Source: Halomarina rubra (GTDB lineage Archaea; Halobacteriota; Halobacteria; Halobacteriales; Haloarculaceae). Taken from it: a stretch of DNA of 64,000 nucleotides. The position numbers and the translations under genes are program-made. Position 1 is the stretch's first letter, and each line of letters begins with the position of its first letter. Below, piece after piece: positions 1-64,000 of the stretch. A model generated the notes under the pieces. The model ran no database searches and was not told where the DNA came from. It was given only the letters and a program-made list of their open reading frames with translations. The DNA lies in NCBI RefSeq assembly GCF_023699475.1, contig NZ_JALXFV010000007.1:265537-329536 (forward strand), given 5' to 3'.

Positions 1-383
1 GCCCCACCTCCAATGACGAGATACGATCGGTTGTCTGGTGAGCAGTCCGAGTGCTCGATGCGGCCAATGTAGTATCGCTCATCTTGGTACGTCACTACGG
101 TATTGATGATGCCATCGTACGACCCAGTCTCTTCAACGCGGACAGAGTCGTTGACCGGAAGTTCGTCACGAAGGGCGGTTTGCTGGTCCGCTGAGAGGTT
201 CTCAAAGTCCTGCTGATGCGTGTCTTCGACTGTTTCGTTCGGCTGGAGATGGGTGATGTGGAGGCTACTTCCAGGCGTGCACGTGTTGGTTGCCTGCTCG
301 TACAGTCCGAACCCTGCGGTGAGAGCGCCAACCACGACGAGGACACCTGCAAGTGCGACAACCGTATTCAAGACGGAAGGCAT
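1..383 (-). CDS. Hypothetical membrane-anchored protein, 3' end outside window
   Basis: This frame is open from an ATG at 381-383 to the left edge of the window, so the C-terminus is missing. About 127 residues are visible. An N-terminal hydrophobic segment (residues about 7-25) is followed by an acidic extracellular-looking part that ends in a stretch with the pattern V-x-Y-x-D-E-R-Y-Y-I. The layout (one TM helix, then a short domain with a tyrosine-rich strand) matches the protein at 38849..39298, so the two may be distant paralogues. No function is assigned. Confidence 0.7.
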   Translation of the reverse strand, partial: MPSVLNTVVALAGVLVVVGALTAGFGLYEQATNTCTPGSSLHITHLQPNETVEDTHQQDFENLSADQQTALRDELPVNDSVRVEETGSYDGIINTVVTYQDERYYIGRIEHSDCSPDNRSYLVIGGG

Positions 384-811
384 ACGTCAGCGAGCGTACA
401 TCGGGGTAAATACCTTGTGACGCGTTCATACGGTGCTTCTCGATATTAGCTGAATATAGGCGCAAAGCCTCCCACCTCAACGAGCGAGTACGGGGAGCGA
501 GTAGGTAGTATGCATTTGAAAAACTGCGCTTGGTTCTGACGCTAAACCCCCTGGGCGAGCTAAAGTTCACTTCCTGCTCTGGAAGTGCAAGTCGGGAAAG
601 TGGTTGTCGCGGCGAGAGTACCCCAGAGGTGGAAATAGAGCCCAGATACGGCACACCTACAGCGGAAACGTGGGGTGTTGACCGCCCCACAACCGGTGGG
701 CAATACTCCGTTAGCCAGTCCCCCAACAGCTCGGGGCGAGTACGGAGCTGTCCTCCTGACCAGTACTCTTATACGGACAACTACCCTCCACTGTACTAAC
801 AGAGACCGACT
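384..811. other. Intergenic, no gene seen
   Basis: I see no convincing coding frame here; the frames that are open lack haloarchaeal codon bias. The only signal is a TATA-like TTATAC near 769-774, suitably placed for a short-leader transcript of the toxin-antitoxin pair that begins at 812. Confidence 0.5.
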
Positions 812-976
812 ATGAGCGACAAAGCAGCCACCCTCTGGGAACGTGCCCTCAGCGACGAAGACGCAGTCGCTGCTCAGGCTCGTCTCGAAGAACGCAATTC
901 GGACCTCGACTGGGACCGGGCGGCGCTTCGAGAGGACGACACCTCTACAGAATCTCCCCTTCTTGCCGACGACTGA
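812..976 (+). CDS. Small acidic protein, probable antitoxin of the PIN toxin downstream
   Basis: A 54-residue ORF beginning MSDKAATLWE and ending in an acidic tail. It stops 6 bases before the PIN-domain gene, the usual antitoxin-toxin arrangement. The middle is predicted to be helical and rich in Glu, Asp and Arg. A TATA-like box lies about 40 bases upstream. No antitoxin family is recognised by eye, so the role rests on context. Confidence 0.6.
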   Translation: MSDKAATLWERALSDEDAVAAQARLEERNSDLDWDRAALREDDTSTESPLLADD

Positions 977-982
977 CGGCGG

Positions 983-1501
983 ATGTTTCTTGTCCTAGAT
1001 AGCAACGTCTGGATATACATAGCAACAGCATCCGAGTACCCTGTCGAGATCTATTCTGAGGCGCTCGGTGAACGGCTTATATTCAATGAGGGGATTCTCA
1101 CTGGTGATTACCAGACTGAGGTCACCCCATATGTTGTCGAAGAAATCACGCAGGGACTCCACCGGTCAAAACGAGTAGACAATCGTGATGTCGATGGCGT
1201 GCTTGAAGAACTCTATGCGGTGATGGCTCACTGCAAATCGATTCGAGCAGAGTTTTCGCCTAGCGATGTCCGTGAACTGTCGCTCCACGAGACTCGGACG
1301 GAGCCTTCGACAGTACTACTCGGAAAGCTGCTTGGGATCCAGCCGAAGGACGTCCCGATCTTCCTGCAGGCATACAACAACCGATTCGAAAAACCACACA
1401 TTCTCACCGATGATTCCGATTTCGCACAGGTGAGTCCTGCAGAGTATGGGCTGTCAACGATTTCCATCGAAGACGTAAACCTCTCTTGGGGTTCACCATA
1501 G
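983..1501 (+). CDS. PIN-domain protein, probable VapC-type toxin
   Basis: This 172-residue protein starts with the PIN signature LVLDSNVWI, where Asp7 would be the first metal ligand. A conserved acidic position sits in VVEEIT (about residue 53) and a C-terminal acidic cluster in LTDDSDF (about residue 143). PIN proteins are Mg-dependent ribonucleases. At 172 residues it is longer than a typical VapC (about 130). It is paired with the small acidic gene just upstream, which suggests a type II toxin-antitoxin module. The RNA target cannot be told from sequence. Confidence 0.75.
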   Translation: MFLVLDSNVWIYIATASEYPVEIYSEALGERLIFNEGILTGDYQTEVTPYVVEEITQGLHRSKRVDNRDVDGVLEELYAVMAHCKSIRAEFSPSDVRELSLHETRTEPSTVLLGKLLGIQPKDVPIFLQAYNNRFEKPHILTDDSDFAQVSPAEYGLSTISIEDVNLSWGSP

Positions 1502-1619
1502 GCGCGATTGTTATACCAAATCTGAGCCGCTACACAACCACCTGAAGGACCTCTTCAGCGAATTCCAGCACACACGTTGCTCTGTATTGGCGTATCCCTC
1601 TTTCACCGAGTTGAGGCCC

Positions 1620-2684
1620 TCAGAGATACCGGGCACTGATACTGACGTTAGCAGAGCTCTGCCAGCCGAACACTCGTTCGAGTGCAGAAATCGATGCCGC
1701 CTGCATCTCATAGTCGTGGTCTTCGCTTGCGGGATGGTGCGATTTGAACTCGCAGTACAACTCGTCGTATGATTCCAACATCTCAAAATCAAACAGGTGG
1801 TGGTCACCGATGTCATCAAGCACTGCCTCGGGAGTGCCGTCCAAGAGTTCTTGCTTCACTGCATCGTCACGGAACGGGTTCTCGACAAACGCGCCAGCAA
1901 CCCACGGTTCATCGCCTGAGCCGAGCTGATCCGATTTCATAACCCGCTCGGTGACGTTCAATGGGATTGACTCAGAGAAGCCTGCTCGCAGCGAAGGGAG
2001 CGCACGGTCAGTGCCTGGAGTCAGTTCGTCGAACCCGAACTGAGCGGCGATTTGTGTGTAGCGCCGAGACTGCACCGGATGCCCGTCTGTTACAAAGCCA
2101 ATTTCAAGTTCAGAGACGCCTTCATCACGGTCGTCGGCTTCTGTCCGCACGAATACGAGTTCGCTGTCAGATAACTCTGCGACGTACAATCCGAATTCTG
2201 TTTTATAGATGCTGAAGTCTGCACCCTGCCAACGGTCGGGCAGAGATGTGAGAGTCCGAGCATAATTTTCGAGACCTCGTCCGACCCACGCTCCTCCCAA
2301 CTGGTGAATCGTAAACCAGTCGTCGATACTCTGATCAATGTGTTTGGCGAACCGCGTCAGGATAGTTCGTATCTCCTCGTTCGTTGCTCGCCGTTTCCCG
2401 ACTGAGCGGAAGACAACCGGTTGACTGGGGATGTGGAGGCGAGGAAGACACGTGAGGTACTCGTTGATATCGCCGTCAGTTGTCTGAATCGACCGTGGAC
2501 CGTACGGAAGATGGCTCGAGGAATGCGTACCAAGGCCGTCAGTTGCTTCGAGTGGCATTGGAAGGGCGTCAATGCCGTGCTGAAGTGTTTCAATATACGA
2601 TTCTTCGACGGTCAAATTGTTCGCTTGAGCGTACTCTTTGACTCGCCCGTGGATGCTCCAGGGGATGTCCGCATTTGGTCTCAT
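1620..2684 (-). CDS. Hypothetical protein, 354 aa
   Basis: The frame is open further upstream, but I start it at the ATG at 2684. A TATA-like TTTTATTAT lies about 25 bases before it, and codon bias only looks haloarchaeal after that point. The N-terminus (WSIHGRVKEYAQ) resembles a short DNA-binding or helical segment. The remainder is acidic with mixed alpha and beta character. No known family is recognised. The longer frame would overlap the start of the divergent gene at 2920. Confidence 0.65.
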   Translation of the reverse strand: MRPNADIPWSIHGRVKEYAQANNLTVEESYIETLQHGIDALPMPLEATDGLGTHSSSHLPYGPRSIQTTDGDINEYLTCLPRLHIPSQPVVFRSVGKRRATNEEIRTILTRFAKHIDQSIDDWFTIHQLGGAWVGRGLENYARTLTSLPDRWQGADFSIYKTEFGLYVAELSDSELVFVRTEADDRDEGVSELEIGFVTDGHPVQSRRYTQIAAQFGFDELTPGTDRALPSLRAGFSESIPLNVTERVMKSDQLGSGDEPWVAGAFVENPFRDDAVKQELLDGTPEAVLDDIGDHHLFDFEMLESYDELYCEFKSHHPASEDHDYEMQAASISALERVFGWQSSANVSISARYL

Positions 2685-2919
2685 ATACTTACATTCTCCA
2701 ATCAGATAATAAAACTTTGGCACTGACCATACCCAGTGTCTATTCAGACGCAATTCGATGCAGCCTCTACAGATACGTCTCGCTTGTGGTCGACTGTACC
2801 TTGTACGAGGTTCCACTTTCACCGAGCTATTCCTAGCTTTATGCCAGTCGCGTAGCATGAGTGTGCCAAGGCAGAGTGGGTCACGGGGATGAGACTCACT
2901 CGGTCTTGAATATCGACCC

Positions 2920-3801
2920 ATGTCACACGCGACCCAGACTGCACGAACAGAGACCGTTCTGTTAGAGAGTCCAGACCCGTTCGACGTGCTCGAGCAACTG
3001 CCGAATGCCGTGTTTCCGGTCCGAGCAAAAATCCAGTTACATCGCTCGCGCGAACACGATACGACGCACGAAACGTTCGAGCGGCCGTCGTATCCGGTGG
3101 CGGTTCAGGTTCCGACGACCGCGTACATCCCGGAGACGACGATCTACTTCGACAATCCCGCAGAGCGTCCTCGTGGAGATACGAAGGCGTGGACCGTCGA
3201 CGAGGCGCTCGACGGACTCTCCGACGCGGTGGATGCGATTGTCGCAGAGTACCCTGTCGAACGAGAGGCGCTCGCCCTGTTGAGCGTGGACATCGTAGAG
3301 GTGCCAACCCACTTCGTCACCACCAACGCTGACTCTGGTACGCCACACGTCAAGCCGAGTCTCTACGACCGCCAAGGGGAGATGAGAATCGCTCACTTCC
3401 AGCGCGATGGGGCACTCTCGGCGACAGCGGTGCGCGAGGAGTTGAGCGAAACACTTCCCGGCCAGTCACGGTCTCCGATTCAGCTCACGGCTGTCGAACA
3501 CGTGACTGCGAAGCCCTTCAGACAGGGTCAGCAATCACAGGGGTCTGCGGGGATTGCTCGCTACTACACTGAGCGAGACGCCGAGAACGTCGACGACCTG
3601 TCGCTCACGCCGGCGATCTACCGACTCCAGCACCTCGCTCGCGACGGGGATCGGAGTCGCCCACTCCGCCCGTCGCTTTCCAATCTGGAGGATCTCCTGC
3701 CGGTCATGTCTCGACAGGCCGACGACCTGTTGCGGCCAGTCACCTTTGCTGGCGAGGAACTCGAACGCTCGGTGTTCCACGCCGAAGAGGTGCTCCGATA
3801 A
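2920..3801 (+). CDS. Hypothetical protein co-transcribed with beta-CASP nuclease
   Basis: A 293-residue acidic protein with no recognised domain. Its stop codon overlaps the start of the beta-CASP gene by one base (TAATG), so the two are surely one operon and translationally coupled. No signal peptide or membrane segment is seen, so it is cytoplasmic. The context suggests an accessory or partner of the nuclease, but this is inference. Confidence 0.7.
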   Translation: MSHATQTARTETVLLESPDPFDVLEQLPNAVFPVRAKIQLHRSREHDTTHETFERPSYPVAVQVPTTAYIPETTIYFDNPAERPRGDTKAWTVDEALDGLSDAVDAIVAEYPVEREALALLSVDIVEVPTHFVTTNADSGTPHVKPSLYDRQGEMRIAHFQRDGALSATAVREELSETLPGQSRSPIQLTAVEHVTAKPFRQGQQSQGSAGIARYYTERDAENVDDLSLTPAIYRLQHLARDGDRSRPLRPSLSNLEDLLPVMSRQADDLLRPVTFAGEELERSVFHAEEVLR

Positions 3802-5660
3802 TGACGGATAACGACTCTGAAGACGGGACAGGAGACAGCCCTCCCGACAACCACGGTGGCGGCCCGTGGCTGCCACCCGAAGCGAACGAACAGTTCGACC
3901 CGCTCGCGCACGCTGGGCTCGAAGCGACTACCGAGACGCCATTCGTCGTCGTTCCCCGGGGCGGCGCACGAGAGGTGGGTCGGAGTTGCTACCACGTCGA
4001 GACGCCTTATTCGACGTTTCTCATCGACTGTGGGCTCAACCAGGGCAGTGGCGGGCAGTTTCCTGACTTTCGCGGCCTCGACCGAGAACAAATCGATGCG
4101 GTGTTCCTGACCCACGCACACATCGACCACGCTGGTGGGCTACCAGTGCTGGAGAACCAGGGCCTGCTCGACGATGAAGCTCCAATTCTCACGACCGCGC
4201 CGACCGCACAGATCGCACATACAATGCTGGAGGACTCGCTGAAGATTCACCGGCGAGAGGCCCGACGACCGGGTCGGTCCCAGCAGTTCTGGTCGCAGGA
4301 TGTCACCGACGTCTGTGCACGCTTCGAACCAGTCGACTACGGAACGGACCGCGTCGAAGCGTATGCACCTGTTTCGGAGAACGACCCCACCACGTTCGAA
4401 CTCGGTGCAGCGGGCCACCTGCTTGGAAGTGCGTGGGTAGCGCTCCAGACGGCAGGCCACAGCATCGTGTTCTCTGGCGATCTTGGGGGACGAGCGGGCT
4501 ATCTTCCGGATATTGCCAAGCCCCCGAGCGCTGATGCGCTCATCACCGAGTCGACGTACGGGAACAAACACTCCCACACCTCAACGAGTACGGCCCAGTC
4601 CAATCTCTTTGAGGCGATTGCAGAGGCTGTCGAACGAGGGGCACCAGTGCTTATCCCCACGTTCGCGGTCGGCCGCGCACAGATGATTCTGCTGTTACTC
4701 CAACAGCGTCTTCACACGCTTCCTGGGTCGCTCACAGACGACGTCCACATCGTGTTGGACGGTCTCGCCCAGGAGGTCACTGACCTCTACCATCTCCATG
4801 CGAGCGATGACTCGCTGTTCGACGAGAGTCTGGTCAACATGATCCACGAGAGTGGGGTCTCTCAGCCGTTTTTCCCTGACAACATCACCGTCCCTGACGA
4901 TGACGCAGACCGACAACGCGTCTTCGACGCATACGACCCTGTAGAGGGGACGAACATCCCAATCATCATCGCCCCGTCGGGGATGCTCACCGGCGGGAAC
5001 TCTCCCCGATACCTCGCTGAGCTAGCGGCACGCTACGACGATGCTGCAGTTGTCCTCACGGGGTACCAAGCCGTCGGGACCGCGGGCCGTGCCCTCCAAT
5101 CCGCGACACGGGCGGATGGTGAAGCCCCGACGGTGACACCCGATATCGACCCCATCACCCCACCGGGCGATTGGCCGTCCGCAACCGGCTCGGTCGGGTG
5201 GGTCCAAGAACAAGAGACAGGCGACGCACGCCTCACGATTACCGTCCCGACTGAATGGATTACGACGGTCGATGGGCTGAGTGCGCACGCGTCACAGGCG
5301 GGCCTCCTCGAGTTCGCACGCCACGTTAGTCCAGACACCATCGGGTTGGTGCACGGCCCTCACTACGCTCAGGAGGCGCTCCAGTCCCACTTGGTTGAGA
5401 ACGTCGAGACAGTCGATCAGGTGACGCGTCTCGCACCCCTCTCTCCATTGGCGATCAACGCCGAGACAGCCAACGAGATGACGACGAAGGCCCTCGAACC
5501 ACAACCTTCTGAGCAGGCGACTCTCGATGACCAACTCGACTCGCTGCGAGAGACGATGACCGCACTCTCCAGCGCCGTCGCTGAGGACCGCAACAGCGGA
5601 CTCACCGAAGCCGAGGTTCGCGCAATCGTCCGCGAAGAGCTAGAACGCACACAGCAGTAG
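3801..5660 (+). CDS. Metallo-beta-lactamase/beta-CASP ribonuclease-like protein
   Basis: This 619-residue protein has the metallo-beta-lactamase motif THAHIDH at residues 104-110. Further metal-site motifs GHLLGSAW and FSGDLG follow near 205 and 225. The beta-CASP motifs appear in order: the acidic ITESTYGN, PTFAVGRAQ, then PSGMLTGGNSPRY, then the His motifs GLSAHA and LVHGPH. Members of this family (RNase J, CPSF73-like) cut RNA with two zinc ions. Compared with archaeal RNase J it has an acidic N-terminal extension of about 45 residues and a coiled C-terminal tail of about 80. No KH domain is seen. Its operon partner is the unknown gene at 2920. Confidence 0.88.
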   Translation: MTDNDSEDGTGDSPPDNHGGGPWLPPEANEQFDPLAHAGLEATTETPFVVVPRGGAREVGRSCYHVETPYSTFLIDCGLNQGSGGQFPDFRGLDREQIDAVFLTHAHIDHAGGLPVLENQGLLDDEAPILTTAPTAQIAHTMLEDSLKIHRREARRPGRSQQFWSQDVTDVCARFEPVDYGTDRVEAYAPVSENDPTTFELGAAGHLLGSAWVALQTAGHSIVFSGDLGGRAGYLPDIAKPPSADALITESTYGNKHSHTSTSTAQSNLFEAIAEAVERGAPVLIPTFAVGRAQMILLLLQQRLHTLPGSLTDDVHIVLDGLAQEVTDLYHLHASDDSLFDESLVNMIHESGVSQPFFPDNITVPDDDADRQRVFDAYDPVEGTNIPIIIAPSGMLTGGNSPRYLAELAARYDDAAVVLTGYQAVGTAGRALQSATRADGEAPTVTPDIDPITPPGDWPSATGSVGWVQEQETGDARLTITVPTEWITTVDGLSAHASQAGLLEFARHVSPDTIGLVHGPHYAQEALQSHLVENVETVDQVTRLAPLSPLAINAETANEMTTKALEPQPSEQATLDDQLDSLRETMTALSSAVAEDRNSGLTEAEVRAIVREELERTQQ

Positions 5661-5881
5661 CCACCGCTCGAAGCCGTCCACTTCCGGATGGCGACGTTCC
5701 GTGGGGGTACACGCTCAACCAGTCACGTTCAGACACGGTGCTCTTAGTCCCCACCGACTCCGCGAGTGGACCGGACAGAAGTATCGGCATCGAGGGTTCG
5801 ACACGATACAGGGGATATTCAACATTGTCGACCAGTATTTGACACCACGGTTAAGTCAGGTAGACACTCAGCGAAGCGTGT

Positions 5882-6445
5882 ATGACATCGACACCGACCT
5901 CACCACGCGGCTACCAGCGCTATCGGAAGTATCCAATCGGCCCCATCCCGATTTCACTCCTGTCGATTGGGCTCGCACTCGTTCCATTCGTGATGCTGCC
6001 CGTCGTCTCCGTCTGGGAGGCAGCTGCTGAGGCATCACCACTACTGACACTTGGGACGCTCCTGTTGATCGTTCCACTCGTCATTGTCCACGAACTAATC
6101 CATGCAGTCGTTGAGCGAGCGCTTGGCTACGAACCGACGATTCGATGGCGCTTGTGGAATCCGTACGTGGTGGCGAATCAGCAGGCGGTGACTCGCTGGG
6201 ACAATATCGCGATACTGCTCGCACCGTTGGTTGTGATCAACGTGGTCATGGTAGCACTGCTGAGCAGCACCACGTCACCCATCCTCATCGCAGCCTATGT
6301 GTTCGTCCTACTGTGCAACACCACAATAGCAGCAGGCGACGTGGCCGGTGCTGTGTGGTTGCTCATCCAGCCTACGGGCACAATCGTCTACGTCGACGAC
6401 ACAGGCTACGAGCGGTTGCAGTTGTTCGCTCACCCGACCGACTAA
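5882..6445 (+). CDS. DUF3267-type membrane metalloprotease-like protein
   Basis: A 187-residue integral membrane protein with about four hydrophobic segments. The second carries HELIH (about residue 72), the zinc-binding HExxH of the DUF3267 and site-2-protease-like group. The C-terminus contains a TIVYVDD segment. A 30-base stretch of its 3' end recurs exactly at 10045-10074. A partner substrate is not evident from the neighbours. Confidence 0.75.
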   Translation: MTSTPTSPRGYQRYRKYPIGPIPISLLSIGLALVPFVMLPVVSVWEAAAEASPLLTLGTLLLIVPLVIVHELIHAVVERALGYEPTIRWRLWNPYVVANQQAVTRWDNIAILLAPLVVINVVMVALLSSTTSPILIAAYVFVLLCNTTIAAGDVAGAVWLLIQPTGTIVYVDDTGYERLQLFAHPTD

Positions 6446-6532
6446 ACCGTTCGTACAGCCATCTGGAGAGTTGAACGACGAAACGACGACAAAGGAGATT
6501 GTTCGAACCTGCTTGCTCGGCCCTTCATGACG

Positions 6533-7624
6533 TCAGGCTCTCGTTGCGATTGCCCGCTTCCACGTCTTCGCACTCTCGTTGATTTCGCGTGCTAGACTCT
6601 CTGCTCGTTCAATCCCGACTGCTTCGAGTCCCGTTACGAGATGTGGTATATTCTCATCATCCGCCAGAGCGCTGAGTCCAGAGCCCTCAACGAACTCCAT
6701 GATGCCCTCCTGCAGCTCCGGGTCACTGAACGTCTCCAGCGTTTCTTGATCCACCTCCAGTGGGAGGAAGTAGACCAGCTCCCCGGATTTCACAACCTCA
6801 AGCAGATTCACATCCTGTGCTGCTATCGCGTTTAGATAATCCCGTTCCGTGAATTCCTCCGACCCCGCCATGATTTTGTCTGCTGCAGTCCCGAACTTCC
6901 CCTTCTCATCAACACGAGAGGTCGCCCGCCGAAAATCAACGAGGGCAATGAGGGGCATGAACGCTCGATACTCCTCGTCGTACCTGTCGTAGATGTTCTG
7001 TTTGACCCACTCGTCGAGGTCCGCCTTCGTGGCATCACTGAGTCCTTCCTCTTCGACGATCCACGGGGGGATTATCCACGTGAATGCCGACACAGCCTGC
7101 GCGTCAAAGTCGGTCTCGATTGCTCTTCGGATGAATCTCGAGTCCTCCTCCTCGGGTGTCGGTAGGTCCTCGTGATTGGCTACCGGTGTGCCGTTGCCGA
7201 CAGGTGCCTCGACAGCTGGTACTGGGAGTGGGGGTCCGCTTTGATTGGTGAAATTCAGCAATAGGAAGTGTGACGAGTCAGTTTGGCTATTCAGCAACGA
7301 ATACGGGTCTATCTCCCGTGCCTCCAAGATCCGCGTCACCCGGTCGTACCCGATGAGGTCCTCCTCAGCGTCCTCTAGCTCTTGTCGGAGTTCGTTATAC
7401 TGCTCATTGTCTTCTTCGGCCTTGTCTGGCGATAGGAAGTCGAAGAGTGCGACGCCATGGCGTGCAAGCGTGAAAATGGCGCTCAGTGCTGTTGCTACTC
7501 CGAGGACTTCAGTTCCTGAATATCCAGTGTACCTCGGCACGAAGAGAAGCGCACCAACGAGAAAGGCAACGACGATGATGGCGGTCGCAACGATGCCGTT
7601 GCGTCGAGTCCACCACATACTCAT
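6533..7624 (-). CDS. Hypothetical membrane-anchored coiled-coil protein
   Basis: This 363-residue protein has two N-terminal TM helices (residues about 12-30 and 38-55). An acidic coiled coil rich in Glu and Asp follows (about 68-92), then a soluble domain of about 250 residues. The topology puts most of the protein on one side of the membrane. No recognised family. Start at 7624 (MSMWW); an alternative ATG lies two codons later. Confidence 0.65.
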   Translation of the reverse strand: MSMWWTRRNGIVATAIIVVAFLVGALLFVPRYTGYSGTEVLGVATALSAIFTLARHGVALFDFLSPDKAEEDNEQYNELRQELEDAEEDLIGYDRVTRILEAREIDPYSLLNSQTDSSHFLLLNFTNQSGPPLPVPAVEAPVGNGTPVANHEDLPTPEEEDSRFIRRAIETDFDAQAVSAFTWIIPPWIVEEEGLSDATKADLDEWVKQNIYDRYDEEYRAFMPLIALVDFRRATSRVDEKGKFGTAADKIMAGSEEFTERDYLNAIAAQDVNLLEVVKSGELVYFLPLEVDQETLETFSDPELQEGIMEFVEGSGLSALADDENIPHLVTGLEAVGIERAESLAREINESAKTWKRAIATRA

Positions 7625-7909
7625 CTACGAACAGGTCTGGATATGGCCACTTGAATTGCTCTATTTCCGCTGGTACAGTAGTCTGACTCCAACTGCGCTC
7701 TCGGTAGAATCAGCCAATCCATAGACGGTATGAATCGATACCTGCTCGTCGGTGGCTGGTGCCGTTCGCGATGCCCACGGACGTCGGCGTTCCCGCGGCA
7801 CTCGTCCTCTGGATCGGCAACCGATTCCCGCATGCTGGACCGTCCCACCTAGGCCTCTGAGAAGTGGGACGGTTGGTTCTCGCGGAGACCGGGGTCCTCG
7901 GAGCTGACT

Positions 7910-8260
7910 TCAGAGACCCAGACTGACACGAATCGCCCGGTCGACCTCTTGCATCGTTTCCTCTGGGACGCTTCCGAAGTTGTTGAGAATCCGGTGCTCG
8001 ATAGAGACCGTTCGGAGCTGGTTGAGCAGGGCGACAGAGTCCTCTTTGATGTCACTCGTGGACGCTTTCACCTCCGCCTCGTACGGGGCGATGTTTCCGG
8101 GTTCGTAGCTCGTCGTGAGCGGAGCGATGATGGTGGTGTTCGAATTCCGATTCCCGACGTCGTTCTGGACGACAAGTGCCGGCCGAGTACCGCGCTGCTC
8201 TGAGCCCTTCGTAGGGTCCAATCGAACGAGAACGATGTCGCCTCTTGTTAAACTGGCCAC
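7910..8260 (-). CDS. MazF/PemK-type mRNA interferase toxin
   Basis: The N-terminus reads RGDIVLVRLDPTKGSEQ followed by RGTRPALVVQN, the two classic MazF blocks that form the RNA-binding and catalytic strands. It continues TTIIAPLTT, also typical. With the GTG at 8260 the protein is 116 residues, a normal MazF length. A second GTG at 8272 would overlap the antitoxin stop. It lies directly downstream of the AbrB-type gene, giving a complete toxin-antitoxin operon. Confidence 0.88.
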   Translation of the reverse strand: MASLTRGDIVLVRLDPTKGSEQRGTRPALVVQNDVGNRNSNTTIIAPLTTSYEPGNIAPYEAEVKASTSDIKEDSVALLNQLRTVSIEHRILNNFGSVPEETMQEVDRAIRVSLGL

Positions 8261-8262
8261 GG

Positions 8263-8535
8263 CTACTCCCACTCCGGCGCGTCCCCGAGGTAGGCGTCAG
8301 CCTCAGTACTCGTGTCCGCGAACGCGTCGGCCACTTCTTCGTCCCGCGCTGCAGTGCGTTGATACGCAGCGGCGAGATCATCTTCGGAGGGCCGGACTCG
8401 GAGTACGATGTCGTCGCCCCGGGTGACGAATTCGATTTCGTCACCCCCCTTGATATTGCGTTCTCGGCGGAGTCGCTTCGGGATGACGACTTGTCCACGG
8501 TCACCCACCTTTCGCGTCTCTGAGTCGGTGCTCAT
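8263..8535 (-). CDS. AbrB/MazE-type antitoxin
   Basis: A 90-residue protein with the swapped-hairpin SpoVT/AbrB signature: VGDRGQVVIPKRLRRERNI followed by GDEIEFV (residues about 10-37). The C-terminal half is acidic, as expected for a tail that neutralises MazF. It precedes the MazF-type gene by a few bases. Three TCATAC repeats at its start codon probably mediate autoregulation. Confidence 0.85.
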   Translation of the reverse strand: MSTDSETRKVGDRGQVVIPKRLRRERNIKGGDEIEFVTRGDDIVLRVRPSEDDLAAAYQRTAARDEEVADAFADTSTEADAYLGDAPEWE

Positions 8536-8558
8536 ACCAGATTCATACTCGATTCATA
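8532..8558. promoter_or_regulatory. Candidate autoregulatory operator of the AbrB/MazF operon
   Basis: The hexamer TCATAC occurs at 8532-8537, 8543-8548 and 8553-8558, spaced 11 and 10 bases apart, i.e. once per helical turn. The first overlaps the AbrB start codon. AbrB-type antitoxins bind such phased sites upstream of their own operons. The sites are seen; binding is inferred. Confidence 0.5.
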
Positions 8559-8666
8559 CCTAAATCGGTTTCGACGCCGAGGCGTCGGGTAAAAATCCCA
8601 GAGAACTCCGGCAGATGTGGGATTACCGGGCTACACGTTATCCAGCAGTACCGCCTGGTGCTGTAG

Positions 8667-8855
8667 CTATCTACGCCGTAAGATATGAAGCTCGACCGTT
8701 GAAATTCGCTGCCAGACCGGTTCGCCGTACTCGTCGGGGAAGAAGAAGTACGAAATGCATTGCCGAATTCGTCTACGACAGCGTGGAGAGCGTTCGTCGT
8801 CCATGGGATGCTTCAGCACCTCTGGGTACCCTCCTCGAACTAGGTACCGAGTCAC
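8667..8855 (-). pseudogene. Possible remnant of a DUF4143-type AAA ATPase
   Basis: This short frame contains YLVRGGYPEVLKHP, close to the L-x-R-G-G-[FY]-P-E motif common in AAA/DUF4143 ATPases. No Walker motifs exist nearby and the frame is only about 60 codons, so at best it is a fragment. The rest of 8536-9078 shows no other gene. Confidence 0.35.
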
Positions 8856-9078
8856 GAGGCATGACAGGAATCATCTCGACGATGTAGCCAGTACACTACG
8901 TATATCAGTCGCCGGACTGTGTATACACACGAGACTCAATGGACTTCCATCAGACCGTCCGGAATCTCGAACGCCGGTATAACCTCCCTGAGGGAGAGTA
9001 CTACCGATAGGTCGGTCGCTCGAACGCGCGCTTGCAGGATTAGTCACCTGCGGTTTTCGTACTGGTTGCTGATTTTGG

Positions 9079-9957
9079 TCACTCTCTGAGAAGAGACGCG
9101 AACTCCTGTTTGGTGAGCCCCGGCTGTTCACCCAACGCTGGAGCGCCCCCTCGACGAGTGACTTCCTCGGCAAACTCCATGCAGAGGTGCTCGTGTAACT
9201 GCGCGTACTCGGTCCACGCCTCTCGGTAGTGCGCATCGAGATCCCACTCCGCTAGGTGGATTCCAATGTCTCCCTTCCGGACGACGACCTCGCAGCCAGC
9301 GTCGCGAAGCGCATCGAACCGGACGTTGTTCCGGCGAATCGTGAGTATCCGTTTTGACTCTCAAATATACTCGTTCACCCACTCGTGGCACTCGAACGCT
9401 GGCGTGTGAGTGTGCGGCATCGAGAACTCCAGTGCGTCTTCACGCGAGCAGAACTCCAAGTACGTTTCTAGCAGCGAGATACTGCACCGATGGTTCGCAT
9501 TTGGGAGTGCGTACTTCAAGATGAGATTCGACATCAGACGGCCTGCAATCTCGGCCGCCGTCCCGCTCCAGTCGACCTGAGCGAGGGCGCGGGGGAGATT
9601 GTCCATCTCAAGCTCTTTGTAAATCTCCAAGCCGTCTCCCGCTTCGTCTTCCTCGTCAAGCACCCCCTCGTAGATGTTGAGGAGGCGAATAGCAATTGTG
9701 CGGTCGGCAGGGTGCATCTCGTCGAGTGCAGCGGCGATTTCAGCCTCTGTGGTTTCGAGATCAGCTGTCGTTCCCGACGCCCCTGTGTGCGTGTACAGAC
9801 AGTAGACAGTGGTCTCTGAGAGCGAGTACCCTATTGCCTTCACTGGCAAGTCACTAGTATCGTATCGGGCCGCAAGTTCACCGGCGTCCTGGGCAACGAA
9901 CGCTAACGAGTAGCGCTTGTCCATCGGATGGTGGTAATAGACGATTCGATGACGCAT
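9079..9957 (-). pseudogene. Fic/Doc-like protein interrupted by an in-frame TGA
   Basis: From the ATG at 9957 the frame runs about 198 codons to a TGA at 9361-9363. It then continues in the same frame, with good codon bias and no new start codon, for another 93 codons to 9079. The first part contains YALPNANHR, which resembles the Fic/Doc active-site loop region. The second part (GCEVVVRKGDIGIH onward) looks like its natural C-terminal domain. I read it as one gene of about 290 codons with one nonsense mutation. The Fic/Doc link is weak; the interruption is clear. Confidence 0.55.
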
Positions 9958-10044
9958 GGGGGACGGGTTTGAGTGAACAGACGGTCGTCCCTCTCTTGAG
10001 GGACGTGGTTGGTGGCTCCCGAACATTGAGTGGATTCTCAATGG

Positions 10045-10074
10045 GGGCACAATCGTCTACGTCGACGACACAGG
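10045..10074. repeat. 30-base duplicate of the DUF3267 gene 3' end
   Basis: Bases 10045-10074 are identical to 6376-6405, inside the C-terminal coding part of the membrane protease. The following bases (to about 10090) are still similar but diverged. No intact second copy of the gene is present, so this is probably a scrap of a lost paralogue. Confidence 0.7.
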
Positions 10075-10190
10075 TGACGAGTGGTTGGGGTAGTACGCTC
10101 ATCTCGAGTGCCATTTGAGTACTGGCGGATCCCTATCTTCGTACAAGAATATCCCCTCGTTACAACCCTTTCGTAATTGGTTCTGGGTTA

Positions 10191-10661
10191 ATGGCTGAAT
10201 TTATAATCAAGGCCCTCAGTGACATTTCAATGTCTGGCTATCTCAGCGATCTTGTTTCTGAGGTGGAGACCCGTGATGACACTACGTTAGTTCAAATGGA
10301 TGATGCTGATGCTCAGGAGGATGTTGAATGGGCTGACGACGAACCTCCGATTGCAGTCGATGAAATCGTGTCGTTCTTCCGCCGAAAAGGGCTGGGGAAC
10401 CGCGACTACGTCGTAATCCCGGCTCACGAACCCGACGAACCAACGTTCAATGGGGATATTATTACATACCGAACAACCGACTACGGCGCTGTTTTTATTA
10501 CGACAATGGTATATCAGCCTCAGGGTACGTTGAATTCGATGATTTCAGTCGTTCCACCCTCGCGCGCAGGATTCGGTTCTGGGATCGAAGATACGAACTT
10601 CCCGCTGGAGAATTCGGAGATTCGACAGATGATCGGCCACCCTACAGAGACAAGCCAGTAG
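10191..10661 (+). CDS. Hypothetical protein upstream of helicase
   Basis: A 156-residue acidic protein with no recognised domain. It ends 23 bases before the helicase gene and shares its direction, so the two are probably one transcript. Codon use is more AT-rich than most of the window, as it is in the helicase, which suggests that the pair arrived together. Confidence 0.65.
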   Translation: MAEFIIKALSDISMSGYLSDLVSEVETRDDTTLVQMDDADAQEDVEWADDEPPIAVDEIVSFFRRKGLGNRDYVVIPAHEPDEPTFNGDIITYRTTDYGAVFITTMVYQPQGTLNSMISVVPPSRAGFGSGIEDTNFPLENSEIRQMIGHPTETSQ

Positions 10662-10684
10662 AGGCGGAACAGCCACTTTCGGAT

Positions 10685-12538
10685 GTGGAATACGAGGAGT
10701 TTGTTGACGACACAATCGGGTTCATTCGTACAGAATTGAGGACTGAACACGACGAGGTCCTTGACGACGTCATTGATCAAGGGCCTGACTTGGCAGCAGG
10801 TACATCCGGCGCAGTCCGTTCTGATAGAATCATAGAACGGACCCGTGGATCTCTTCTCTTCACAGTAAGCAGACCATCTCCTGAACGAACGCACCGCCGA
10901 CCAACCGTTGAAGAACTCTACAGCGTCTATGAAGGGAACACTGTGGCACTTCTGTGGGAAAAAGAAGATGGCACTCACGAGTGGATTGATGGACTGGTTG
11001 AGCGGATTTCAGATAGCAGCATCTCTGTCGACACTTCCTATGGAAAACGGTCTCAGGCTGATGTCTCGACGGACGGAATTGATGCTGTCACATTACGAGT
11101 CGTCGTCAAAGGAGTCGCTGAGCGTCGTGAACTGGAGGCTTTTGAGTCGTCTACCGAAGCGTATCGAAGCGTACTCCGTGGGGAGCGACCGCTAGAATTC
11201 GAATCCGCGCAGGACTTTGATTTGGATGTTGATATTGAACTCAACCCATATCAAGAAAGTGCCGCGGTAGATGCGCTACTCGCCAATGACGTGTTCTGCA
11301 TTCATGGACCTCCAGGGACTGGTAAGACCCGAACGTTGGTCGCGATAATCGAACAGGCTGTAAAAAACGAAGAGCGAGTTCTAGTCACTGCTCACTCAAA
11401 CCAAGCAGTAGATAACATAGTCATCGGAGATGGCGAGGCGGACAGAGCATCGCTCAACGGGGTTGTTCGTTCGATGGGCAACGATAACAGCGAGAGAGAT
11501 ATCTCGCTTATTCGTCCCAGCAGCTCTACAAGGGAACTTCACCCCACCGTCAGAGAGCGGTACTTTGTTGACACTCAAAACCTGCCAGATACTCCTGCTG
11601 TGGATATCGTGGCAACAACCACCAATACCGCGGCTGCAGTTGGTGGCCACTTTGACCTTGTCGTGGTCGATGAGGCTTCACAGGCATCATGCCCTGCCAC
11701 TTCGATTCCGTTTGGACGAGGTGGCCGAACGATTGAGAACGAATACGGGTATGAGCGACACTTCGGTTTAAGAACTATCCTGGCAGGAGATCACAAACAG
11801 CTTCCGCCATACGTTGCAGACCGCGAGATGCAACGACAAGGGCTTCACAAGTCATTGTTTGAGCACTTAGTCTCTATGTACGGTTCTGGACTCTCCCAAA
11901 CCCTCTATCGCCAATACCGGATGCATGAGGACATCGCTCAATTTCCAAACGAGGAGTTCTATGACGACGAGTTGGAACATGGTGATGCAAACAGACAAGC
12001 AACTCTGGAAAACCTCAGACCTATCAGAGCGATTCATCATACCAGCCCAGACCAGCAGGACGAAGGAGATTATTCGTACTACAATTCGACTGAAGCAGCG
12101 TTTGTCGCTGCCCAAGTTCAAAAAGCCCTGAACACAGGGGTCGAACCGGCAGAGGTTGGAGTCATAACGGCATATGGGAGGCAGCAGGAGAAAATCAACG
12201 ACAAGTTGGGTTCAACGTTGGGCGGTGCAGTCGCCCAAGAAGTAAACGTTGCCACAATTGACCGGTTTCAAGGTGGACAGCGAGAGGTGATAATCGTCTC
12301 TTTCGTTCGCTCGAACACCGATGCTGACTCTGGATTCCTAGAGGACCCACCGGTAACCGCAAAGAAGCGATTGAATGTTGCCCTCACGCGTGCCAAAAAG
12401 AGGTTAGTACTGATTGGTGACTGGGATACTCTATCAACGACAGCATCCTTCCGCGACGAATCTGATAGCTGCGCGGACACGTACCATCGCCTTAGAGAGT
12501 ATCTTCTCGAGAAGGATGCAATGGTCTCGCAGCAATAG
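10685..12538 (+). CDS. Superfamily 1 (UPF1/DNA2-like) helicase
   Basis: 617 residues with all SF1B motifs in order: Walker A GPPGTGKT (about 207), motif II VVDEASQ, motif III AGDHKQLPP, motif IV QYRMHEDI, motif V TIDRFQGGQ, and motif VI NVALTRAKKRL. About 150 residues precede the helicase core and probably include a nucleic-acid-binding beta-barrel. Such helicases unwind RNA or DNA 5' to 3'. In accessory regions they are often part of defence systems. The only visible partner is the small gene at 10191. Confidence 0.88.
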   Translation: MEYEEFVDDTIGFIRTELRTEHDEVLDDVIDQGPDLAAGTSGAVRSDRIIERTRGSLLFTVSRPSPERTHRRPTVEELYSVYEGNTVALLWEKEDGTHEWIDGLVERISDSSISVDTSYGKRSQADVSTDGIDAVTLRVVVKGVAERRELEAFESSTEAYRSVLRGERPLEFESAQDFDLDVDIELNPYQESAAVDALLANDVFCIHGPPGTGKTRTLVAIIEQAVKNEERVLVTAHSNQAVDNIVIGDGEADRASLNGVVRSMGNDNSERDISLIRPSSSTRELHPTVRERYFVDTQNLPDTPAVDIVATTTNTAAAVGGHFDLVVVDEASQASCPATSIPFGRGGRTIENEYGYERHFGLRTILAGDHKQLPPYVADREMQRQGLHKSLFEHLVSMYGSGLSQTLYRQYRMHEDIAQFPNEEFYDDELEHGDANRQATLENLRPIRAIHHTSPDQQDEGDYSYYNSTEAAFVAAQVQKALNTGVEPAEVGVITAYGRQQEKINDKLGSTLGGAVAQEVNVATIDRFQGGQREVIIVSFVRSNTDADSGFLEDPPVTAKKRLNVALTRAKKRLVLIGDWDTLSTTASFRDESDSCADTYHRLREYLLEKDAMVSQQ

Positions 12539-13008
12539 ATCGGCTTAGAAAGTCAGCCACCACAACGATTGGACGGGGGCAGTGCAACCGCTGAGTTCCT
12601 CCCGGATGGTGCTGGCAGTATTTGGTAATCACAGTTAGGCACGGTGAATCAGCCACTCTTCACCCGCCCCGTAACTCTCGAAGAGTTCGCTGTCAGCGTC
12701 CCAGAACTGTATCTCGTCATTGTACGCCCCCGAGGCGATTTCGGACTCACCAGCCCGCGGTCGATACGAAGCACTCCGTCGTAGCACCACTTCGAGCAGA
12801 CATCGTCGAGAACGTTCCCAGAAAGTGTTTAGACACTATTGTATTCGAATCACTTGGTCGCCCCTTGATAGACATCATATCTCATACGCTGGTGTTGTAT
12901 GGGTGCTCTGAAAAGTGTACTCTTAAGGACGTTTCAGTCGGTCACACGATAACTCGAGCGCACGTGTCCTACTCGAGATGTCTGCTCATTGCCTTCAGTT
13001 GTTGTGTC
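12539..13008. other. Intergenic with a possible beta-propeller scrap
   Basis: On the minus strand, 12635-12790 reads as a short frame with IASGAYNDEIQFWD ending in a stop at 12635. This is the look of a WD40 or propeller blade, but it has no start and no further blades. Otherwise nothing is supported here. Confidence 0.3.
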
Positions 13009-13583
13009 TCATTCGGAACGTGAGATCCGGTCAAACAGTGCTGGGTAATCGATGACGAGGCCATCTGAGTCGACCGGCAGTTCAGCCTCGAAGCCACTGG
13101 AGATGCTTTCGTAGCGGAACCGGCCGCCGTCCTCGTTGAGTGCGTCAAGACAGGTGTATCGCTGGGTGGCCGTTTCGAGCTGAAATTCGGGAACAGAGAT
13201 GTAGACCGTCTCGATTTGAGCCGATTCGTCATGGTCGAGGCCCAGACGACGGATCGGAAGGGTGTTCGTGAACGGTGTCACCGAGATGTCGACATCGGTG
13301 CAGCCATCCAGCCTCGCTATTGGCGCTCCACGGCCATCGGTCCAAGACCCTCCTTGTCGGCCCGGAGTGAGATTGACATTGAGTTCCGGCCGAGAGTGGA
13401 CACCTCCACTCGTCGAACACGATAGTGCTGGTCGCACTTAATGTCGTACCGAATACGGAACGACTCGTCGTCGACAGACCCGACTACCACGCTCTCCACA
13501 TCGATACCCGCCGAATCTTCGACCAAGTGTAGCGATTCGATTCCAACTCTGGCAGCAGGTGTCCAGTAGACGTCTCGGTTCAT
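13009..13583 (-). pseudogene. Putative glycolipid-binding (DUF1089) protein, frameshifted
   Basis: From the ATG at 13583 the frame gives the typical N-terminus of this family (DVYWTP then GIESLHL). It switches frame near 13348-13356. The second frame gives the C-terminal blocks LDGCTDVDISVTPFTNTLP, IRRL and DGLVIDYPALFDRI. Together they make about 190 residues, the normal family length. A single indel therefore breaks the gene; a sequencing error is the alternative. Confidence 0.75.
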
Positions 13584-13877
13584 GTCGCGACCATCAGCGC
13601 GGTACGCGATAATGGCCCTGTATCCTAACCACCGACTGGATGAGTGCATTAAACACGGCTCCGCAAACCATCACAGAGTTCTATTCCACACTACACTGTG
13701 TAACCCAATCGGTGAACTTGTGCCGTGAGTCTATCACATTGAGAGTGGGACCACTCTCCTCAAACATGGCCGCAATCAGAATCACTACCCCAATATGTCC
13801 GCTTGAGAAATTTACGGAATGGAAGCAGATTTAGGTCCGCTCGCACGGCAACTCTCGTTGCCGTACTACGATGATAG
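13584..13877. other. Intergenic, no gene seen
   Basis: No frame has convincing coding character. The stretch separates the broken DUF1089 gene from the truncated HMA fragment. Confidence 0.5.
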
Positions 13878-13970
13878 GCCGGGACGGTCGAAGTCGTCGT
13901 TGAGGACGATGTGAGCGACGACGACCTCGGAACCGCCATCCACGATGCTGGCTACGAGGTCGTCGCTTAG
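13878..13970 (+). pseudogene. C-terminal fragment of a heavy-metal-associated (CopZ-like) domain
   Basis: Thirty codons read ...VEVVVEDDVSDDDL then AIHDAGYEVVA and stop. This is the last half of an HMA domain as in small copper chaperones. The metal-binding MxCxxC half is absent and a stop codon (TAG) immediately precedes the fragment in frame. Its stop overlaps the convergent ATPase stop by three bases. It is probably the ruin of a chaperone gene that belonged to the ATPase. Confidence 0.65.
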
Positions 13971-16267
13971 GCCGTCTTCATTTCAGCACCAGCAGACGCG
14001 TCCGTATCGACCGCAGAGGTGTCGGATTCGGCGGTGAAGTCCGTATTGAGACGCTCGCCCCGAAGCAACTGCCCCGCGAAGCTGTTTACGAGGACGACCG
14101 AGACGGAGAGGACCATCGCAATCATCGCGAACACCGGGTGGACAAGGCCCGTCGTCGCGGCGGCCACGCCGATACCGTTGAACGAGAACGCGGCCAGCAG
14201 GTTCTGCTTCGTCTTCCGATAACTGCTCTTACCAATCTCGTAGGAATCCATCACACCACCGAGCCGGTCGCCCATCAACACGATGTCCGCCGACTCGATG
14301 GCGATGTCAGTGCCCGCGCCGATGGCGATGCCGATGTCGGCTTGCGTTAGCCCGGGCGCGTCGTTGATGCCGTCCCCGACCATCGCGACGCGTTCACTGC
14401 CCTCCTGTAATCGTCGTATCTCGTCGCGCTTGTCGTCGGGAAGCACGTCGGCCATCACTCGGTCGATACCGACCGTCTCTGCGACGGCAGTAGCAGTTCG
14501 TTCGTTATCCCCGGTAATCATCACGGGTGTGATTCCGGCGTCCTTCATTCGTTCGACGGTCTCTGCGGCGTCGTTCTTCACGGGGTCACCGATTGCAACG
14601 AGGCCGACGACCGTCTCATCCACGGCGACGCAGACGACGGTATAGCCTCGTGCTTGGAGGCGGTCGATGTCGTCCCGGGCAGTAGCCATATCGATGCCCT
14701 CCTCGGTGAGCCATCCGGGTTTTCCAACGAGAATCCGCATTTCATCTACCTCTGCCCGAATCCCCTTCCCGGTCACACTGTCGAACTCGTCTGGGTCGGG
14801 GAACTCGACGCCACGTTCGTCTGCGCAATCGAGAATGGCATCCGCGAGGGGGTGTTCGCTAAATGCCTCCGCACTGGCCGCTCGTGTTAACACGTCGGAT
14901 TCGTTGCCGCCGAAAGCGACGACCTCCTCGACGGCAGGCTCACCCTTGGTGATGGTTCCGGTCTTGTCGAGGACGATGGTATCCACGTCTTGGAATATCT
15001 GGAAGGCATCACCGCTCCGCATCAGAATCCCCCTGTTCGCGGCGAGCCCACCACCCCGAATGAGGGCAAGCGGCGTCGCCATTCCGAGCGCACACGGGTA
15101 CCCGAGGACGAGGACGGCCAGCGCCGCGAACGCACCACGCTGGACGTTCGCTTCCGTCCCGAACGGGCCGCCTGACCAGACGACAGGGACGAGTATCCAG
15201 AACAGGAAAGACGCGACTGCGATGGTGAGGACACCCGGGACGAAGTACTTCAGCACGCGGTCTGCTAACTGGACGACGCCGGGTTTCATCGTCCTCGCTT
15301 CCTCGACTTGCCTCGCAACTTGATTCAAGAACGCGTCGTCGCCGGTCGCAGTTACTTCCACGAGTAGTGTCCCAGTTTCGTTGACGCTTCCACCAATCAC
15401 CTCGTCGCCCGGTCCCTTGTCCACGGGGACAGACTCGCCCGTCGCGACGCTCTCATCTACGGCGCTTTCGCCTTCGAGTACTGTGCCATCAACGGGTATG
15501 CTCTCTCCGGGCTTGACACGCACGTGGTCGCCCGATTCCAGTTCGTCCACCTCGACTTCTTCGACCTCACCGTCGCGAACGCGACGGGCGGTGTCGGGCT
15601 GAAGGTCGAGCAGGCCCTGCACGGCTCGCGACGCCCGGGTGCGGACGATGAGGCTGGTGTACTCCGAGAGGATGTGGTAGGTAGTAATGAACACTGAGAC
15701 GGCGAAGAAATGGACTGTCGGGAACGTCGGAAAGACGAATAGGCCGAGGAAGCCGCCGAGCAGTCCAGCGAACGCTCCGGCTTCGAGGAGGACGTGCTGG
15801 TTGAAGATGCGGCGTCGGATGCTGTTGTACGCCTTCTCGGTGATGTAGCGCCCGGGTCCGAACATCGTCCCGAGCGCGAGCCCCAGCGTCACGAGGTCCA
15901 TCCAGAGGGCCTGCGATTCGAAGGTCCCCCGGACGAATATCATGAACAGCATCAGCCCGGCGGTCGCGATGGCCGCCGCGCCCGAGAGCGTCAATCGGCG
16001 GGTGGCCTGCTCGACTTCTCGCTGTTGCTCCTCGAATCGTTTCTGCTTGTCCGGGTCGCGGATGGTGTACCCGAGTTCGCGGAGCGTGTCCTTGAGTTCG
16101 ACCTCGGCCAGCACGCCGCTATCGTACCGGATTCGGACCTCTTCGTGGGCGAGACTGACGTTCACCTCCTCGACGCCCTCCGTTCGCTCGTACGCCTTGC
16201 GGATGCTCTCGGCGCAGAACGAACACGACATCCCCCCGATGTCGTACTGGACGTGTGTGGTACTCAT
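13967..16267 (-). CDS. P1B-type heavy-metal ATPase with HMA domain, YPC membrane motif
   Basis: I start at the ATG at 16267 (766 aa), since the HMA domain begins at once: GGMSCSFC with Cys15 and Cys18. Then come the TGES actuator loop, the phosphorylation site DKTGTITKG, TGDN, and GDGINDAPG. The membrane metal motif reads LGYPCALGMATPLA: the usual CPC is YPC, so the first ligand cysteine is replaced by tyrosine. The linked cysteine-bearing regulator and chaperone scrap suggest copper or a similar soft metal. The changed motif makes the substrate uncertain. Confidence 0.85.
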   Translation of the reverse strand: MSTTHVQYDIGGMSCSFCAESIRKAYERTEGVEEVNVSLAHEEVRIRYDSGVLAEVELKDTLRELGYTIRDPDKQKRFEEQQREVEQATRRLTLSGAAAIATAGLMLFMIFVRGTFESQALWMDLVTLGLALGTMFGPGRYITEKAYNSIRRRIFNQHVLLEAGAFAGLLGGFLGLFVFPTFPTVHFFAVSVFITTYHILSEYTSLIVRTRASRAVQGLLDLQPDTARRVRDGEVEEVEVDELESGDHVRVKPGESIPVDGTVLEGESAVDESVATGESVPVDKGPGDEVIGGSVNETGTLLVEVTATGDDAFLNQVARQVEEARTMKPGVVQLADRVLKYFVPGVLTIAVASFLFWILVPVVWSGGPFGTEANVQRGAFAALAVLVLGYPCALGMATPLALIRGGGLAANRGILMRSGDAFQIFQDVDTIVLDKTGTITKGEPAVEEVVAFGGNESDVLTRAASAEAFSEHPLADAILDCADERGVEFPDPDEFDSVTGKGIRAEVDEMRILVGKPGWLTEEGIDMATARDDIDRLQARGYTVVCVAVDETVVGLVAIGDPVKNDAAETVERMKDAGITPVMITGDNERTATAVAETVGIDRVMADVLPDDKRDEIRRLQEGSERVAMVGDGINDAPGLTQADIGIAIGAGTDIAIESADIVLMGDRLGGVMDSYEIGKSSYRKTKQNLLAAFSFNGIGVAAATTGLVHPVFAMIAMVLSVSVVLVNSFAGQLLRGERLNTDFTAESDTSAVDTDASAGAEMKTA

Positions 16268-16397
16268 CGTGGGATAGACTTGGAGTGGAACAGTGAAAGG
16301 CGTTATGATGAGTATTGTAATAGTAGCATCCAAATTCTATAGGTTGAAGGAGGTTGCGACAGCCTTAGGGTACTCACTCCCGTACTCGGTGGCAAGG

Positions 16398-16952
16398 ATG
16401 TCTCTCCTCGAAACTGACGTTCCAGTGCGGAACGTCATCACAACTGCCCCGGAGAAGGCCAAGGCGTTGGAGAACGACGTACGCGCGAAAATTCTCGATA
16501 TGCTGGCCGACCAAGAGATGACCATCAGCGAGATTCACGAGGAACTGAAGCGACGCGGTGAGGAGAAGGTAGAGACTACAGTTCGCCACCACGTCAACGT
16601 CCTGAAAGACGCAGGACTCGTCGAAATCGCTCGGCTCGAAGACGCCAGCGGAGGGACGCTCAAATACTACAAATCGAACACGCGCGTGTTCGCGTACGAC
16701 CTCCCCGAAGGTAGCGACGAGGAACTCACCGGGGCACAGGAGACTGCACGGGAGGGGGTCGTTTCGCTGGTCGAACAGTTGTACCGGGAACACGGCGAGG
16801 CCATCGAAGGCGTCGCCCGGGAGATGAAGCCGTGCGAGTACTGCGAGACTCAACACTACGAGGAATTCATCGTCCGCGAGCTACTCAACCGAGCGCTGAC
16901 TGAAATCAGCGAAGACGAGACGTTCGACGAACTGGTCGCAAACGTGGAGTAA
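16398..16952 (+). CDS. Winged-helix regulator with CxxC metal-sensing tail
   Basis: A 184-residue protein starting at the ATG at 16398, since upstream codons lack bias. The N-terminal half is an ArsR-like winged helix (TISEIHEEL, then TTVRHHVNVLKDAGLV). The C-terminal half carries KPCEYCETQHYEEF, with Cys145 and Cys148 and nearby histidine as likely metal ligands. It is divergent from the P1B ATPase with about 130 bases between starts, so it probably represses that gene until metal binds. Confidence 0.8.
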   Translation: MSLLETDVPVRNVITTAPEKAKALENDVRAKILDMLADQEMTISEIHEELKRRGEEKVETTVRHHVNVLKDAGLVEIARLEDASGGTLKYYKSNTRVFAYDLPEGSDEELTGAQETAREGVVSLVEQLYREHGEAIEGVAREMKPCEYCETQHYEEFIVRELLNRALTEISEDETFDELVANVE

Positions 16953-17002
16953 CGCAATTTGGACGCCGAAGTCCACACCTGCTTATCGTACGGTTTCCAG
17001 CG

Positions 17003-17380
17003 TCAAACATCGTTGGGCGTATCCATATCACTCTCAGCACGGGCGATGTCACAGCCGAGCACACTGTCGATGTCCTGCCGGATACACTCGTCGGCTAATT
17101 CGACCATCCGAGGGCCAGCTTGCTGGGCGACGCGGTAGAATCGCTTTCGGCCCTCCTGCTTGGCTTCGACCAGCGTGCAATTGTTCAGACACTGGAGGTG
17201 GTGTGAGACGAGGTTGTAGGAGAGGTCCGTCCGTTCGCAGAGTTCGGTCACGTTCAGCGGCTTGTCTGTCTCGATGAGCGTCTGGTAGATACGGAGGCGC
17301 GTCGGGTCGCCCAGCGCGCGAAACAGAGTTGCCCGGGCTTCGTTCACCTCGTCGTCGTTCTGGAGCAGGTTCGAACTCAT
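17003..17380 (-). CDS. ArsR-family metal-sensing repressor of merA
   Basis: A 125-residue protein starting at the ATG at 17380. The winged helix has FRALGDPTRLRIYQTL, TELCERTDLSYNLVSHHL and GRKRFYRV. Cysteines at 48, 64, 68, 99 and 110 fit a thiol metal sensor; Cys48 lies at the ELCxC-type position of classic ArsR and CadC proteins. It is divergent from the mercuric reductase, with a palindrome between them. In haloarchaea ArsR-type rather than MerR-type proteins commonly control merA. Confidence 0.85.
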   Translation of the reverse strand: MSSNLLQNDDEVNEARATLFRALGDPTRLRIYQTLIETDKPLNVTELCERTDLSYNLVSHHLQCLNNCTLVEAKQEGRKRFYRVAQQAGPRMVELADECIRQDIDSVLGCDIARAESDMDTPNDV

Positions 17381-17444
17381 ACTGCCGATAGCTAGGGTGT
17401 CACGGCTACGTAGTTCCTCTCCTCGACCCAACCTTTCTTGCCTC

Positions 17445-17462
17445 CGAACGTCCAAACGTTCG
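17445..17462. promoter_or_regulatory. Inverted-repeat operator between arsR-type gene and merA
   Basis: CGAACGT and ACGTTCG form a perfect 7-base inverted repeat with a 4-base spacer (CCAA), ending 5 bases before the merA start codon. The position would block a leaderless merA transcript. It is the natural binding site for the adjacent ArsR-family repressor; binding is inferred. Confidence 0.65.
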
Positions 17463-17467
17463 TTAGA

Positions 17468-18952
17468 ATGTCCGAACTGAAGTACGACCTCGTGGTCCTC
17501 GGCGGCGGTGCTGGTGCCTTCGCCGCCATCACTGAGGCAAGCGAACGCGGCCTCTCGACGGCGATAGTGAACACCGGCCTACCACTCGGCGGGACCTGTG
17601 TCAACGTCGGCTGTGTCCCGAGCAAGCACCTGCTCGCAGTTGCAGAGTCCGCAGACGTACCACGGTCGAATCCGTTTGAGGCAGTCGAGTACGACGCTGA
17701 CCAACCTCACGTGGATTGGGAAACCGCCATCGAGGAAAAAGACCGTCTCGTCGCGTCACTCCGCGAGCAAAATTACGTAAGCGTGGCAGACCACTACGAA
17801 GCGGACGTGTACGAGGGATTCGGACAGTTCGTGGACGAGACGACAATTGAAGTCGTTCAGGGGAGGGACGAAGGGGCGCAGTTGCACGGTCAGAAGGTTC
17901 TTGTCGCCACCGGCAGTTCGCCTGACATCGCACCAATCGATGGTATCGAGGAGATAGATTACGAGACGAGCGAAACCATCTTAGAGCGGCACGAACTCCC
18001 CGAGAGTATCGTCGTCATCGGTGGCGGCTATGTCGGCTGTGAGTGGAGCCAGATTCTCTCCCGGATGGGCGTAGAGGTGACACTTCTTCAGCGGTCGAGC
18101 TACGTTCTCTCGGGGATGTGGGAAGGCCTCGGACGTGACCTCCAATCGCATCTCCGTGACGAGGGAATCAACGTCATCACGGAAGCCACTCCTGACGAAG
18201 TGACGACGAACGAGGATGGCGAAGTCGTCGTCCGGGCGTCGGTCGCCAGTGCGAATCGACGCTTCACCGCGAGCGACCTGTTCGTCGCGACCGGCGTCAA
18301 GCCGAACACGGAGGGAATCGGCCTCGATGTCGCTGGAGTTGAAACAGATGAACGAGGGGCGGTCGTCGTGAACGATTACTTTCAGACCTCGAACCCGGAC
18401 GTGTACGCCGCCGGGGACTGCATCGGTGAGCCGATGCTGGAGACGGTCGCCGCGAAGGAGGGGAACCACGCGGTCAAGAACGCGTTCGGTAGCGGGGAGC
18501 TTCGCTCCCCGGACCGTTCGAGCGGGCAGAGCCCGCGAGAAGACAGTGAAGGCAAGACCATCGATTACGACGCCGTTCCGATGGTCGTCTACACGAGTCC
18601 CGAAGTCGCGTCAGTCGGGATAACGGAACCGGAGTATATCGACCAACACGGGACGTGTACCTGCCGGACGGTGGAGATGAAAGACGTTCCGAAGGCGAAA
18701 GCGGTTGAGGACATACGGGGACTCGTACAGGTCGTGAAGCACCACGAGACGGACGAAATTGTCGGCGTCCATATGGTCGGGCCGCGTGCGGCGGACATGA
18801 TTTCCGAGGCGACGCTCGCGGTGAAATTCGGTCTGACCGTAGACGACATCATCGACACGATTCACCCCTTCCCGGCGTTTTCGGAGGCGTTCAAGCACGC
18901 CTGTCAAGCGTTCCGCCGCGACACGTCGAAGATGAGCTGCTGCGTCGAATAG
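17468..18952 (+). CDS. merA: Mercuric reductase
   Basis: A 494-residue flavoprotein disulfide reductase starting at the ATG at 17468. FAD motif LGGGAGAFAA, redox-active GGTCVNVGCVP with Cys44 and Cys49, NAD(P) motif VIGGGYVGCEW, second FAD motif YAAGDC, and the MerA-specific C-terminal vicinal cysteines SCC at about 491-492 are all present. It lacks the N-terminal HMA domain. It reduces Hg(II) to Hg(0) with NADPH. A stretch at about residues 341-358 is an in-frame insertion made by a small palindromic element. Confidence 0.9.
   Translation: MSELKYDLVVLGGGAGAFAAITEASERGLSTAIVNTGLPLGGTCVNVGCVPSKHLLAVAESADVPRSNPFEAVEYDADQPHVDWETAIEEKDRLVASLREQNYVSVADHYEADVYEGFGQFVDETTIEVVQGRDEGAQLHGQKVLVATGSSPDIAPIDGIEEIDYETSETILERHELPESIVVIGGGYVGCEWSQILSRMGVEVTLLQRSSYVLSGMWEGLGRDLQSHLRDEGINVITEATPDEVTTNEDGEVVVRASVASANRRFTASDLFVATGVKPNTEGIGLDVAGVETDERGAVVVNDYFQTSNPDVYAAGDCIGEPMLETVAAKEGNHAVKNAFGSGELRSPDRSSGQSPREDSEGKTIDYDAVPMVVYTSPEVASVGITEPEYIDQHGTCTCRTVEMKDVPKAKAVEDIRGLVQVVKHHETDEIVGVHMVGPRAADMISEATLAVKFGLTVDDIIDTIHPFPAFSEAFKHACQAFRRDTSKMSCCVE
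18493..18541. repeat. Double-hairpin palindromic insert inside merA
   Basis: Two adjacent hairpins lie here: CGGGGAGC-TTC-GCTCCCCG (18493-18511), then GCGGGC-AGA-GCCCGC (18522-18536) framed by TTC and GAA. It is in frame and adds about 17 polar residues between two conserved MerA blocks. Normal disulfide reductases have no such loop sequence, so this looks like an inserted REP-type or mini-palindrome element. Confidence 0.65.
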
Positions 18953-19114
18953 AGGTTGGATTCGCTGCCAAATTGAAAATCAGTAGGCGTCGCTGACCGA
19001 GCTGAGTAGGTATCGAACGCGTCTTTTCCGACTCACACTGGTGCTGTAATCGCGCCTTCTATGTAGCACGACAAAACTGGCGGAACGGCGAGTGGTTGGC
19101 TCGCTATTTGCTGC
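18953..19114. other. Intergenic between merA and repeat copy 1
   Basis: No gene or clear regulatory site is seen. The end of merA and the first hairpin repeat lie on either side. Confidence 0.5.
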
Positions 19115-19215
19115 ACTCACACTCTCTGTCTACCAAATCCGGCAAGCAACAAGTGGGGTTCTTTCGCGTCATTCCAAGCTGGATCAGCTGATAGACATGT
19201 GCTGCGAGTGTATCG
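19115..19215 (-). repeat. Hairpin cassette repeat, full copy 1 (reverse orientation)
   Basis: Reading the minus strand: CGATACACTCGCAGCAC, GTCTATCAGCTGATC, then GACGCGAAAGAA, TGCCGGAT, GGTAGACAGAGAGTGTG. This is left module plus right module of the dispersed repeat, with several substitutions. It lies 60 bases upstream of the ACR3-type gene. Confidence 0.75.
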
Positions 19216-19274
19216 GTCTGGGTGGAGAGACACGTTCGCAGATGGTTTTCGGTACTCACTCGTAGCTGGAGTCA

Positions 19275-20267
19275 ATGGAAACCAAAGCGGGGTTACAACG
19301 CCATCAGGTCGTCATCTACGCCCTCGCTGTGGGACTCGCGGTCGCCATCGGACTCGTCCTGCCGGGAACTGCCTCGGTGTTTGAACGGCTCATCAACCCG
19401 GTGTTAGCAGTACTCCTGTACGCGACGTTCCTCGAAGTGCCGTTCACCGAACTCCGCCGGTCGTTCACCAACCGTCGGTTCATCGCCGGCGCGCTCGGGA
19501 TGAACTTCCTCGTCGTGCCAGTCGTCGTCTTCGGGCTCACCCGCGTGCTCCCAGACGACCCCGTCATCCTCGTCGGCGTGTTCATGGTGCTGTTGACGCC
19601 CTGCATCGACTACGTCATCGCCTTCACCGACATCGCCGGTGGCGACGTCGGGCAACTCACCGCCGTGACACCCCTGTTGATGCTCGTCCAGTTGGCGCTG
19701 TTGCCGGTGTATCTCTGGGCGTTCATGGGGCGACAAATCGCCGAGGCCGTCGACCCAGCACCGTTCGTCAAGGCGTTCCTCCTCCTCATCGCCCTGCCGC
19801 TGACACTCGCGTGGCTCACCCAATTGTGGGCCGACCGCTCCGAGACGGGTGAGCAGTGGCAGGGCCTGATGGGTTGGCTGCCGGTTCCGATGATGGGCGC
19901 GACACTACTCGTCGTCATCGCCTCACAACTCCCGCGCGTCCAGGGGTCCTTCGGGCAGATCGTGGTCATCGTCCCTGTCTACGTCGCATTCCTCGTCATC
20001 ATGCCCGTCATCGCGCGAATCGTCGCCGCGCGACTCCGACTTCCCGACGAGGAGAGTCGGGCACTCGTGTTCACGGCGGTGACGCGCAACTCGCTGGTGG
20101 TGCTGCCGTTGGCGCTCGCACTGCCAGCGGAGTACGCACTCGTCCCGGCAGTCGTCGTCACACAGACGCTCGTCGAACTCGCCGGCATGGTCGTACTCAC
20201 TCGACTCGTCGCATCGTGGGTCTGGGAGCGGTCGGGAACGATGATACGGAACGTCGGTCATCAGTGA
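19275..20267 (+). CDS. ACR3/SBF-family arsenite-type efflux transporter
   Basis: A 330-residue protein with about ten TM helices of the bile-acid:sodium symporter superfamily. LLTPCIDYVIAF in the fourth helix holds the conserved cysteine region of Acr3 proteins. In this context (next to merA and metal ATPases) arsenite export is the likely role, but the related sodium symporters cannot be excluded. No arsenate reductase or ArsM lies nearby. The gene sits between two repeats in the same orientation, and its TGA stop (20265-20267) forms the first bases of the second. Confidence 0.75.
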   Translation: METKAGLQRHQVVIYALAVGLAVAIGLVLPGTASVFERLINPVLAVLLYATFLEVPFTELRRSFTNRRFIAGALGMNFLVVPVVVFGLTRVLPDDPVILVGVFMVLLTPCIDYVIAFTDIAGGDVGQLTAVTPLLMLVQLALLPVYLWAFMGRQIAEAVDPAPFVKAFLLLIALPLTLAWLTQLWADRSETGEQWQGLMGWLPVPMMGATLLVVIASQLPRVQGSFGQIVVIVPVYVAFLVIMPVIARIVAARLRLPDEESRALVFTAVTRNSLVVLPLALALPAEYALVPAVVVTQTLVELAGMVVLTRLVASWVWERSGTMIRNVGHQ

Positions 20268-20372
20268 GAGACTCACGCTCACTATCTGGCAATACCGGCA
20301 GGCAATGCGATATCTTTCATCCACACCGACCCGGAATGACTCAGCTATTAGACCCGTGTCGAGAGTGTATCG
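20265..20372 (-). repeat. Hairpin cassette repeat, full copy 2 (reverse orientation)
   Basis: Minus strand: CGATACACTCTCGACACG, GTCTAATAGCTGAGTCAT, GGTGTGGATGAAAG, TGCCGGTATTGCCAGATA, GTGAGCGTGAGTCTC. It begins, on the plus strand, with the stop codon of the ACR3-type gene. Confidence 0.8.
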
Positions 20373-20418
20373 ATTGGTTAATAGAAAATCAGTACTATCC
20401 TAACACTTCTGGCCGCGT

Positions 20419-20700
20419 ATGCTCTCCCACCGCCGGTTCATGTTCGGTCTCGGTAGCGTGCCGATGTTCAGTCTCGCTGGTTGCGCTGCGCCCGCGACGT
20501 TCGAGGTGATGAGCATCAATATTCAGCCCGGGCAGCGTTCGCAGGTATCTCGGTGACCGCTACGAGTGATACGGTCTTCTCAATTCAAGAGGTGGTCTTC
20601 CGTGTCACCTTCACACCTGATCGCCTGGCCATTTCGTTCAATTCGCAAGTATGGAACTACTCGAAGTGGTCGGTTGATGTGCTGTGTGGACCGAGTAGAG
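20419..20700 (+). pseudogene. Truncated, frameshifted lipoprotein gene
   Basis: An ATG at 20419 starts a Tat/lipobox N-terminus (HRRFMFGLGS then FSLAGC) that stops after 45 codons at 20556. Another frame from about 20530 continues with a plausible beta-rich sequence (GISVTATSDTVFSIQEVVF). One frameshift near 20530 explains both. The 3' end runs into the convergent membrane-protein gene. Confidence 0.5.
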
Positions 20701-21807
20701 GAGACTGGCGGTGAATAACGCAATACTGGCGACCACGAATATCGCACTGAGCGGCGACGCGGTATCGACGAAGATCCAGTACACTGGGGCTGCAATCGAC
20801 GGTCCTGCTGCCAGCACGACGAGCTTCGCTGCGAGTGGACCACAGCACCCACAAGTACACGTCCCAACGATCGCTGCACTTCCGGCTGTTCCTTGTGCGA
20901 GCCCCGCCTGTTCTTCGAGTCGCCACTGGCGAGCAATCAGTGCCGCGTTCAGCCCAATGAGCGTACTCATCGTTCCGACGACAATGATGACGCCCGGTGA
21001 GAGGGCGATGAACAGCGGGATGTGGGGAAAGTACATCTCGAGGACGGGCCAGCTCACGAGCTGGTAGATCGCCGGCAGAACGACGACGAACTGTTCGTGA
21101 GGGACCCCTTCTTCAGGGAGAAATGAGAGGTAGCCAGTGATGGTGAGGAAGAACAGCCCGAGGATAAGACCGATCCCAAGACCAAACCGTCGAGCGACGG
21201 GGTCGCCCAACACTGTTCGAAGCTCCATCTGGACATCTTGCCACAGGATGTATCCGACCAGCACTGGGGTGGCAAGCACGATTGCGTACCCCAGCGGGTG
21301 TGTGTCACTGGCTGGCCCAGGGATGAGGTAGGGGTAGGCGATCCAGAGTCCCAACAGAATCCCCAAGAAAGTGTATCGCGGGCGCGTTGGCCAGCGGAGC
21401 CATCCGATGGTAAAACTCGCGATGGTTACCGAGAGCCCGACGAGAAGTGCCAGCGGTGTGTACCACGCTCGAGGAAAGGGCAGCGAACTCGCCGAGTAGG
21501 TGAGTTCGGGTGAGAGTCCCTCGAAGAAGATTGCGCCGATGGCTATGACAGCGATACCGCCGAACACACCATAGATGGCTGTTGTTGGTGAAACACGCCC
21601 CATTCGCTTGGCAAGCAATGTCCCGACGAGGACGACAAGCCCGATGAGACCCACGAACAACGCATGTACTTGGGTGATTCCACCCGTTGCCGTTGATCCG
21701 TGGGCGGAGACGACTGGCATCTGTGTGAGGAAGACCAGTCCGCCAAGAATCATCAACACCACCCGCAGTGGTCGGGGGTCGCTGTTGTCTCCTCGTGACC
21801 TGCTCAT
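20638..21807 (-). CDS. Polytopic membrane protein with Cys-rich TCTCGCCGP motif
   Basis: 389 residues from the ATG at 21807, with about ten TM segments. A cysteine cluster TCTCGCCGP lies near residue 332, just before a hydrophobic helix. Clustered thiols in a membrane protein inside a metal-resistance island suggest soft-metal binding, perhaps copper. No family is recognised with certainty. It is convergent with the broken lipoprotein gene. Confidence 0.7.
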   Translation of the reverse strand: MSRSRGDNSDPRPLRVVLMILGGLVFLTQMPVVSAHGSTATGGITQVHALFVGLIGLVVLVGTLLAKRMGRVSPTTAIYGVFGGIAVIAIGAIFFEGLSPELTYSASSLPFPRAWYTPLALLVGLSVTIASFTIGWLRWPTRPRYTFLGILLGLWIAYPYLIPGPASDTHPLGYAIVLATPVLVGYILWQDVQMELRTVLGDPVARRFGLGIGLILGLFFLTITGYLSFLPEEGVPHEQFVVVLPAIYQLVSWPVLEMYFPHIPLFIALSPGVIIVVGTMSTLIGLNAALIARQWRLEEQAGLAQGTAGSAAIVGTCTCGCCGPLAAKLVVLAAGPSIAAPVYWIFVDTASPLSAIFVVASIALFTASLLYSVHTAHQPTTSSSSILAN

Positions 21808-21909
21808 ACACCGTGTTTCGACTGCTGGAGGATATGCTCGTTGGACGCGCCCGGTAGGGTCCAAAGGAATCCATGGCCAGTCGGCTTCTTCGTAGCAGGC
21901 GTATGCCCG

Positions 21910-22239
21910 CTAGAGCTGAAGGACGAATCGGAGTTGGCGCAGGAACCACACCGGTGCAAGCCCTCCGACGAGCAGAGCCGGTGCCCAACCGCCTACTGAC
22001 CAGACGAGACTACCGAGAACGACGCCGACCGAACAGACCCCAGAGTAGGCGACGACGGACGTCGCTTGGTCAACAGGGGCTGTCGGTCGAGGCCAGTCGA
22101 GCACCCAGTCGTATCGGCTGACGCGACTGATACTCAGTGCGAGTGTGAGACCACTACACTCACTGAGAAACACGGCCAGCGGCTGGACAGTGAGGAACGC
22201 TGTTGGATGGCGGGGATGGTAATCGCAGGCCAAACACAT
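21910..22239 (-). CDS. Small membrane protein, 109 aa
   Basis: Two or three hydrophobic segments, with an N-terminal MCLACDYHPRHP that could bind metal through Cys and His. It is upstream of, and in the same direction as, the TCTCGCCGP membrane protein, about 100 bases away. No family is recognised. Confidence 0.45.
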   Translation of the reverse strand: MCLACDYHPRHPTAFLTVQPLAVFLSECSGLTLALSISRVSRYDWVLDWPRPTAPVDQATSVVAYSGVCSVGVVLGSLVWSVGGWAPALLVGGLAPVWFLRQLRFVLQL

Positions 22240-22430
22240 CGATTTCTAGACACGGGTGAGTCTGTTTGGCCCAAGGGTTTCACATGCTCTACCAGATGAG
22301 TGTCTACAGAATCGTGTTCAAGCAATCTCCGGTCAGAAGTCGATTCTCAGGTGATGTCTCTGTCAAGTGAACTAGCCAAACCCGTTGGCTGACCCGTAAT
22401 TAATACGCCCTCCGGAGCAACCCAGCGACG

Positions 22431-22715
22431 ATGACGAACGAACCAACGAATAGCGTCCGTGTCTGGTTGGTCGAACGGACGTATTCGGACGACGAGCAGA
22501 ATCTCATCATCCTCACGTACGCAACCCCGGACGGCAAACAGTACTACCGGAAAGAGCGAGCGCTGACGTCCTTCACCGATGTTCGGGACACGACTGCAGC
22601 CGTCGATGCCGAGCACGATAACCTTGGAAGTGTCGACGACCCCGAGCAACAAGAACAGTACGCTGCAGAAGCCCAGCGAATGCGTGACCGCCACGACCCC
22701 GACGACACTATCTAA
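22431..22715 (+). CDS. Small acidic hypothetical protein
   Basis: 94 residues, acidic, with VRVWLVERTYSDDEQNLIIL near the start and a charged helical C-terminus. It looks like a haloarchaeal conserved small protein, but I do not recognise the family. It precedes the helix-turn-helix gene by about 50 bases. Confidence 0.65.
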   Translation: MTNEPTNSVRVWLVERTYSDDEQNLIILTYATPDGKQYYRKERALTSFTDVRDTTAAVDAEHDNLGSVDDPEQQEQYAAEAQRMRDRHDPDDTI

Positions 22716-22762
22716 CGACCACCGACCCGACTCGTTATTCCGTCCGCCCCTCACTAGAGCGT

Positions 22763-23512
22763 ATGCGGAGTCTCGTCTTTGCCCTCAAATACGACCCCGG
22801 CTGTAACCGCGTAGCGGACACGCTCGCGGCGCATCCTGACGCGCGGATTCGCTCACTCTCACTCCATGCGACCGCAGAACGTCTCTGGCGTGTCGACCAC
22901 GCGACCGGGACGCCAGCCGCTCTCGACGATATCGAAGAGGCGTTTTTGACCGCCGATTACTACGCGGACTGTCTAGCGACCGACGACTGCGGTGCGACCC
23001 AGTCGACACAGGTCCTCGACCACACCGACGACACGCTCGTGCTCTACTCGTACTGGGAGCGCACGCCAGACTGCTCGTCGGTCCCCCACATCGCGCGAGC
23101 ACACCTCGGGGACGGGGTCCTATTCGACACACGTCACGAGGGGCGTCACTATACATGGCGCATCATCCACTCGGGACAGGGGAATGTGGGAGCGTTTTTC
23201 GACGACCTTGAGGCGGAAGTCGGCACCTGTGCGGAGATGGAGATGCTCCGGACGACAGACACCGAAGTGACGAGGCGATATGGCCACAGCAACCGATACG
23301 AACTCCCGCCCGAACAGGCGGCAGCACTCGAAGCAGCCGTCGAACACGGCTACTACGAAACGCCACGGATGGTCGACGTCGGGGAACTGGCCGAGCATCT
23401 CGGCGTCCCACGGTCGACACTCACCTACCGACTTCGTCGAGCCGAAGCACAGCTGGCAGCGCGGTATGTCGACACGGAATCGATGCGGGACACCCCGTCG
23501 ACCACGTCTTGA
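22763..23512 (+). CDS. Bat-type HTH_10 regulator, likely of the downstream ATPase
   Basis: 249 residues. The C-terminal about 55 residues form the bacterio-opsin-activator-type helix-turn-helix (EHGYYETPRMVDVGELAEHL then STLTYRLRRAEAQL). The N-terminal part has an unusual number of cysteines and histidines (DCLATDDCGA, PDCSSVPH, GTCAEME), which could sense metal. It ends 68 bases before the ATPase gene in the same direction. Confidence 0.75.
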   Translation: MRSLVFALKYDPGCNRVADTLAAHPDARIRSLSLHATAERLWRVDHATGTPAALDDIEEAFLTADYYADCLATDDCGATQSTQVLDHTDDTLVLYSYWERTPDCSSVPHIARAHLGDGVLFDTRHEGRHYTWRIIHSGQGNVGAFFDDLEAEVGTCAEMEMLRTTDTEVTRRYGHSNRYELPPEQAAALEAAVEHGYYETPRMVDVGELAEHLGVPRSTLTYRLRRAEAQLAARYVDTESMRDTPSTTS

Positions 23513-23580
23513 GGTTGGGTGTGGCCGATTTGGAATATTCCAACAAAGGCCTATCGCCGTGACGGCCCTCCGTTCACGTA

Positions 23581-25920
23581 ATGACAGACGACGTAGCCAG
23601 TGTCGACTCCACGCAGGACGGCGGGCATCGCCGGGAGTTGTCCGTCCGGCTCACGGTCCCCGAGATGGACTGTCCCTCCTGCGCCCAGAAAGTCGACAAG
23701 AGCCTCCAGCGTGTCGATGGCATCACCAAGGCGATGCTGCAACCGACCACTGGGACAGCCACCGTGACGTACGATTCGGAGCAAGTCACCGAGAGCGACG
23801 TCGTCGCGGCTATCGAGGGGGCAGGATACGAGGTCGTCAGTAGTGGGTCCGACGACGAGCCGACCGGTGGCATGGATATCGCACCACCATCGGATATCTG
23901 GACGAGTCCGCGGGCGCTCAAGACATGGGTCGGAGCGGTGTTCGTCACGCTCGGCCTGCTCGTCGAGTTCGTCCTCACTGGCGTCGACCCCACGATAGCG
24001 ACCATCGTCGACTACCCGCTCACGCTCGCCGACGGGCTGTTTCTCGTGGCAATCGTGAGTAGCGGGTATCCGGTCGTCCGGAGTGGCTACTACTCGGCTC
24101 GGAATCTGAGCCTCGACATCGACTTGCTGATGGGGACGGCCATTATCGCCGCGACGGGTATCGGGTACTTCGTCGAAGCGGCGACATTGGCAGTCCTGTT
24201 CAGCATCGCCGAACTGCTCGAAGACTACTCGATGGACCGTGCACGCGACTCGCTGCGCGAACTGATGGAGCTCTCGCCCGATGAAGCAACGGTCCGACGG
24301 GAGGGTGAGGAGATAACTGTCCCCGCAGAGGACGTGGCGATCCGTGAAACCGTCATCGTTCGTCCCGGAGACAAGATACCGCTGGATGGGACAGTCGTCG
24401 ACGGAGAGAGCGCCGTCGACGAATCGCCGATTACGGGAGAATCGGTTCCTGTCGACAAGTCGACAGGTGACGACGTGTACGCGGGGACAATCAACGAAGG
24501 CGGATACCTCGAAGTCGAAGTCACCTCGACGGCAGGCGAGTCGACGCTGTCCCAAATCATCGAACTGGTGCAGGGCGCACAGGAGAAGAAAACGGAGAAA
24601 GAACAGTTCGTCGACCGGTTTGCAGGCTACTACACCCCTGCCGTCGTCGTGCTGGCAATACTCACTGCTGCGGTACCGCCGTTGCTCATCGGTGACAGTC
24701 TCACCCTCGACGTTGCGGGAGCCTCGGTAGTTCTTCCCGGGGGCTGGCAAGCGTGGTTCATCCGTGGTCTGACGCTCCTCGTCATCGCCTGTCCGTGCGC
24801 ATTCGTCATCTCAACGCCCGTCTCCGTCGTCTCGGGAATTACGAGCGCCGCGAAAAATGGTGTGCTCATCAAGGGCGGTAACCACCTCGAAGCGATGGGC
24901 GAGGTCGACGCGGTCGCCCTCGACAAGACGGGGACGCTCACGAAGGGCGAACTCGCCGTTACCGATGTGGTCTCACTTGGGGAGTTCGAGGAGGCAGACG
25001 TGCTTCGATACGCTGCAAGTCTCGAACAGCGAAGTGAGCACCCAATCGCGGAGGCGATTCTTGCTCGGGCAGACGATGTGGGTATCGACGCCCGTCCGAC
25101 CCCGTCAGGGTTCGAGAGTTTGACCGGGAAGGGGATCCGCGCTGACCTCGACGGTGAGACGTACTACGCGGGCAAACCGGCGCTGTTCGAAGAACTGGGG
25201 TTCGACCTCTCGCAGTCACGCCCAGCCACCGACGGTGGGACCGTGACAGAGCCACCAGCCGAGAACGCACGCGACGCGCTCGCCGAGTTCGAACAAGCGG
25301 GGAAGACGGTGGTCTTCGTCGGGACCGAGTCGGAGCTGGTCGGTCTCGTCGCGATTGCTGACGAGGTCCGACCAGCCTCTCGTCGGGCCGTCGAGCGGCT
25401 CCACGAGCTGGGCGTCGACCACGTCGTGATGCTGACGGGCGACAATACGGGCACAGCGCGTGCTATCGCCGAGGACGTCGGCGTCGACGAGTACCGAGCT
25501 GAACTCCTTCCCGAAGACAAAGTCGATGCGATAGAATCGCTCCAGCGCGAGTACGGGTCGGTCGCGATGGTCGGTGACGGTATCAACGATGCTCCCGCGT
25601 TGGCGACCGCCGACGTCGGCATCGCGATGGGTGCCGCAGGGACCGATACAGCACTCGAAACCGCCGATATCGCGCTAATGGGCGACGACGTCGGCAAACT
25701 CCCGTACCTGTACGCGCTCTCGCACAAAGCGAACGGTGTGATTCGACAGAATATCTGGTCGAGTCTCGGGATAAAAGCCGTGTTAGCCTTCGGCGTTCCG
25801 CTGGGGTTCGTCAGTGTCGCACTCGCAGTGGTCGTCGGTGACATGGGGATGAGTCTCGGCGTGACGGGCAACGCGATGCGACTCTCACGGGTGCAGCCCG
25901 AGCTATCGGCCGACTCGTGA
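23581..25920 (+). CDS. P1B-type heavy-metal ATPase (Zn/Cd/Pb type)
   Basis: 779 residues. The N-terminal HMA domain carries MDCPSCA (Cys31, Cys34). The membrane motif is IACPCAFVISTP, the form usual in Zn/Cd/Pb exporters (P1B-2). Then DKTGTLTKGE (about 447), HP motif SEHPIAEA, TGDN, and GDGINDAPALA. The last helices end in LSRVQPE. The substrate is inferred from motif form. The upstream Bat-type regulator is its likely controller. Confidence 0.88.
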   Translation: MTDDVASVDSTQDGGHRRELSVRLTVPEMDCPSCAQKVDKSLQRVDGITKAMLQPTTGTATVTYDSEQVTESDVVAAIEGAGYEVVSSGSDDEPTGGMDIAPPSDIWTSPRALKTWVGAVFVTLGLLVEFVLTGVDPTIATIVDYPLTLADGLFLVAIVSSGYPVVRSGYYSARNLSLDIDLLMGTAIIAATGIGYFVEAATLAVLFSIAELLEDYSMDRARDSLRELMELSPDEATVRREGEEITVPAEDVAIRETVIVRPGDKIPLDGTVVDGESAVDESPITGESVPVDKSTGDDVYAGTINEGGYLEVEVTSTAGESTLSQIIELVQGAQEKKTEKEQFVDRFAGYYTPAVVVLAILTAAVPPLLIGDSLTLDVAGASVVLPGGWQAWFIRGLTLLVIACPCAFVISTPVSVVSGITSAAKNGVLIKGGNHLEAMGEVDAVALDKTGTLTKGELAVTDVVSLGEFEEADVLRYAASLEQRSEHPIAEAILARADDVGIDARPTPSGFESLTGKGIRADLDGETYYAGKPALFEELGFDLSQSRPATDGGTVTEPPAENARDALAEFEQAGKTVVFVGTESELVGLVAIADEVRPASRRAVERLHELGVDHVVMLTGDNTGTARAIAEDVGVDEYRAELLPEDKVDAIESLQREYGSVAMVGDGINDAPALATADVGIAMGAAGTDTALETADIALMGDDVGKLPYLYALSHKANGVIRQNIWSSLGIKAVLAFGVPLGFVSVALAVVVGDMGMSLGVTGNAMRLSRVQPELSADS

Positions 25921-26048
25921 AGAACCGTTGAACCAGGGAACGGTCAGAGAATCGGCCTCGTGTATAAAACGAGGGTGCCTTTGCAGGTCAACTTGGACTG
26001 TGGTTCTCGCCGTTTGTGTCTACAGACAGACCACCTCAACAGTGTTTT

Positions 26049-26770
26049 ATGGATGGTGTCGATCAAGGTCCTGAGTCAGGGAAACACGAGAAAGAGCTCC
26101 GAGATTCAGCACACACTGCTCGACGAACGATCTTCCACACTATCGCTGGGACCTCGTATCATAACCGGCCGGCGTATCGGTCGAGTCCACTGTACGACCA
26201 GCAGTCACTCCCGGCGCTCGAAGAGGATGTCCGCACCATCCCCAGCGAGTGGTTCACCCACGACGCGCACGAGTGCGTCAAAGCGTTCGTCTGTCATCTG
26301 CCGCTCGCGTACATGGAGTTCCAGCCCCACGACACCTATTCCGACCCGACACGGTACGAGATGACGCCGCTGGTCCGGGCGTTCCTGCTCAAATCACTCC
26401 ACGGGTGGGAGCACGAAACCGCGCTCTTAGAACATCTGGGGAATCACTTGCGTCTCCGCGGGGAACTGGGACTCAATTCGGTTCCCGGCCAGTCGACACT
26501 GTGACGCAGCTGGTACGAACGATTCAGAGTCGAGCTCCGAGGGGCCATCGAGACGGCCGCTCGGTCGATTCTCTTCGCTGCTGATCGTGTCAGGTGTCGA
26601 CGTCCCGCGTCAACGAGAACGGATAACGCTCCGGCATGAGACAGCGAACGAGCGCCTACCCACAGACCGCGTGGTCCTCGATCAGGGTGACGCAGTGATC
26701 GACCACGTCAGCGACATCGTCTATCCAGTGTTCTCATATTTGAGCCAGGCGCCCATGTTGGGCATCTAGC
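26049..26770 (+). pseudogene. IS transposase remnant with TGA in place of Trp and frameshifts
   Basis: The first 151 codons (MDGVDQGP to NSVPGQSTL) match the N-terminus of haloarchaeal IS transposases of the IS4-like type. A TGA at 26502-26504 stands where such proteins have Trp (QSTLWRSW), and the same frame continues RSWYERFRVELRGAIETA. Near 26590 another frame takes over (VDVPRQRERITLRHETANER) until about 26770. The catalytic remainder is gone. Confidence 0.7.
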
Positions 26771-26780
26771 AAAGCTTTTG

Positions 26781-26796
26781 TTTAGACGTATCTAAA
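26781..26796. promoter_or_regulatory. Palindromic operator for DtxR-type repressor
   Basis: TTTAGA-CGTA-TCTAAA is a perfect 6-base inverted repeat ending two bases before the start codon at 26799. DtxR/MntR/SirR proteins bind AT-rich palindromes of this type, so it is a likely autoregulatory site controlling the whole downstream operon. Confidence 0.65.
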
Positions 26797-26798
26797 TC

Positions 26799-27506
26799 AT
26801 GTTCATGGTGGCCCCAAAGGTCGAAGACTACCTGAAATCAATCTACCGACTTCAGGACAGAGATACACCGGCCATGACCGCTGAGGTCGCGGCCGCGATG
26901 GGGGTCAAACCACCAACCGTGACGGCGATGTTACAGCGAATGGCCGATGACGGTCTCGTTCACTACCAGCGGTATCAGGGTGCTCGTCTCACCGAGCGTG
27001 GTGAGAAGGGGGCGCTCAAAGTGCTCCGCAACCATCGGCTACTCGAACTCTTCCTGACCGAGGAGCTCGGATACGACTGGGCAGAGGTACACGACGAAGC
27101 AGACGTCCTCGAACACCATCTGAGCGTGACGTTAGTCGAGCGAATCGAAGTGCTCCTTGGGTCGCCTGCGGTAGACCCACATGGAGAACCGATTCCTACT
27201 GCTGACCTCGAAATTCGAGAATGCGAGACACAGCAGTCGTTAGCGGAGTGTCAAGAGGGAACGGTTGCGGTCGTTTCTGAGGTGCGAGAAAGCAGCGCAG
27301 ACGTGCTGTCGTATCTTGCGAACTCTGGTATCTCGCTTGGAACGGAACTCGAAGTGGTCGAAACCGCGCCATTCGGGATGATCACATGTGAAGTGAGGAC
27401 GACAGAGAAACCGCTCTCGCTCCCGACTGACGTCGCTGCAGAAATCTACGTATCACGGCCTGCTGAACCGGCTGAAAACGAACGCAGACAGTACAACGAG
27501 GCGTAA
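26799..27506 (+). CDS. DtxR/MntR-family metal-dependent repressor with FeoA domain
   Basis: 235 residues. The N-terminal winged helix (VEDYLKSIYRLQD, then GVKPPTVTAMLQRMADDGLV) is followed by the dimerisation and metal-binding helices (HRLLELFL, EADVLEHHLS) with the usual Glu and His ligands. A FeoA/SH3-like domain lies at about 148-215. Such proteins repress Mn or Fe uptake genes when metal is plentiful. It heads an apparent operon with the oxidase and ZIP transporter (4-base gap to the next gene). Confidence 0.88.
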   Translation: MFMVAPKVEDYLKSIYRLQDRDTPAMTAEVAAAMGVKPPTVTAMLQRMADDGLVHYQRYQGARLTERGEKGALKVLRNHRLLELFLTEELGYDWAEVHDEADVLEHHLSVTLVERIEVLLGSPAVDPHGEPIPTADLEIRECETQQSLAECQEGTVAVVSEVRESSADVLSYLANSGISLGTELEVVETAPFGMITCEVRTTEKPLSLPTDVAAEIYVSRPAEPAENERRQYNEA

Positions 27507-27509
27507 TAC

Positions 27510-28772
27510 ATGCCTTCACAAGATTATTCAGAAGCAGCAAAGTTGTCAGATGGATTGGAGCAACGACTAGTAGACTCGCTCGAAACGGATTTCAAAACCA
27601 CTCGACGGGCAGTTCTCGGGGGGCTTGGCCTCGCAGGGAGCGCCGCTCTCACTGGAATCGGACGGGCAGACAACGACGAGCATCATGGTCCAGGTGAGGA
27701 CTCACACGGGAATTTCGGTGCGGTCGGTGAATATACCGACACGGACTTCGACCCACACGAATTCCTGTATCAGTTCAACACGGGGCGTGGAGAACAGGAA
27801 AATGTCCCGCAGGACGTCTACGAGGAGAACGGCCGAACCGTTCGGGAGTTCACCTTCCAGGCGGTCGACACCACGGTCACCATCGCCCCCGGCATCGAGT
27901 TCCCGGCGTGGGCTTACAACGGACAGGTTCCGGGACCGACCATTCGAGCCGTCGAAGGCGACCTGATTCGTGTGAAGTTCGAGAACCTCGGACGACACGC
28001 CCACACTATCCATCCGCACGTCCGGAATCTCAATCCGGAGATGGACGGTATCCCGCAGAACGGACCGGGCGTCCTCAATACGGGTGAGTCGTTCACGTAC
28101 GAGTGGATCGCCCAACCAGCAGGGTGCCACTTCTATCACTGCCACTCACTCCCATTAAAAGAGCACATCCACCGGGGCCTGTACGGGGCGATCATCATCG
28201 ATCCCGACCCCGAACGCGTCGCCGAGAAACCGGAGGAGTACTGCAACTACCACGCCTCGCAGATAACGGACGAACTGCGGGCCGACCTCGTGGCCGAGGC
28301 GAAAACGCGGAACCACGAATATCCCGAGAACGACGCCATCAACGAGATGGTCATCGTGATGAACTCCTTCGACACCAACTTCGACGGCGGCAACGAGGTG
28401 TACGCCGCCAACACGCGAGCGTTCGCCTACGGCGTCGGCGACACCGACGGCCGAGGGAACTGGAAAGCCGGGGAGACGAAACGTCCGATCCAGATCGACG
28501 GCCAGCAACGCCAGCGCGTCTACCTGGCCAACGCGACGGAGTTCGACCTTATCAATTCGTTCCACACCCACTCGCAGTTCTTCGACTACTACGACCACGG
28601 GACGACACTGACGCCGACGCTCCAAACGGTGGACACGGTCATGCAGTGTCAGGCACAGCGTGGTATCATCGAGCTGGACTACTCCGATCACGACCCGGGG
28701 CTGTACATGTTCCACGCCCATCAGTCTGAGTTCGCCGAACTCGGCTGGATGAGCTTCTTCGAGGTGGTCTAA
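27510..28772 (+). CDS. Tat-exported multicopper oxidase (two-domain type)
   Basis: 420 residues. A twin-arginine signal TTRRAVLGGLGLAG lies after an unusually long 30-residue N-terminus. Cupredoxin domain 1 has HTIHPHV and the type 1 copper segment CHFYHCHS. Domain 2 has NSFHTHSQFF and YMFHAHQSEF. This matches small multicopper oxidases and nitrite-reductase-like proteins. Operon position between a DtxR repressor and a ZIP importer suggests oxidation of Mn or Fe, or of Cu(I), outside the cell. Confidence 0.85.
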   Translation: MPSQDYSEAAKLSDGLEQRLVDSLETDFKTTRRAVLGGLGLAGSAALTGIGRADNDEHHGPGEDSHGNFGAVGEYTDTDFDPHEFLYQFNTGRGEQENVPQDVYEENGRTVREFTFQAVDTTVTIAPGIEFPAWAYNGQVPGPTIRAVEGDLIRVKFENLGRHAHTIHPHVRNLNPEMDGIPQNGPGVLNTGESFTYEWIAQPAGCHFYHCHSLPLKEHIHRGLYGAIIIDPDPERVAEKPEEYCNYHASQITDELRADLVAEAKTRNHEYPENDAINEMVIVMNSFDTNFDGGNEVYAANTRAFAYGVGDTDGRGNWKAGETKRPIQIDGQQRQRVYLANATEFDLINSFHTHSQFFDYYDHGTTLTPTLQTVDTVMQCQAQRGIIELDYSDHDPGLYMFHAHQSEFAELGWMSFFEVV

Positions 28773-30008
28773 TTGAGCAAACCGAACACCGATGGCGGAA
28801 CGACTGTGAATCGAACGGAACGCCCGCTGGGGCTTCCCAAGTGGGTCGCAGCTCTACTTCCAATTATCCTGCTCGCCCTCATCGCGGGTGCGTTCTTCGC
28901 GACGGCGCCGTTCGCGTCGCTCGACAACGGTGGTGCGCCACTCCCCGACGTGTCGGTGACGCATACGACCCTACCGAGCGAAGAGACCGTTGTCCTACAC
29001 GTCACGAATAACGGTCCGGACGAAGTGACCATCTCACAGGTGCTGGTCGCAGAAGCCTACTGGGATTTCGATGTGCAGGGCGCAGGCGGTGATAACACAC
29101 TCGCCCCTCGTGAGAGCGCACAGGTCGTCATCCCGTACCACTGGAACCCAGGCTGGGACCTCGAGGTCGCCCTGCTACTCTCGGATGGCGCAACCGTCCA
29201 CCACACCATTATCGCCCCCAGCCAGTCACCGGGACTGACGACTGACCTGCTGGTGACCATGGCTGTCATCGGCCTGTTCGTTGGCGTCATCCCGGTCGCA
29301 CTTGGGATGCTGTGGTTCCCATTCCTGCAGTCGATGAGTGACCGCTGGCTCCACGCGATTCTCGCCTTCTCGGCGGGGATCCTCGCGTTCCTCGCTATTG
29401 ATGCCGGGGTTGAGGCATTCGAACTCGGTGAACAGGTGCCGGGCGCGTTCGAGGGGCCTGCCCTCGTCGCGCTCGGCATCATTGGCGCACTTCTCGCCGT
29501 TCAGGCCGTCAGCGCGTGGCGACAGGGCCGTGCGGAAGCAGGTGATGCGCGTGCCCAGAGCGGTCTGTGGGTTGCCTACCTGGTTGCCATCGGAATCGGC
29601 CTCCACAATCTCGCCGAGGGGCTCGCCATCGGGAGTTCGTTCGCACTCGGGCGCGTTTCACTCGGTGCGTTCCTCGTCATCGGCTTCATGCTTCACAACG
29701 TGACTGAAGGGCCAGCTGTCGTCGCACCCGTTGCACGTGGTGAGCGTCCGAACGTTCTCCACTTCCTCGGTCTAGGATTCATTGCAGGTGCTCCCGTCAT
29801 CCTCGGTGGTTGGCTGGGTAGCCTTGCCTTCTCACCGACGCTCGGGGCGTTCTTCCTCGCTGTCGGCGTGGGGGCGATCCTGCAAGTCATCTGGGAACTT
29901 CGAGAGATGGTCAGCCGGAATGGACGTGTCGGTTCTGCGCTGAATCTCGTGACGTTCCTCGTCGGACTTGTCGTGATGTACGTCACCGACCTCTTCGTCG
30001 CACTCTAA
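28773..30008 (+). CDS. ZIP-family metal importer with extracytoplasmic insert
   Basis: 411 residues, started at the TTG directly after the oxidase stop codon (zero gap); a GTG at 28806 is the alternative. One TM helix at the N-terminus is followed by an external beta-rich domain of about 110 residues, then about eight TM helices. The ZIP metal site is visible as HNLAEGLAIG and HNVTEGPAVV. ZIP proteins import Zn, Mn or Fe. The N-terminal domain is not typical of bacterial ZIPs and may receive metal from the oxidase. Confidence 0.85.
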   Translation: MSKPNTDGGTTVNRTERPLGLPKWVAALLPIILLALIAGAFFATAPFASLDNGGAPLPDVSVTHTTLPSEETVVLHVTNNGPDEVTISQVLVAEAYWDFDVQGAGGDNTLAPRESAQVVIPYHWNPGWDLEVALLLSDGATVHHTIIAPSQSPGLTTDLLVTMAVIGLFVGVIPVALGMLWFPFLQSMSDRWLHAILAFSAGILAFLAIDAGVEAFELGEQVPGAFEGPALVALGIIGALLAVQAVSAWRQGRAEAGDARAQSGLWVAYLVAIGIGLHNLAEGLAIGSSFALGRVSLGAFLVIGFMLHNVTEGPAVVAPVARGERPNVLHFLGLGFIAGAPVILGGWLGSLAFSPTLGAFFLAVGVGAILQVIWELREMVSRNGRVGSALNLVTFLVGLVVMYVTDLFVAL

Positions 30009-30036
30009 ACCCCCTGGACTAACCCTTATACAAGAG

Positions 30037-30447
30037 ATGAATCGACGGCAAATACTCAAACTCAGTGGAAGCGCTCTTGTAGCAACGGCAATCGCAGGTT
30101 GTTCGTCCAACAGCAACCCCGACGGGCCGACACGTGTCTCGATGAACGAAGATTTCGCGTTCGATCCAAAGAGGCTGACTGTGAGCGCCGGGACAACAGT
30201 GAAATGGGTGAACGATAGCGATGTCGGACATACAGTGACGGCCTACGAGGGCAGGATACCAACAGAGGCAGTGTATTTCGCTAGTGGAGGATTCGAGTCT
30301 GAACGAGCCGCACGAAACGACGTGAGTGGAGGGCTGCTCGCAACCGGCGATACGTACGAACACACCTTCGACGTCACTGGGACGTACGAGTATGTGTGCA
30401 TTCCACACGAAAGCTCGGGGATGACAGGCACTGTAACGGTTGAGTAG
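30037..30447 (+). CDS. Halocyanin-like blue copper lipoprotein
   Basis: 136 residues. Signal NRRQILKLSG and lipobox IAGC mark a Tat lipoprotein. The plastocyanin fold shows VGHTVTAY (His ligand) and YEYVCIPHESSGMTG, with Cys, His and Met ligands of a type 1 copper site. It lies 28 bases after the ZIP gene in the same direction, so it is the likely electron acceptor or donor for the multicopper oxidase. Confidence 0.88.
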   Translation: MNRRQILKLSGSALVATAIAGCSSNSNPDGPTRVSMNEDFAFDPKRLTVSAGTTVKWVNDSDVGHTVTAYEGRIPTEAVYFASGGFESERAARNDVSGGLLATGDTYEHTFDVTGTYEYVCIPHESSGMTGTVTVE

Positions 30448-30608
30448 AACTCTGAGCGGTCTTCCACTCAAGCAACAGGATCTGTTTTCGAGGGCTGAAG
30501 TTTGGCTGAGTCAAGGGGAAGCGTGGACTCTCGCTAACCGCTGTCAAACTTATTATTTGAATACCTTGTTCACGAAAACTAATTACATAGTACGCTATTC
30601 CTCAGATA

Positions 30609-31040
30609 ATGCCCTCCCGAAGAGCAATGTTGACTGGAATCTCGCTTGCTGTAACGACCACACTCGCTGGCTGCTCGGACTTTTCGAGCGCTGAAGATTT
30701 CCGAATTGGCGATGTAAACAGTACGACCGGTGAGGTTTTTGCAGACCTTGAGATTAAAACGGTGAGTGGGGATCTCTTCAGCAGTACACTGATCATTCTC
30801 CAGTTTGGATTAACTTCGAACGGAGTAACTCCGCATGATGTCGACTTGTTCGAGACAACCGGTAGTAGCGAAAACGAACTCAAGGTCTTCTTGGAGTCAG
30901 ATTTCCCCCCGAATGAGGGAAAAGAAACCTTTGAGTTCGATGTGGAAGCTCCTTCAGAACGGGCCAGATATCTGCTTAGAGCGTACAAGGAGTCCGGTTC
31001 GATAGCGGACGAGCTATCGTTTGTAGTAGAGCGAATCTAA
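30609..31040 (+). CDS. Lipoprotein, 143 aa
   Basis: Signal PSRRAMLTGISL and lipobox LAGC at residues 19-22 mark an exported lipoprotein. The mature part is acidic and beta-rich (FRIGDVNSTTGEVF). It shares the SERYRIGDI/EDFRIGDV-type strand with the lipoprotein at 58385, so both may belong to one family. Function unknown. Confidence 0.7.
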   Translation: MPSRRAMLTGISLAVTTTLAGCSDFSSAEDFRIGDVNSTTGEVFADLEIKTVSGDLFSSTLIILQFGLTSNGVTPHDVDLFETTGSSENELKVFLESDFPPNEGKETFEFDVEAPSERARYLLRAYKESGSIADELSFVVERI

Positions 31041-31073
31041 GGATAGAGGTAGTTCGCTGCTAGATTTCTAGTC

Positions 31074-31300
31074 TACCAGTTACTCTTGTTGTCGTAGTCG
31101 TAGATGTACTCAATGACACCCATGACGAACATCTCAGTTCGTTCAACACAATTCTCAACAACGTTGTTGATGCCCGAAAGCGGGTTGCTGGGATTCAGAA
31201 GAGCGTTGTAGTATACCTGTGAGGCGTAGGTATTCGAGTAAATTGCGATACTCGTCGCATGGCCTGCAGGGACATTACAATCGAAGTATGATACTCACAG
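31074..31300 (-). pseudogene. C-terminal fragment of an unknown secreted-type protein
   Basis: About 73 codons without a start read DCNVPAGHATSIAIYSNTY and, further on, INNVVENCVERTEMFV, then end KSNW. Residue content is consistent with real protein (aromatic-rich, paired cysteines). A stop precedes the fragment. No family is recognised. Confidence 0.45.
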
Positions 31301-31303
31301 TTC

Positions 31304-31525
31304 ATGATTCCAATCACCACCCCCTCTGGAGAGGTTCGACTGGCCGATCTCGTCGACACCACGACCAAAGCGACCATCGCCGGCATCGAGCGCATCTTCT
31401 ACATCACTGTCGACGACATCCACCTCGGCGTCCACGAGGACGACATCACCTCCTTCGCCAACGCCGAGGACGTCGTCGACTCGACGCGGCGTGCCTCGGC
31501 CCAGACCCTGATGACCAGCGGGGAC
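31304..31525 (+). pseudogene. Truncated unknown gene upstream of IS
   Basis: The first about 74 codons (MIPITTPSGEVRLADL, then IERIFYITVDDIHLGV) have strong haloarchaeal codon bias. After about 31525 the bias is lost although the frame stays open to 31696. The 3' part was probably replaced when the 31581 repeat and the IS arrived. Confidence 0.45.
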
Positions 31526-31580
31526 CCCAATCCTCCTGTGAAGGTTCCCTGTCGTACACGGGCTGTATTGTACACCAATT

Positions 31581-31709
31581 CTGTGAGCTGGATAGCATAC
31601 CATCTACGGGTATTCAGTGGGCTCTCAGCTGCACACAGAGAAATTATTGACCCGAAACGACCTGTTTACAGAAATCCACCCTCCGAGCTCAGGTGACCCT
31701 GACTTCGGA
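31581..31709. repeat. Diverged repeat A, copy 1
   Basis: This stretch aligns over its whole length, with many substitutions and small gaps, to 37135..37251. Shared blocks include CTGTGAG, TCTACGGG, GCAGAAATCTACCCTCCG (second copy) against ACAGAAATCCACCCTCCG (first copy), and TGACTTCG. The IS at 31710 lies directly at its end. Confidence 0.6.
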
Positions 31710-33521
31710 GTGTAAACGCTAACGACCGGACTTCTGCCCCTGATGCTCGACCAGCTGGCGTCGAATCGGTCAATCAGTGCCGCCCGAAATGTGATTCCTC
31801 CGGCTAGTACCAAGAGAACACTCCCTGAGTACCGATCTGCCGCAAGAAGGAGAGAGCAGTCGCTATTCCACTCGGGATGTTCGGCGCGTTACTCTCCTTC
31901 AGTCCGGTTCGGCGTGCAGATGGAGCGCAACCCAGTCAGCCAACTCACCCGCCGTCAACACGGGCGTGTACGTCGTCAGCTCGCGAGTCACCGAGGCCTT
32001 CAATAGGACGTCGGTGAGCCGCCAGACGTTGTACATGAGAATGCCGAACACGAAGTAGAACGTCCGGAGGGCGTGACTCGTCGAGGAGGTCGTCGCGAGG
32101 AACTCCTGTTTGATGGCGCGATACTCGTTCTCGATACACCAGCGGTTCGCGTAGCGTTCGACCCACGCCGCGGCGTGCTCCGGGCCGATCGACCGATTGG
32201 TAATGAATGCGTGTGTGCTGCCGTCTCGCTCTGGGACGTACAGCACACGGCACTCGTGGCACCCCAGTGTCGTCTCCAGTTGGCCGCAGTTCACTCGCGT
32301 ATCGACGCCCGCGTCGGCCATCTCTTCGGTGACCTCGAACTCCGGCGACCGCGAAATCTTTGGCAGGAGGTAGTAGACACCGAGGTTGTCGAGCGTCTGG
32401 TAGACCTTGTGAGACTCGAATCCTCGGTCCGCCAGCACGAGGTCGACATTGACGAACTGCTGTGCTCGGTCCCGCTCACCTCCGGTGGGAAGTCACTATC
32501 AGCGTGGAACTGCCACGTCGTGATGTCGATGGCGACGGTGACCGGCGACTGCAGAATCTGGATGTGGTTGACCCGCTCCAAGAGGTTCACCACCGACTGA
32601 GTGAATCCGTCGAGGATGCGCTCTTTGTCGAACTTCGCGACCGTTCGGAGGTGGGTATCGCCGTGCGGGGTGACATCGTCGCCGCGGAACTGCGCCATCC
32701 GTCGCGATCCTTGCGGCGTGCCGCAGTTTTTGAGCGACATGAACGCCTGCAGTTCGGCGAATCGGCTATCCGGGTAGACGGCGTTGTCAGCTCGTCCAGA
32801 GTCGAACGCACCGAAGACGGTGTCCCGAGCGAGTCGAACGGTCTGACGAATCTGGTCGGTGGAGAACTCGCCGGTCTCTCGCTCCCGCAGGTCTGACTTG
32901 CTGTGGTCGTCGTCGACGCGCCGTGGTGGTCGACAGTCGAGTGCGTGGTCGTTCTCGTGTGCGTGCTCCACGAGCCGCTGACTGAGCGAGAGGATAGTTC
33001 GCTTGGTGGTGTCGGTGAGTACTTCGTCCCAGACGGTCGTGAGCGTCTGGCGCGTTGGCGCGGTGTTGTACTTCCCAAATCTCGTCGCGTCGAAGCCGAG
33101 GCGCTCTGCTCGGTTGTCTAACGAGAGATACTCGTAGAACCCCTTCCCCGACAGTCCAAGCAGGTCACGACAGAGATGTGCCCGAACCATTGGAAGCGGA
33201 CAGTACGTGCGAGCGGCAAACCGGTGGCGGTCGTCGTAACCAACCAGCTCAGCCAGCGGCAGTCGACGGACCAGTTCGATGTGGTCCGAAGCTGTTTCGA
33301 GCAGTCGACAGTGGTCGGCGAGTGATGCATCGCGAAGCCAAGTAGTTCTCACCAGTCACCAACACCCCTAGAAGTTGAACTGGCGTCTTCGACCACACCC
33401 ATCCTGGTGAATCAGAACGGTACAGCGTCCGAAATGGCATAAATCGGCCGAACCAGGATTTGAATCCCTACATTGGTAGAATGATGGCCGAAACTCGGCA
33501 GACCGGCAGTGGTTTCTACAC
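31710..33521 (-). mobile_element. IS element with damaged transposase
   Basis: Imperfect ends GTGTAAACGCTAACGACCGG (31710 onward) and, on the other strand from 33521, GTGTAGAAACCACTGCCGG pair as inverted repeats. They are flanked by CTTCGGA (31703-31709) and CTTAGGA (33522-33528), a likely 7-base target duplication with one change. The element encodes one transposase on the minus strand. Confidence 0.65.
31899..33352 (-). pseudogene. DDE transposase, frameshifted and internally deleted
   Basis: The N-terminal part (GTG at 33352) gives an intact frame to DSDFPPEVSG near 32480. The C-terminal part, in another frame, begins AQQFVNVDLVLADRGFES and ends LHLHAEPD at 31899. It contains YANRWCIENEYRAIKQEF, the Glu-bearing block of haloarchaeal IS4-like transposases. 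The two parts abut more closely than in intact relatives, so a deletion including part of the catalytic core is likely. The element can no longer transpose by itself. Confidence 0.75.
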
Positions 33522-33701
33522 CTTAGGATGTAGGACGGTCGATTAATGCAGGCTACTCTTGATGGAGATATGATTCCTTTGACTTTTGCTCAAGAGACAT
33601 ACGAAATATTGTACGTAGGTGGGATATCCAGCGAGGGTGGCAACCGCTTACTACAGGGAGAGATTGGAGACTAGCAACCAATTGCCAATTGCGGGTACTG
33701 C

Positions 33702-34521
33702 TCGTGAGACGCGACCCCCGCGCTCGTCGGATAACTCCACCACGAGTACGGCGAGGCGCTCTCGACGGCCACCACGGCCTCCAGCGTCGAGTCCGACCTA
33801 GATGGACATCATGGTGGAGGTCGGCGTCAACGAGCCCCGTACGATGCACTACGGTGATGAGAAATCGAGGAACGACTTCGGTGACGAGGTGGTCAGGTTC
33901 GTCAACGGCTGCACGGACCCCGGCGGCGACTTCGTCGTTGACCTGCTCCCCGAATTCGACCTCGAAGCTACTCCCGAGCGCTCTAAAACGGAGTGCGACC
34001 ACTGCGAGGGCGATAGCTGTCCCCGCTGCGACGGTAGGGGTCGCAAACGCGCCCATGTCCGGAGGCTCATCGGTGACGATGCCGACATCGCCGCTGCCAT
34101 CCTCATCCTCGTCCAAGAGAATCATTCGGCTCAAGCAACGGGTCGATGGGTTCGCAACCCTGACGGTCCCTTATCGACGGCGACCGTCTTCGTCCGAATC
34201 AACGAGATACCCGTCGGCTTCGCGGACGTCCAGGTGCCGGTGTCGAGGGGGTCTGGACCGAGAAGGAACGCCGCACCGTTGAGGCCGTCCGCAGCACACC
34301 GGGCCAGGTGGCTGCCCGGGTGGTTGACGACGACACCGGCATCTCGAAGCGCCCCCACTCTCGATGTCTTCGACCGTCTCGTCGACCATGACGATGTCAT
34401 CAGCGTTCCCGAGCAGGGGCCGAACGACGCGACGCTCTACGACGGCAGCGACGTTCCACACTCAGGGGTCGTTGGCATCGGTCGTCGCATTACCAGTATG
34501 TGGACACTCGTGATTCGCCAA
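33702..34521 (+). pseudogene. Decayed gene(s) with zinc-ribbon and winged-helix pieces
   Basis: Coding-like pieces occur in successive frames. HHEYGEALSTATTASSVESD lies near 33740-33800. The frame from 33802 holds CDHCEGDSCPRC (a CxxC...CxxC zinc motif). EKERRTVEAVRSTPGQVAAR lies near 34256-34330 and LDVFDRLVDHDDVISVPEQG near 34360-34420; those last two look like a winged-helix domain. At least two frameshifts are needed to join them. The 33802..34551 frame is open but loses coding bias after about 34230. Confidence 0.45.
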
Positions 34522-34775
34522 CTATTGCCATCGAAGGGGTTGAAAGGGTAATAGTATCAGTTCGGCAATATACACAATCACTTGCAGAGGGTGATAATGT
34601 GGGAACAGATCGGGTCAAATTGAGCAATAGACCCTCAGGGCCAGCTTGCCTGAACAACCAATTAACAAGTTCCTTACTATTCAAACGGATGTTATGCGTC
34701 AACATCTGTCTGCAATCCCTATCCTCAACTAGAAATGCAAAATTTATAATATACAACGCGTTTTAAACTGGCCAA
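34522..34775. other. AT-rich intergenic stretch, no gene
   Basis: Base composition is much more AT-rich than the surroundings and no coding frame is convincing. It may hold transcription stop signals for the minus-strand operon beginning upstream at 35951. Confidence 0.4.
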
Positions 34776-35273
34776 CTATGCCTCTATTCCGGAGTCTTCG
34801 TGGTTTTGAGATACACGGAGTTCCCCACCCGGTAGGATGCGGGCCTGAACAACATTCCCGTCCACCAAACCGAATGGGCCCATCTCAAACTCAACCTCTT
34901 CAGAATTGCTCCCGTGCAGGATTTCCATCACCCATTTTCCACGAGCCAAACCACCGAAAGAACTCATTTCGGCGGCAATTTCAGGGATTTTGGCTTTGCT
35001 GGGCTTCGACCTAAGATCTGGATGGTTTCCACCAGCGGTCTTCAAACTAAATTCTTGGACGTGTTTGCCACTGTCTTTCCGCCTGATTCGGACAGTAGTT
35101 TCACCGTCTTCGGTGCTGTTGTTGAGAACTCTAAAGAGTCTTCTGCTAGACTTACCGCGCTCATCAGATGGCTCTGATGCCGACGCTAGTCCTCTTGCGG
35201 AAAGGAACACTGTACTTGCGCCACCAACTGCTACCGTACTCAGGATCTTCCGTCGTGTTCGTTTGTCCTTCAT
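34776..35273 (-). CDS. Exported hypothetical protein (Tat-like signal)
   Basis: 165 residues. KDKRTRRKILSTVAVGG with a following hydrophobic run and AxA-type end marks an exported protein. The mature part is basic to neutral, unusual for this window, and codon use is AT-rich. It starts 6 bases after the stop of the gene at 35280, so both are one transcript and probably functional partners. Confidence 0.65.
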   Translation of the reverse strand: MKDKRTRRKILSTVAVGGASTVFLSARGLASASEPSDERGKSSRRLFRVLNNSTEDGETTVRIRRKDSGKHVQEFSLKTAGGNHPDLRSKPSKAKIPEIAAEMSSFGGLARGKWVMEILHGSNSEEVEFEMGPFGLVDGNVVQARILPGGELRVSQNHEDSGIEA

Positions 35274-35279
35274 ATCAAA

Positions 35280-35951
35280 TCACTCCGCGCAGCCGTCAAA
35301 CTCGAAGTGGACATGTTTCGAGGTTTCTGGCTTCAGGAAGTACTCACCGCATTCATTTTGCGAATTCAACTCGTCGTCATAACTAACGCCCATCGGGGTA
35401 ATGTACTGCTTCGAATTGTGCGAAACGTTGTCGCACGTATCATGATCCCCGTGACCATCTCCATCAGAGTCACTCACGTTGATTGTGCAGTGGCCCACCT
35501 CCTGAAGAACAATCCCAAGGCTGAATGCACCACAACCTTCATTATAGGTTTGACCTTCCGTCAGGTTCTCTATGGCGTATCCATTAGCGACAGCGTGTGT
35601 TCCACCTCCTCTACCTCCTCCACAGATGCCTGAGTTTCTGGTGATAAGAAGGTTACAATCAGGCTCTAGGTTATTTAGTTCACAGCTGGTGTAGTCCTTC
35701 CACCATTCATACAGATTCTCGTAGCTGATGGTGAACGTCTGGTCACAAGGATACCTTGCGTCAAATGGATCGTCTGGATTTGGAACTTCAGTGGGGGCTG
35801 ATATAGTCTCTGGTTTTGCAATCGCATTGTAATCATAGCTTACGTTGCGGTCACTATTTTGAATGAAACTTACGGCTTTGTCGCGAACCGTGTAACCTGA
35901 GTCATTGTACAGCTCCTGCGATATCCATACGCCTACTCTTAGATGTGACAT
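35280..35951 (-). CDS. Metalloprotease-like protein with altered QEVGH motif
   Basis: 223 residues from the ATG at 35951 (an upstream ATG at 35987 is the alternative). The region GIVLQEVGHCTI is laid out like the HExGH helix of small archaeal metzincin-like peptidases, but the first His is Gln. A DSDGDGHGDHDTC segment rich in Asp and His follows. No signal peptide is seen. Cysteines are numerous, suggesting a disulfide-bonded exported or precursor protein. Composition differs from neighbours, a sign of transfer. Confidence 0.55.
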   Translation of the reverse strand: MSHLRVGVWISQELYNDSGYTVRDKAVSFIQNSDRNVSYDYNAIAKPETISAPTEVPNPDDPFDARYPCDQTFTISYENLYEWWKDYTSCELNNLEPDCNLLITRNSGICGGGRGGGTHAVANGYAIENLTEGQTYNEGCGAFSLGIVLQEVGHCTINVSDSDGDGHGDHDTCDNVSHNSKQYITPMGVSYDDELNSQNECGEYFLKPETSKHVHFEFDGCAE

Positions 35952-36184
35952 GGTGTATGGTTGATTCCTGCCCCAACCAATTAGCATAAATGAATTCTAT
36001 GCATTAAATGTTTCCCCGAAACAATTATTCGATTAGACTTCAGAATGAGAGAGACAATACCTGCAACCGACGGCGCAGTCTACTGGAGTCGAACTACTGA
36101 TTATCGGATTTTTTGCCAATCCCAGCTATCCTAATGATCGGACCGTCGCTATTGGCTACGAGAGAGTGACGACGTTTCAGTCAA

Positions 36185-36712
36185 TTACGACTTGTTATCA
36201 GCAGTCAATCCAGCGTCGTAATGCACATGCATTATTTCGAATTGACCGTCCTCGACAGTGGCTTCCAGAGCTTCATTTCCACCAGTTACTCGATTCCAAC
36301 CAGTTACAGTAGTAGATGCTTTCTCTGAGCTGGTAGGGCGTTCAAGAGTGACGTCCACTCGATACCCCACATTTGGTGACAAGTCGAAGATGAGTTTAGA
36401 ATGGCTTTTAGATTTAGCCAAACAAGAAATAACTTCTTTTTCGGTCTCATCTGAAATCTCAATGATTGATATCGAAACGGGAATGCTTTCGAGGTCGACA
36501 TTTTTAATCGCGACATGCCAAGGTAACCTGTCATCATCACTCGTGTCTTTCGGCTGATAAGCATAGTCACCACACGACACAATCTCTGTTGAGTTGTTGC
36601 TCGTTTCTTCCTGTGAGCGATTCTGCTCAGCGTTTCCTGACAGGCTGACGCACCCTGACATACTTGTCGCAGCTGTAATTCCAATCCAACACAACAGTCC
36701 CCTACGTTTCAT
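36185..36712 (-). CDS. Lipoprotein, AT-rich, unknown
   Basis: 175 residues from the ATG at 36712. KRRGLLCWIGITAA and lipobox MSGC mark a Tat-type lipoprotein. The mature domain appears to be a beta-sandwich (IKNVDLESIPVSISIIEISD). Codon use is AT-rich like the genes at 34776 and 35280. Function unknown. Confidence 0.65.
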   Translation of the reverse strand: MKRRGLLCWIGITAATSMSGCVSLSGNAEQNRSQEETSNNSTEIVSCGDYAYQPKDTSDDDRLPWHVAIKNVDLESIPVSISIIEISDETEKEVISCLAKSKSHSKLIFDLSPNVGYRVDVTLERPTSSEKASTTVTGWNRVTGGNEALEATVEDGQFEIMHVHYDAGLTADNKS

Positions 36713-37134
36713 ACTCAGGCCTAACATCCGTATAGTAATATTCTATGGGAAGTGTCAAATGGGTCTTTCAAGTAATCAACACCACTACTCAAAGACTTAT
36801 GCATTGCTTGTCTGGTGGTGTTAAGTTAAGTAGAAATCGGTGGATAGCGGCAGGATTGAGCGCCAAGGGCGAAGCACCGTATTCACCCATTGTCTATTGC
36901 TATTGAAACACATCCACGGAATCCAGCCAGAGCCGGCGATTCAGCTGATCAGTCGTACCTTCGGTCTGCGATTAGTTGGAATCGAAAACCGACGGGCTGC
37001 GATACGATTAGCGCTTAAGTTAACACAACCCCCCGAGCAGACCGGCAGCCGGTGTCGGTCAAACTCGAGAGACTGCAGATAGATTGACCGATCGGAACGT
37101 GATAGATACTCCACATAGTGTTTGCTGTGAGTAG
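36713..37134. other. Intergenic, no gene seen
   Basis: No convincing reading frame on either strand. The stretch leads into the second copy of repeat A. Confidence 0.45.
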
Positions 37135-37251
37135 GGTAGCATGCCGTCTACGGGGATATGGAAGCCGCTTATCCCCACAAACTGAATCGAATAGTCCGCA
37201 ACCATCCATTTGCAGAAATCTACCCTCCGAAGTCAGGGCTGACTTCGTATG
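37135..37251. repeat. Diverged repeat A, copy 2
   Basis: Aligns along its length with 31581..31709. Here no IS follows; the sequence continues past the point where the IS is inserted in the other copy. Confidence 0.6.
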
Positions 37252-37486
37252 ACTGAAGATGGCGATGTAGCGAATAATTGCTTGGATTGCTACTGTGAAG
37301 ACGGCGTCAGAAGTCACTGAATGGACAGCAACACGAACGCTGACACAGGAAAGACTATCTCCGCGCACTCTCACGTCGAGAAAACTGACACGTCGACACA
37401 GCTCTTTAGCCTGTGTCGCCTCACCCCGACGTGCGTTCAGACCGATTCGGAGAACGTTCTTATTCGATACACCGTGCTATGCGCCT

Positions 37487-37972
37487 ATGTCTGACTGTCG
37501 GGGTACGTACCGCGGAATCAATATCTGGGCGGGCGGGCTGAACGGTCCGAGCGTTGGAGAGACGGGCATTGCAGTTTACTTTGTCCATCACCGAGCCGCC
37601 CACCTTGGCAGCAATCCGCTAAATCTGTTACAAAGCAAATCTGATTGGACCGTCGAACACGTCCGGGCTGCGTTGGAGTATGCTGCGGACCACCCCGAAG
37701 AGATGCTAGAAATCCAGCGTCAACGACGTGAGAATCACGCGATGCATGAGGCTCGGCCCGTCCAGTGTTCGTGTGGCGATATCGTCCCGTATCCGGTATG
37801 GCGAACACGGTGGACTACCCACCAGCACGTCGGCGACGAACACGGGTACGAAGGTCGTGTCGTGTCGTGTCGGGGATGTCCTTCACCTGCTCGTGCGCCA
37901 CAACGTTCGCCTCTCCAGAGACGTTCTTTGCCCATCAAGTTGCGTCTCGCTGCCCGTCGACGCATCGACTAA
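37487..37972 (+). CDS. DUF433-like antitoxin-type protein with Cys/His tail
   Basis: From the ATG at 37487 the block WTVEHVRAALEYAADHPEEM is typical of the DUF433 antitoxin-like family. The N-terminal part (TYRGINIWAGG) is divergent. The middle holds CSCGDIVPYPVW followed by HQHVGDEH, a possible zinc site. The last about 30 residues lack haloarchaeal character because the next gene occupies another frame there, so a frameshift near 37860 is possible. Confidence 0.5.
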   Translation: MSDCRGTYRGINIWAGGLNGPSVGETGIAVYFVHHRAAHLGSNPLNLLQSKSDWTVEHVRAALEYAADHPEEMLEIQRQRRENHAMHEARPVQCSCGDIVPYPVWRTRWTTHQHVGDEHGYEGRVVSCRGCPSPARAPQRSPLQRRSLPIKLRLAARRRID

Positions 37973-38058
37973 CCACCATCAACCAACCCGTTGGCCGTCC
38001 TCTCTCGGTCGATATCACTGGGCCGGGCGGCGACTACTTCCAGTCGTTTCTCAACTGA
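37876..38058 (+). CDS. Small C2H2-like zinc-finger protein
   Basis: 60 residues. The motif FTCSCATTFASPETFFAHQV followed by CPSTH fits a C-x-C...H-x(n)-C...H zinc finger common in small haloarchaeal proteins. It overlaps the end of the DUF433-like frame, so one of the two is shorter than drawn or both derive from one frameshifted gene. Confidence 0.5.
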   Translation: MSFTCSCATTFASPETFFAHQVASRCPSTHRLTTINQPVGRPLSVDITGPGGDYFQSFLN

Positions 38059-38083
38059 CGGTCTGGTCGGCGACCACGGCTGG

Positions 38084-38593
38084 TCAACCAACTCGACACA
38101 ATTCGACCAGCCGACCATCCGCGAGTCGCTCGGTCGCTTCGCTCTTCGATAGCACGGTGGCCGGGCGCTCGGGCTGCCCATGGACCGAGAACGCGTACGC
38201 ACTGTCCCGGTCGTCCGATGGCGGTCGCAGTAAGACGCGCGCCGGTTCGTACAGCAGGTCCTGTTCGACGTCCCAGTACCACGCCATCGTGTCGACCACC
38301 CGCGACTCCCGCGGGAGGAATACGCCGCCTGCCCCCGTGACGACCTCGACCGTCTCTGCAGTCGTCGGCTCGACGTCACTATCGAGCAGTGCAGCCCACT
38401 CTCCACCGGTCAGGGGGACTGGTTGGCCAGCGTGATGGGGGCCGAGCGTGCTGTACGCGAGTCCGGTCGTCGCATACACGGCCCCCTCGAACGGGTGGTC
38501 GGTATCGAGCAACGGTGGTCCGACTCCGTGGTCGCGCAGGCGCTCCACAGGATACACGTCGAGAGTGACGGTGTGGCGTTCGTAGCGACTCAT
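38084..38593 (-). CDS. Hypothetical protein, 169 aa
   Basis: A soluble acidic protein with good codon bias and no signal or TM segment. It starts SRYERHTVTLDVYP. No family recognised. A short open stretch that ends two bases upstream of its start (38595-38755) may be a preceding partner. Confidence 0.6.
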   Translation of the reverse strand: MSRYERHTVTLDVYPVERLRDHGVGPPLLDTDHPFEGAVYATTGLAYSTLGPHHAGQPVPLTGGEWAALLDSDVEPTTAETVEVVTGAGGVFLPRESRVVDTMAWYWDVEQDLLYEPARVLLRPPSDDRDSAYAFSVHGQPERPATVLSKSEATERLADGRLVELCRVG

Positions 38594-38594
38594 G

Positions 38595-38755
38595 TTACTC
38601 GGCGACCTTGCGAGCGAGTCGTCGGAGTTGGGCTCGTGTGTGCGCTGCTCGGGTCACCAACGCGGAGAACGACCGTCCCGGGGACGTGAGCGGTGGAGCG
38701 GGGAACCATTCGGTAGCTGCATCGAGGATACTCAGTAGATTAAACGCTCCGCCAA
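38595..38755 (-). pseudogene. C-terminal scrap of a small helical protein
   Basis: Codons read FNLLSILDAATEWFPAPP then TRAAHTRAQLRRLARKVAE and stop at 38595, just before the start of the next gene. Codon bias is good, but no ATG, GTG or TTG lies at a sensible place; the frame is closed by a stop near 38760. It is probably a truncated gene. Confidence 0.35.
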
Positions 38756-38848
38756 TTCGAGTCTGCCTCCACTACTCGAAACGGTGAATTCGGGTGTTTG
38801 GCTCCCCCGAGAGACTAAATACGTAACTCAGTATGCCAAGCACAGCAC

Positions 38849-39298
38849 ATGAACCGCCCGACACTCAGCTCCGTGCGCACTCCTCTGCTGGTCGTCGCGA
38901 TACTCGCCTTCGTTCTCAGTCTGCCCCTCGCGGGACAGGTCTACCACACCAGTCAGACAACCAACGACCTCCGCCTCGCCGGAACCGCCCAGCCGAACCT
39001 CTCGGCAGCCCCCGCCAACACGGCCATCACGCCGCTTGCCTCCCTGTCTGCGGACACGCACGACCGGTTGCTGGATGCGATGGGTGAGCCCCAGTCGTGG
39101 GAGAGTCCCGCTCCGTCGTCGACGTACACGGAACTGGACTTCGTCGAACACGACGGTGCGTACTATCAGGTCATCTACCGAAGCACCGATAGTTCGTTCG
39201 TCGAGTTCTTTGTCGGGCCGCTGCTCGGCTTCTCTGGATTCATCTCGCTCGGTCTACTGGCCCTGCTTGCGGCGTATCGGAAGCTCGCGCAGGAGTGA
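38849..39298 (+). CDS. Membrane-anchored hypothetical protein with two TM helices
   Basis: 149 residues, one TM helix at each end (about 13-33 and 124-142) and an external domain between. The middle (LSADTHDRLLDAMGEP, then YTELDFVEHDGAYYQVIY) resembles the layout of the partial protein at the left edge of the window. Function unknown. Confidence 0.65.
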   Translation: MNRPTLSSVRTPLLVVAILAFVLSLPLAGQVYHTSQTTNDLRLAGTAQPNLSAAPANTAITPLASLSADTHDRLLDAMGEPQSWESPAPSSTYTELDFVEHDGAYYQVIYRSTDSSFVEFFVGPLLGFSGFISLGLLALLAAYRKLAQE

Positions 39299-39310
39299 GG
39301 CGACCGACCG

Positions 39311-39814
39311 CTACGCCTCCACCGCACGGTCCTGCCGTTCGGGAACCGTGACCGTTACCTCGACGGTCGACGCCGCACCGTCGATGGTCAGCTCGTCCGT
39401 CGCCACGTACTGCCCCGGGGGATACCCATCGACATACGGGCGATAGGTGAGAATCGCGTACTCTCGACAGTGCTCCTCGTCGGGGTCAAGTCGGACGTCC
39501 AGTCCGGCCTCCGATTCGTGGAACGCGTTCGCCATCGCCCATGTCGCGTCAGTTGGCTCATCAGGGATGACCTGCTGCTTGGCGTTCAGCACCGTGGGGA
39601 AGACGATGATGCGCCGTGGCTGGGAGGCATCGTGTGCGGAGTACTGCGAGAGCGGGAGCATCTGACCGCCGCTGAGCGTCATCGACGCGTCGCTCGTATT
39701 GCGCACGCAGAGCGTGACCAGCGGTGGGTGAGCCGCGGTCGCAGGCGTCTGGTCCCTCACCACGAGTTCGACCGTGGAGGGCTCGGGGGCGAGTGTCGCG
39801 GCGACGTCGAACAT
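39311..39814 (-). CDS. Beta-rich hypothetical protein, paralogue of 41153
   Basis: 167 residues from the ATG at 39814 (MFDVAATL). It shares with 41153..41632 the order of blocks HPPLVTLCVRN, LPLSQYSAHD, RIIVFPTVLN, CREYAILTYRP and GYPPGQYVATDE. A beta-sandwich domain is likely. It lacks a signal peptide. The two genes are clear paralogues, so the region has grown by duplication. Confidence 0.7.
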   Translation of the reverse strand: MFDVAATLAPEPSTVELVVRDQTPATAAHPPLVTLCVRNTSDASMTLSGGQMLPLSQYSAHDASQPRRIIVFPTVLNAKQQVIPDEPTDATWAMANAFHESEAGLDVRLDPDEEHCREYAILTYRPYVDGYPPGQYVATDELTIDGAASTVEVTVTVPERQDRAVEA

Positions 39815-39916
39815 GATGGTCGGGGTATGGGTTGACGGGCGATACCAGTTGGGGCAGGCCGGTCTGGTCACGGGGATGATGGACTTACGTGCTGGCCGCG
39901 TAGCGCGAGACAGGAG

Positions 39917-40441
39917 ATGAGCGATGGATTCCCCGCGGTTCGTGCGGTCGTCGACACGTCGGCGCTTCCACCAGCCGTTGCGTTCACGGTCGACGTCGAC
40001 CAGCAGTTCACACAGACGAGTCCCGCCCGCCTCCACATTCGCTGTACGAACCGGGCTGAGTCCACGCGGCAGTTCCACTTCGGCGGGTCGCCACCGTTCA
40101 GCAAGCCACTAGGTCTTCATACCGCGAGCGACGCGTGGCTGTACGCGATACCGGACGACCGCCACAATATCATGGAATCGGGGAAGGCCCCGCCGCTCGT
40201 GCCAGCCGAGCCTACCGACGGCTGCTGGCGAGCGTCACATGACCCGGGGTGGCACCTCCCCGAACACATCCGAGAACTCGCGCCCGGTGAGACGGTGAGC
40301 GAACACTACACGGTGCTTGCGGCTCCCGACAACGACCCATGCCTCCCCGATGGCGAGTACGTGTTCACGGGTGACCGACTCCTATCGGGTGCTCCAGACT
40401 GGACGTTCTCGCTGCTCGTCGAGGCTGCTGAGGGCGAGTGA
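39917..40441 (+). CDS. Beta-rich hypothetical protein of the same superfamily
   Basis: 174 residues. Blocks ARLHIRCTNRAESTRQF, PTDGCWRA, LAPGETVSEHY and CLPDGEYVF follow the same order as in the lipoprotein at 42403 and, more loosely, the proteins at 39311 and 41153. No signal peptide. Divergent from 39311..39814. Confidence 0.65.
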   Translation: MSDGFPAVRAVVDTSALPPAVAFTVDVDQQFTQTSPARLHIRCTNRAESTRQFHFGGSPPFSKPLGLHTASDAWLYAIPDDRHNIMESGKAPPLVPAEPTDGCWRASHDPGWHLPEHIRELAPGETVSEHYTVLAAPDNDPCLPDGEYVFTGDRLLSGAPDWTFSLLVEAAEGE

Positions 40442-40474
40442 GGTGACGGGTTGAATAACGCGAGCGTGGGGCTT

Positions 40475-41047
40475 TCAGTCCGTATTGGCTGTCGCGGTGG
40501 CCGCTTCGTTATGGAACGTTCCGTTGTAGGTCTCGTCGTCTTGCAACTCGTCGCGATGCGTGATATGGACGGTCTTCGGATAGTCAGATTCGAAGGTGAT
40601 GATTGCTTCGTAGATAACGGGGTCAATCTCGGTCGTACAGCCACCAGAGCCTTCCTCGAACGTGTCAAGGATGGTCAATTGAAGAGAGCGTGACTCGGCA
40701 TCGTACTCCACGGTGTCCAGTATTGTCGTTCGACACGACCGTGACCCGCTGTGCATCCACCCTTCGACCACGATTCGATTCGACGCCGGTTGAAAGCGTA
40801 CCTTCGCCGCATGGTTGGCCGTATCGACCGACGAGAACGTCGGCCCGGAGTACCCGTCGGCAGAGTCCAAGACCCGGAATTGGTGGGCAGCGATGGCAGG
40901 TGCTAGCTCAGAGTCGGTCATGTGTGTATCGCCGCTCGTGCGGCCCGGGGTCGTCCCATTTGACGGCGGACTCGACTCGCCAATGAGACACCCCGTGACT
41001 GGTACGAGGAGTCCTACAGTGACCCCGAGAAACTGGCGGCGATTCAT
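40475..41047 (-). CDS. Lipoprotein, 190 aa
   Basis: Signal NRRQFLGVTVGLL and lipobox VTGC mark a Tat-type lipoprotein. A Ser/Thr/Pro-rich linker is followed by a beta-rich domain with paired cysteines (SRSCRTTI, SGGCTTEI). Function unknown. Confidence 0.7.
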   Translation of the reverse strand: MNRRQFLGVTVGLLVPVTGCLIGESSPPSNGTTPGRTSGDTHMTDSELAPAIAAHQFRVLDSADGYSGPTFSSVDTANHAAKVRFQPASNRIVVEGWMHSGSRSCRTTILDTVEYDAESRSLQLTILDTFEEGSGGCTTEIDPVIYEAIITFESDYPKTVHITHRDELQDDETYNGTFHNEAATATANTD

Positions 41048-41152
41048 ATTCCGTTATTGAAGGCGTCCCACCAATATCGTTCTCATTGGTCAACTCGCTC
41101 GTTGATACACTCGTGGATGAGTTCGATAATTGCCTGAATCGGGGGCGAGTGG

Positions 41153-41632
41153 TCAGGAGACGGTAATCGTGACCGTAACAGTTGCCGGGGCATCGTCGAC
41201 CTCGATACCGTCATCTGTGACGGTGTATCGGCCCGGTGGGTACCCACCATCCGTGGGTTCCTCGACGAGTATCGCATACTCGCGACTGAACGACTCACCG
41301 GGACGGAGTCTAGTCTGGAGTCTCGTCTCGTAGTAGAACAGCCGATGGTCTGCGACCCACACCTCATCCGTCGGGGTTGGGGGAATCACGGGGAGTTGGC
41401 TGTTCAGCCCGGTCGGGAAGACGATGAGCTGACGGGACTGTTCAGGGTCCTCCGCGACGAACTGGCTCAGTGGTGAAGTGTACCCTCCATAGAAGTAGAT
41501 GGTGTCCTCGCCCACGTTCCGAACCCAGAGGTCGAACAGCGGTGGGTGCTCTGCGGACGCCGCTTGGAACTCCTCAGCGGTGAGTTCCACGCCCGACGCG
41601 TCGGTGGTGAGGATGGCGTCGACGGTGAACAT
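41153..41632 (-). CDS. Beta-rich hypothetical protein, paralogue of 39311
   Basis: 159 residues from the ATG at 41632 (MFTVDAIL). Blocks HPPLFDLWVRN, SPLSQFVAED, QLIVFPTGLN, SREYAILVEEP and GYPPGRYTVTDD align with the gene at 39311. No signal peptide. Confidence 0.7.
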   Translation of the reverse strand: MFTVDAILTTDASGVELTAEEFQAASAEHPPLFDLWVRNVGEDTIYFYGGYTSPLSQFVAEDPEQSRQLIVFPTGLNSQLPVIPPTPTDEVWVADHRLFYYETRLQTRLRPGESFSREYAILVEEPTDGGYPPGRYTVTDDGIEVDDAPATVTVTITVS

Positions 41633-41830
41633 ACAGTGGTACTCCGTGGCAGGAGGGAGATATGTTTCGGCAGTGTGCGAACGGTTCGACCGGAAACAGC
41701 CGCGGGCTTGCAGCACCGACCGAGTAGCGGGTCAGCCACCCGGTTCCACGCTACCATCGTTGGCCACCGCAGGGGATGTTCCACACGCATCGAGGGAACA
41801 CAGAGTGTGCCTCTAACCGTCCAGTACCGG

Positions 41831-42262
41831 TCAGACTGCTCGATGCAACAACCGTCGGCCAAGCCACTCGCCGCCCCCAACGAGCAGGGCGACGGCAAGG
41901 ATGAATGGCCAGAACGTCACGTAGACTGTCATCGGGGTCCATGCGAACGATGGGGACGCCCCGTTGAGTGATGCGTATGCGTTGGACGTGAGGACGCCGC
42001 CTATCGCCAGTAGACTGAGCGTCACCACGCCGGGAAGTAGTAGCCCCGCTCGCACGTACAACCCGGTGAAACACGCTCCGACGACGAACCCCCCGAGGAG
42101 CGCCCACAGCATATAGGGGTCCCAGAGTGCAGTCGGGGCACCAGCTACGATACGAACGCCAACCGCGAGGAGGGCATGGAGGACACCCCCGATGACGGTG
42201 AGCTGGAATCCCTTGGAGGCGGACTGTGGGCGATGAATTCGGGGAAGGAACTGCGAGGACAT
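41831..42262 (-). CDS. Four-helix membrane protein
   Basis: 143 residues from the ATG at 42262 (SSQFLPRIHR); upstream codons lack bias. Four hydrophobic segments are evident. No family recognised. Confidence 0.6.
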   Translation of the reverse strand: MSSQFLPRIHRPQSASKGFQLTVIGGVLHALLAVGVRIVAGAPTALWDPYMLWALLGGFVVGACFTGLYVRAGLLLPGVVTLSLLAIGGVLTSNAYASLNGASPSFAWTPMTVYVTFWPFILAVALLVGGGEWLGRRLLHRAV

Positions 42263-42365
42263 GACGTGAGATACTATATTCACCTCAATAACAGTTCGGG
42301 AGACTGCCATGGCACGCTTCCTATGGGTAAGTCGCTCTGAATCGACAAGGGTGAACCCGTTGCAC

Positions 42366-42405
42366 TGTTTGCCGGTTTTGTTAGACACAGAGCGTGAGTG
42401 TATCA
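42366..42405 (+). repeat. Hairpin cassette repeat, right half only (H1)
   Basis: TGCCGGTTTTGTTAGACACA, GAGCGTGAGTGTATCA: the right module alone, in forward orientation. Its last TCA (42403-42405) is the stop codon, on the minus strand, of the lipoprotein gene that follows. Confidence 0.8.
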
Positions 42406-43023
42406 GTCAGCGTTCTCGACAGTAAGCGCAAACCCCCACGTGAATTGCTGGGAGTCATCGGAGTCAACAGGCCACGTTCGATACGGCTGTGAAAACCGGT
42501 ACCTTCCGGGCGAGAGGCACGTACCACTGTTCGACGGTGCGCCCCACAATGAGAGCGTTATCGAGTCGTCTTCACCCGGCGCGAGCCGCATTCGCGTCAG
42601 TCCCGAATCGACGACGAACGGGTCGGTGGCGACTCGCCAACAGCCCGGTGAGACTGGCTTTGGACTATACGAGGGGGGAACGAGCAGCAGTTGTGGGTCA
42701 GTGCTCTCGCTGAATGTCTCCGAGAACACGCGACTGTGTCCCGTCTCGAACATACGAGACTGCTTCGTCGTGTTCGTGAGCGTGACACGGAGGCGAGCTG
42801 GATGGTCCGTTGTTACCTCCGGTTCGACCATCTCGACTGAGAGGACGTCGTTCGGAGCGCTATCTACTGATGTGAGGGCAACCGTTCGAGGACTGGCCAT
42901 CGGTGTTGATTCGGGGTCTCCCGGCGAACGGCGGGGGGTGGATGCCTCCGACGAAAGTTGCGTACACCCTGCGACGCCCGCGAGTCCAGCGGTGAGGGTG
43001 GTCAGTACCGTTCGGCGGTTCAT
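42403..43023 (-). CDS. Lipoprotein carried between two half repeats
   Basis: 206 residues from the ATG at 43023. NRRTVLTTLTAGLAG and lipobox VAGC mark a Tat-type lipoprotein. The mature domain shares ARLRVTLTNTTKQSRMF, SPGCWRVA, LAPGEDDSITL and LSPGRYRF with 39917..40441. Its stop codon is part of the repeat half at 42366-42405, and another half (43100-43159) lies upstream of its start. Confidence 0.75.
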   Translation of the reverse strand: MNRRTVLTTLTAGLAGVAGCTQLSSEASTPRRSPGDPESTPMASPRTVALTSVDSAPNDVLSVEMVEPEVTTDHPARLRVTLTNTTKQSRMFETGHSRVFSETFSESTDPQLLLVPPSYSPKPVSPGCWRVATDPFVVDSGLTRMRLAPGEDDSITLSLWGAPSNSGTCLSPGRYRFSQPYRTWPVDSDDSQQFTWGFALTVENAD

Positions 43024-43099
43024 GTTATACCACAAACTGGTTCGGGGTAAAGGAGTTGTGTAGCCCCAAGTCCTCACTGTATCCATCTCGATTCGCTGT

Positions 43100-43159
43100 G
43101 ATACACTCGCGGCACAAGTCTAACAGTTGAATCAGTCGAGTTACGGTGAAAGAAAGGTG
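43100..43159 (+). repeat. Hairpin cassette repeat, left half only (H2)
   Basis: TGATACACTCGCGGCACAAG, TCTAACAGTTGAATCAG, then CGGTGAAAGAAAGGTGG: the left module in forward orientation, ending just before the recombinase gene. Confidence 0.85.
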
Positions 43160-43167
43160 GCACTCAG

Positions 43168-43983
43168 GTGATGCAGCGTCCACCCCCGTCCAGTCGACGC
43201 ACTAGCCCCGCCCGTAATTGGCGCCCCGACCGCCACCGCGAGTCCCCGCGTACCACCGGCTCCCAACACGGTTTCTGGCGTGACCAGCTCGTCGATGACG
43301 GGTCGGTCGCGAACTCCAAGGAGGACGCACTCTCAGACCGGCAGTTCCAGTTACTCCTGGAGGGAGCCCGCCGACTCGACGCTCCGTACGCGAATCAGGC
43401 GCGGTTCATCATCTTCGCGACCGGCCGGCTGGGCATGCGGGCCGGTGAGGTCGCCCACATGAGCGAGCAGTGAATCGACTGGCGCGAACGGACGATCCAC
43501 ATCCCGCCGTTCGACCGGTGTACGAAGGGCCAGGAGGACGGCGAGCCGTGTGGCTACTGCATGAAGCGCGCCGAGTCGATTGCCAAGCACAACGTCGGGA
43601 TCACCGTCGAGCAGGCACTGTCGACGCGCTGGGCTCCCAAGACGGCCGCCGGTGCGCGCGCCATCCCATTCGATTTCGAGACGCGCGTCGAGATGGCCAT
43701 CGAGCGGTTCTTCCAGACACACGCTGAGTATCCCCACTCGCGGGTGAGCATCAATCGGCGCGTCAACCGGGCGGCCGAGGCCGCCGAGGGGCTCGACAGC
43801 ACGCGTGTCTATCCACACGGCCTGCGTGCGACCGCCAGTACGTTTCATGCCGCTCGCGGGCTCACTGGGCTACCTCTCCAGGCGTTCATGGGCTGGGAGA
43901 AGCTCGCGACTGCCGAGACCTACCTCAATGGGACGACCGAGGCGACCCGTCGAGCACTGCGGTCGGTCCACTCCTCGCGATAG
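43168..43983 (+). pseudogene. Tyrosine recombinase (integrase) split by an in-frame TGA
   Basis: The frame opens with GTG at 43168 and runs to TGA at 43471-43473, then continues in the same frame to 43983 (271 codons in all). The catalytic Arg lies in GMRAGEVAHMS. The second part has CGYCMKRAES (a CxxC typical of haloarchaeal integrases), the HxxR motif PHGLRAT and the Tyr in AETYLNGT. The stop replaces what is probably Trp (EQ*IDWR). Apart from this one codon the enzyme looks whole, although its N-terminal core-binding domain is short. It lies between two inverted left halves of the cassette repeat. Confidence 0.8.
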
Positions 43984-43989
43984 CACGCC

Positions 43990-44052
43990 GACTTTCTTTC
44001 ACGCCGGTTCGGTGTGACTCAGCTGTTAGACACGTGCCGCGTGTGTATCGAT
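43990..44052 (-). repeat. Hairpin cassette repeat, left half only (H3)
   Basis: On the minus strand: CGATACACACGCGGCACG, TGTCTAACAGCTGAGTCAC, then CGGCGTGAAAGAAAG. It is the inverted counterpart of H2 across the recombinase gene. Confidence 0.85.
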
Positions 44053-44055
44053 TGG

Positions 44056-44205
44056 TCACTTGCTCCGAGCGAAGAGTAGAGTCAGCACGGTGAGTGCGCT
44101 GACACTGATAGCGGCGACGAGTGGATTTCCACTACTCTCCGCGAAGACGGCGAAGAGGAAGCTTCCGGAGACGATAGCTCCGAGGAGGGCGAAGCGTTGG
44201 TCCAT
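44056..44205 (-). CDS. Tiny membrane protein between two half repeats
   Basis: 49 residues (MDQRFALLGAIVSG...) with two hydrophobic helices; good codon bias. Its stop lies a few bases from repeat half H3 and its start 45 bases from half H4. Function unknown. Confidence 0.6.
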   Translation of the reverse strand: MDQRFALLGAIVSGSFLFAVFAESSGNPLVAAISVSALTVLTLLFARSK

Positions 44206-44249
44206 ATAAGTCTGAAGAATACTTGAGCAATTAGCTGTTTTGCTGAGGC

Positions 44250-44288
44250 GTTAGACTCACGCTCTCTGTCTAACAAAACCGGCAATCG
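44250..44288 (-). repeat. Hairpin cassette repeat, right half only (H4)
   Basis: On the minus strand: CGATTGCCGGTTTTGTTAG, ACAGAGAGCGTGAGTC. With H3 it frames the tiny membrane-protein gene. Confidence 0.8.
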
Positions 44289-44603
44289 AGGAGGCGGATT
44301 CACTGATTCCCGAGGAGCGCTGCTGAGAGCCAACTCGTTCTGTCAGAGTAGCGCCGGTCGGTCAGCGACCGCTGACTGGTCGGCGAGTGGTACTGTCTGC
44401 TGAGCGTGTGGTTTGTAGAAATCCAAACGCCGAACTTCTGTGGCAAAGAGGCAGGCACCGCCGGAGCGACGTAGAGGCATACGTTTTTGAGCGTGAACCC
44501 GGTATCTCAGATAGGGCCGGAGCTAACGCACCACTTGTTGTGCCATAAACGAGGGGTCGTTCTTCCGGCCTTTGCCCACGAACTCCTGAGCAGACGGTGT
44601 CGC

Positions 44604-44957
44604 CTACTCCTCGGTGTCAACTCCTCGCTCTTCGAGCGCCAGCCGCGCGACCTCCTCGGCGTGGTCGGCACTGAACCGGACGAGCGCGTCGTGGATCTCT
44701 CGCTTCGACATGTTGCGGACGCCGTGGTCACGGAACACCCGCTCCATGTCGAGCGTCATCGCGTCTTCGAGGTCCTCCCATGACTCAGGGCGAGGATAGA
44801 GTTGACGCTGCCACTTGTTCTCGAAGCCGAACGCAGGCGTCTTCTCCGGTGGGTCGGCCGGTTCTTCGGGCTCGGAGTTTGATTCGGATTCAGTCGCCTC
44901 CGCTTGTTCTCCATCGTCATCAGCATCGTCGGCCGCATCGCCGAGGTCGAAGCTCAC
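44604..44957 (-). CDS. ParA partner, small acidic protein
   Basis: 117 residues with a GTG start overlapping the ParA stop (GTGA). The first 45 residues are an acidic low-complexity tail; the rest is helical with a C-terminal block REIHDALVRFSADHAEEVAR. Position and size suggest the centromere-binding or adaptor protein of a plasmid partition system. Confidence 0.7.
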   Translation of the reverse strand: MSFDLGDAADDADDDGEQAEATESESNSEPEEPADPPEKTPAFGFENKWQRQLYPRPESWEDLEDAMTLDMERVFRDHGVRNMSKREIHDALVRFSADHAEEVARLALEERGVDTEE

Positions 44958-45964
44958 GCCTGGACACCTCCCTGTTCGACGATAACCGCCAGCGTCTCGA
45001 AGTGGTCCAGCTGAGGATGTTCGGGGTCGTACGCCGTCAGTGGCTGACGCTCCTCGTAGGCGTCCCCGAAGGCCGCACTGTGTCTGATGGGTACTTTCGG
45101 GGCAGCGCGCTCCCCGCTGTCGATGGCCTCCCAGTCCGCGGCGGTCACGCGCGCGAACGGTGGGATGTGCGCGTCGAGAACCTCCTCGACCGTCGTTCCC
45201 TCGGGTAGGTCGCCGGAGTCGGGGTCGACGCCGTCGTAGCCGGCCATCAGATAGGAGGCGAAGTGCTCGTCAGTGTTCATCGACTCCAGGAGCCGGCGGT
45301 CTTTCGTGTTCTGGTCGACGCGGCGCGAGAGGTCGTTCGGTACCGTGGCGAGGATGTCGAACGCTCCGAGCTGCTGGCGAATCGGTGCGACCAGTTTGGT
45401 CGCCGTCTCACGCAGTCCGTTGAGCGCCTCCGGGACGGGCATCAGCGGGAGGATAGCGTTCGGTGCAGCAACGACCGCGTTGTTCGTCAGCTTGTTTCTC
45501 GACCCCGGCAGATCGAACAGGATGTAGTCATACGTCTCGCCGAGCAGCGGGTCGACGAACTCGTTTTTCATCTTCAGGTCGCTGGCAAGCACCGAGTCCT
45601 TCGAGAGCTCGTCAACGACGCGTTCGAGATTCAGTGACGGGACGAAATCGAAGCCGTGGCCGGGGTGCTTGACGATCTCCTCGATGTCCGCACCGTCCAG
45701 GAGGACGTTTGCGAGGTCGGTCGCGTCCTCATTCTCTCTCGTGTAGTACCCAAGGCCGGTCGAGAGGTGACCTGCCGGGTCGAGGTCGACGAGCAGGACG
45801 TCGTGGTCGCGCCTTGTGGCGAGGACGCCAGCGAGCGTGTTTGCGAAGATGCTCTTGCCGAAGCCTCCCTTCAGCATCGGAAAGCAGACCGCCCGTGGCT
45901 CCGCTCCGCCGTCAGTCAGAATCGATTCTCTCTGTGGGGTCGAACACTCCACTTGTTGTGCCAT
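44954..45964 (-). CDS. parA: ParA-family partition ATPase
   Basis: 336 residues. The deviant Walker A is KGGFGKSIFANTLA (about 32-45), the A' and B motifs are LLVDLDPAGHLSTG and YDYILFDLPG. ParA ATPases move plasmid DNA to daughter cells. The C-terminal domain is longer than in the smallest ParAs. Upstream lie palindromes and a 9-base repeat array that could be its centromere and operator. Confidence 0.88.
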   Translation of the reverse strand: MAQQVECSTPQRESILTDGGAEPRAVCFPMLKGGFGKSIFANTLAGVLATRRDHDVLLVDLDPAGHLSTGLGYYTRENEDATDLANVLLDGADIEEIVKHPGHGFDFVPSLNLERVVDELSKDSVLASDLKMKNEFVDPLLGETYDYILFDLPGSRNKLTNNAVVAAPNAILPLMPVPEALNGLRETATKLVAPIRQQLGAFDILATVPNDLSRRVDQNTKDRRLLESMNTDEHFASYLMAGYDGVDPDSGDLPEGTTVEEVLDAHIPPFARVTAADWEAIDSGERAAPKVPIRHSAAFGDAYEERQPLTAYDPEHPQLDHFETLAVIVEQGGVQA

Positions 45965-46042
45965 TCGTTCACCTCATTCGAGGGTGCCGACTTAAACATA
46001 AGGTACGGTCTGCACCTGTTGTACAAACTTCACAGCAGGTGG

Positions 46043-46118
46043 AGTAGGCACCTACTGTAGCTACTTCGCCCATAGCAGCCTCAAACATACGTTATTTGAT
46101 AGACCTACTGTGCAGTAG
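46043..46118. promoter_or_regulatory. Two palindromes upstream of parA
   Basis: AGTAGG-CA-CCTACT (46043-46056) and CTACTG-TG-CAGTAG (46105-46118) are perfect inverted repeats built from the same CAGTAG/AGTAGG core as the adjacent direct-repeat array. They are about 80 and 140 bases upstream of the parA start, so they suit an autoregulatory or partition site. Confidence 0.6.
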
Positions 46119-46163
46119 CTGCCAAAAGAGTTCTGGTCGACTGTCAAACCTGCAGAGTAGCCA

Positions 46164-46208
46164 CAGTAGGTGCAGTAGTTTCAGTAAGTGCAGTAGGTAC
46201 AGTAGGTA
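46164..46208. repeat. 9-base direct-repeat array, candidate centromere
   Basis: CAGTAG or CAGTAA occurs at 46164, 46173, 46182, 46191 and 46200, an exact 9-base period (unit CAGTAGGTN). More degenerate copies continue to about 46290. Short iterated repeats beside parA are the usual form of plasmid parS-type sites. Confidence 0.7.
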
Positions 46209-46396
46209 AAACAGGTGCGAGTTGCACAGACCGAACAACAGGTGCAGGTCTGACAGGAGGTACACATCCTCGAGTAGCTGCAGTCGGGACCTGCTCGGCA
46301 GTAGGAACAAAGGCGGAGACGGTTAGAGTCAGTGACGTCGACACTGGCAGTGCGTCGGTCTAACCAAGAGTTTACAATGATACGCGTCTGTCGTGG

Positions 46397-46651
46397 TTAG
46401 GTTCGAGAGGGGCATGTCGATTCCCGACGCGCTGATTCCTGCTCGACGTCGACCCCTGATGCATCGACTCGGACTCGACAGCCAGCGTAAGCCAGCGTGA
46501 GCTCCGGTGGCGTCGACGCGGTCGCAAACAACACGTCGAGCGCATCGCCGTCGACATCATCCTGGAGCGGTGGCAGGGTGAGCGGGTCGTGGTCGAGTTC
46601 GTCGACGACAGCTTCGACGATGCGTGTCGAGACACGAGGCGCAGGGCTCAT
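46397..46651 (-). CDS. HalOD1-domain protein
   Basis: 84 residues. RIVEAVVDELDHDPLTLPPL followed by VDGDALDVLF and LTLAYAGCRVRVDASG are the standard blocks of the haloarchaeal output domain 1. Single-domain HalOD1 proteins are common in haloarchaea and thought to act in signalling. Confidence 0.8.
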   Translation of the reverse strand: MSPAPRVSTRIVEAVVDELDHDPLTLPPLQDDVDGDALDVLFATASTPPELTLAYAGCRVRVDASGVDVEQESARRESTCPSRT

Positions 46652-46717
46652 AGAGCGGACGCGGGACGCTGCCCGTATATATCAACGGTTCAGCACCACC
46701 CCTCACACCGAGTGTAT

Positions 46718-46937
46718 TCAGGAGCGCTGAGTGTCGATGTGTTCGGCGACCCACGCGACCGCGGTCGTCGGGAAGACCCAGCCCAGCTCGCGCTCGGCGT
46801 AGCTCATGTCGTAGGGGCTACCGCGAGGAACGCGGTCCATCTTACATAGCAGTGGAACCAGCCAGTTCGGTCGGACGGCGACGAACTCGCGGTCACGCCT
46901 ATACCAGCCGGCCTTGAACGGGTAGAACGGCCAGTGA
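46718..46937 (-). pseudogene. C-terminal fragment of an unknown protein
   Basis: Codons read LNFIGHWPFYPFKAGWYRRD, then SYAERELGWVFPTTAVAWV, stopping at 46718. The frame stays open upstream to about 47055, but there the opposite strand codes for the MCM fragment. No start codon is found. Rich in Trp, Tyr and Phe. Confidence 0.45.
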
Positions 46938-47311
46938 CCGATGAAGTTCAGGTGCCACCCCTCGGGACTGCTCTCGTCAAGGTCGAAGACGACATCGCAG
47001 GTGAAGTGAATCCAGGGGAGGCGGTTCAGATTACTGGTAAACTCGTTCTGGACTTAGAACAGTCGAGAGCAGACGCGACGATTCCGGATACGTACATCCA
47101 GGGAATCGCCGTCGAGCACTCTGACTACCTTCCCGTAGAAATCAGCGATGAGGAGAAACGGCGCATTGTCGGGCTCTCCGACGGGGCCGATATCTATGAA
47201 AAGATGGTTGGGTCGCTCGCTCCAGTCATCCAAGGGTACGAGATCGAGAAACTCCGTCGGCAGGGCGACGCCTACGAGCCGAGCAAAGACCATCTGAGAC
47301 TTGCGGAATAG
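46934..47311 (+). pseudogene. MCM helicase fragment (OB-fold to pre-AAA region)
   Basis: The 125 codons read EVNPGEAVQITGKL (the MCM OB-fold block), DTYIQGIAVEHSD, and LSDGADIYEKMVGSLAPVIQGYEIEK (the block that leads into the ATPase core in full MCM proteins), then stop. The ATPase domain and the N-terminal zinc region are absent. A GTG opens the frame, but the protein cannot be a helicase. It lies next to the Orc1 gene, so it may be the trace of an old replication module. Confidence 0.65.
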
Positions 47312-47430
47312 CCAGCCGATTTCTCTTAACCCTCTGCCTCGTCTCAGCATCCGTAGGTCAGAGAGGTGGTTGTGAACTGAGCGGTGGGCGAGTGACTCGA
47401 GACCTGCGAATCGTAGAGAGCGATGCGATC

Positions 47431-48708
47431 TTACTCGTCTTCAGCGCCCGTGTCGACACACTCGAAGACAATCTCAGGCTCTTTCAGCAATTGATGGACA
47501 GTGTAACTGCCGCCACCCCGCCCACCACCAGTGTGGTATGACTCGATGATTTCGAGGAACGATTGTTCGCGAAGGAGATCGCGAACACGATAGAGAGTCA
47601 GCGTTTCTGAGCCGGCATCAGCACATACAGACCGATACGCGTCGTAGATGACACTCGTTCGGAACTCGTCTTCAGGATTGTTCGCAGTGAGTGTCGCGAG
47701 TCCCATCAGAGCGTATTTGGTGTGCGGAGTCAAGCCGGAGAGGAGTTCTTGCAGGCGGTCGACCTCTGCGCGTTTTTGAGCTGCGTCGAGGTGTTCTTCA
47801 CGAACCGTCGAGTAGCCATTGCGCTCGGCGAACTCGCCGGCGTTGCGCAGAATCCGAATCGCCTTCCGGGCGTCCCCATGTTCACGGGCCGCGAGTGCGG
47901 CAGCCTTCGAGATGACTCCTTCCTCGATGACTCCATCGACGAACGCGTCTCGTCGGGCCTCCATGATTTGACGAAGCTGATTGGCATCGTACGGGTTGAA
48001 CACGAGCTCATCATCCCCGAAACTGGATTTAACCCGCTCGTTGAGCCGGTCTCGATAGTTGATCTTGTTTGAAATCCCGATGATGCCGATGTTCACGGAG
48101 GTCTTGCCTGCCTCGCGTGCTCGCGAGAGCTGCATTAGGATGTTGTCCTCACCATCGTCGGCTTTCAGCCGGTCAATCTCGTCGAGGATGATAATGACAG
48201 CGTCAAAACGTTGGTCAAGAATGTCCCACAGTCGCGCGTAGTAATGTGAGCGACCAAGGCCGGTGCGGGGGACAGCGATTCCAGTACTCGACTCTTCGTT
48301 GAGGCCACGGGCGATTGAGCAGGCAGCCTGTGTCTCAGTGGAGTCCTGAGAGCAGTCGATGTAGACCACCCCGATACGGTTTCCTCGCCGCTCACCAGAC
48401 GCTCGTGCTCGCATCGCGACGTGACGTGAGACGAGGCTCTTGCCTGTACCTGTCTTCCCGTAGATGATGAACGACGACGGTGCGTCGTCATTGACCACTG
48501 GGCGAAGATATTGACCGACACTCTGAATCTCATTTTCTCGACCAACGATTCGTTTCTCGCTGGGGACGTGGCCAATCTCGACCAGCTCGCGGCGTGCAAA
48601 GATTTGTGGCTTCTCGTCTTGGGGATCGTCGAACAGTGGGTCGTACTCGTCCTCATAGCTCATCGAAGGCTCCGAATCGAAGTCGTCGAGCGTGGAGTCG
48701 TCGGTCAC
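47431..48708 (-). CDS. Orc1/Cdc6-family origin-binding initiator
   Basis: 425 residues. Walker A YGKTGTGKSLVSRH (about 84-97), Walker B IIILDEIDRLK, sensor IGISNKINYRDRL, arginine region and a C-terminal winged helix (TLYRVRDLLREQSF). Orc1/Cdc6 proteins load the MCM helicase at archaeal origins. Six ORB-like boxes lie directly upstream, so this gene and the boxes form a replication origin unit. Confidence 0.9.
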   Translation of the reverse strand: MTDDSTLDDFDSEPSMSYEDEYDPLFDDPQDEKPQIFARRELVEIGHVPSEKRIVGRENEIQSVGQYLRPVVNDDAPSSFIIYGKTGTGKSLVSRHVAMRARASGERRGNRIGVVYIDCSQDSTETQAACSIARGLNEESSTGIAVPRTGLGRSHYYARLWDILDQRFDAVIIILDEIDRLKADDGEDNILMQLSRAREAGKTSVNIGIIGISNKINYRDRLNERVKSSFGDDELVFNPYDANQLRQIMEARRDAFVDGVIEEGVISKAAALAAREHGDARKAIRILRNAGEFAERNGYSTVREEHLDAAQKRAEVDRLQELLSGLTPHTKYALMGLATLTANNPEDEFRTSVIYDAYRSVCADAGSETLTLYRVRDLLREQSFLEIIESYHTGGGRGGGSYTVHQLLKEPEIVFECVDTGAEDE

Positions 48709-48742
48709 ACCCGGACTGTGGGGTCACCCGTCAAAAATCTAT

Positions 48743-49320
48743 CCCACCGCGTTCCGGGTGTATTCTCTCGAATTCCTGGCCGGGAAGGCTAGATGCGTAA
48801 GATACGTTTCCTCGTGTAGAGGCGTTCCTCCCCCCTCATTCCAAGTGTATCGGGTGTAAGTGGCTCTCATGGGCCCCCCTCGTTCCGAGTGTATTCCAGT
48901 CTGGTCAGTAGAGCACCCCCCTTCGTTCCAAGTGTATCGGTTGACCTGTTCGCCCGGTTGAACGACAAGATCGGAGGAGATTGAACACACCCCCCTCGTT
49001 CCGAGTGTAAATCCCACGAATACGGGGGGTAGGGCTGGCAACACTAGGGTAGCGGTGCGTATGCTGGTGTTTTGTCTGACAAGTGGCGCACCTAGCTTTA
49101 TATGGTACGTATCCGTAGGCAACCGCATACCGTTTCTACCGTACTAGAACGAACACGTAGTGTTTCGTGTACAAGGTTATGAAACACTGGAGAGCGGTTT
49201 GTAGCGGGTATCCCATTGAACCGCGCCCCACGTCCGTTCTGACGGGGTTTGATTGGATTTTCCCTCCTATTTCGACTGGAACCCATCCCTGTTTCTGAAT
49301 ACACTCGGAACGAGGGGGGG
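48743..49320. other. Replication origin with ORB-like boxes
   Basis: Boxes of the form CCCCCCTCGTTCCGAGTGTA occur at 48743-48765 (degenerate), 48829-48851, 48874-48895, 48916-48938 and 48990-49009. A box in the opposite orientation lies at 49298-49320 (AATACACTCGGAACGAGG then a G-run). G-run plus inverted arm is the layout of haloarchaeal origin recognition boxes bound by Orc1/Cdc6. The stretch between 49010 and 49297 lacks boxes and is less GC-rich, so it may be the unwinding region. Confidence 0.8.
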
Positions 49321-49380
49321 AGGCTGCTCTACTACAGACCGGCTCACAAATCAGCTCCGGTATCTTTGGCGATGAGCAGT

Positions 49381-50085
49381 TTACCGGGCCCCGATTCGGT
49401 GGAACTCCACTGTATATTCGTCTGGAAGCTTCTCGATCGTCGCGTGTATCTGCAATATACGATCATCAGAGCCGCTGTCAGAGTGTTCAAGCATCGTTTC
49501 TGCTTGTGTTCGCTCCAGCTCTCCGCTGCCCGTTTTTACTTCGCATAGATACCGTTGGATGACTGGGCCGCGACGTAACCCCACTGTAGCCGAGAAGTCG
49601 GGTAACCACATCCCCGCCGAATTCGAGATCACTGAGGGGTCTGAATCGATTTCGACTTTCAGCCGGTCGTCGATTCCCAAATCTCGTCTTGCATACTGCT
49701 TCAGTGGCTTCGTACCGTGCGGGGTTGCAGTGAACAGTGCCTCGCCGAGGGCGCCGTACTGGTTTGCGGTCGGATTGAACGTCCAGCCCTCCTCGGGTGG
49801 AGGTCGCTCGAACGCGGACAGCCCATGCTGCCCCCGACTCACCAGATACCAATCAACATTTGCAGGGTCCTGAGGGGCGACTGGCTGGAGCGCCAGTTCG
49901 GCGGTCGTGGTGTGGCTCATCAGCTCCTGGCGTGCTTTGTTCTTGTTCGAGAAGGTGAGTTTAGAGCCGTGGTCATCGACGTAGGTCCGAACCGTCCCGC
50001 AATCACGCGTTGCCGACGATTTGATTTCAACCGTGATCTCGTCAGTGTCCGGGCCACCCTCTGGCCAACTATCACGCCACGACAT
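49381..50085 (-). CDS. PD-(D/E)XK nuclease-like protein next to origin
   Basis: 234 residues. The nuclease-type core appears as MWLPDFSATVG followed by RYLCEVKTGSGELERTQ (Asp at about 171, E-x-K at about 190). An N-terminal segment may bind DNA. Proteins of this look accompany orc1 genes on haloarchaeal plasmids; the role is unknown. Confidence 0.6.
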   Translation of the reverse strand: MSWRDSWPEGGPDTDEITVEIKSSATRDCGTVRTYVDDHGSKLTFSNKNKARQELMSHTTTAELALQPVAPQDPANVDWYLVSRGQHGLSAFERPPPEEGWTFNPTANQYGALGEALFTATPHGTKPLKQYARRDLGIDDRLKVEIDSDPSVISNSAGMWLPDFSATVGLRRGPVIQRYLCEVKTGSGELERTQAETMLEHSDSGSDDRILQIHATIEKLPDEYTVEFHRIGAR

Positions 50086-50232
50086 GTCCTGACTGACGCT
50101 CCTGGCGGCATATGCCTCACGGAGGCTGGTGGGTGACCGCCTTCGATTCTCCCTCCCCCGCAGCGTCAGGCTATCATGATGGAGCTTCGCACCGAGGGTG
50201 GGGTGATGATAATCGTGTTCGGTCTCCCGCTG

Positions 50233-50391
50233 CTACCAGCCGGTGACCACGTGACGACTTTGTGTCGGCGACGCTTGATACTGGTCGGCACGACGCACGC
50301 CTGTCGGCTGTGCCGCTGACTGGCTCGAGTGTTGGACGTCGCCGTCTGGTTGAATACGGAAGGCGTTGCATTCCAGCCACGGGTCGATCAT
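50233..50391 (-). CDS. Small hypothetical protein coupled to 50388
   Basis: 52 residues, start ATG at 50391 overlapping the stop of the gene upstream (ATGA), which implies translational coupling. MIDPWLECNAFRIQPDGD then a Gln/Ser-rich tail. No family recognised. Confidence 0.5.
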   Translation of the reverse strand: MIDPWLECNAFRIQPDGDVQHSSQSAAQPTGVRRADQYQASPTQSRHVVTGW

Positions 50392-50774
50392 TCTGGCGAC
50401 CCGACCGGCGCGATGTACTCGTTCTTCCATGCGTCGCCCTCTCGCCACTGCCAGTAGTAGTAGCGGTAGGCGCGGTCGCTCGTCCGTTTGGTCGTTTTGA
50501 TCGTGATGTACGCCCCACTCGGCACGGCCTCGTAGTCCTCGGGATCCGTCGAGATGCCTTGGTCATCGAGTCCGGCGCGTTCGTCGTCGGATATCGCCTC
50601 CGCAGCCTGGCGCTGAGCGGTGTCGCGCTCGTCCTGGGCGCGCTTCCAGGCGGCGAGTGTCTCGGCATAGCTCGCGACGCGCTCAAGGCGCTCGGGTGAC
50701 TGGCGCTCCAGTGGATCGAGCAGGTATGCTGGCAGGTCTGGTGGGTCAGGGCGGTCGGGTGGCTGGTCCGTCAT
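50388..50774 (-). CDS. DUF6788-like hypothetical protein
   Basis: 128 residues from the ATG at 50774. A Pro-rich N-terminus precedes a coiled helix and a C-terminal block YRYYYWQWREGDAWKNEYIAP, similar to small haloarchaeal proteins that end in a tyrosine-rich RNA- or DNA-contact hairpin. Function unknown. Confidence 0.6.
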   Translation of the reverse strand: MTDQPPDRPDPPDLPAYLLDPLERQSPERLERVASYAETLAAWKRAQDERDTAQRQAAEAISDDERAGLDDQGISTDPEDYEAVPSGAYITIKTTKRTSDRAYRYYYWQWREGDAWKNEYIAPVGSPE

Positions 50775-50892
50775 CGTTACCCCACACATCCCGATTGGTA
50801 TCAAATTGTGGGGTAACAATCGTCCTCACGACTTCCGTCACTGGCCACAGAGTTGCATGCGGAGTAATAATACGTCCACACAACCTGCTCAC

Positions 50893-51996
50893 CTACTTCT
50901 CGTCAAGATTCGCTCGTTCTGCCGTCGAGAATGCGGCTGCTCGATAGGTGTCGTAGAGGTCGCTGCCCCACTCGACGAGTGCGTCGTTTGAACTGAGCAG
51001 CATCGCGATGTGATCACCGTCACCAGTCTCGTTGTACGCTCCGATGGCGACCTTTCGATCGTCGTACAGGCCAATGCCGAGGGTCAGTGACTCTTCAAGA
51101 TGGCCGATCTGGAAGTGTTCGTACTCGCTATCATCGAGGAAATGCTCGAGTCCCTCCTCATGCAGATGGGTGTAGACCGAGTGATCGACGATTGCCTCGC
51201 CAGCAAGCCCGAGTTTCAGGAGTTTGTCGTAGGCGCGAAAGAGGGTCGGATTGAAGATCGACGTCAGGACACGGAACCGCGAGAGGCGTGGATCACAGAG
51301 CCCCAGTGCGGCCCCCAGCACGATGCCAGGAGAATCCGGACTCGAGACGACCACCTTTGCATCGACGAGAGCTTGGACGGGGATGGCTATTGGTAGTGGG
51401 TCGAGTCGCTGGAGCCATGGCGCCTTTGCAATCACCTGCTCGATTGTTATCGCCAGCTCATCGTAGGCGTCGATGGCCTGGATTCCCGCCGACGTGACCG
51501 AGTGCATTCCCCGGCCGTAACTGGTCCATCCGGCCGAGTCGAACAGCTGCAGCGTCCGTTGGACTGTCGCACGTGACGGCCCCTTGGTGCTTGCGTCCAT
51601 CAGCTCGCTGGGTCGTGCTGGGCCCGTCCCCAGTGCTCGTAGTACAGGGAGGGCGTGTGTCGACCGGGTCAGAGCGACCAGTTGCTCTCGGTGAATCGCT
51701 TCGAAGCACTGCTCGAAAGCGCTGAGCGTGAGTGTTCCGCCTGCTGTGAGTGCGTAGCTGCCCTGATCGGTCCCCGGTTTGGTTAAGCCGTACTCAGAAA
51801 GATGCGTGAGATGCTTCGAGACTGTTTGCCGGGAGAACTCTCCGGAGTTACGAATCATCGACGGGGTTCTGGACTGGCCATCCAGCGACTGCAGTATCTC
51901 GAGTTGGGTGGTATTCACGAACGAACAGATACACTCAGAGACATCCACCTGCTCGCTCGTGAGTGGGTTCCGTACTACCTGTTCGTCAGTTTCCAC
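50893..51996 (-). CDS. Winged-helix regulator with FilR1-type C-terminal domain
   Basis: 367 residues from a GTG at 51996. A Shine-Dalgarno GGGAGG lies 7 bases upstream (52004-52009), which favours this start over the GTG at 52083. The first helix-turn-helix (SRQTVSKHLTHLSEYGL) is followed by a second winged-helix-like region (SRATVQRTLQLFDSAGW), then an alpha-beta domain ending with IGLYDDRKVAIGAYNE, typical of the FilR1/DUF1724 output domain. It is divergent from the P450 gene and probably regulates it. Confidence 0.75.
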   Translation of the reverse strand: METDEQVVRNPLTSEQVDVSECICSFVNTTQLEILQSLDGQSRTPSMIRNSGEFSRQTVSKHLTHLSEYGLTKPGTDQGSYALTAGGTLTLSAFEQCFEAIHREQLVALTRSTHALPVLRALGTGPARPSELMDASTKGPSRATVQRTLQLFDSAGWTSYGRGMHSVTSAGIQAIDAYDELAITIEQVIAKAPWLQRLDPLPIAIPVQALVDAKVVVSSPDSPGIVLGAALGLCDPRLSRFRVLTSIFNPTLFRAYDKLLKLGLAGEAIVDHSVYTHLHEEGLEHFLDDSEYEHFQIGHLEESLTLGIGLYDDRKVAIGAYNETGDGDHIAMLLSSNDALVEWGSDLYDTYRAAAFSTAERANLDEK

Positions 51997-52160
51997 CGTC
52001 GTTCCTCCCTTGTGATACTGTGTTTTGGTTTGTGTAATGAATGTAGTGCTACGATTCACCTGTTTGTGATTTCTAATTCGCACATTTCGCTATTATTATC
52101 TCCATTTCGTCTATAATTGGGCGATACTGCTTACACGGAGGAGTGCGGAGAGCGAGTATC

Positions 52161-53501
52161 GTGAGCTCTCGACTTCCACCGTCGCCAACTGGCCATCCCG
52201 TCCTCCGGCATGCGCTCCGATTTACACAGGACCCATTCGAATTCGTTGAGAGTGCGACGGCAGAGTGTGGAGATATCTATCGAATGGATCTCCCCGCGGT
52301 CGACGACGTGTTCGTGCTCGTGCACCCCGACCATCTCAACCAGGTTCTCGTCACTGATGTCGATAAATTCGGCAAGACAGACGATTTCCGGCGTGCGTTC
52401 GGCAGTGGACTCCTGTCTGCGGAGGGGCAGACCTGGCGCCACCAACGTGAGATCCTCCAGCCCCTGTTCTTCCGTGACCGAATCACCGGCTACGGTGACG
52501 CGATGGTGGCATGCACCGAGCAACGACTCGCGACATGGGAGTCCGGCGACGTCCTCGAGATGGAGTCTGAGATGCGACACCTCACGCTTGAAATCCTCTT
52601 TGCCACGCTGTTCGGACGGGAGTTACAGCCAGGGGAAGATGACGAGCTCCGGGAGGCTGCCGATGGCCTCAATGACTGGTTCGCACCGACGTCGTGGATT
52701 CTCCCCCCGTGGTTGCCAACCCCCGCTCGTCGCCACTTCAAGCAGTCGACGAAGCGTCTCCGGGGAGAAGTACGAACACTGCTCGCGGAGACTGGTACTC
52801 AGACTCAACAAGGCGCTACAGAGGGTCAGACAACCGATTTGTTATCAGAGCTTCAACGGGCCCGTGCCGCCGACGAGGGTGGGGAGCTCTCGACCCGAGA
52901 TATCGAGGACCAGCTGATTACGATGGTGTTCGCGGGCCACGAGACCACAGCGACTGCTCTCGCCTTCGCGTGGTACCTGCTCGCGACCCATTCGGAGATC
53001 CGTCACCAATTCCACGATGAACTCGACGAGGTGCTTGGCGGGGAATCACCATCATTCGATGACCTCTCCGAACTCGATGTCACCGAGCGAATCCTTACCG
53101 AAACCCTTCGGCTGTACCCCCCCATTCATACGATTCCCCGGCAGACGATGACCGACGTCGATATCGGTGGCTTTCGGCTTCCGGAAGGGCACGAAGTCCA
53201 CCTGTCGATCATTGGAGTCCATCGCGATGAGCGATTCTACGACGAACCGCTCGCGTTCCGTCCCGATCGATGGACAGACGGATTCGAGTCAGCCCTTCCA
53301 GACTTCGCCTATGCACCCTTTGGTGGTGGCCGACGAAGCTGTATCGGGCGTGAGTTTGCGCTTCTCGAGGCAAAACTCGTCCTCGCGACGATTGGCCAAC
53401 GGTTCCAGTTCGAGTGGGAAGGCAAGGATGAAATCGAGCTCGAACCTCGAGTGACGATTCAAACGGCTGACGGTCTCCCACTGCGAGTTCAGAGTCGGTG
53501 A
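52161..53501 (+). CDS. Cytochrome P450
   Basis: 446 residues from the GTG at 52161; a GTG at 52143 adds six codons. The I-helix motif is FAGHETTATAL, the K-helix ExxR is in ETLRLYPP, and the haem-binding loop is FGGGRRSCIGREFAL with the cysteine thiolate near residue 398. No membrane anchor, so it is soluble as in bacterial P450s. No ferredoxin or reductase gene is adjacent. Substrate unknown. Confidence 0.9.
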   Translation: MSSRLPPSPTGHPVLRHALRFTQDPFEFVESATAECGDIYRMDLPAVDDVFVLVHPDHLNQVLVTDVDKFGKTDDFRRAFGSGLLSAEGQTWRHQREILQPLFFRDRITGYGDAMVACTEQRLATWESGDVLEMESEMRHLTLEILFATLFGRELQPGEDDELREAADGLNDWFAPTSWILPPWLPTPARRHFKQSTKRLRGEVRTLLAETGTQTQQGATEGQTTDLLSELQRARAADEGGELSTRDIEDQLITMVFAGHETTATALAFAWYLLATHSEIRHQFHDELDEVLGGESPSFDDLSELDVTERILTETLRLYPPIHTIPRQTMTDVDIGGFRLPEGHEVHLSIIGVHRDERFYDEPLAFRPDRWTDGFESALPDFAYAPFGGGRRSCIGREFALLEAKLVLATIGQRFQFEWEGKDEIELEPRVTIQTADGLPLRVQSR

Positions 53502-53711
53502 GGAGTATCGGTGGATTGGTGGGTTCAATTCTTGTCTTCGCGATTCCCAGGGATTGTCGGACCGCCGTAGCTTGTCCAACCCCCGTCTTCCTCTCTAAGT
53601 TCGTAGCATCGCCTCTCTGGAGGGTGTGAGACGACAACCCACCACCTCGATTGACAATTCTACATAGGGTTTCACGGTGTAAACAGGGGTGAGTAATTGT
53701 GGCTATAGCGA

Positions 53712-53966
53712 GTGACCGAAGATATGAGCTGGCATACCTTGTCGCCGAGGTTCACGCCTCCCGATGGAGCGATAGGGTGCGTTATCCCTAGAGAGGTGAG
53801 AAGCACTAGTGGCTTACTGAGACAGTATCTCTGCCTGGTCGTATCGATCACTGAGAGCGCATCTGACGAACCCGCACGGATTACAGAACCGCGACTCTCT
53901 GAACGCAATCGGGAAGGGCGTCTGGTCGCAGTGGAGCGGCCAATCAGGGGATCTTCCGATGGCTGA
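53712..53966 (+). CDS. Possible small protein overlapping zinc-ribbon gene
   Basis: 84 codons, weak codon bias. Its end overlaps the start of the next gene by 8 bases (ATGGCTGA), the sort of coupling seen in operons. The opposite strand is also open here. I keep it with low confidence. The 53502-53711 stretch before it holds nothing recognisable. Confidence 0.3.
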   Translation: MTEDMSWHTLSPRFTPPDGAIGCVIPREVRSTSGLLRQYLCLVVSITESASDEPARITEPRLSERNREGRLVAVERPIRGSSDG

Positions 53967-54405
53967 TGCCAAGCACCCCAGCTGCGAGATCTGTCAAAGT
54001 AGGTTTCCAGAAGGCGCACTTCAGGAGGCTGTTCTTGAGACACTTATCGAGCAGACGGCACCGCTCTCCGTCTGCCCCGCTTGCCGGGTCGTCTACAACT
54101 TCGCCCCAGACGATACTGGCTGCCTTGACTGCGGTAGAGAAATCGGATCGTCTGAGAACAGCTTCGAGTTTGGGCTCGAATTCCCTGTCACCGACGACGT
54201 CGATGGAGCCGTCGCGAGTCTCACCGGAACGTTGTGTGGTGACTGTGCGGCGCATCTGGGACTCGATATCCTCTTCAATGGGATCAACTGCCGAGAAGAA
54301 CCTCACGAGCGCCTGCTCGCAGCACTCGACTGCTCAGAGCCGACAGCGAACCACTCGGCTGAGCGGCCGAGAAGGGATTCTCGGACAGAAGGGGCGGCAC
54401 GATGA
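53959..54405 (+). CDS. Multi-CxxC zinc-ribbon protein
   Basis: 148 residues with four CxxC pairs: CEIC, CPAC, CLDC and CGDC. These suggest two zinc sites. The C-terminal tail is polar. No enzyme domain; likely a structural zinc protein binding nucleic acid or a partner. Confidence 0.65.
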   Translation: MADAKHPSCEICQSRFPEGALQEAVLETLIEQTAPLSVCPACRVVYNFAPDDTGCLDCGREIGSSENSFEFGLEFPVTDDVDGAVASLTGTLCGDCAAHLGLDILFNGINCREEPHERLLAALDCSEPTANHSAERPRRDSRTEGAAR

Positions 54406-54495
54406 GCGACGATAGGAGCGTACCCTCCGGATTTCGGTTCGAACGCCTTCACAGTACCCACGCATTCAATACAGAGGACAGAACATGACTCCGGT

Positions 54496-54783
54496 GTGCC
54501 AGCACCGATGAAGCTCCTCGAACCGAGTCCCGAACGTCGCCGTCAACTCCGTGAGGAGGGCACTACACCGCGAGGACTCCTCCGTCGATGGGTGTATCTA
54601 GTGTATGCCGTGCTCAAGTTCCTGGTTGTTGCCGCAGTCGCGAGTCTCAGCTACATCTTCCTGTTCGGTTTGATCATCGAGATCGGTCTTCTCACCGGCG
54701 ATGCGGCCGCAATCGTGTTCATTATCGGATTCATCCCGCTCGGGAAGCTGTTCTACGCCTGGTGTTTCCCAATCCAATATTGA
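54496..54783 (+). CDS. Small membrane protein
   Basis: 95 residues from the GTG at 54496 (ATG at 54508 is the alternative). A basic N-terminus (ERRRQLREEG) is followed by two or three hydrophobic helices. No family recognised. Confidence 0.55.
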   Translation: MPAPMKLLEPSPERRRQLREEGTTPRGLLRRWVYLVYAVLKFLVVAAVASLSYIFLFGLIIEIGLLTGDAAAIVFIIGFIPLGKLFYAWCFPIQY

Positions 54784-54827
54784 TGGCGAGGCCGATTAGA
54801 TGTGGATTGTTCTTTCGCTATTCGCCT

Positions 54828-54887
54828 GACTTTCTTTACGGATGATTGACTCGAATCAAACGTTAGACACGTGCTGCGAGTGTATCA
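54828..54887 (-). repeat. Hairpin cassette repeat, left half only (H5)
   Basis: On the minus strand: TGATACACTCGCAGCACG, TGTCTAACGTTTGATTCG, then CCGTAAAGAAAGTCAGG. Its first TGA is the stop codon of the gene at 54885. Confidence 0.8.
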
Positions 54888-55085
54888 CTCGGTCCAGTCG
54901 GTCATTTCCAATTCTTCGAGTTCGTCTTCACTGATTTCCTCGAACTCGTCTCCACCACACTCGTGACACTCCCCGTGGGGAGTGGCAATGGTACCTGACT
55001 CGTCAACCAACGCGGCAGATTCGGTGCTACAGTCCTTACACCGTACGAACAACCGCTCGCCACCTCCGGATAACTCGTCTGACAT
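54885..55085 (-). CDS. Small acidic zinc-ribbon protein between half repeats
   Basis: 66 residues. CKDC and CHEC form a zinc ribbon; the C-terminal third is almost all Glu and Asp (EISEDELEELEMTDW). Its TGA stop is the first triplet of repeat half H5; half H6 lies upstream of its start. Confidence 0.7.
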   Translation of the reverse strand: MSDELSGGGERLFVRCKDCSTESAALVDESGTIATPHGECHECGGDEFEEISEDELEELEMTDWTE

Positions 55086-55170
55086 ACGATGGTACAGAAG
55101 TCAGTTGGACTTCACCACCAAAGGTGTAACTACGTTATCCCATGTTCGGAACTGCCGAAACCAACCGTAC

Positions 55171-55203
55171 CGTCAGACCCACGCTCTACGTCTATCAAGC
55201 GAG
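55171..55203 (-). repeat. Hairpin cassette repeat, right half only (H6)
   Basis: On the minus strand: TTGATAGACGTAGAGCGTG then GGTCTGACG. The outer part of a right module, lying upstream of the zinc-ribbon gene. Confidence 0.65.
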
Positions 55204-55205
55204 TG

Positions 55206-55648
55206 AATGAGTGACCGTGCCGCGAATCTACATCGGTCCTTCATTTTATCAGAAAGTACTTACTTAACCAATAGTGATTTCCCGCATAAACCGGCGGTCC
55301 CTGCTCGCGTCTCTCATGGGGTGGCGACGGGGAGTGACGTGTGGATGGACTATCCCTGTCTTCCGGAGGAACCGCCGCCGATTTGATGGAAGGGGGGCAA
55401 CATATTCATAGTATCACTTGCAGACTCAGGAGTTCTCCGAATCTACCGAACGAGGGGCAGAATGTACTGGTATACCCACATTCTGGGGTTCTCGGTTGGA
55501 CGCGTCGCATGCAGCCACCACGCCCTTTCAGAGAGTATCGTTGGGGTACAGGTGGCAGAAAGGGTTACAACCAGACGAGGGGAACGCTCAGATTCCCAAG
55601 TCGTGCTGAGACGGTGCAGGTCGGTTGCTTGGGAGAGGTGACAACCGC
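55206..55648. other. Intergenic, no supported gene
   Basis: Several frames stay open but none has steady haloarchaeal codon bias or recognisable protein character. Confidence 0.4.
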
Positions 55649-55819
55649 ATGCTCGACAAACTCATCGTCGTCTGTGAGGCGTGTCGACAGGTGTACACTG
55701 CTCGGCGACGGGCCGATGGCAGTTTCATCCTCCCCACGAGGGATGGGAACTGTCGGTGCGGAGGGACTGCGTTCAGCAAATACGCTGGTGGTATGGGGAA
55801 CAGTCCCACTCCCTCCTAA
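55649..55819 (+). CDS. Small zinc-ribbon protein, paralogue of 60205
   Basis: 56 residues. VVCEACRQVYTARRR, GSFILPTRDGNCRCGG: a CxxC...CxC zinc ribbon. The gene at 60205 has the same blocks (YTARERDDGSFILPTTDGKC), so the two are paralogues at opposite ends of the cassette region. Confidence 0.65.
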   Translation: MLDKLIVVCEACRQVYTARRRADGSFILPTRDGNCRCGGTAFSKYAGGMGNSPTPS

Positions 55820-55891
55820 CGCGGCAGGCTTTTTTCGCCGCGGTGGAGGCGAATCGAGTAAATACCAAGAGAGATGGCGAACGAATCACGC

Positions 55892-55925
55892 TCGATAGAC
55901 CTACGCTCTCTGTCTACCAACACAG
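55892..55925 (-). repeat. Hairpin cassette repeat, right half only (H7)
   Basis: On the minus strand: TGTTGGTAGACAGAGAGCG, TAGGTCTATCG. It lies about 70 bases after the zinc-ribbon gene. Confidence 0.65.
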
Positions 55926-56092
55926 GAACTGAACTTCTCTAGCAGATAATGCTATGCAACCAGTATATTGAGTTCGTTTCAACCCTTTGTCCTAATTGCA
56001 GTGCAAGGGCTGTCAGAGGCACGTTCCACCCATCTCTTCCAACTACCAACATTCCTCGGTGTGTAGTTGGCGTAAGTAACAGGAGTCCCCAG

Positions 56093-56764
56093 TTACTGCT
56101 CAAGTGTCTGTAGTGCTCTCTCGTCGTCGAGGACCGTATGTTGGACCAGAAGGTCGATACCACGCCGAAGTCGTTCGGATGCCGCTTGATGACTGATATT
56201 TAGCTCGGCTGCGAGCACGTTGAGATCCGTTCCTCGCGGCACATCGAAGTATCCTTCCTGTGTCGCACGGACGAGGAGTGTCCGCTGCTTTTCAGTTAAC
56301 CCGTACGTCGTTGCGTTCCCGTCACTGCCGGTCTGTTCGTACTTTCGCTTGAGCGTGAACTCGAGGTCGTGGCACGAACACCACTCGTGAATGTGTCGCA
56401 ACGCGTCTGTATCGGGAAGTTCGACCTGCAATGTCCATCCTTCGTAGGTGCCAGTACCCTGCTGGACGATACCTCCGGCCTCGACAATAGTGGGATAGAC
56501 ACTCTGAGCTCTCCCCTCACCGACGTGTTCGACCTGGTACAATCGTCGGTCGCCTGTCGTCGTTAGCACACGCGGTGCTGTCACGGTCGAATCGTGGTGG
56601 AGGGCGGCTTCGAACGACTCGACGTCACTCGTTTCCGCCCAGAACATGAGGAGGTGTTCGCCGTTGGCGGTGGTATCCGATTGTTCCCAGATGACCCGTG
56701 CCGACGGCACTGCCCGGAGGGTCGCTAAGAGAGTCGGTTGCTGAATAGTGAATGTGGCAATCAT
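56093..56764 (-). CDS. Bat-type HTH_10 transcription regulator, paralogue of 63293
   Basis: 223 residues from the ATG at 56764. The N-terminal sensory half begins MIATFTIQQPTLLATL. The C-terminal HTH_10 has YGLTEKQRTLLVRATQEGYF, NISHQAASERLRRGIDLLVQ. The gene at 63293 has the same architecture and many identical blocks (FTYQQPTLLEAL, DISHQAASERIRRAMDLLIE), so they are close paralogues flanking the cassette array. Confidence 0.85.
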   Translation of the reverse strand: MIATFTIQQPTLLATLRAVPSARVIWEQSDTTANGEHLLMFWAETSDVESFEAALHHDSTVTAPRVLTTTGDRRLYQVEHVGEGRAQSVYPTIVEAGGIVQQGTGTYEGWTLQVELPDTDALRHIHEWCSCHDLEFTLKRKYEQTGSDGNATTYGLTEKQRTLLVRATQEGYFDVPRGTDLNVLAAELNISHQAASERLRRGIDLLVQHTVLDDERALQTLEQ

Positions 56765-57381
56765 TGGCGTTTTCAGCTGAGTGGGTGTATTCTGTGCCCG
56801 TGAGAAGCGCACAATTTATCATAACTGTTGTGAAAGGCGACGAATTTGCCCACAGACTGATGATTGCTAGCGTTGAAATAGTAAGGTCGAGTTCCAACAG
56901 CGGTGGTTTTTCGTTCAATACTGACCTTCTGAGTAATGCTTATTACACGTACGTTCATCACGCCGACTACCCTTGGCCACCCGCGGACGTCCATCCCCTG
57001 GGCTCAACGGACCTTCGAGTTGCTCACCACTCGGAGGGAGTGTGTGTTGTGACCAAGGGTGATTCGTGCCCAACGCTCTCATGTCCATGCCAACCGGGCA
57101 GGGTGCATGAGGGCGGGCCCGAATGGAGCTATGACTCGCCGTCAATATGTGACAACCAGACCCAGTTGATTGGCTGGTAGGTCCAAAAGAACCAACGAAA
57201 TTGCGTTGACTGGAGGGATTCGGTCTCCTCTCTCCTACCAGTACCACCACACGCTCGAGTTGGACAAGAAATCGCGTTACCCGCCACTATTGGTAGGCCG
57301 AGGGCGTGTGTCTATCGCGCGGCTTCCGATGGTGTACCAGTTCGTCGGAACGTTCACTACAACTAACACACAAGCAATTGC
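56765..57381. other. Intergenic, no supported gene
   Basis: About 600 bases in which no frame has convincing bias. A TATA-like region just after 56800 may serve the divergent regulator gene. Confidence 0.4.
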
Positions 57382-57654
57382 ATGGCTACCCGTCAGTCCT
57401 CCGCCCTCCGACCCCGCAGCTTTGTCGTTGCTGGAATCGTCTTCTTGCTCAGCACCATTCTCACGTATAGTGCGGTGTGCGGGCCGATTGGAGGGTATGA
57501 CGGGCCCTCTGGAATTCGACACATTATCGTGAACCCTCTCGCGCTCGGCGTCGCATACGGGAATGGATGCGTCGCTCAGGTCGCAACACTGCCGATAGCA
57601 GTTGGACTGGTTTGTCTCGGAATTGGGGTCTCTCGGTGGAGAAGCGGGCGATAG
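57382..57654 (+). CDS. Small membrane protein ending in a repeat
   Basis: 90 residues with two TM helices and a loop (CGPIGGYDGPSGIRH). Its TAG stop (57652-57654) lies inside the first bases of the hairpin repeat (CGATAGACTCGCGGCAC). Confidence 0.65.
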   Translation: MATRQSSALRPRSFVVAGIVFLLSTILTYSAVCGPIGGYDGPSGIRHIIVNPLALGVAYGNGCVAQVATLPIAVGLVCLGIGVSRWRSGR

Positions 57655-57756
57655 ACTCGCGGCACGGATCTACCAGCTGGGTCACGCTGAATCGGTGCGA
57701 AAGAAAGCCACCTCGTCCCTTACAGTGATAATAGGCAGAGAGCGTGGTCCACCCCG
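57650..57756 (+). repeat. Hairpin cassette repeat, full copy 3
   Basis: CGATAGACTCGCGGCACG, ATCTACCAGCTGGGTCAC, CGGTGCGAAAGAAAG, then AATAGGCAGAGAGCGTGG. Degenerate in the right module. Lies between a plus-strand and a minus-strand gene that converge on it. Confidence 0.8.
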
Positions 57757-57782
57757 TGGTCCGTTCGCTCGTCGTCCTATGA

Positions 57783-58169
57783 TTACTCGGTCGTAGTGAT
57801 CGCTCTGTCTCGCTGAGCAGGGGACGGAACCCTCGTGAAGCGGTAGGTCGTCTCATCCAGCTCGGCGAACACCTCCAAGACCTGATCTTGGCGCATCTCA
57901 GTGACCTCAATCTCGTCTCCGACTTCGGAGAGGACGTACTCTTTCGGAGGCCCAGATGTGTTGGTGAGCGTCGCTACGAATCGATTGGCGTTGCCCATCT
58001 GCCCGATCCGTACCGTAGCCGTACAGGACAGGTCTTCGGACTCGTAGCAGTAGTACTCTGAGTGGGTTTTGATGGTTCCGTCCGTGTCAGCATCGAGAGG
58101 GTCAATGACCCCCGAGCAGCCAGCAGTGACTGTCGTTCCGAGCAGTGAAAGGAGGGCACGGCGTTTCAT
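57783..58169 (-). CDS. Lipoprotein, 128 aa
   Basis: KRRALLSLLGTTVTAGC: Tat-type signal and lipobox at Cys18. Mature domain beta-rich with a cysteine pair (YYCYESEDLSC). Lies between repeat copies 3 and 4. Function unknown. Confidence 0.7.
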   Translation of the reverse strand: MKRRALLSLLGTTVTAGCSGVIDPLDADTDGTIKTHSEYYCYESEDLSCTATVRIGQMGNANRFVATLTNTSGPPKEYVLSEVGDEIEVTEMRQDQVLEVFAELDETTYRFTRVPSPAQRDRAITTTE

Positions 58170-58224
58170 ACGGAACCATACCTATTGGTGAACAAGTACC
58201 TTCTGCTCACTCAAACTCGTACCG

Positions 58225-58330
58225 TTCGACTCGCGGCACACTTCTACCAGCTTCGTCACCGCGAGTCGGTCTGAAATCAACCCTGCTCACCGATTGCCGG
58301 TGATGATAGACAGAGAGCGTGGGTCTATCA
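58225..58330 (+). repeat. Hairpin cassette repeat, full copy 4
   Basis: CGACTCGCGGCACA, TTCTACCAGCTTCGTCACC, CGGTCTGAAATCAACC, CACCGATTGCCGGTGA, TGATAGACAGAGAGCGTG, GGTCTATCA. Lies between two divergent lipoprotein genes. Confidence 0.85.
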
Positions 58331-58384
58331 ACCAAGCTCTCGGATTGACCGAAAGCTTATTCCTGTTATTGCGTAACTGAAATC

Positions 58385-58876
58385 ATGAACGGTCCCCTCC
58401 ACAGACGTAGCCTACTCGCAGGTCTTAGTACAGGTGTCGTATCTACTCTCGCAGGGTGTTCCGTATTTGGTGATTCTATTGCTACGGAATCAGAACGCTA
58501 CCGAATTGGCGATATACGCTTAACGAGCCGCGACCCAGAGCCACATCAACTGGACCTTCTGATTCGTCGTGATGGGGACATCATTCACTGGCAGAGTTAC
58601 GATGTCCGGGCATACGACCCAGAGAAGCGTGGTGGCACGATGTACACGACAGTCGTTCCCGCAACAGAGTTCGGTGGTTGTACGCCGGGAGTGTATAATC
58701 TCTCTGCGCGACTCGAAAATGGAACTCAGCAGACCTTCCAAGGGAACGCTGACGATGCGTTTGACGGCACAACTCGGGAAATCCGCATCAGGGAACACGC
58801 TCAGAGATTCAGTGTCGCGGCAGGTGTGACCGAAAACACGTGTGAATCGACCACATCTCCTGAGCAGTCTCTGTGA
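58385..58876 (+). CDS. Lipoprotein ending in a repeat
   Basis: 163 residues. HRRSLLAGLSTGVVSTLAGC: Tat-type signal and lipobox. Mature domain beta-rich with SERYRIGDIRLTSRDPEPHQ, resembling the lipoprotein at 30609. The stop codon TGA (58874-58876) is the first triplet of repeat copy 5. Confidence 0.75.
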   Translation: MNGPLHRRSLLAGLSTGVVSTLAGCSVFGDSIATESERYRIGDIRLTSRDPEPHQLDLLIRRDGDIIHWQSYDVRAYDPEKRGGTMYTTVVPATEFGGCTPGVYNLSARLENGTQQTFQGNADDAFDGTTREIRIREHAQRFSVAAGVTENTCESTTSPEQSL

Positions 58877-58979
58877 TACACACGCGGTACGTGTCCAACA
58901 GCCGAATCTCGCCCAACAGCGTGAAAGGAACTGTTCGCGTCGATTGCCGGTAATGATAGACAAAGAGCGTGAGCCTAAC
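58874..58979 (+). repeat. Hairpin cassette repeat, full copy 5
   Basis: TGATACACACGCGGTACG, TGTCCAACAGCCGAATC, AGCGTGAAAGGAAC, CGATTGCCGGTAATGATAG, ACAAAGAGCGTGAGCCTAAC. Starts with the stop codon of the preceding lipoprotein gene. Confidence 0.85.
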
Positions 58980-59102
58980 ACGAAGTCTCCCTGACAGAAG
59001 ACGAGAGTAGGATGAGGGCAGAAACAGGCGGTTGTGAGTCGGACCATTCGAAGTCTCGAATTACGTCGGTAGATTTGTAACCGGGTAGACGAACGGAAAT
59101 CT

Positions 59103-59288
59103 ATGGCAGGTCCCCGCCTCTCGTACATGCTGCTTCTGCTCGCAATCGTTCTGGTGAACGTCGGCCCACAGGTCTATACTGGCGAGTCAATCACGGGATT
59201 GGGCGTGCTCTGCGCAATCCTTGGAGTCATCGCGGGCTTCGCTGAATTGGTAATAGAGCGTAGGAGACCAGAGGGCAGCACTCACTGA
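59103..59288 (+). CDS. Small membrane protein, 61 aa
   Basis: Two hydrophobic helices separated by a short loop (GPQVYTGESITG), basic C-terminus. Lies between repeat copies 5 and 6. No family recognised. Confidence 0.6.
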   Translation: MAGPRLSYMLLLLAIVLVNVGPQVYTGESITGLGVLCAILGVIAGFAELVIERRRPEGSTH

Positions 59289-59356
59289 ACACGACCTCTC
59301 TTCTCCACCCCAAGACTCGGCTCACTAGGACGACCCACAAACAAACGATAGCTCAC

Positions 59357-59464
59357 CGTTAGACTCGCGGCACCTGTCTAACAGCTGAGTCACTCCGACC
59401 CAGCGTCAAAGAAACCCTGCTCGCCGATTGCCGGTATTGTTAGACGTAGAGCGTGGGTCTATCA
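59357..59464 (+). repeat. Hairpin cassette repeat, full copy 6 (best conserved)
   Basis: GTTAGACTCGCGGCACC, TGTCTAACAGCTGAGTCAC, AGCGTCAAAGAAACC, CGCCGATTGCCGGTATTG, TTAGACGTAGAGCGTGGG, TCTATCA. The outer 26 bases of each side match as inverted repeats at 17 positions, including GTCTAACA against TGTTAGAC. Its final TCA is the minus-strand stop codon of the next gene. Confidence 0.88.
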
Positions 59465-59977
59465 GTGCGTTTCATCGCCGGATGGCTCGCGGATGGTGTT
59501 CGAGTTATACGCTGGGCATCCACCAACGGCGCGGTCGACTTGGTCACACCCGCCTCGTACCCTGACGTTCAGTGGGTCAGCTTCGTCGATGCCCCAGTAC
59601 GTTCCATACTGCACGGTCGTCATGACGCATGCTGGTGAGCCGTCAGTGGCTTCCTGTAGATTGAACTCTCGCCACTCGTCGCTGTCGACGCGGGCAGCGA
59701 CCACGTACTCGCCAGCAACGTCATCCCACGTACAGTCAGCGACGGCACCCGGAATCGTGTTGCCCTCCATCTGCTTGACGACGTGCGTCGATTCATGGAC
59801 CAGCGTTCCGTCGCGGGTGACGCGCAACTCGAACGTGTGGCTCGCGGTTTCATCCCAGTTGCTCACCGAAAGCCAGCCGAGTTTGGTCCGTTCGAGAAAC
59901 GGCACTGAAACGGAGCAGCCCGCGAGCATTGAAGTACCGACTACACCGAGCGAAGCAAGGAGGGCACGGCGTTCCAT
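59462..59977 (-). CDS. Lipoprotein ending in a repeat
   Basis: 171 residues from the ATG at 59977. ERRALLASLGVVGTSMLAGC: Tat-type signal and lipobox. Mature domain beta-rich (FELRVTRDGTLVHE). The stop codon (59462-59464) is the last triplet of repeat copy 6. Confidence 0.75.
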   Translation of the reverse strand: MERRALLASLGVVGTSMLAGCSVSVPFLERTKLGWLSVSNWDETASHTFELRVTRDGTLVHESTHVVKQMEGNTIPGAVADCTWDDVAGEYVVAARVDSDEWREFNLQEATDGSPACVMTTVQYGTYWGIDEADPLNVRVRGGCDQVDRAVGGCPAYNSNTIREPSGDETH

Positions 59978-60032
59978 ACCGGAAATCCATGCGCTGGTGA
60001 ATAAGTACCTTCTGTCGAAGACCAGCGACGAC

Positions 60033-60136
60033 TGATACACACGCGGCACAGGTCTAACAGCTGAGTCACCGCAAACCGGCGTGAAATGAAGTCGCGCGTC
60101 GATTACCGGTATTGGTAGACAGAGAGCGTCAGTCGA
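60033..60136 (+). repeat. Hairpin cassette repeat, full copy 7
   Basis: TGATACACACGCGGCACAGG, TCTAACAGCTGAGTCACC, CGGCGTGAAATGAAG, GTCGATTACCGGTATTGG, TAGACAGAGAGCGTC. Lies between the lipoprotein start and the minus-strand zinc-ribbon gene. Confidence 0.88.
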
Positions 60137-60204
60137 CTAGCGGCCACATATCCTGGAGGCCACCCTATGATATCGGCGGTTCACGTAGGCGTGGGATTTT
60201 CCGA

Positions 60205-60375
60205 TTAGTCAGAGGCGGTTGCTTCCGAACCGCCTGTGTCGAACGCACCGACGGAGTCCTCTCCACATCTGCATTTCCCATCAGTCGTCGGCAAGATGAA
60301 CGATCCGTCATCGCGTTCTCGAGCAGTATACGCTTGCCCGCACTCGCTACAGAGAACGATCGTCCGCCCGTTCAC
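60205..60375 (-). CDS. Small zinc-ribbon protein, paralogue of 55649
   Basis: 56 residues from a GTG at 60375. TIVLCSECGQAYTARERDD, GSFILPTTDGKCRCGE: a CxxC...CxC zinc ribbon with clear similarity to the gene at 55649. C-terminal tail acidic. Confidence 0.65.
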   Translation of the reverse strand: MNGRTIVLCSECGQAYTARERDDGSFILPTTDGKCRCGEDSVGAFDTGGSEATASD

Positions 60376-60556
60376 TGGTGAGCCCCTGCCTGTTGGCCTC
60401 TTCCACGTCCCATGGTCCCGAAGGAGATCTTGTTCATTGTCTAGTCAATGGTCATCCACGACAGGTTGTAATGCCACTTCCCAACTGTTTGGGGTCGCCA
60501 CGATTCACACCCCGCACAGTTGGGTGGTGGTCACTTGTTGTAGACGCGTGTACGTG

Positions 60557-60823
60557 GTGTTGGTCACATCTTTGACTCACCATGAGGATGCCGACGACGA
60601 CAACTGTCGAACCTGCGAAGCCGTCACACTGGTAACAGACGACGGAGCCGACCCATGCCAAGAGACGATTGTGGATGACGACCAGTTCGTTCGCTGTGAA
60701 TCCATCGCTACTGGCAGGTACCGGCTCTCTCCAGAGGCTGGTGGGGTAGTCACAAACTGGCTTTGTCGACGCCACAGAGACCAACTCTCGGATGTCATCA
60801 CGGAGACTCTCGATTCGTGCTGA
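60557..60823 (+). CDS. Small acidic Cys-containing protein
   Basis: About 88 residues if started at the GTG at 60557 (TTG at 60572 is the alternative). CRTCEAVTLVTDDGADPC then ETIVDDDQFVRC and NWLCRRHRDQL: spaced cysteines and His suggest a zinc site. Upstream codons in the same frame lack bias. Confidence 0.5.
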   Translation: MLVTSLTHHEDADDDNCRTCEAVTLVTDDGADPCQETIVDDDQFVRCESIATGRYRLSPEAGGVVTNWLCRRHRDQLSDVITETLDSC

Positions 60824-60861
60824 GCCCCCCGTGCGACGTACCGTCGTCAACGACTGACTTC

Positions 60862-60960
60862 GATACATTCGCGCGGCACATAACAAACAGCTGCGTCACC
60901 ACAAATCGGTGTGAAAACAAGTCGCGCGTCGCCTCTCGAAATTGGTTGGTAAGGAGCACG
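60862..60960 (+). repeat. Hairpin cassette repeat, full copy 8 (degenerate)
   Basis: CGATACATTCGCGCGGCAC, AACAAACAGCTGCGTCACC, CGGTGTGAAAACAAGTC; the right module (CTCTCGAAATTGGTTGGTA, AGGAGCACG) is hard to recognise. Last copy of the array. Confidence 0.6.
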
Positions 60961-61473
60961 AATCGATTGTCGACTCAGAATCTATCTCGTTGAGGTGCTC
61001 GTTCAGTGAAAGAAATACCCCTGACGGGGCACGACACGGTCAACCAATCGTGGCGCTCTCCCTCGCCACGTCTTGCTAACCGTGGTATCTCGTCAATGGA
61101 CACCGGGAGTATGAAGTCACCCTATATGATAATATTGGTCAGAAAATCTACGACAATCGTCCTTGTCAACGACTATTCAATGGCGGCATCCAGTGATGAT
61201 CGAGCGGACCTTACACGGCAGCGTTCGCTATCACGGTTACTTCCGTCGTTGCAATCTCCTCGTTTTCAGTTGTGGCGGCTCTGGTAAACCGCTAGGCAGT
61301 GCCCGTATCGAGGACAGAGTGTTGAAGAGTTCGTGGGGACGATTCGTGGCATCTCGGCCTCGGCAGTCACTCCCCTCGTCTCGACGCGCTCGACCACGTC
61401 GAGGCCGCTTTCGACACCCACGTGAAGGCTTACTCCCGATGTCGGGTAATCCATTAGAGCCAAACGAGCGTAC
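60961..61473. other. Intergenic, no supported gene
   Basis: No frame looks coding. The stretch separates the cassette array from the DUF2270 gene, which converges on it. Confidence 0.45.
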
Positions 61474-62193
61474 TTACTCCTCGTCCTCTTTCCACATCTC
61501 CGGGTCACCTTCTTGGAATTCACCCTTTGCATATCGCTTTCGTGGCCAGACCACAACTCCAAGAGCAACTGCATAGAGGAGTGCCACAGTTCCGATTATG
61601 ATAGTTCCAGGTAACACCGCGATACCGGCGGCGCTGACCCAATCTTGACGCGGCGAAAAAGCCGTGATTCGGAACACCCAGGCGGCGAGCAACACACCGA
61701 GCAAGGCGAAGTACACCCGTCGGAGACGATTTGCGAGCGCTTCGAGAAACGAGACCTTCAACGTCGGTGTGCGGTAGTCGTTGCTGAGTTCGACTCGCCA
61801 ATTGCGGTGTGTAACACCCTGTGACGGGTCGAGAGCGTTTGCAAACAAGTTCTGCTGTAACAGACGAATCCGTGAGCGATAGACGTCGTAATCGCGGTAC
61901 CGCCGTGCCTCGATTCCAACGAAAATAGCAACAATCACCATTCCGATCAAGAGGATGTAATGAGGATTATCTTCGCTCGAAAACGCCCACGTCAGGAGGG
62001 CAGCGATGATCGTGACTGCCCACGTGGTCGTCTGGTCAAGCCGTTGTCGCCATGTGGTCGCTTGGTCTAGTTCGCCTCGATACGCATGTGCCATGACGGA
62101 CCCGAGCCCTGTACTTTCATCCACCATCTCTCGTCCGATTTCGCGCTGATCGGGGGCTTCGGGGTCGATATCGTGTTCATCGTTATCTCCCAT
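61474..62193 (-). CDS. DUF2270 predicted integral membrane protein
   Basis: 239 residues from the ATG at 62193 (MGDNDEHD). Acidic cytoplasmic N-terminus, then four TM helices. The blocks RRYRDYDVYRSRIRLLQQN, LSNDYRTPTLKVSFLEA and LANRLRRVYF are the family signature. Common in archaea; function unknown. Confidence 0.8.
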   Translation of the reverse strand: MGDNDEHDIDPEAPDQREIGREMVDESTGLGSVMAHAYRGELDQATTWRQRLDQTTTWAVTIIAALLTWAFSSEDNPHYILLIGMVIVAIFVGIEARRYRDYDVYRSRIRLLQQNLFANALDPSQGVTHRNWRVELSNDYRTPTLKVSFLEALANRLRRVYFALLGVLLAAWVFRITAFSPRQDWVSAAGIAVLPGTIIIGTVALLYAVALGVVVWPRKRYAKGEFQEGDPEMWKEDEE

Positions 62194-62387
62194 CAATAAT
62201 TCACCACCCAGAAGATGTCCGATAGAGACTAAAATTTGAGCGCTGCACCGATCAGTTCCCGGACGGTAGTGGTGGGATATCTGGGAGATTGGTTCTGATG
62301 AATCACCATACAACGCTTGGGTCCACTAGAGCCGTTGTGTTGTACTGGACCAGTTCGGCCAATCACCCCTCGTTGTTCGTTGTCGAG

Positions 62388-62873
62388 CTATTTCGGGCCG
62401 GTTCCACTGGCGTGGGCCTTCTGTCGTGCATCACATTCGTCGCCGATGGTGCCGAGGGCTGAACAGATAGCGTCAGTATTCTGCCCCTTCGTCACAATAG
62501 CCTCGTCTTCAAGGTGATAGTCGAGGGCACCGAGAGCAGCGAGTTTCGGCAAATGGTGAAAATACAGTTCGATCTGGGCCGGATTCCGCTCAGTGTCGGT
62601 GACGTCAGAGCGTGGTTTGTTGGTCTCCCATGCGACGAGATCGGTCGTGATATCTTGTAGTGACCGGTCCTCTTCTGAGCCTCCGATCGCATACATCAGA
62701 TACCGGCGGCGCGAGTCACCAAGTACCTCGAACACGTCGACGATGGCAAGGTCGTTCTGTGTGGGTGTCGGGCTGTCACCGGCGACAGAGGTAGATGGTC
62801 CGCTTCGCGCGTCATCCACATTGTTGCCCCTACTCCATGCGTCGTCCGTCATATCTGAGCCAACAGAACCCAT
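62388..62873 (-). CDS. DUF7344-type winged-helix protein
   Basis: 161 residues (ATG at 62852 is an alternative start). VFEVLGDSRRRYLMYAI and IELYFHHLPKLAALGALDYH are the standard blocks of this haloarchaeal winged-helix domain. N-terminal 40 residues are low-complexity. A likely transcription regulator. Confidence 0.8.
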   Translation of the reverse strand: MGSVGSDMTDDAWSRGNNVDDARSGPSTSVAGDSPTPTQNDLAIVDVFEVLGDSRRRYLMYAIGGSEEDRSLQDITTDLVAWETNKPRSDVTDTERNPAQIELYFHHLPKLAALGALDYHLEDEAIVTKGQNTDAICSALGTIGDECDARQKAHASGTGPK

Positions 62874-63132
62874 CGATTAAAAGGTAATGAAGACGACAAT
62901 CGTCGTTGAGTACATACAACGTGTCTGATCAGCCTCTTCGCCGCAATCCTGGCCCGTTCAGGCTCACAAATCGAGATCCATGTCTCATCGGGTGTGAAAA
63001 TTATACACAATACGACATGAGTATGCAGGCCGCGCAGATACCCGCGGCGACGACCTACTGGTAATGCCGACGGTGGGAACGCTCTTCACCCTACGTTGAA
63101 GGGTAGTCGAGTGACCCACACTACGTGATACA
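62874..63132. promoter_or_regulatory. Divergent intergenic region
   Basis: It lies between the starts of the DUF7344 gene (minus) and the small gene at 63133 (plus), so it must hold both promoters. AT-rich TTATACACAATACG near 63000 is the best TATA candidate. Confidence 0.35.
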
Positions 63133-63306
63133 ATGTCCCAGAGATCACCACCAATGACCTCAGAAGAACAGTTCAAGGGCCAACTTGACGATATTGTCGC
63201 ATTGGCACGAGACAACGGTGTCAACGTCGAAGGTGCGTGGTCGTGCAAACTCGAGAGCGATCGGTACGACTACGAAGTCCTTATCTCGGCGGTCAATCCG
63301 GCGTAA
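63133..63306 (+). CDS. Small hypothetical protein, 57 aa
   Basis: Acidic; QFKGQLDDIVALARDNGVNV then a beta-hairpin (WSCKLESDRYDYEVLIS). Looks like a conserved haloarchaeal small protein. Its end overlaps the end of the convergent regulator gene by 14 bases. Confidence 0.6.
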   Translation: MSQRSPPMTSEEQFKGQLDDIVALARDNGVNVEGAWSCKLESDRYDYEVLISAVNPA

Positions 63307-63991
63307 GTGACTGTTGAACCCCATCAGGTTCAGAATCGTCACCGTCTCGGCCCTGGGCAATCGTATGTTCGATGAGAAGGTCCATCGCCCGACGGATTCG
63401 TTCGGACGCCGCTTGATGAGAGATGTCCATCTCTTCACTGATAGTTTCTAAGTCGACGGCTTGAGGGACCTCAAAATACCCATATTCGGCAGCGTGTAAG
63501 AGCGCATCACGCTGTTTGGTTGTCAGTCCGAAGTGATTCAGCGCGTCACCATCGGGGGTGGGTTCATACTTCTTGATGAGGTCGAACTGGAGATCGTGTT
63601 CCTCACAGGTCGCATAGAAATGCTGAAGAGCATCGTTGTCGGGGAACTCGGCTTCCATCGTCCACCCACGGTGGGTGGCGAAGCACTCACGGATGATTCC
63701 CCCGACAGCGACGATGGTGTCGTAGATGGACTTCGCACGGCCTTCTTCGACTTGTTCTAACTGATATAAGCGACGATCGGCGACCTCCGTCAGGCAGTTC
63801 GGTGCAGTCACTGTCGGATCGTCGTGCAGGGCCGCGTCGAATGCCTCGAAATCGTCTGTTTCAACCCAGACGAGTAGCAACATCTCGTCGTTCGGTGTTG
63901 TACTCGAGACTTCCCACTCGACACGTGCATCGGGGAATTGCTGTAACGCTTCCAGCAGTGTCGGTTGTTGGTACGTGAATCTGACAATCAT
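63293..63991 (-). CDS. Bat-type HTH_10 transcription regulator, paralogue of 56093
   Basis: 232 residues, ATG at 63991 close to the window edge. Sensory half begins MIVRFTYQQPTLLEAL. HTH_10 has FGLTTKQRDALLHAAEYGYF, DISHQAASERIRRAMDLLIE. Compared with 56093 it has a C-terminal acidic extension. The pair could arise from duplication that spanned or framed the cassette region. Confidence 0.85.
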   Translation of the reverse strand: MIVRFTYQQPTLLEALQQFPDARVEWEVSSTTPNDEMLLLVWVETDDFEAFDAALHDDPTVTAPNCLTEVADRRLYQLEQVEEGRAKSIYDTIVAVGGIIRECFATHRGWTMEAEFPDNDALQHFYATCEEHDLQFDLIKKYEPTPDGDALNHFGLTTKQRDALLHAAEYGYFEVPQAVDLETISEEMDISHQAASERIRRAMDLLIEHTIAQGRDGDDSEPDGVQQSLTPD

Positions 63992-64000
63992 AATGATATC

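Follow-up and report, generated by a model that had tools for sequence, protein, structure and literature searches.

Integrons are the classic means by which bacteria capture and shuffle single genes, and in engineered cassette exchange with lox or FRT variants two sites with common arms and incompatible spacers flank an exchangeable cassette. The known systems that appear closest to the one described here are the dif modules of Acinetobacter and, in function, integrons. Acinetobacter dif (pdif) modules are genes bounded by inversely oriented tyrosine-recombinase core sites; their exchange requires matching spacers, single modules are replaced in place and toxin-antitoxin cargo is common (PMC13141974). 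Archaeal integrons have been described by Ghaly et al. 2022 (PMC9668308), in a text without any word beginning halo-. No description of a two-site cassette system of Halomarina was found in the open literature that we searched.

The repeats described here, from a 64,000-nucleotide stretch of Halomarina rubra contig NZ_JALXFV010000007.1 (the window), form part of a system of mobile cassettes that is spread genome-wide in Halomarina, a haloarchaeal genus. A preliminary description of the window had reported six full copies of a 105-bp hairpin repeat alternating with small genes. Profile searches recovered these copies at the coordinates and in the shared orientation given there, and the matches greatly exceed chance expectation (some 40 copies in the genome, with nhmmer E-values as low as 1e-16). 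Exact matches to the R core defined below numbered 33 in the genome compared to 0 for a reversed control pattern, and an Rfam search of the window returned no match. The 105-bp repeat consists of two abutting half-sites, L and R, which are indeed inverted copies of each other. Not all six copies are full, however: both halves are present at 58225, 58874, 59357 and 60033, but at 57650 the left half is intact while the right half has decayed, and the copy at 60862 is a left half alone, with no recognisable R half after it. An R-only half-site at 57291-57317, somewhat degraded and previously missed, opens the array, which comprises six units (57291-60916) in the order R-gene-[LR]-gene-[LR]-gene-[LR]-gene-[LR]-gene-[LR]-gene-L:

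57291-57317, +, R core opening the array (overlap AGGGCGTG, 7/8; profile match 57279-57316)
57318-57648, +, cassette 1, 90-aa membrane protein (ORF 57382-57654, +)
57649-57752, +, LR junction, L intact, R half decayed (profile search)
57753-58222, -, cassette 2, lipoprotein (ORF 57783-58169, -; no Pfam family above cut-off)
58223-58330, +, LR junction, long type
58331-58873, +, cassette 3, lipoprotein (ORF 58385-58876, +; no Pfam match)
58874-58980, +, LR junction, long type
58981-59356, +, cassette 4, 61-aa membrane protein (59103-59288, +; no Pfam match)
59357-59464, +, LR junction, long type
59465-60032, -, cassette 5, lipoprotein (ORF ending at 59462, -; no Pfam match)
60033-60139, +, LR junction, long type
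60140-60860, +, cassette 6, zinc-ribbon ORF (60205-60375, -) and a small Cys-rich ORF
60861-60916, +, L half-site closing the array

The mobile unit is R-gene-L, and single units as well as arrays start with R and finish with L. Each half-site has a 27-bp core with common inverted arms and a differing, invariant 8-bp centre; the R core reads TGTTAGAC-NN-AGAGCGTG-AGTCTATCA and the L core, when flipped, TGTTAGAC-NN-GTGCCGCG-AGTCTATCA. Across 176 R and 160 L cores, these two 8-bp overlaps form the most conserved block. R and L cores are inverted around each cassette, and the R cores of an array are all in direct repeat, as are its L cores. Neighbouring units meet in the middle of the 105-bp repeat, so that every cassette carries two unlike sites and not one attC. 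Junction lengths are discrete, at about 50, 63 and 105 nt. At a few sites an L-type inner flank is joined to an R-type overlap, or the reverse, showing that the barrier to R x L exchange is incomplete or that an overlap can be converted.

Across five Halomarina genomes we identified 384 sites and 147 cassettes (median cassette length 564 bp), and in a survey of 391 genomes of the class the sites were found in Halomarina only. Dozens of loci carry the same repeats with different genes, which agrees with the cassette array proposed in the preliminary description. Pfam families were matched by 85 cassette proteins (60 families, nearly all seen once), and no transposase was noticed in any unit or among 25 listed of the 60 families. 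Gene strand is mixed, with 53 genes along and 84 against the R-to-L direction as counted by a rough gene caller. Another array contains a cassette with 89% identity to cassette 1 (L066, 13749-13439), and cassette 6 recurs in a second array of the same genome, L068 (91% over 722 bp), and in L074 (82%). No relative was found to have a direct orthologue of the window array; a search with its left flank gave only copies of 64-70% similarity, apparently paralogous HTH genes. The decayed sites at the ends of the window array suggest that its content may be frozen. Besides the recombinase locus (42369-44285), further sites in the window form a minus-strand two-unit array (54833-55929) and a pair of copies at 19109-20372, whose permease cassette has a 90% identical counterpart in the same platform of H. 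oriensis (L087):

19109-19215, -, LR junction
19216-20264, +, cassette encoding a permease of the Sodium Bile acid symporter family (19275-20267; Pfam SBF, 5.5e-18)
20265-20372, -, LR junction
54833-54887, -, L half-site closing the two-unit array
54888-55169, -, cassette, 66-aa Cys-rich protein
55170-55233, -, compact lr junction, about 63 nt
55234-55892, -, cassette, partly 82% identical to a cassette in L099
55893-55929, -, R half-site opening the two-unit array

At the recombinase locus, a gene for a tyrosine recombinase (Int) lies between two convergent L sites, with a cassette and an R half-site on either side:

42369-42405, +, R half-site of the recombinase platform, chromosomal flank X
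42406-43098, -, cassette, lipoprotein (42403-43086, -)
43099-43160, +, L half-site directly upstream of the recombinase
43168-43983, +, tyrosine recombinase (Int), pseudogene
43990-44050, -, L half-site immediately downstream of the recombinase and convergent with the upstream one
44051-44248, -, cassette, 49-aa membrane protein, 100% identical in another H. oriensis platform
44249-44285, -, R half-site of the recombinase platform, chromosomal flank Y

The window copy of int has one in-frame TGA, which is a Trp codon in the intact copy of H. oriensis JCM 16495 (contig NZ_WSZK01000010, 5006-5821), and in both the L site ends about 10 bp 5' of the int start. The same arrangement between convergent L sites was found in H. 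oriensis (C2 and C26) and in genome G007, and in another family (G277) a 75%-identical recombinase occurs with changed arms and the same two overlaps. Int is a catalytic-domain-only tyrosine recombinase with conserved R-K-HxxR-W-Y residues, and in its predicted structure a disordered stretch precedes the catalytic domain (65-270). It is 42% identical to Int1 of phiCh1 over 221 residues (E 9e-61) and 50% identical to the HCTV-5 integrase. In phiCh1, the Int1 gene lies within the annotated invertible segment; the tail-fibre genes of this virus are repeat-rich, giving many inverted repeats. The phiCh1 relative and the conserved catalytic residues suggest that Int is active in site-specific inversion or recombination, and judging from its position it is probably the cognate enzyme of the sites. 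About a quarter of Halobacteria have Int homologues of 40-50% identity; similar flanking inverted sites were seen neither beside those examined nor beside the 57% homologues of G036 and G396. A close-relative search of viral contigs found no relative, and plasmids and phages gave only relatives below 60% identity. Two Halomarina genomes (G001 and G006) have sites without a recombinase of the Int clade, and must therefore use another enzyme or hold fossil sites.

Gene content at these loci is not static, as cassettes differ between near-identical flanks in relatives. Among site pairs, 43 share a flank and differ in cassette, and 13 share a cassette and differ in flank. Flank X (41800-42407) is 99.8% identical over 608 bp to H. 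oriensis L083 and is followed there by a different cassette. Flank Y (45400-44252) is 99.0% identical over 1149 bp between Halomarina rubra and H. oriensis L081; a 198-bp cassette adjoins it in Halomarina rubra and two other cassettes in H. oriensis, and beyond them homology resumes in the L site and the recombinase gene. One cassette of 198 bp occurs at 100% identity in two separate platforms. Allele comparison placed the change of identity within the 8-bp overlaps: in the sharpest pairs, bases through core position 10 track the flank and those from position 19 the cassette. Contigs C11 and C13 of Halomarina rubra both terminate in one cassette, which is joined to a different R core in each; the identical stretch begins at the overlap and covers 61 bp, a hint of alternative joins at the overlaps. 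Empty R-L platforms were not observed.

We interpret these loci as a site-specific cassette system in which a small tyrosine recombinase recombines R with R and L with L, a reading to which we assign a probability of roughly 80%. The mobile unit is one gene, preceded by an R core and followed by an inverted L core; these cores have common recombinase arms and different overlaps (AGAGCGTG and GTGCCGCG). The recombinase, for which Int is the candidate, would cut at the overlap edges and exchange double strands, joining R with R and L with L. Since the R cores are direct repeats, and the L cores likewise, a single cassette with its short linker could leave as a circle and be inserted again at any core of either type. 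Through a double exchange, one at R and one at L, a new cassette would take the place of the one occupying a docking site, which is how recombinase-mediated cassette exchange works.

The single-gene cassettes in tandem arrays, and a recombinase gene whose 5' end directly adjoins a site, also recall a true integron, with Int as the integron integrase and the LR repeats as attC sites that recombine as folded single strands. The L and R arms are complementary, leaving their centres unpaired, and the arm sequence GTTAGAC matches the GTTRRRY box, a feature of integrons. However, the single long hairpin that had been proposed for each copy was not borne out: four of five tested sites fold no better than shuffles (z = -0.3, -0.8, 0.1 and 0.9), and the best fold of the fifth (z = -3.2) is another structure. 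Compensating stem changes are absent, and within a copy there is no covariation between the L and R arms. In long sites, 84.6% of cells are paired compared to 84.5% in shuffled sites, and the covariation score was matched by 128 of 500 shuffles; compact sites have 510 pairs compared to 514.8 when shuffled. Moreover, the supposedly unpaired spacer is invariant in sequence, genes lie on both strands (integron cassette genes are mostly on one) and cassette ends fall in two sites. In NCBIfam searches at E<=1, Int weakly matched only XerA, XerC, XerD and PRK00283 models, and no integron integrase, and in a Foldseek search with the Int model an IntI structure ranked only 13th. The attC reading was rejected on covariation and folding, and we consider a true integron very unlikely. 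Given that content changes and stems lack compensating changes, the idea of a cassette array is retained and that of an integron-type hairpin mechanism dropped.

It is unlikely, too, that the host Xer recombinase (XerA) moves the units as fixed dif-type modules and that Int is an unrelated passenger. Acinetobacter dif modules supply the closest known logic, and the two genomes with sites and no Int of this clade would fit, but L sites closely frame Int on both sides in several genomes, and in the second family the arms have changed while the overlaps have not, again with L sites around Int. The restriction of the sites to Halomarina also argues against a host enzyme, as Xer is general in archaea. 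Non-autonomous transposons inserting side by side, with R and L as terminal inverted repeats, would account for the imperfect inverted repeats and for the single R-gene-L units. We rejected this highly improbable explanation on the lack of any transposase noticed in the units or among the 25 families listed, the discrete junction lengths and the breakpoints, which lie within the 8-bp centre and not at the ends; cassettes are, in addition, swapped in place between near-identical flanks.

If the proposed two-site cassette system is correct, gene capture would have evolved convergently in haloarchaea, based on a non-homologous recombinase and on sites that follow another logic. The system would also contribute to explaining some of the small genes scattered in Halomarina genomes (lipoproteins, membrane proteins and permeases) and offer a ready-made directional cassette-exchange tool for halophiles. 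We think it reasonably likely that this is natural recombinase-mediated cassette exchange, an archaeal form of gene capture that arose independently of integrons and derives from a haloviral tail-fibre invertase. In such a system, two fixed, mutually incompatible overlaps would give single-gene cassettes direction and allow their excision, stacking and swapping.

As in Acinetobacter dif modules, inversely oriented tyrosine-recombinase cores bound each module. Those modules, however, use the host XerC/XerD, 11-6-11 sites and many variable spacers, whereas Halomarina has two fixed 8-bp overlaps and what appears to be a dedicated recombinase; in place of an XerC/XerD site with a 6-bp spacer we find a 27-bp core with a conserved 8-bp centre and similar arms. 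Both C and D modules of Acinetobacter bear genes, whereas the alternate modules in Halomarina are mostly tiny gene-free linkers, so that single genes behave as units. With integrons the system shares diverse single-gene cassettes captured and stockpiled in arrays and a site adjoining the recombinase gene, but it has no IntI match or sign of folded single-strand sites, and its cassettes, each with two heterotypic sites, lie on both sides of the recombinase gene and in many dispersed platforms. The Int1 inversion system of phiCh1 and phiH1 contributes the closest characterised relative of the recombinase, likewise a catalytic domain only and encoded between inverted sites; the viral system flips tail-fibre genes, whereas in Halomarina the same layout comes with many genome-wide sites and exchangeable cassettes. 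Compared with engineered recombinase-mediated cassette exchange, the Halomarina system is natural and chromosomal, and it has arrays.

The 105-bp repeat is composed of two half-sites, L (TGATACACTCGCGGCACATGTCTAACAGCTGAGTCAC...GTGAAAGAAA) and R (GATTGCCGGTATTGTTAGACAGAGAGCGTGAGTCTATCA), which also exist singly, positioned to give the unit order R-gene-L (a cassette). The array in the window (G000:C14:265537-329536, from a genome of 4.07 Mb in 16 contigs) reads R-gene-(LR-gene)x5-L, giving six units. The array region is flanked by two related HTH regulator genes with a 72-bp stretch in common (repeat family D3); relatives have copies of 64-70% similarity, apparently paralogous HTH genes.

42369-44285: recombinase platform (genomic docking place), between chromosomal flanks X and Y
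43168-43983: tyrosine recombinase gene (PF00589), bracketed by a convergent pair of L sites and, beyond them, by cassettes on either side
56093-56812: HTH regulator gene
57291-60916: cassette array
63293-63991: HTH regulator gene

When L is flipped, R and L align on a common 27-bp core, TGTTAGAC-NN-8bp-AGTCTATCA, whose arms are inverted copies of one another, as expected for a tyrosine-recombinase core. Its best-conserved block across 176 R and 160 L cores is the 8-bp centre, or overlap, which differs between the two types: AGAGCGTG is exact in 136 of the 176 R cores and GTGCCGCG in 95 of the 160 L cores, figures somewhat flattered by the admission of cores only at ≥5 of 8 matching centre bases. 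LR junctions are either long (~105 nt) or compact (~63 nt and ~50 nt), the latter being frequent in the long arrays of another Halomarina genome, G007; there, junctions are mostly compact in L099 (G007:C2:597001-617000), L097 and L102, and the cassettes of L099 alone number well above a dozen. Hybrid sites, with an L-type inner flank and R-type overlap or vice versa, were seen at L062 (8913-9384), L100 (9554-11286), L075 (9699) and L088 (10988), where the cassette is inverted within its platform.

A genome-wide search found ~40 copies of LR-type repeats in the window's genome. They recurred in four of the seven further Halomarina genomes searched, and 32 other genera had none. In a class-wide scan of 391 genomes using a short R-core pattern, four Halomarina genomes gave 33, 28, 12 and 3 hits and every remaining genome gave 0 or 1; a reversed control pattern had zero matches in Halomarina. 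Five Halomarina genomes, scanned in regions picked because they bear sites, yielded 384 sites and 147 cassettes (median 564 bp). The same repeats flank different genes at dozens of loci, an observation that the preliminary description had named as support for the cassette idea.

To locate exchange breakpoints, every pair of same-type sites was compared. The outer flank was common and the cassette different in 43 pairs, some of which reflect a conserved linker at ~80% identity rather than true orthology; the cassette end was common and the flank different in 13. We therefore place weight on near-identical pairs, in which bases through position 10 track the flank and bases from 19 track the cassette, placing the crossover inside the 8-bp overlap. 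In the clearest case, flank Y (45400-44252) matches H. oriensis locus L081 at 99.0% identity across 1149 bp; beyond it lie a 198-bp cassette in the window versus 994 bp with two other cassettes in L081, after which homology returns at L and carries on across the recombinase gene (87%, 950 bp). For flank X (41800-42407) the match is L083, with 99.8% identity across 608 bp and, once more, a different cassette. Among relatives, cassette content changes between near-identical flanks, the other observation named as support for a cassette array. A 100% identical copy of the 198-bp cassette lies at another H. oriensis position, next to an outer flank of unrelated sequence. Within the window's genome, further copies exist of array cassettes 1 (89% identical) and 6 (91% and 82%).

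Contigs C11 and C13 of the window's genome end in one common unassembled cassette, each contig linking it to a different R core, with 61 identical bp from the overlap onward. The same cassette is thereby seen at two R cores within a single assembly, either as two copies or in a mixed population. Two H. oriensis contigs likewise end in a common cassette at different cores, with a shorter identical stretch. Contig ends lie within ~45 bp of sites at the end of C11 and both ends of C13, and at the ends of C13 and C8 in H. oriensis, which suggests that the cultures sequenced had repeated cassettes or a mixture of arrangements.

Within an array, R cores are all direct repeats, as are L cores, so that recombination of R with R, or of L with L, would probably take out or add one gene and one short linker, and simultaneous R and L exchange would replace the cassette. 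The differing overlaps should keep R from recombining with L, an event that would invert the gene. No empty platform was found.

The window's recombinase gene contains one in-frame TGA; an equivalent layout occurs with an open gene of 271 aa in H. oriensis C2 and of 285 aa in G007, and as fragments elsewhere. Two tandem L half-sites lie upstream of the recombinase gene on H. oriensis C26 (L081 3356-3476). The protein has a full set of catalytic residues and a catalytic domain only, with a disordered N-terminus in a moderate-confidence structure model (pLDDT 67.8) whose closest structural matches are Tn1549 integrase and XerA. In a genome of another family, G277, L sites likewise frame a gene of 75% identity; their inner arms are altered (TCTAACA to TCTAGGA), while both 8-bp overlaps are unchanged. 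From this arm change and the position between L sites, we infer that the recombinase is the cognate enzyme of R and L. One unit adjoining the G277 gene resembles a VapBC-type pair, as read from the sequence rather than from a profile. Two site-bearing genomes have no recombinase of this clade. A second recombinase in the window's genome (G000:C16:7709-8509), open, 63% identical, near a contig end and without visible sites, might act in trans where the window copy is broken.

Each repeat had also been proposed to fold into one long hairpin, but the tests did not support this. In folding, four of five sites did not outperform shuffled sequences, and across 33 long sites the proposed stem pairs are kept in 84.6% of cells versus 84.5% after partner shuffling, with covariation not above shuffles; separate stem tests on 46 long and 49 compact sites agree, with no compensatory signal. 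A functional single-strand route may exist but is unsupported by these tests. The complementarity of the halves is instead accounted for by paired predicted binding sites for one enzyme in opposite orientation.

Cargo is diverse: 85 cassette proteins fall into 60 Pfam families, nearly all represented once, and many others have no family. Lipoproteins and membrane proteins are numerous among the predicted genes, and two proteins match defence-system profiles. Because gene strand is mixed, cassettes presumably carry their own promoters.

We found no description of such a system in haloarchaea, and nothing relevant on integron-like or dif-module systems in archaea, in the open-access literature (subscription journals and preprints lay outside the search). 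The archaeal integron paper contains no word starting with halo-, a survey of integrons in halophiles, archaeal genomes among them, reports a CALIN in the bacterium Halorhodospira, and a review of archaeal tyrosine recombinases does not mention cassettes. The closest characterised relative of the Halomarina recombinase is phiCh1 Int1 (42% identity), which is encoded within a segment annotated as invertible that serves to switch tail fibres. In dif-module terms, every second Halomarina module has shrunk to a linker devoid of genes, the exceptions being L-flanked modules with a recombinase or an Orc1/Cdc6-like initiator gene. The latter gene is placed like the recombinase, with convergent L sites to either side (L055 9154-10152, L094 9733-10730 and L111 437-1435, in G000 and G001, another Halomarina genome). 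Like the Rep backbone of dif-module plasmids, this unit is possibly a replicon module.
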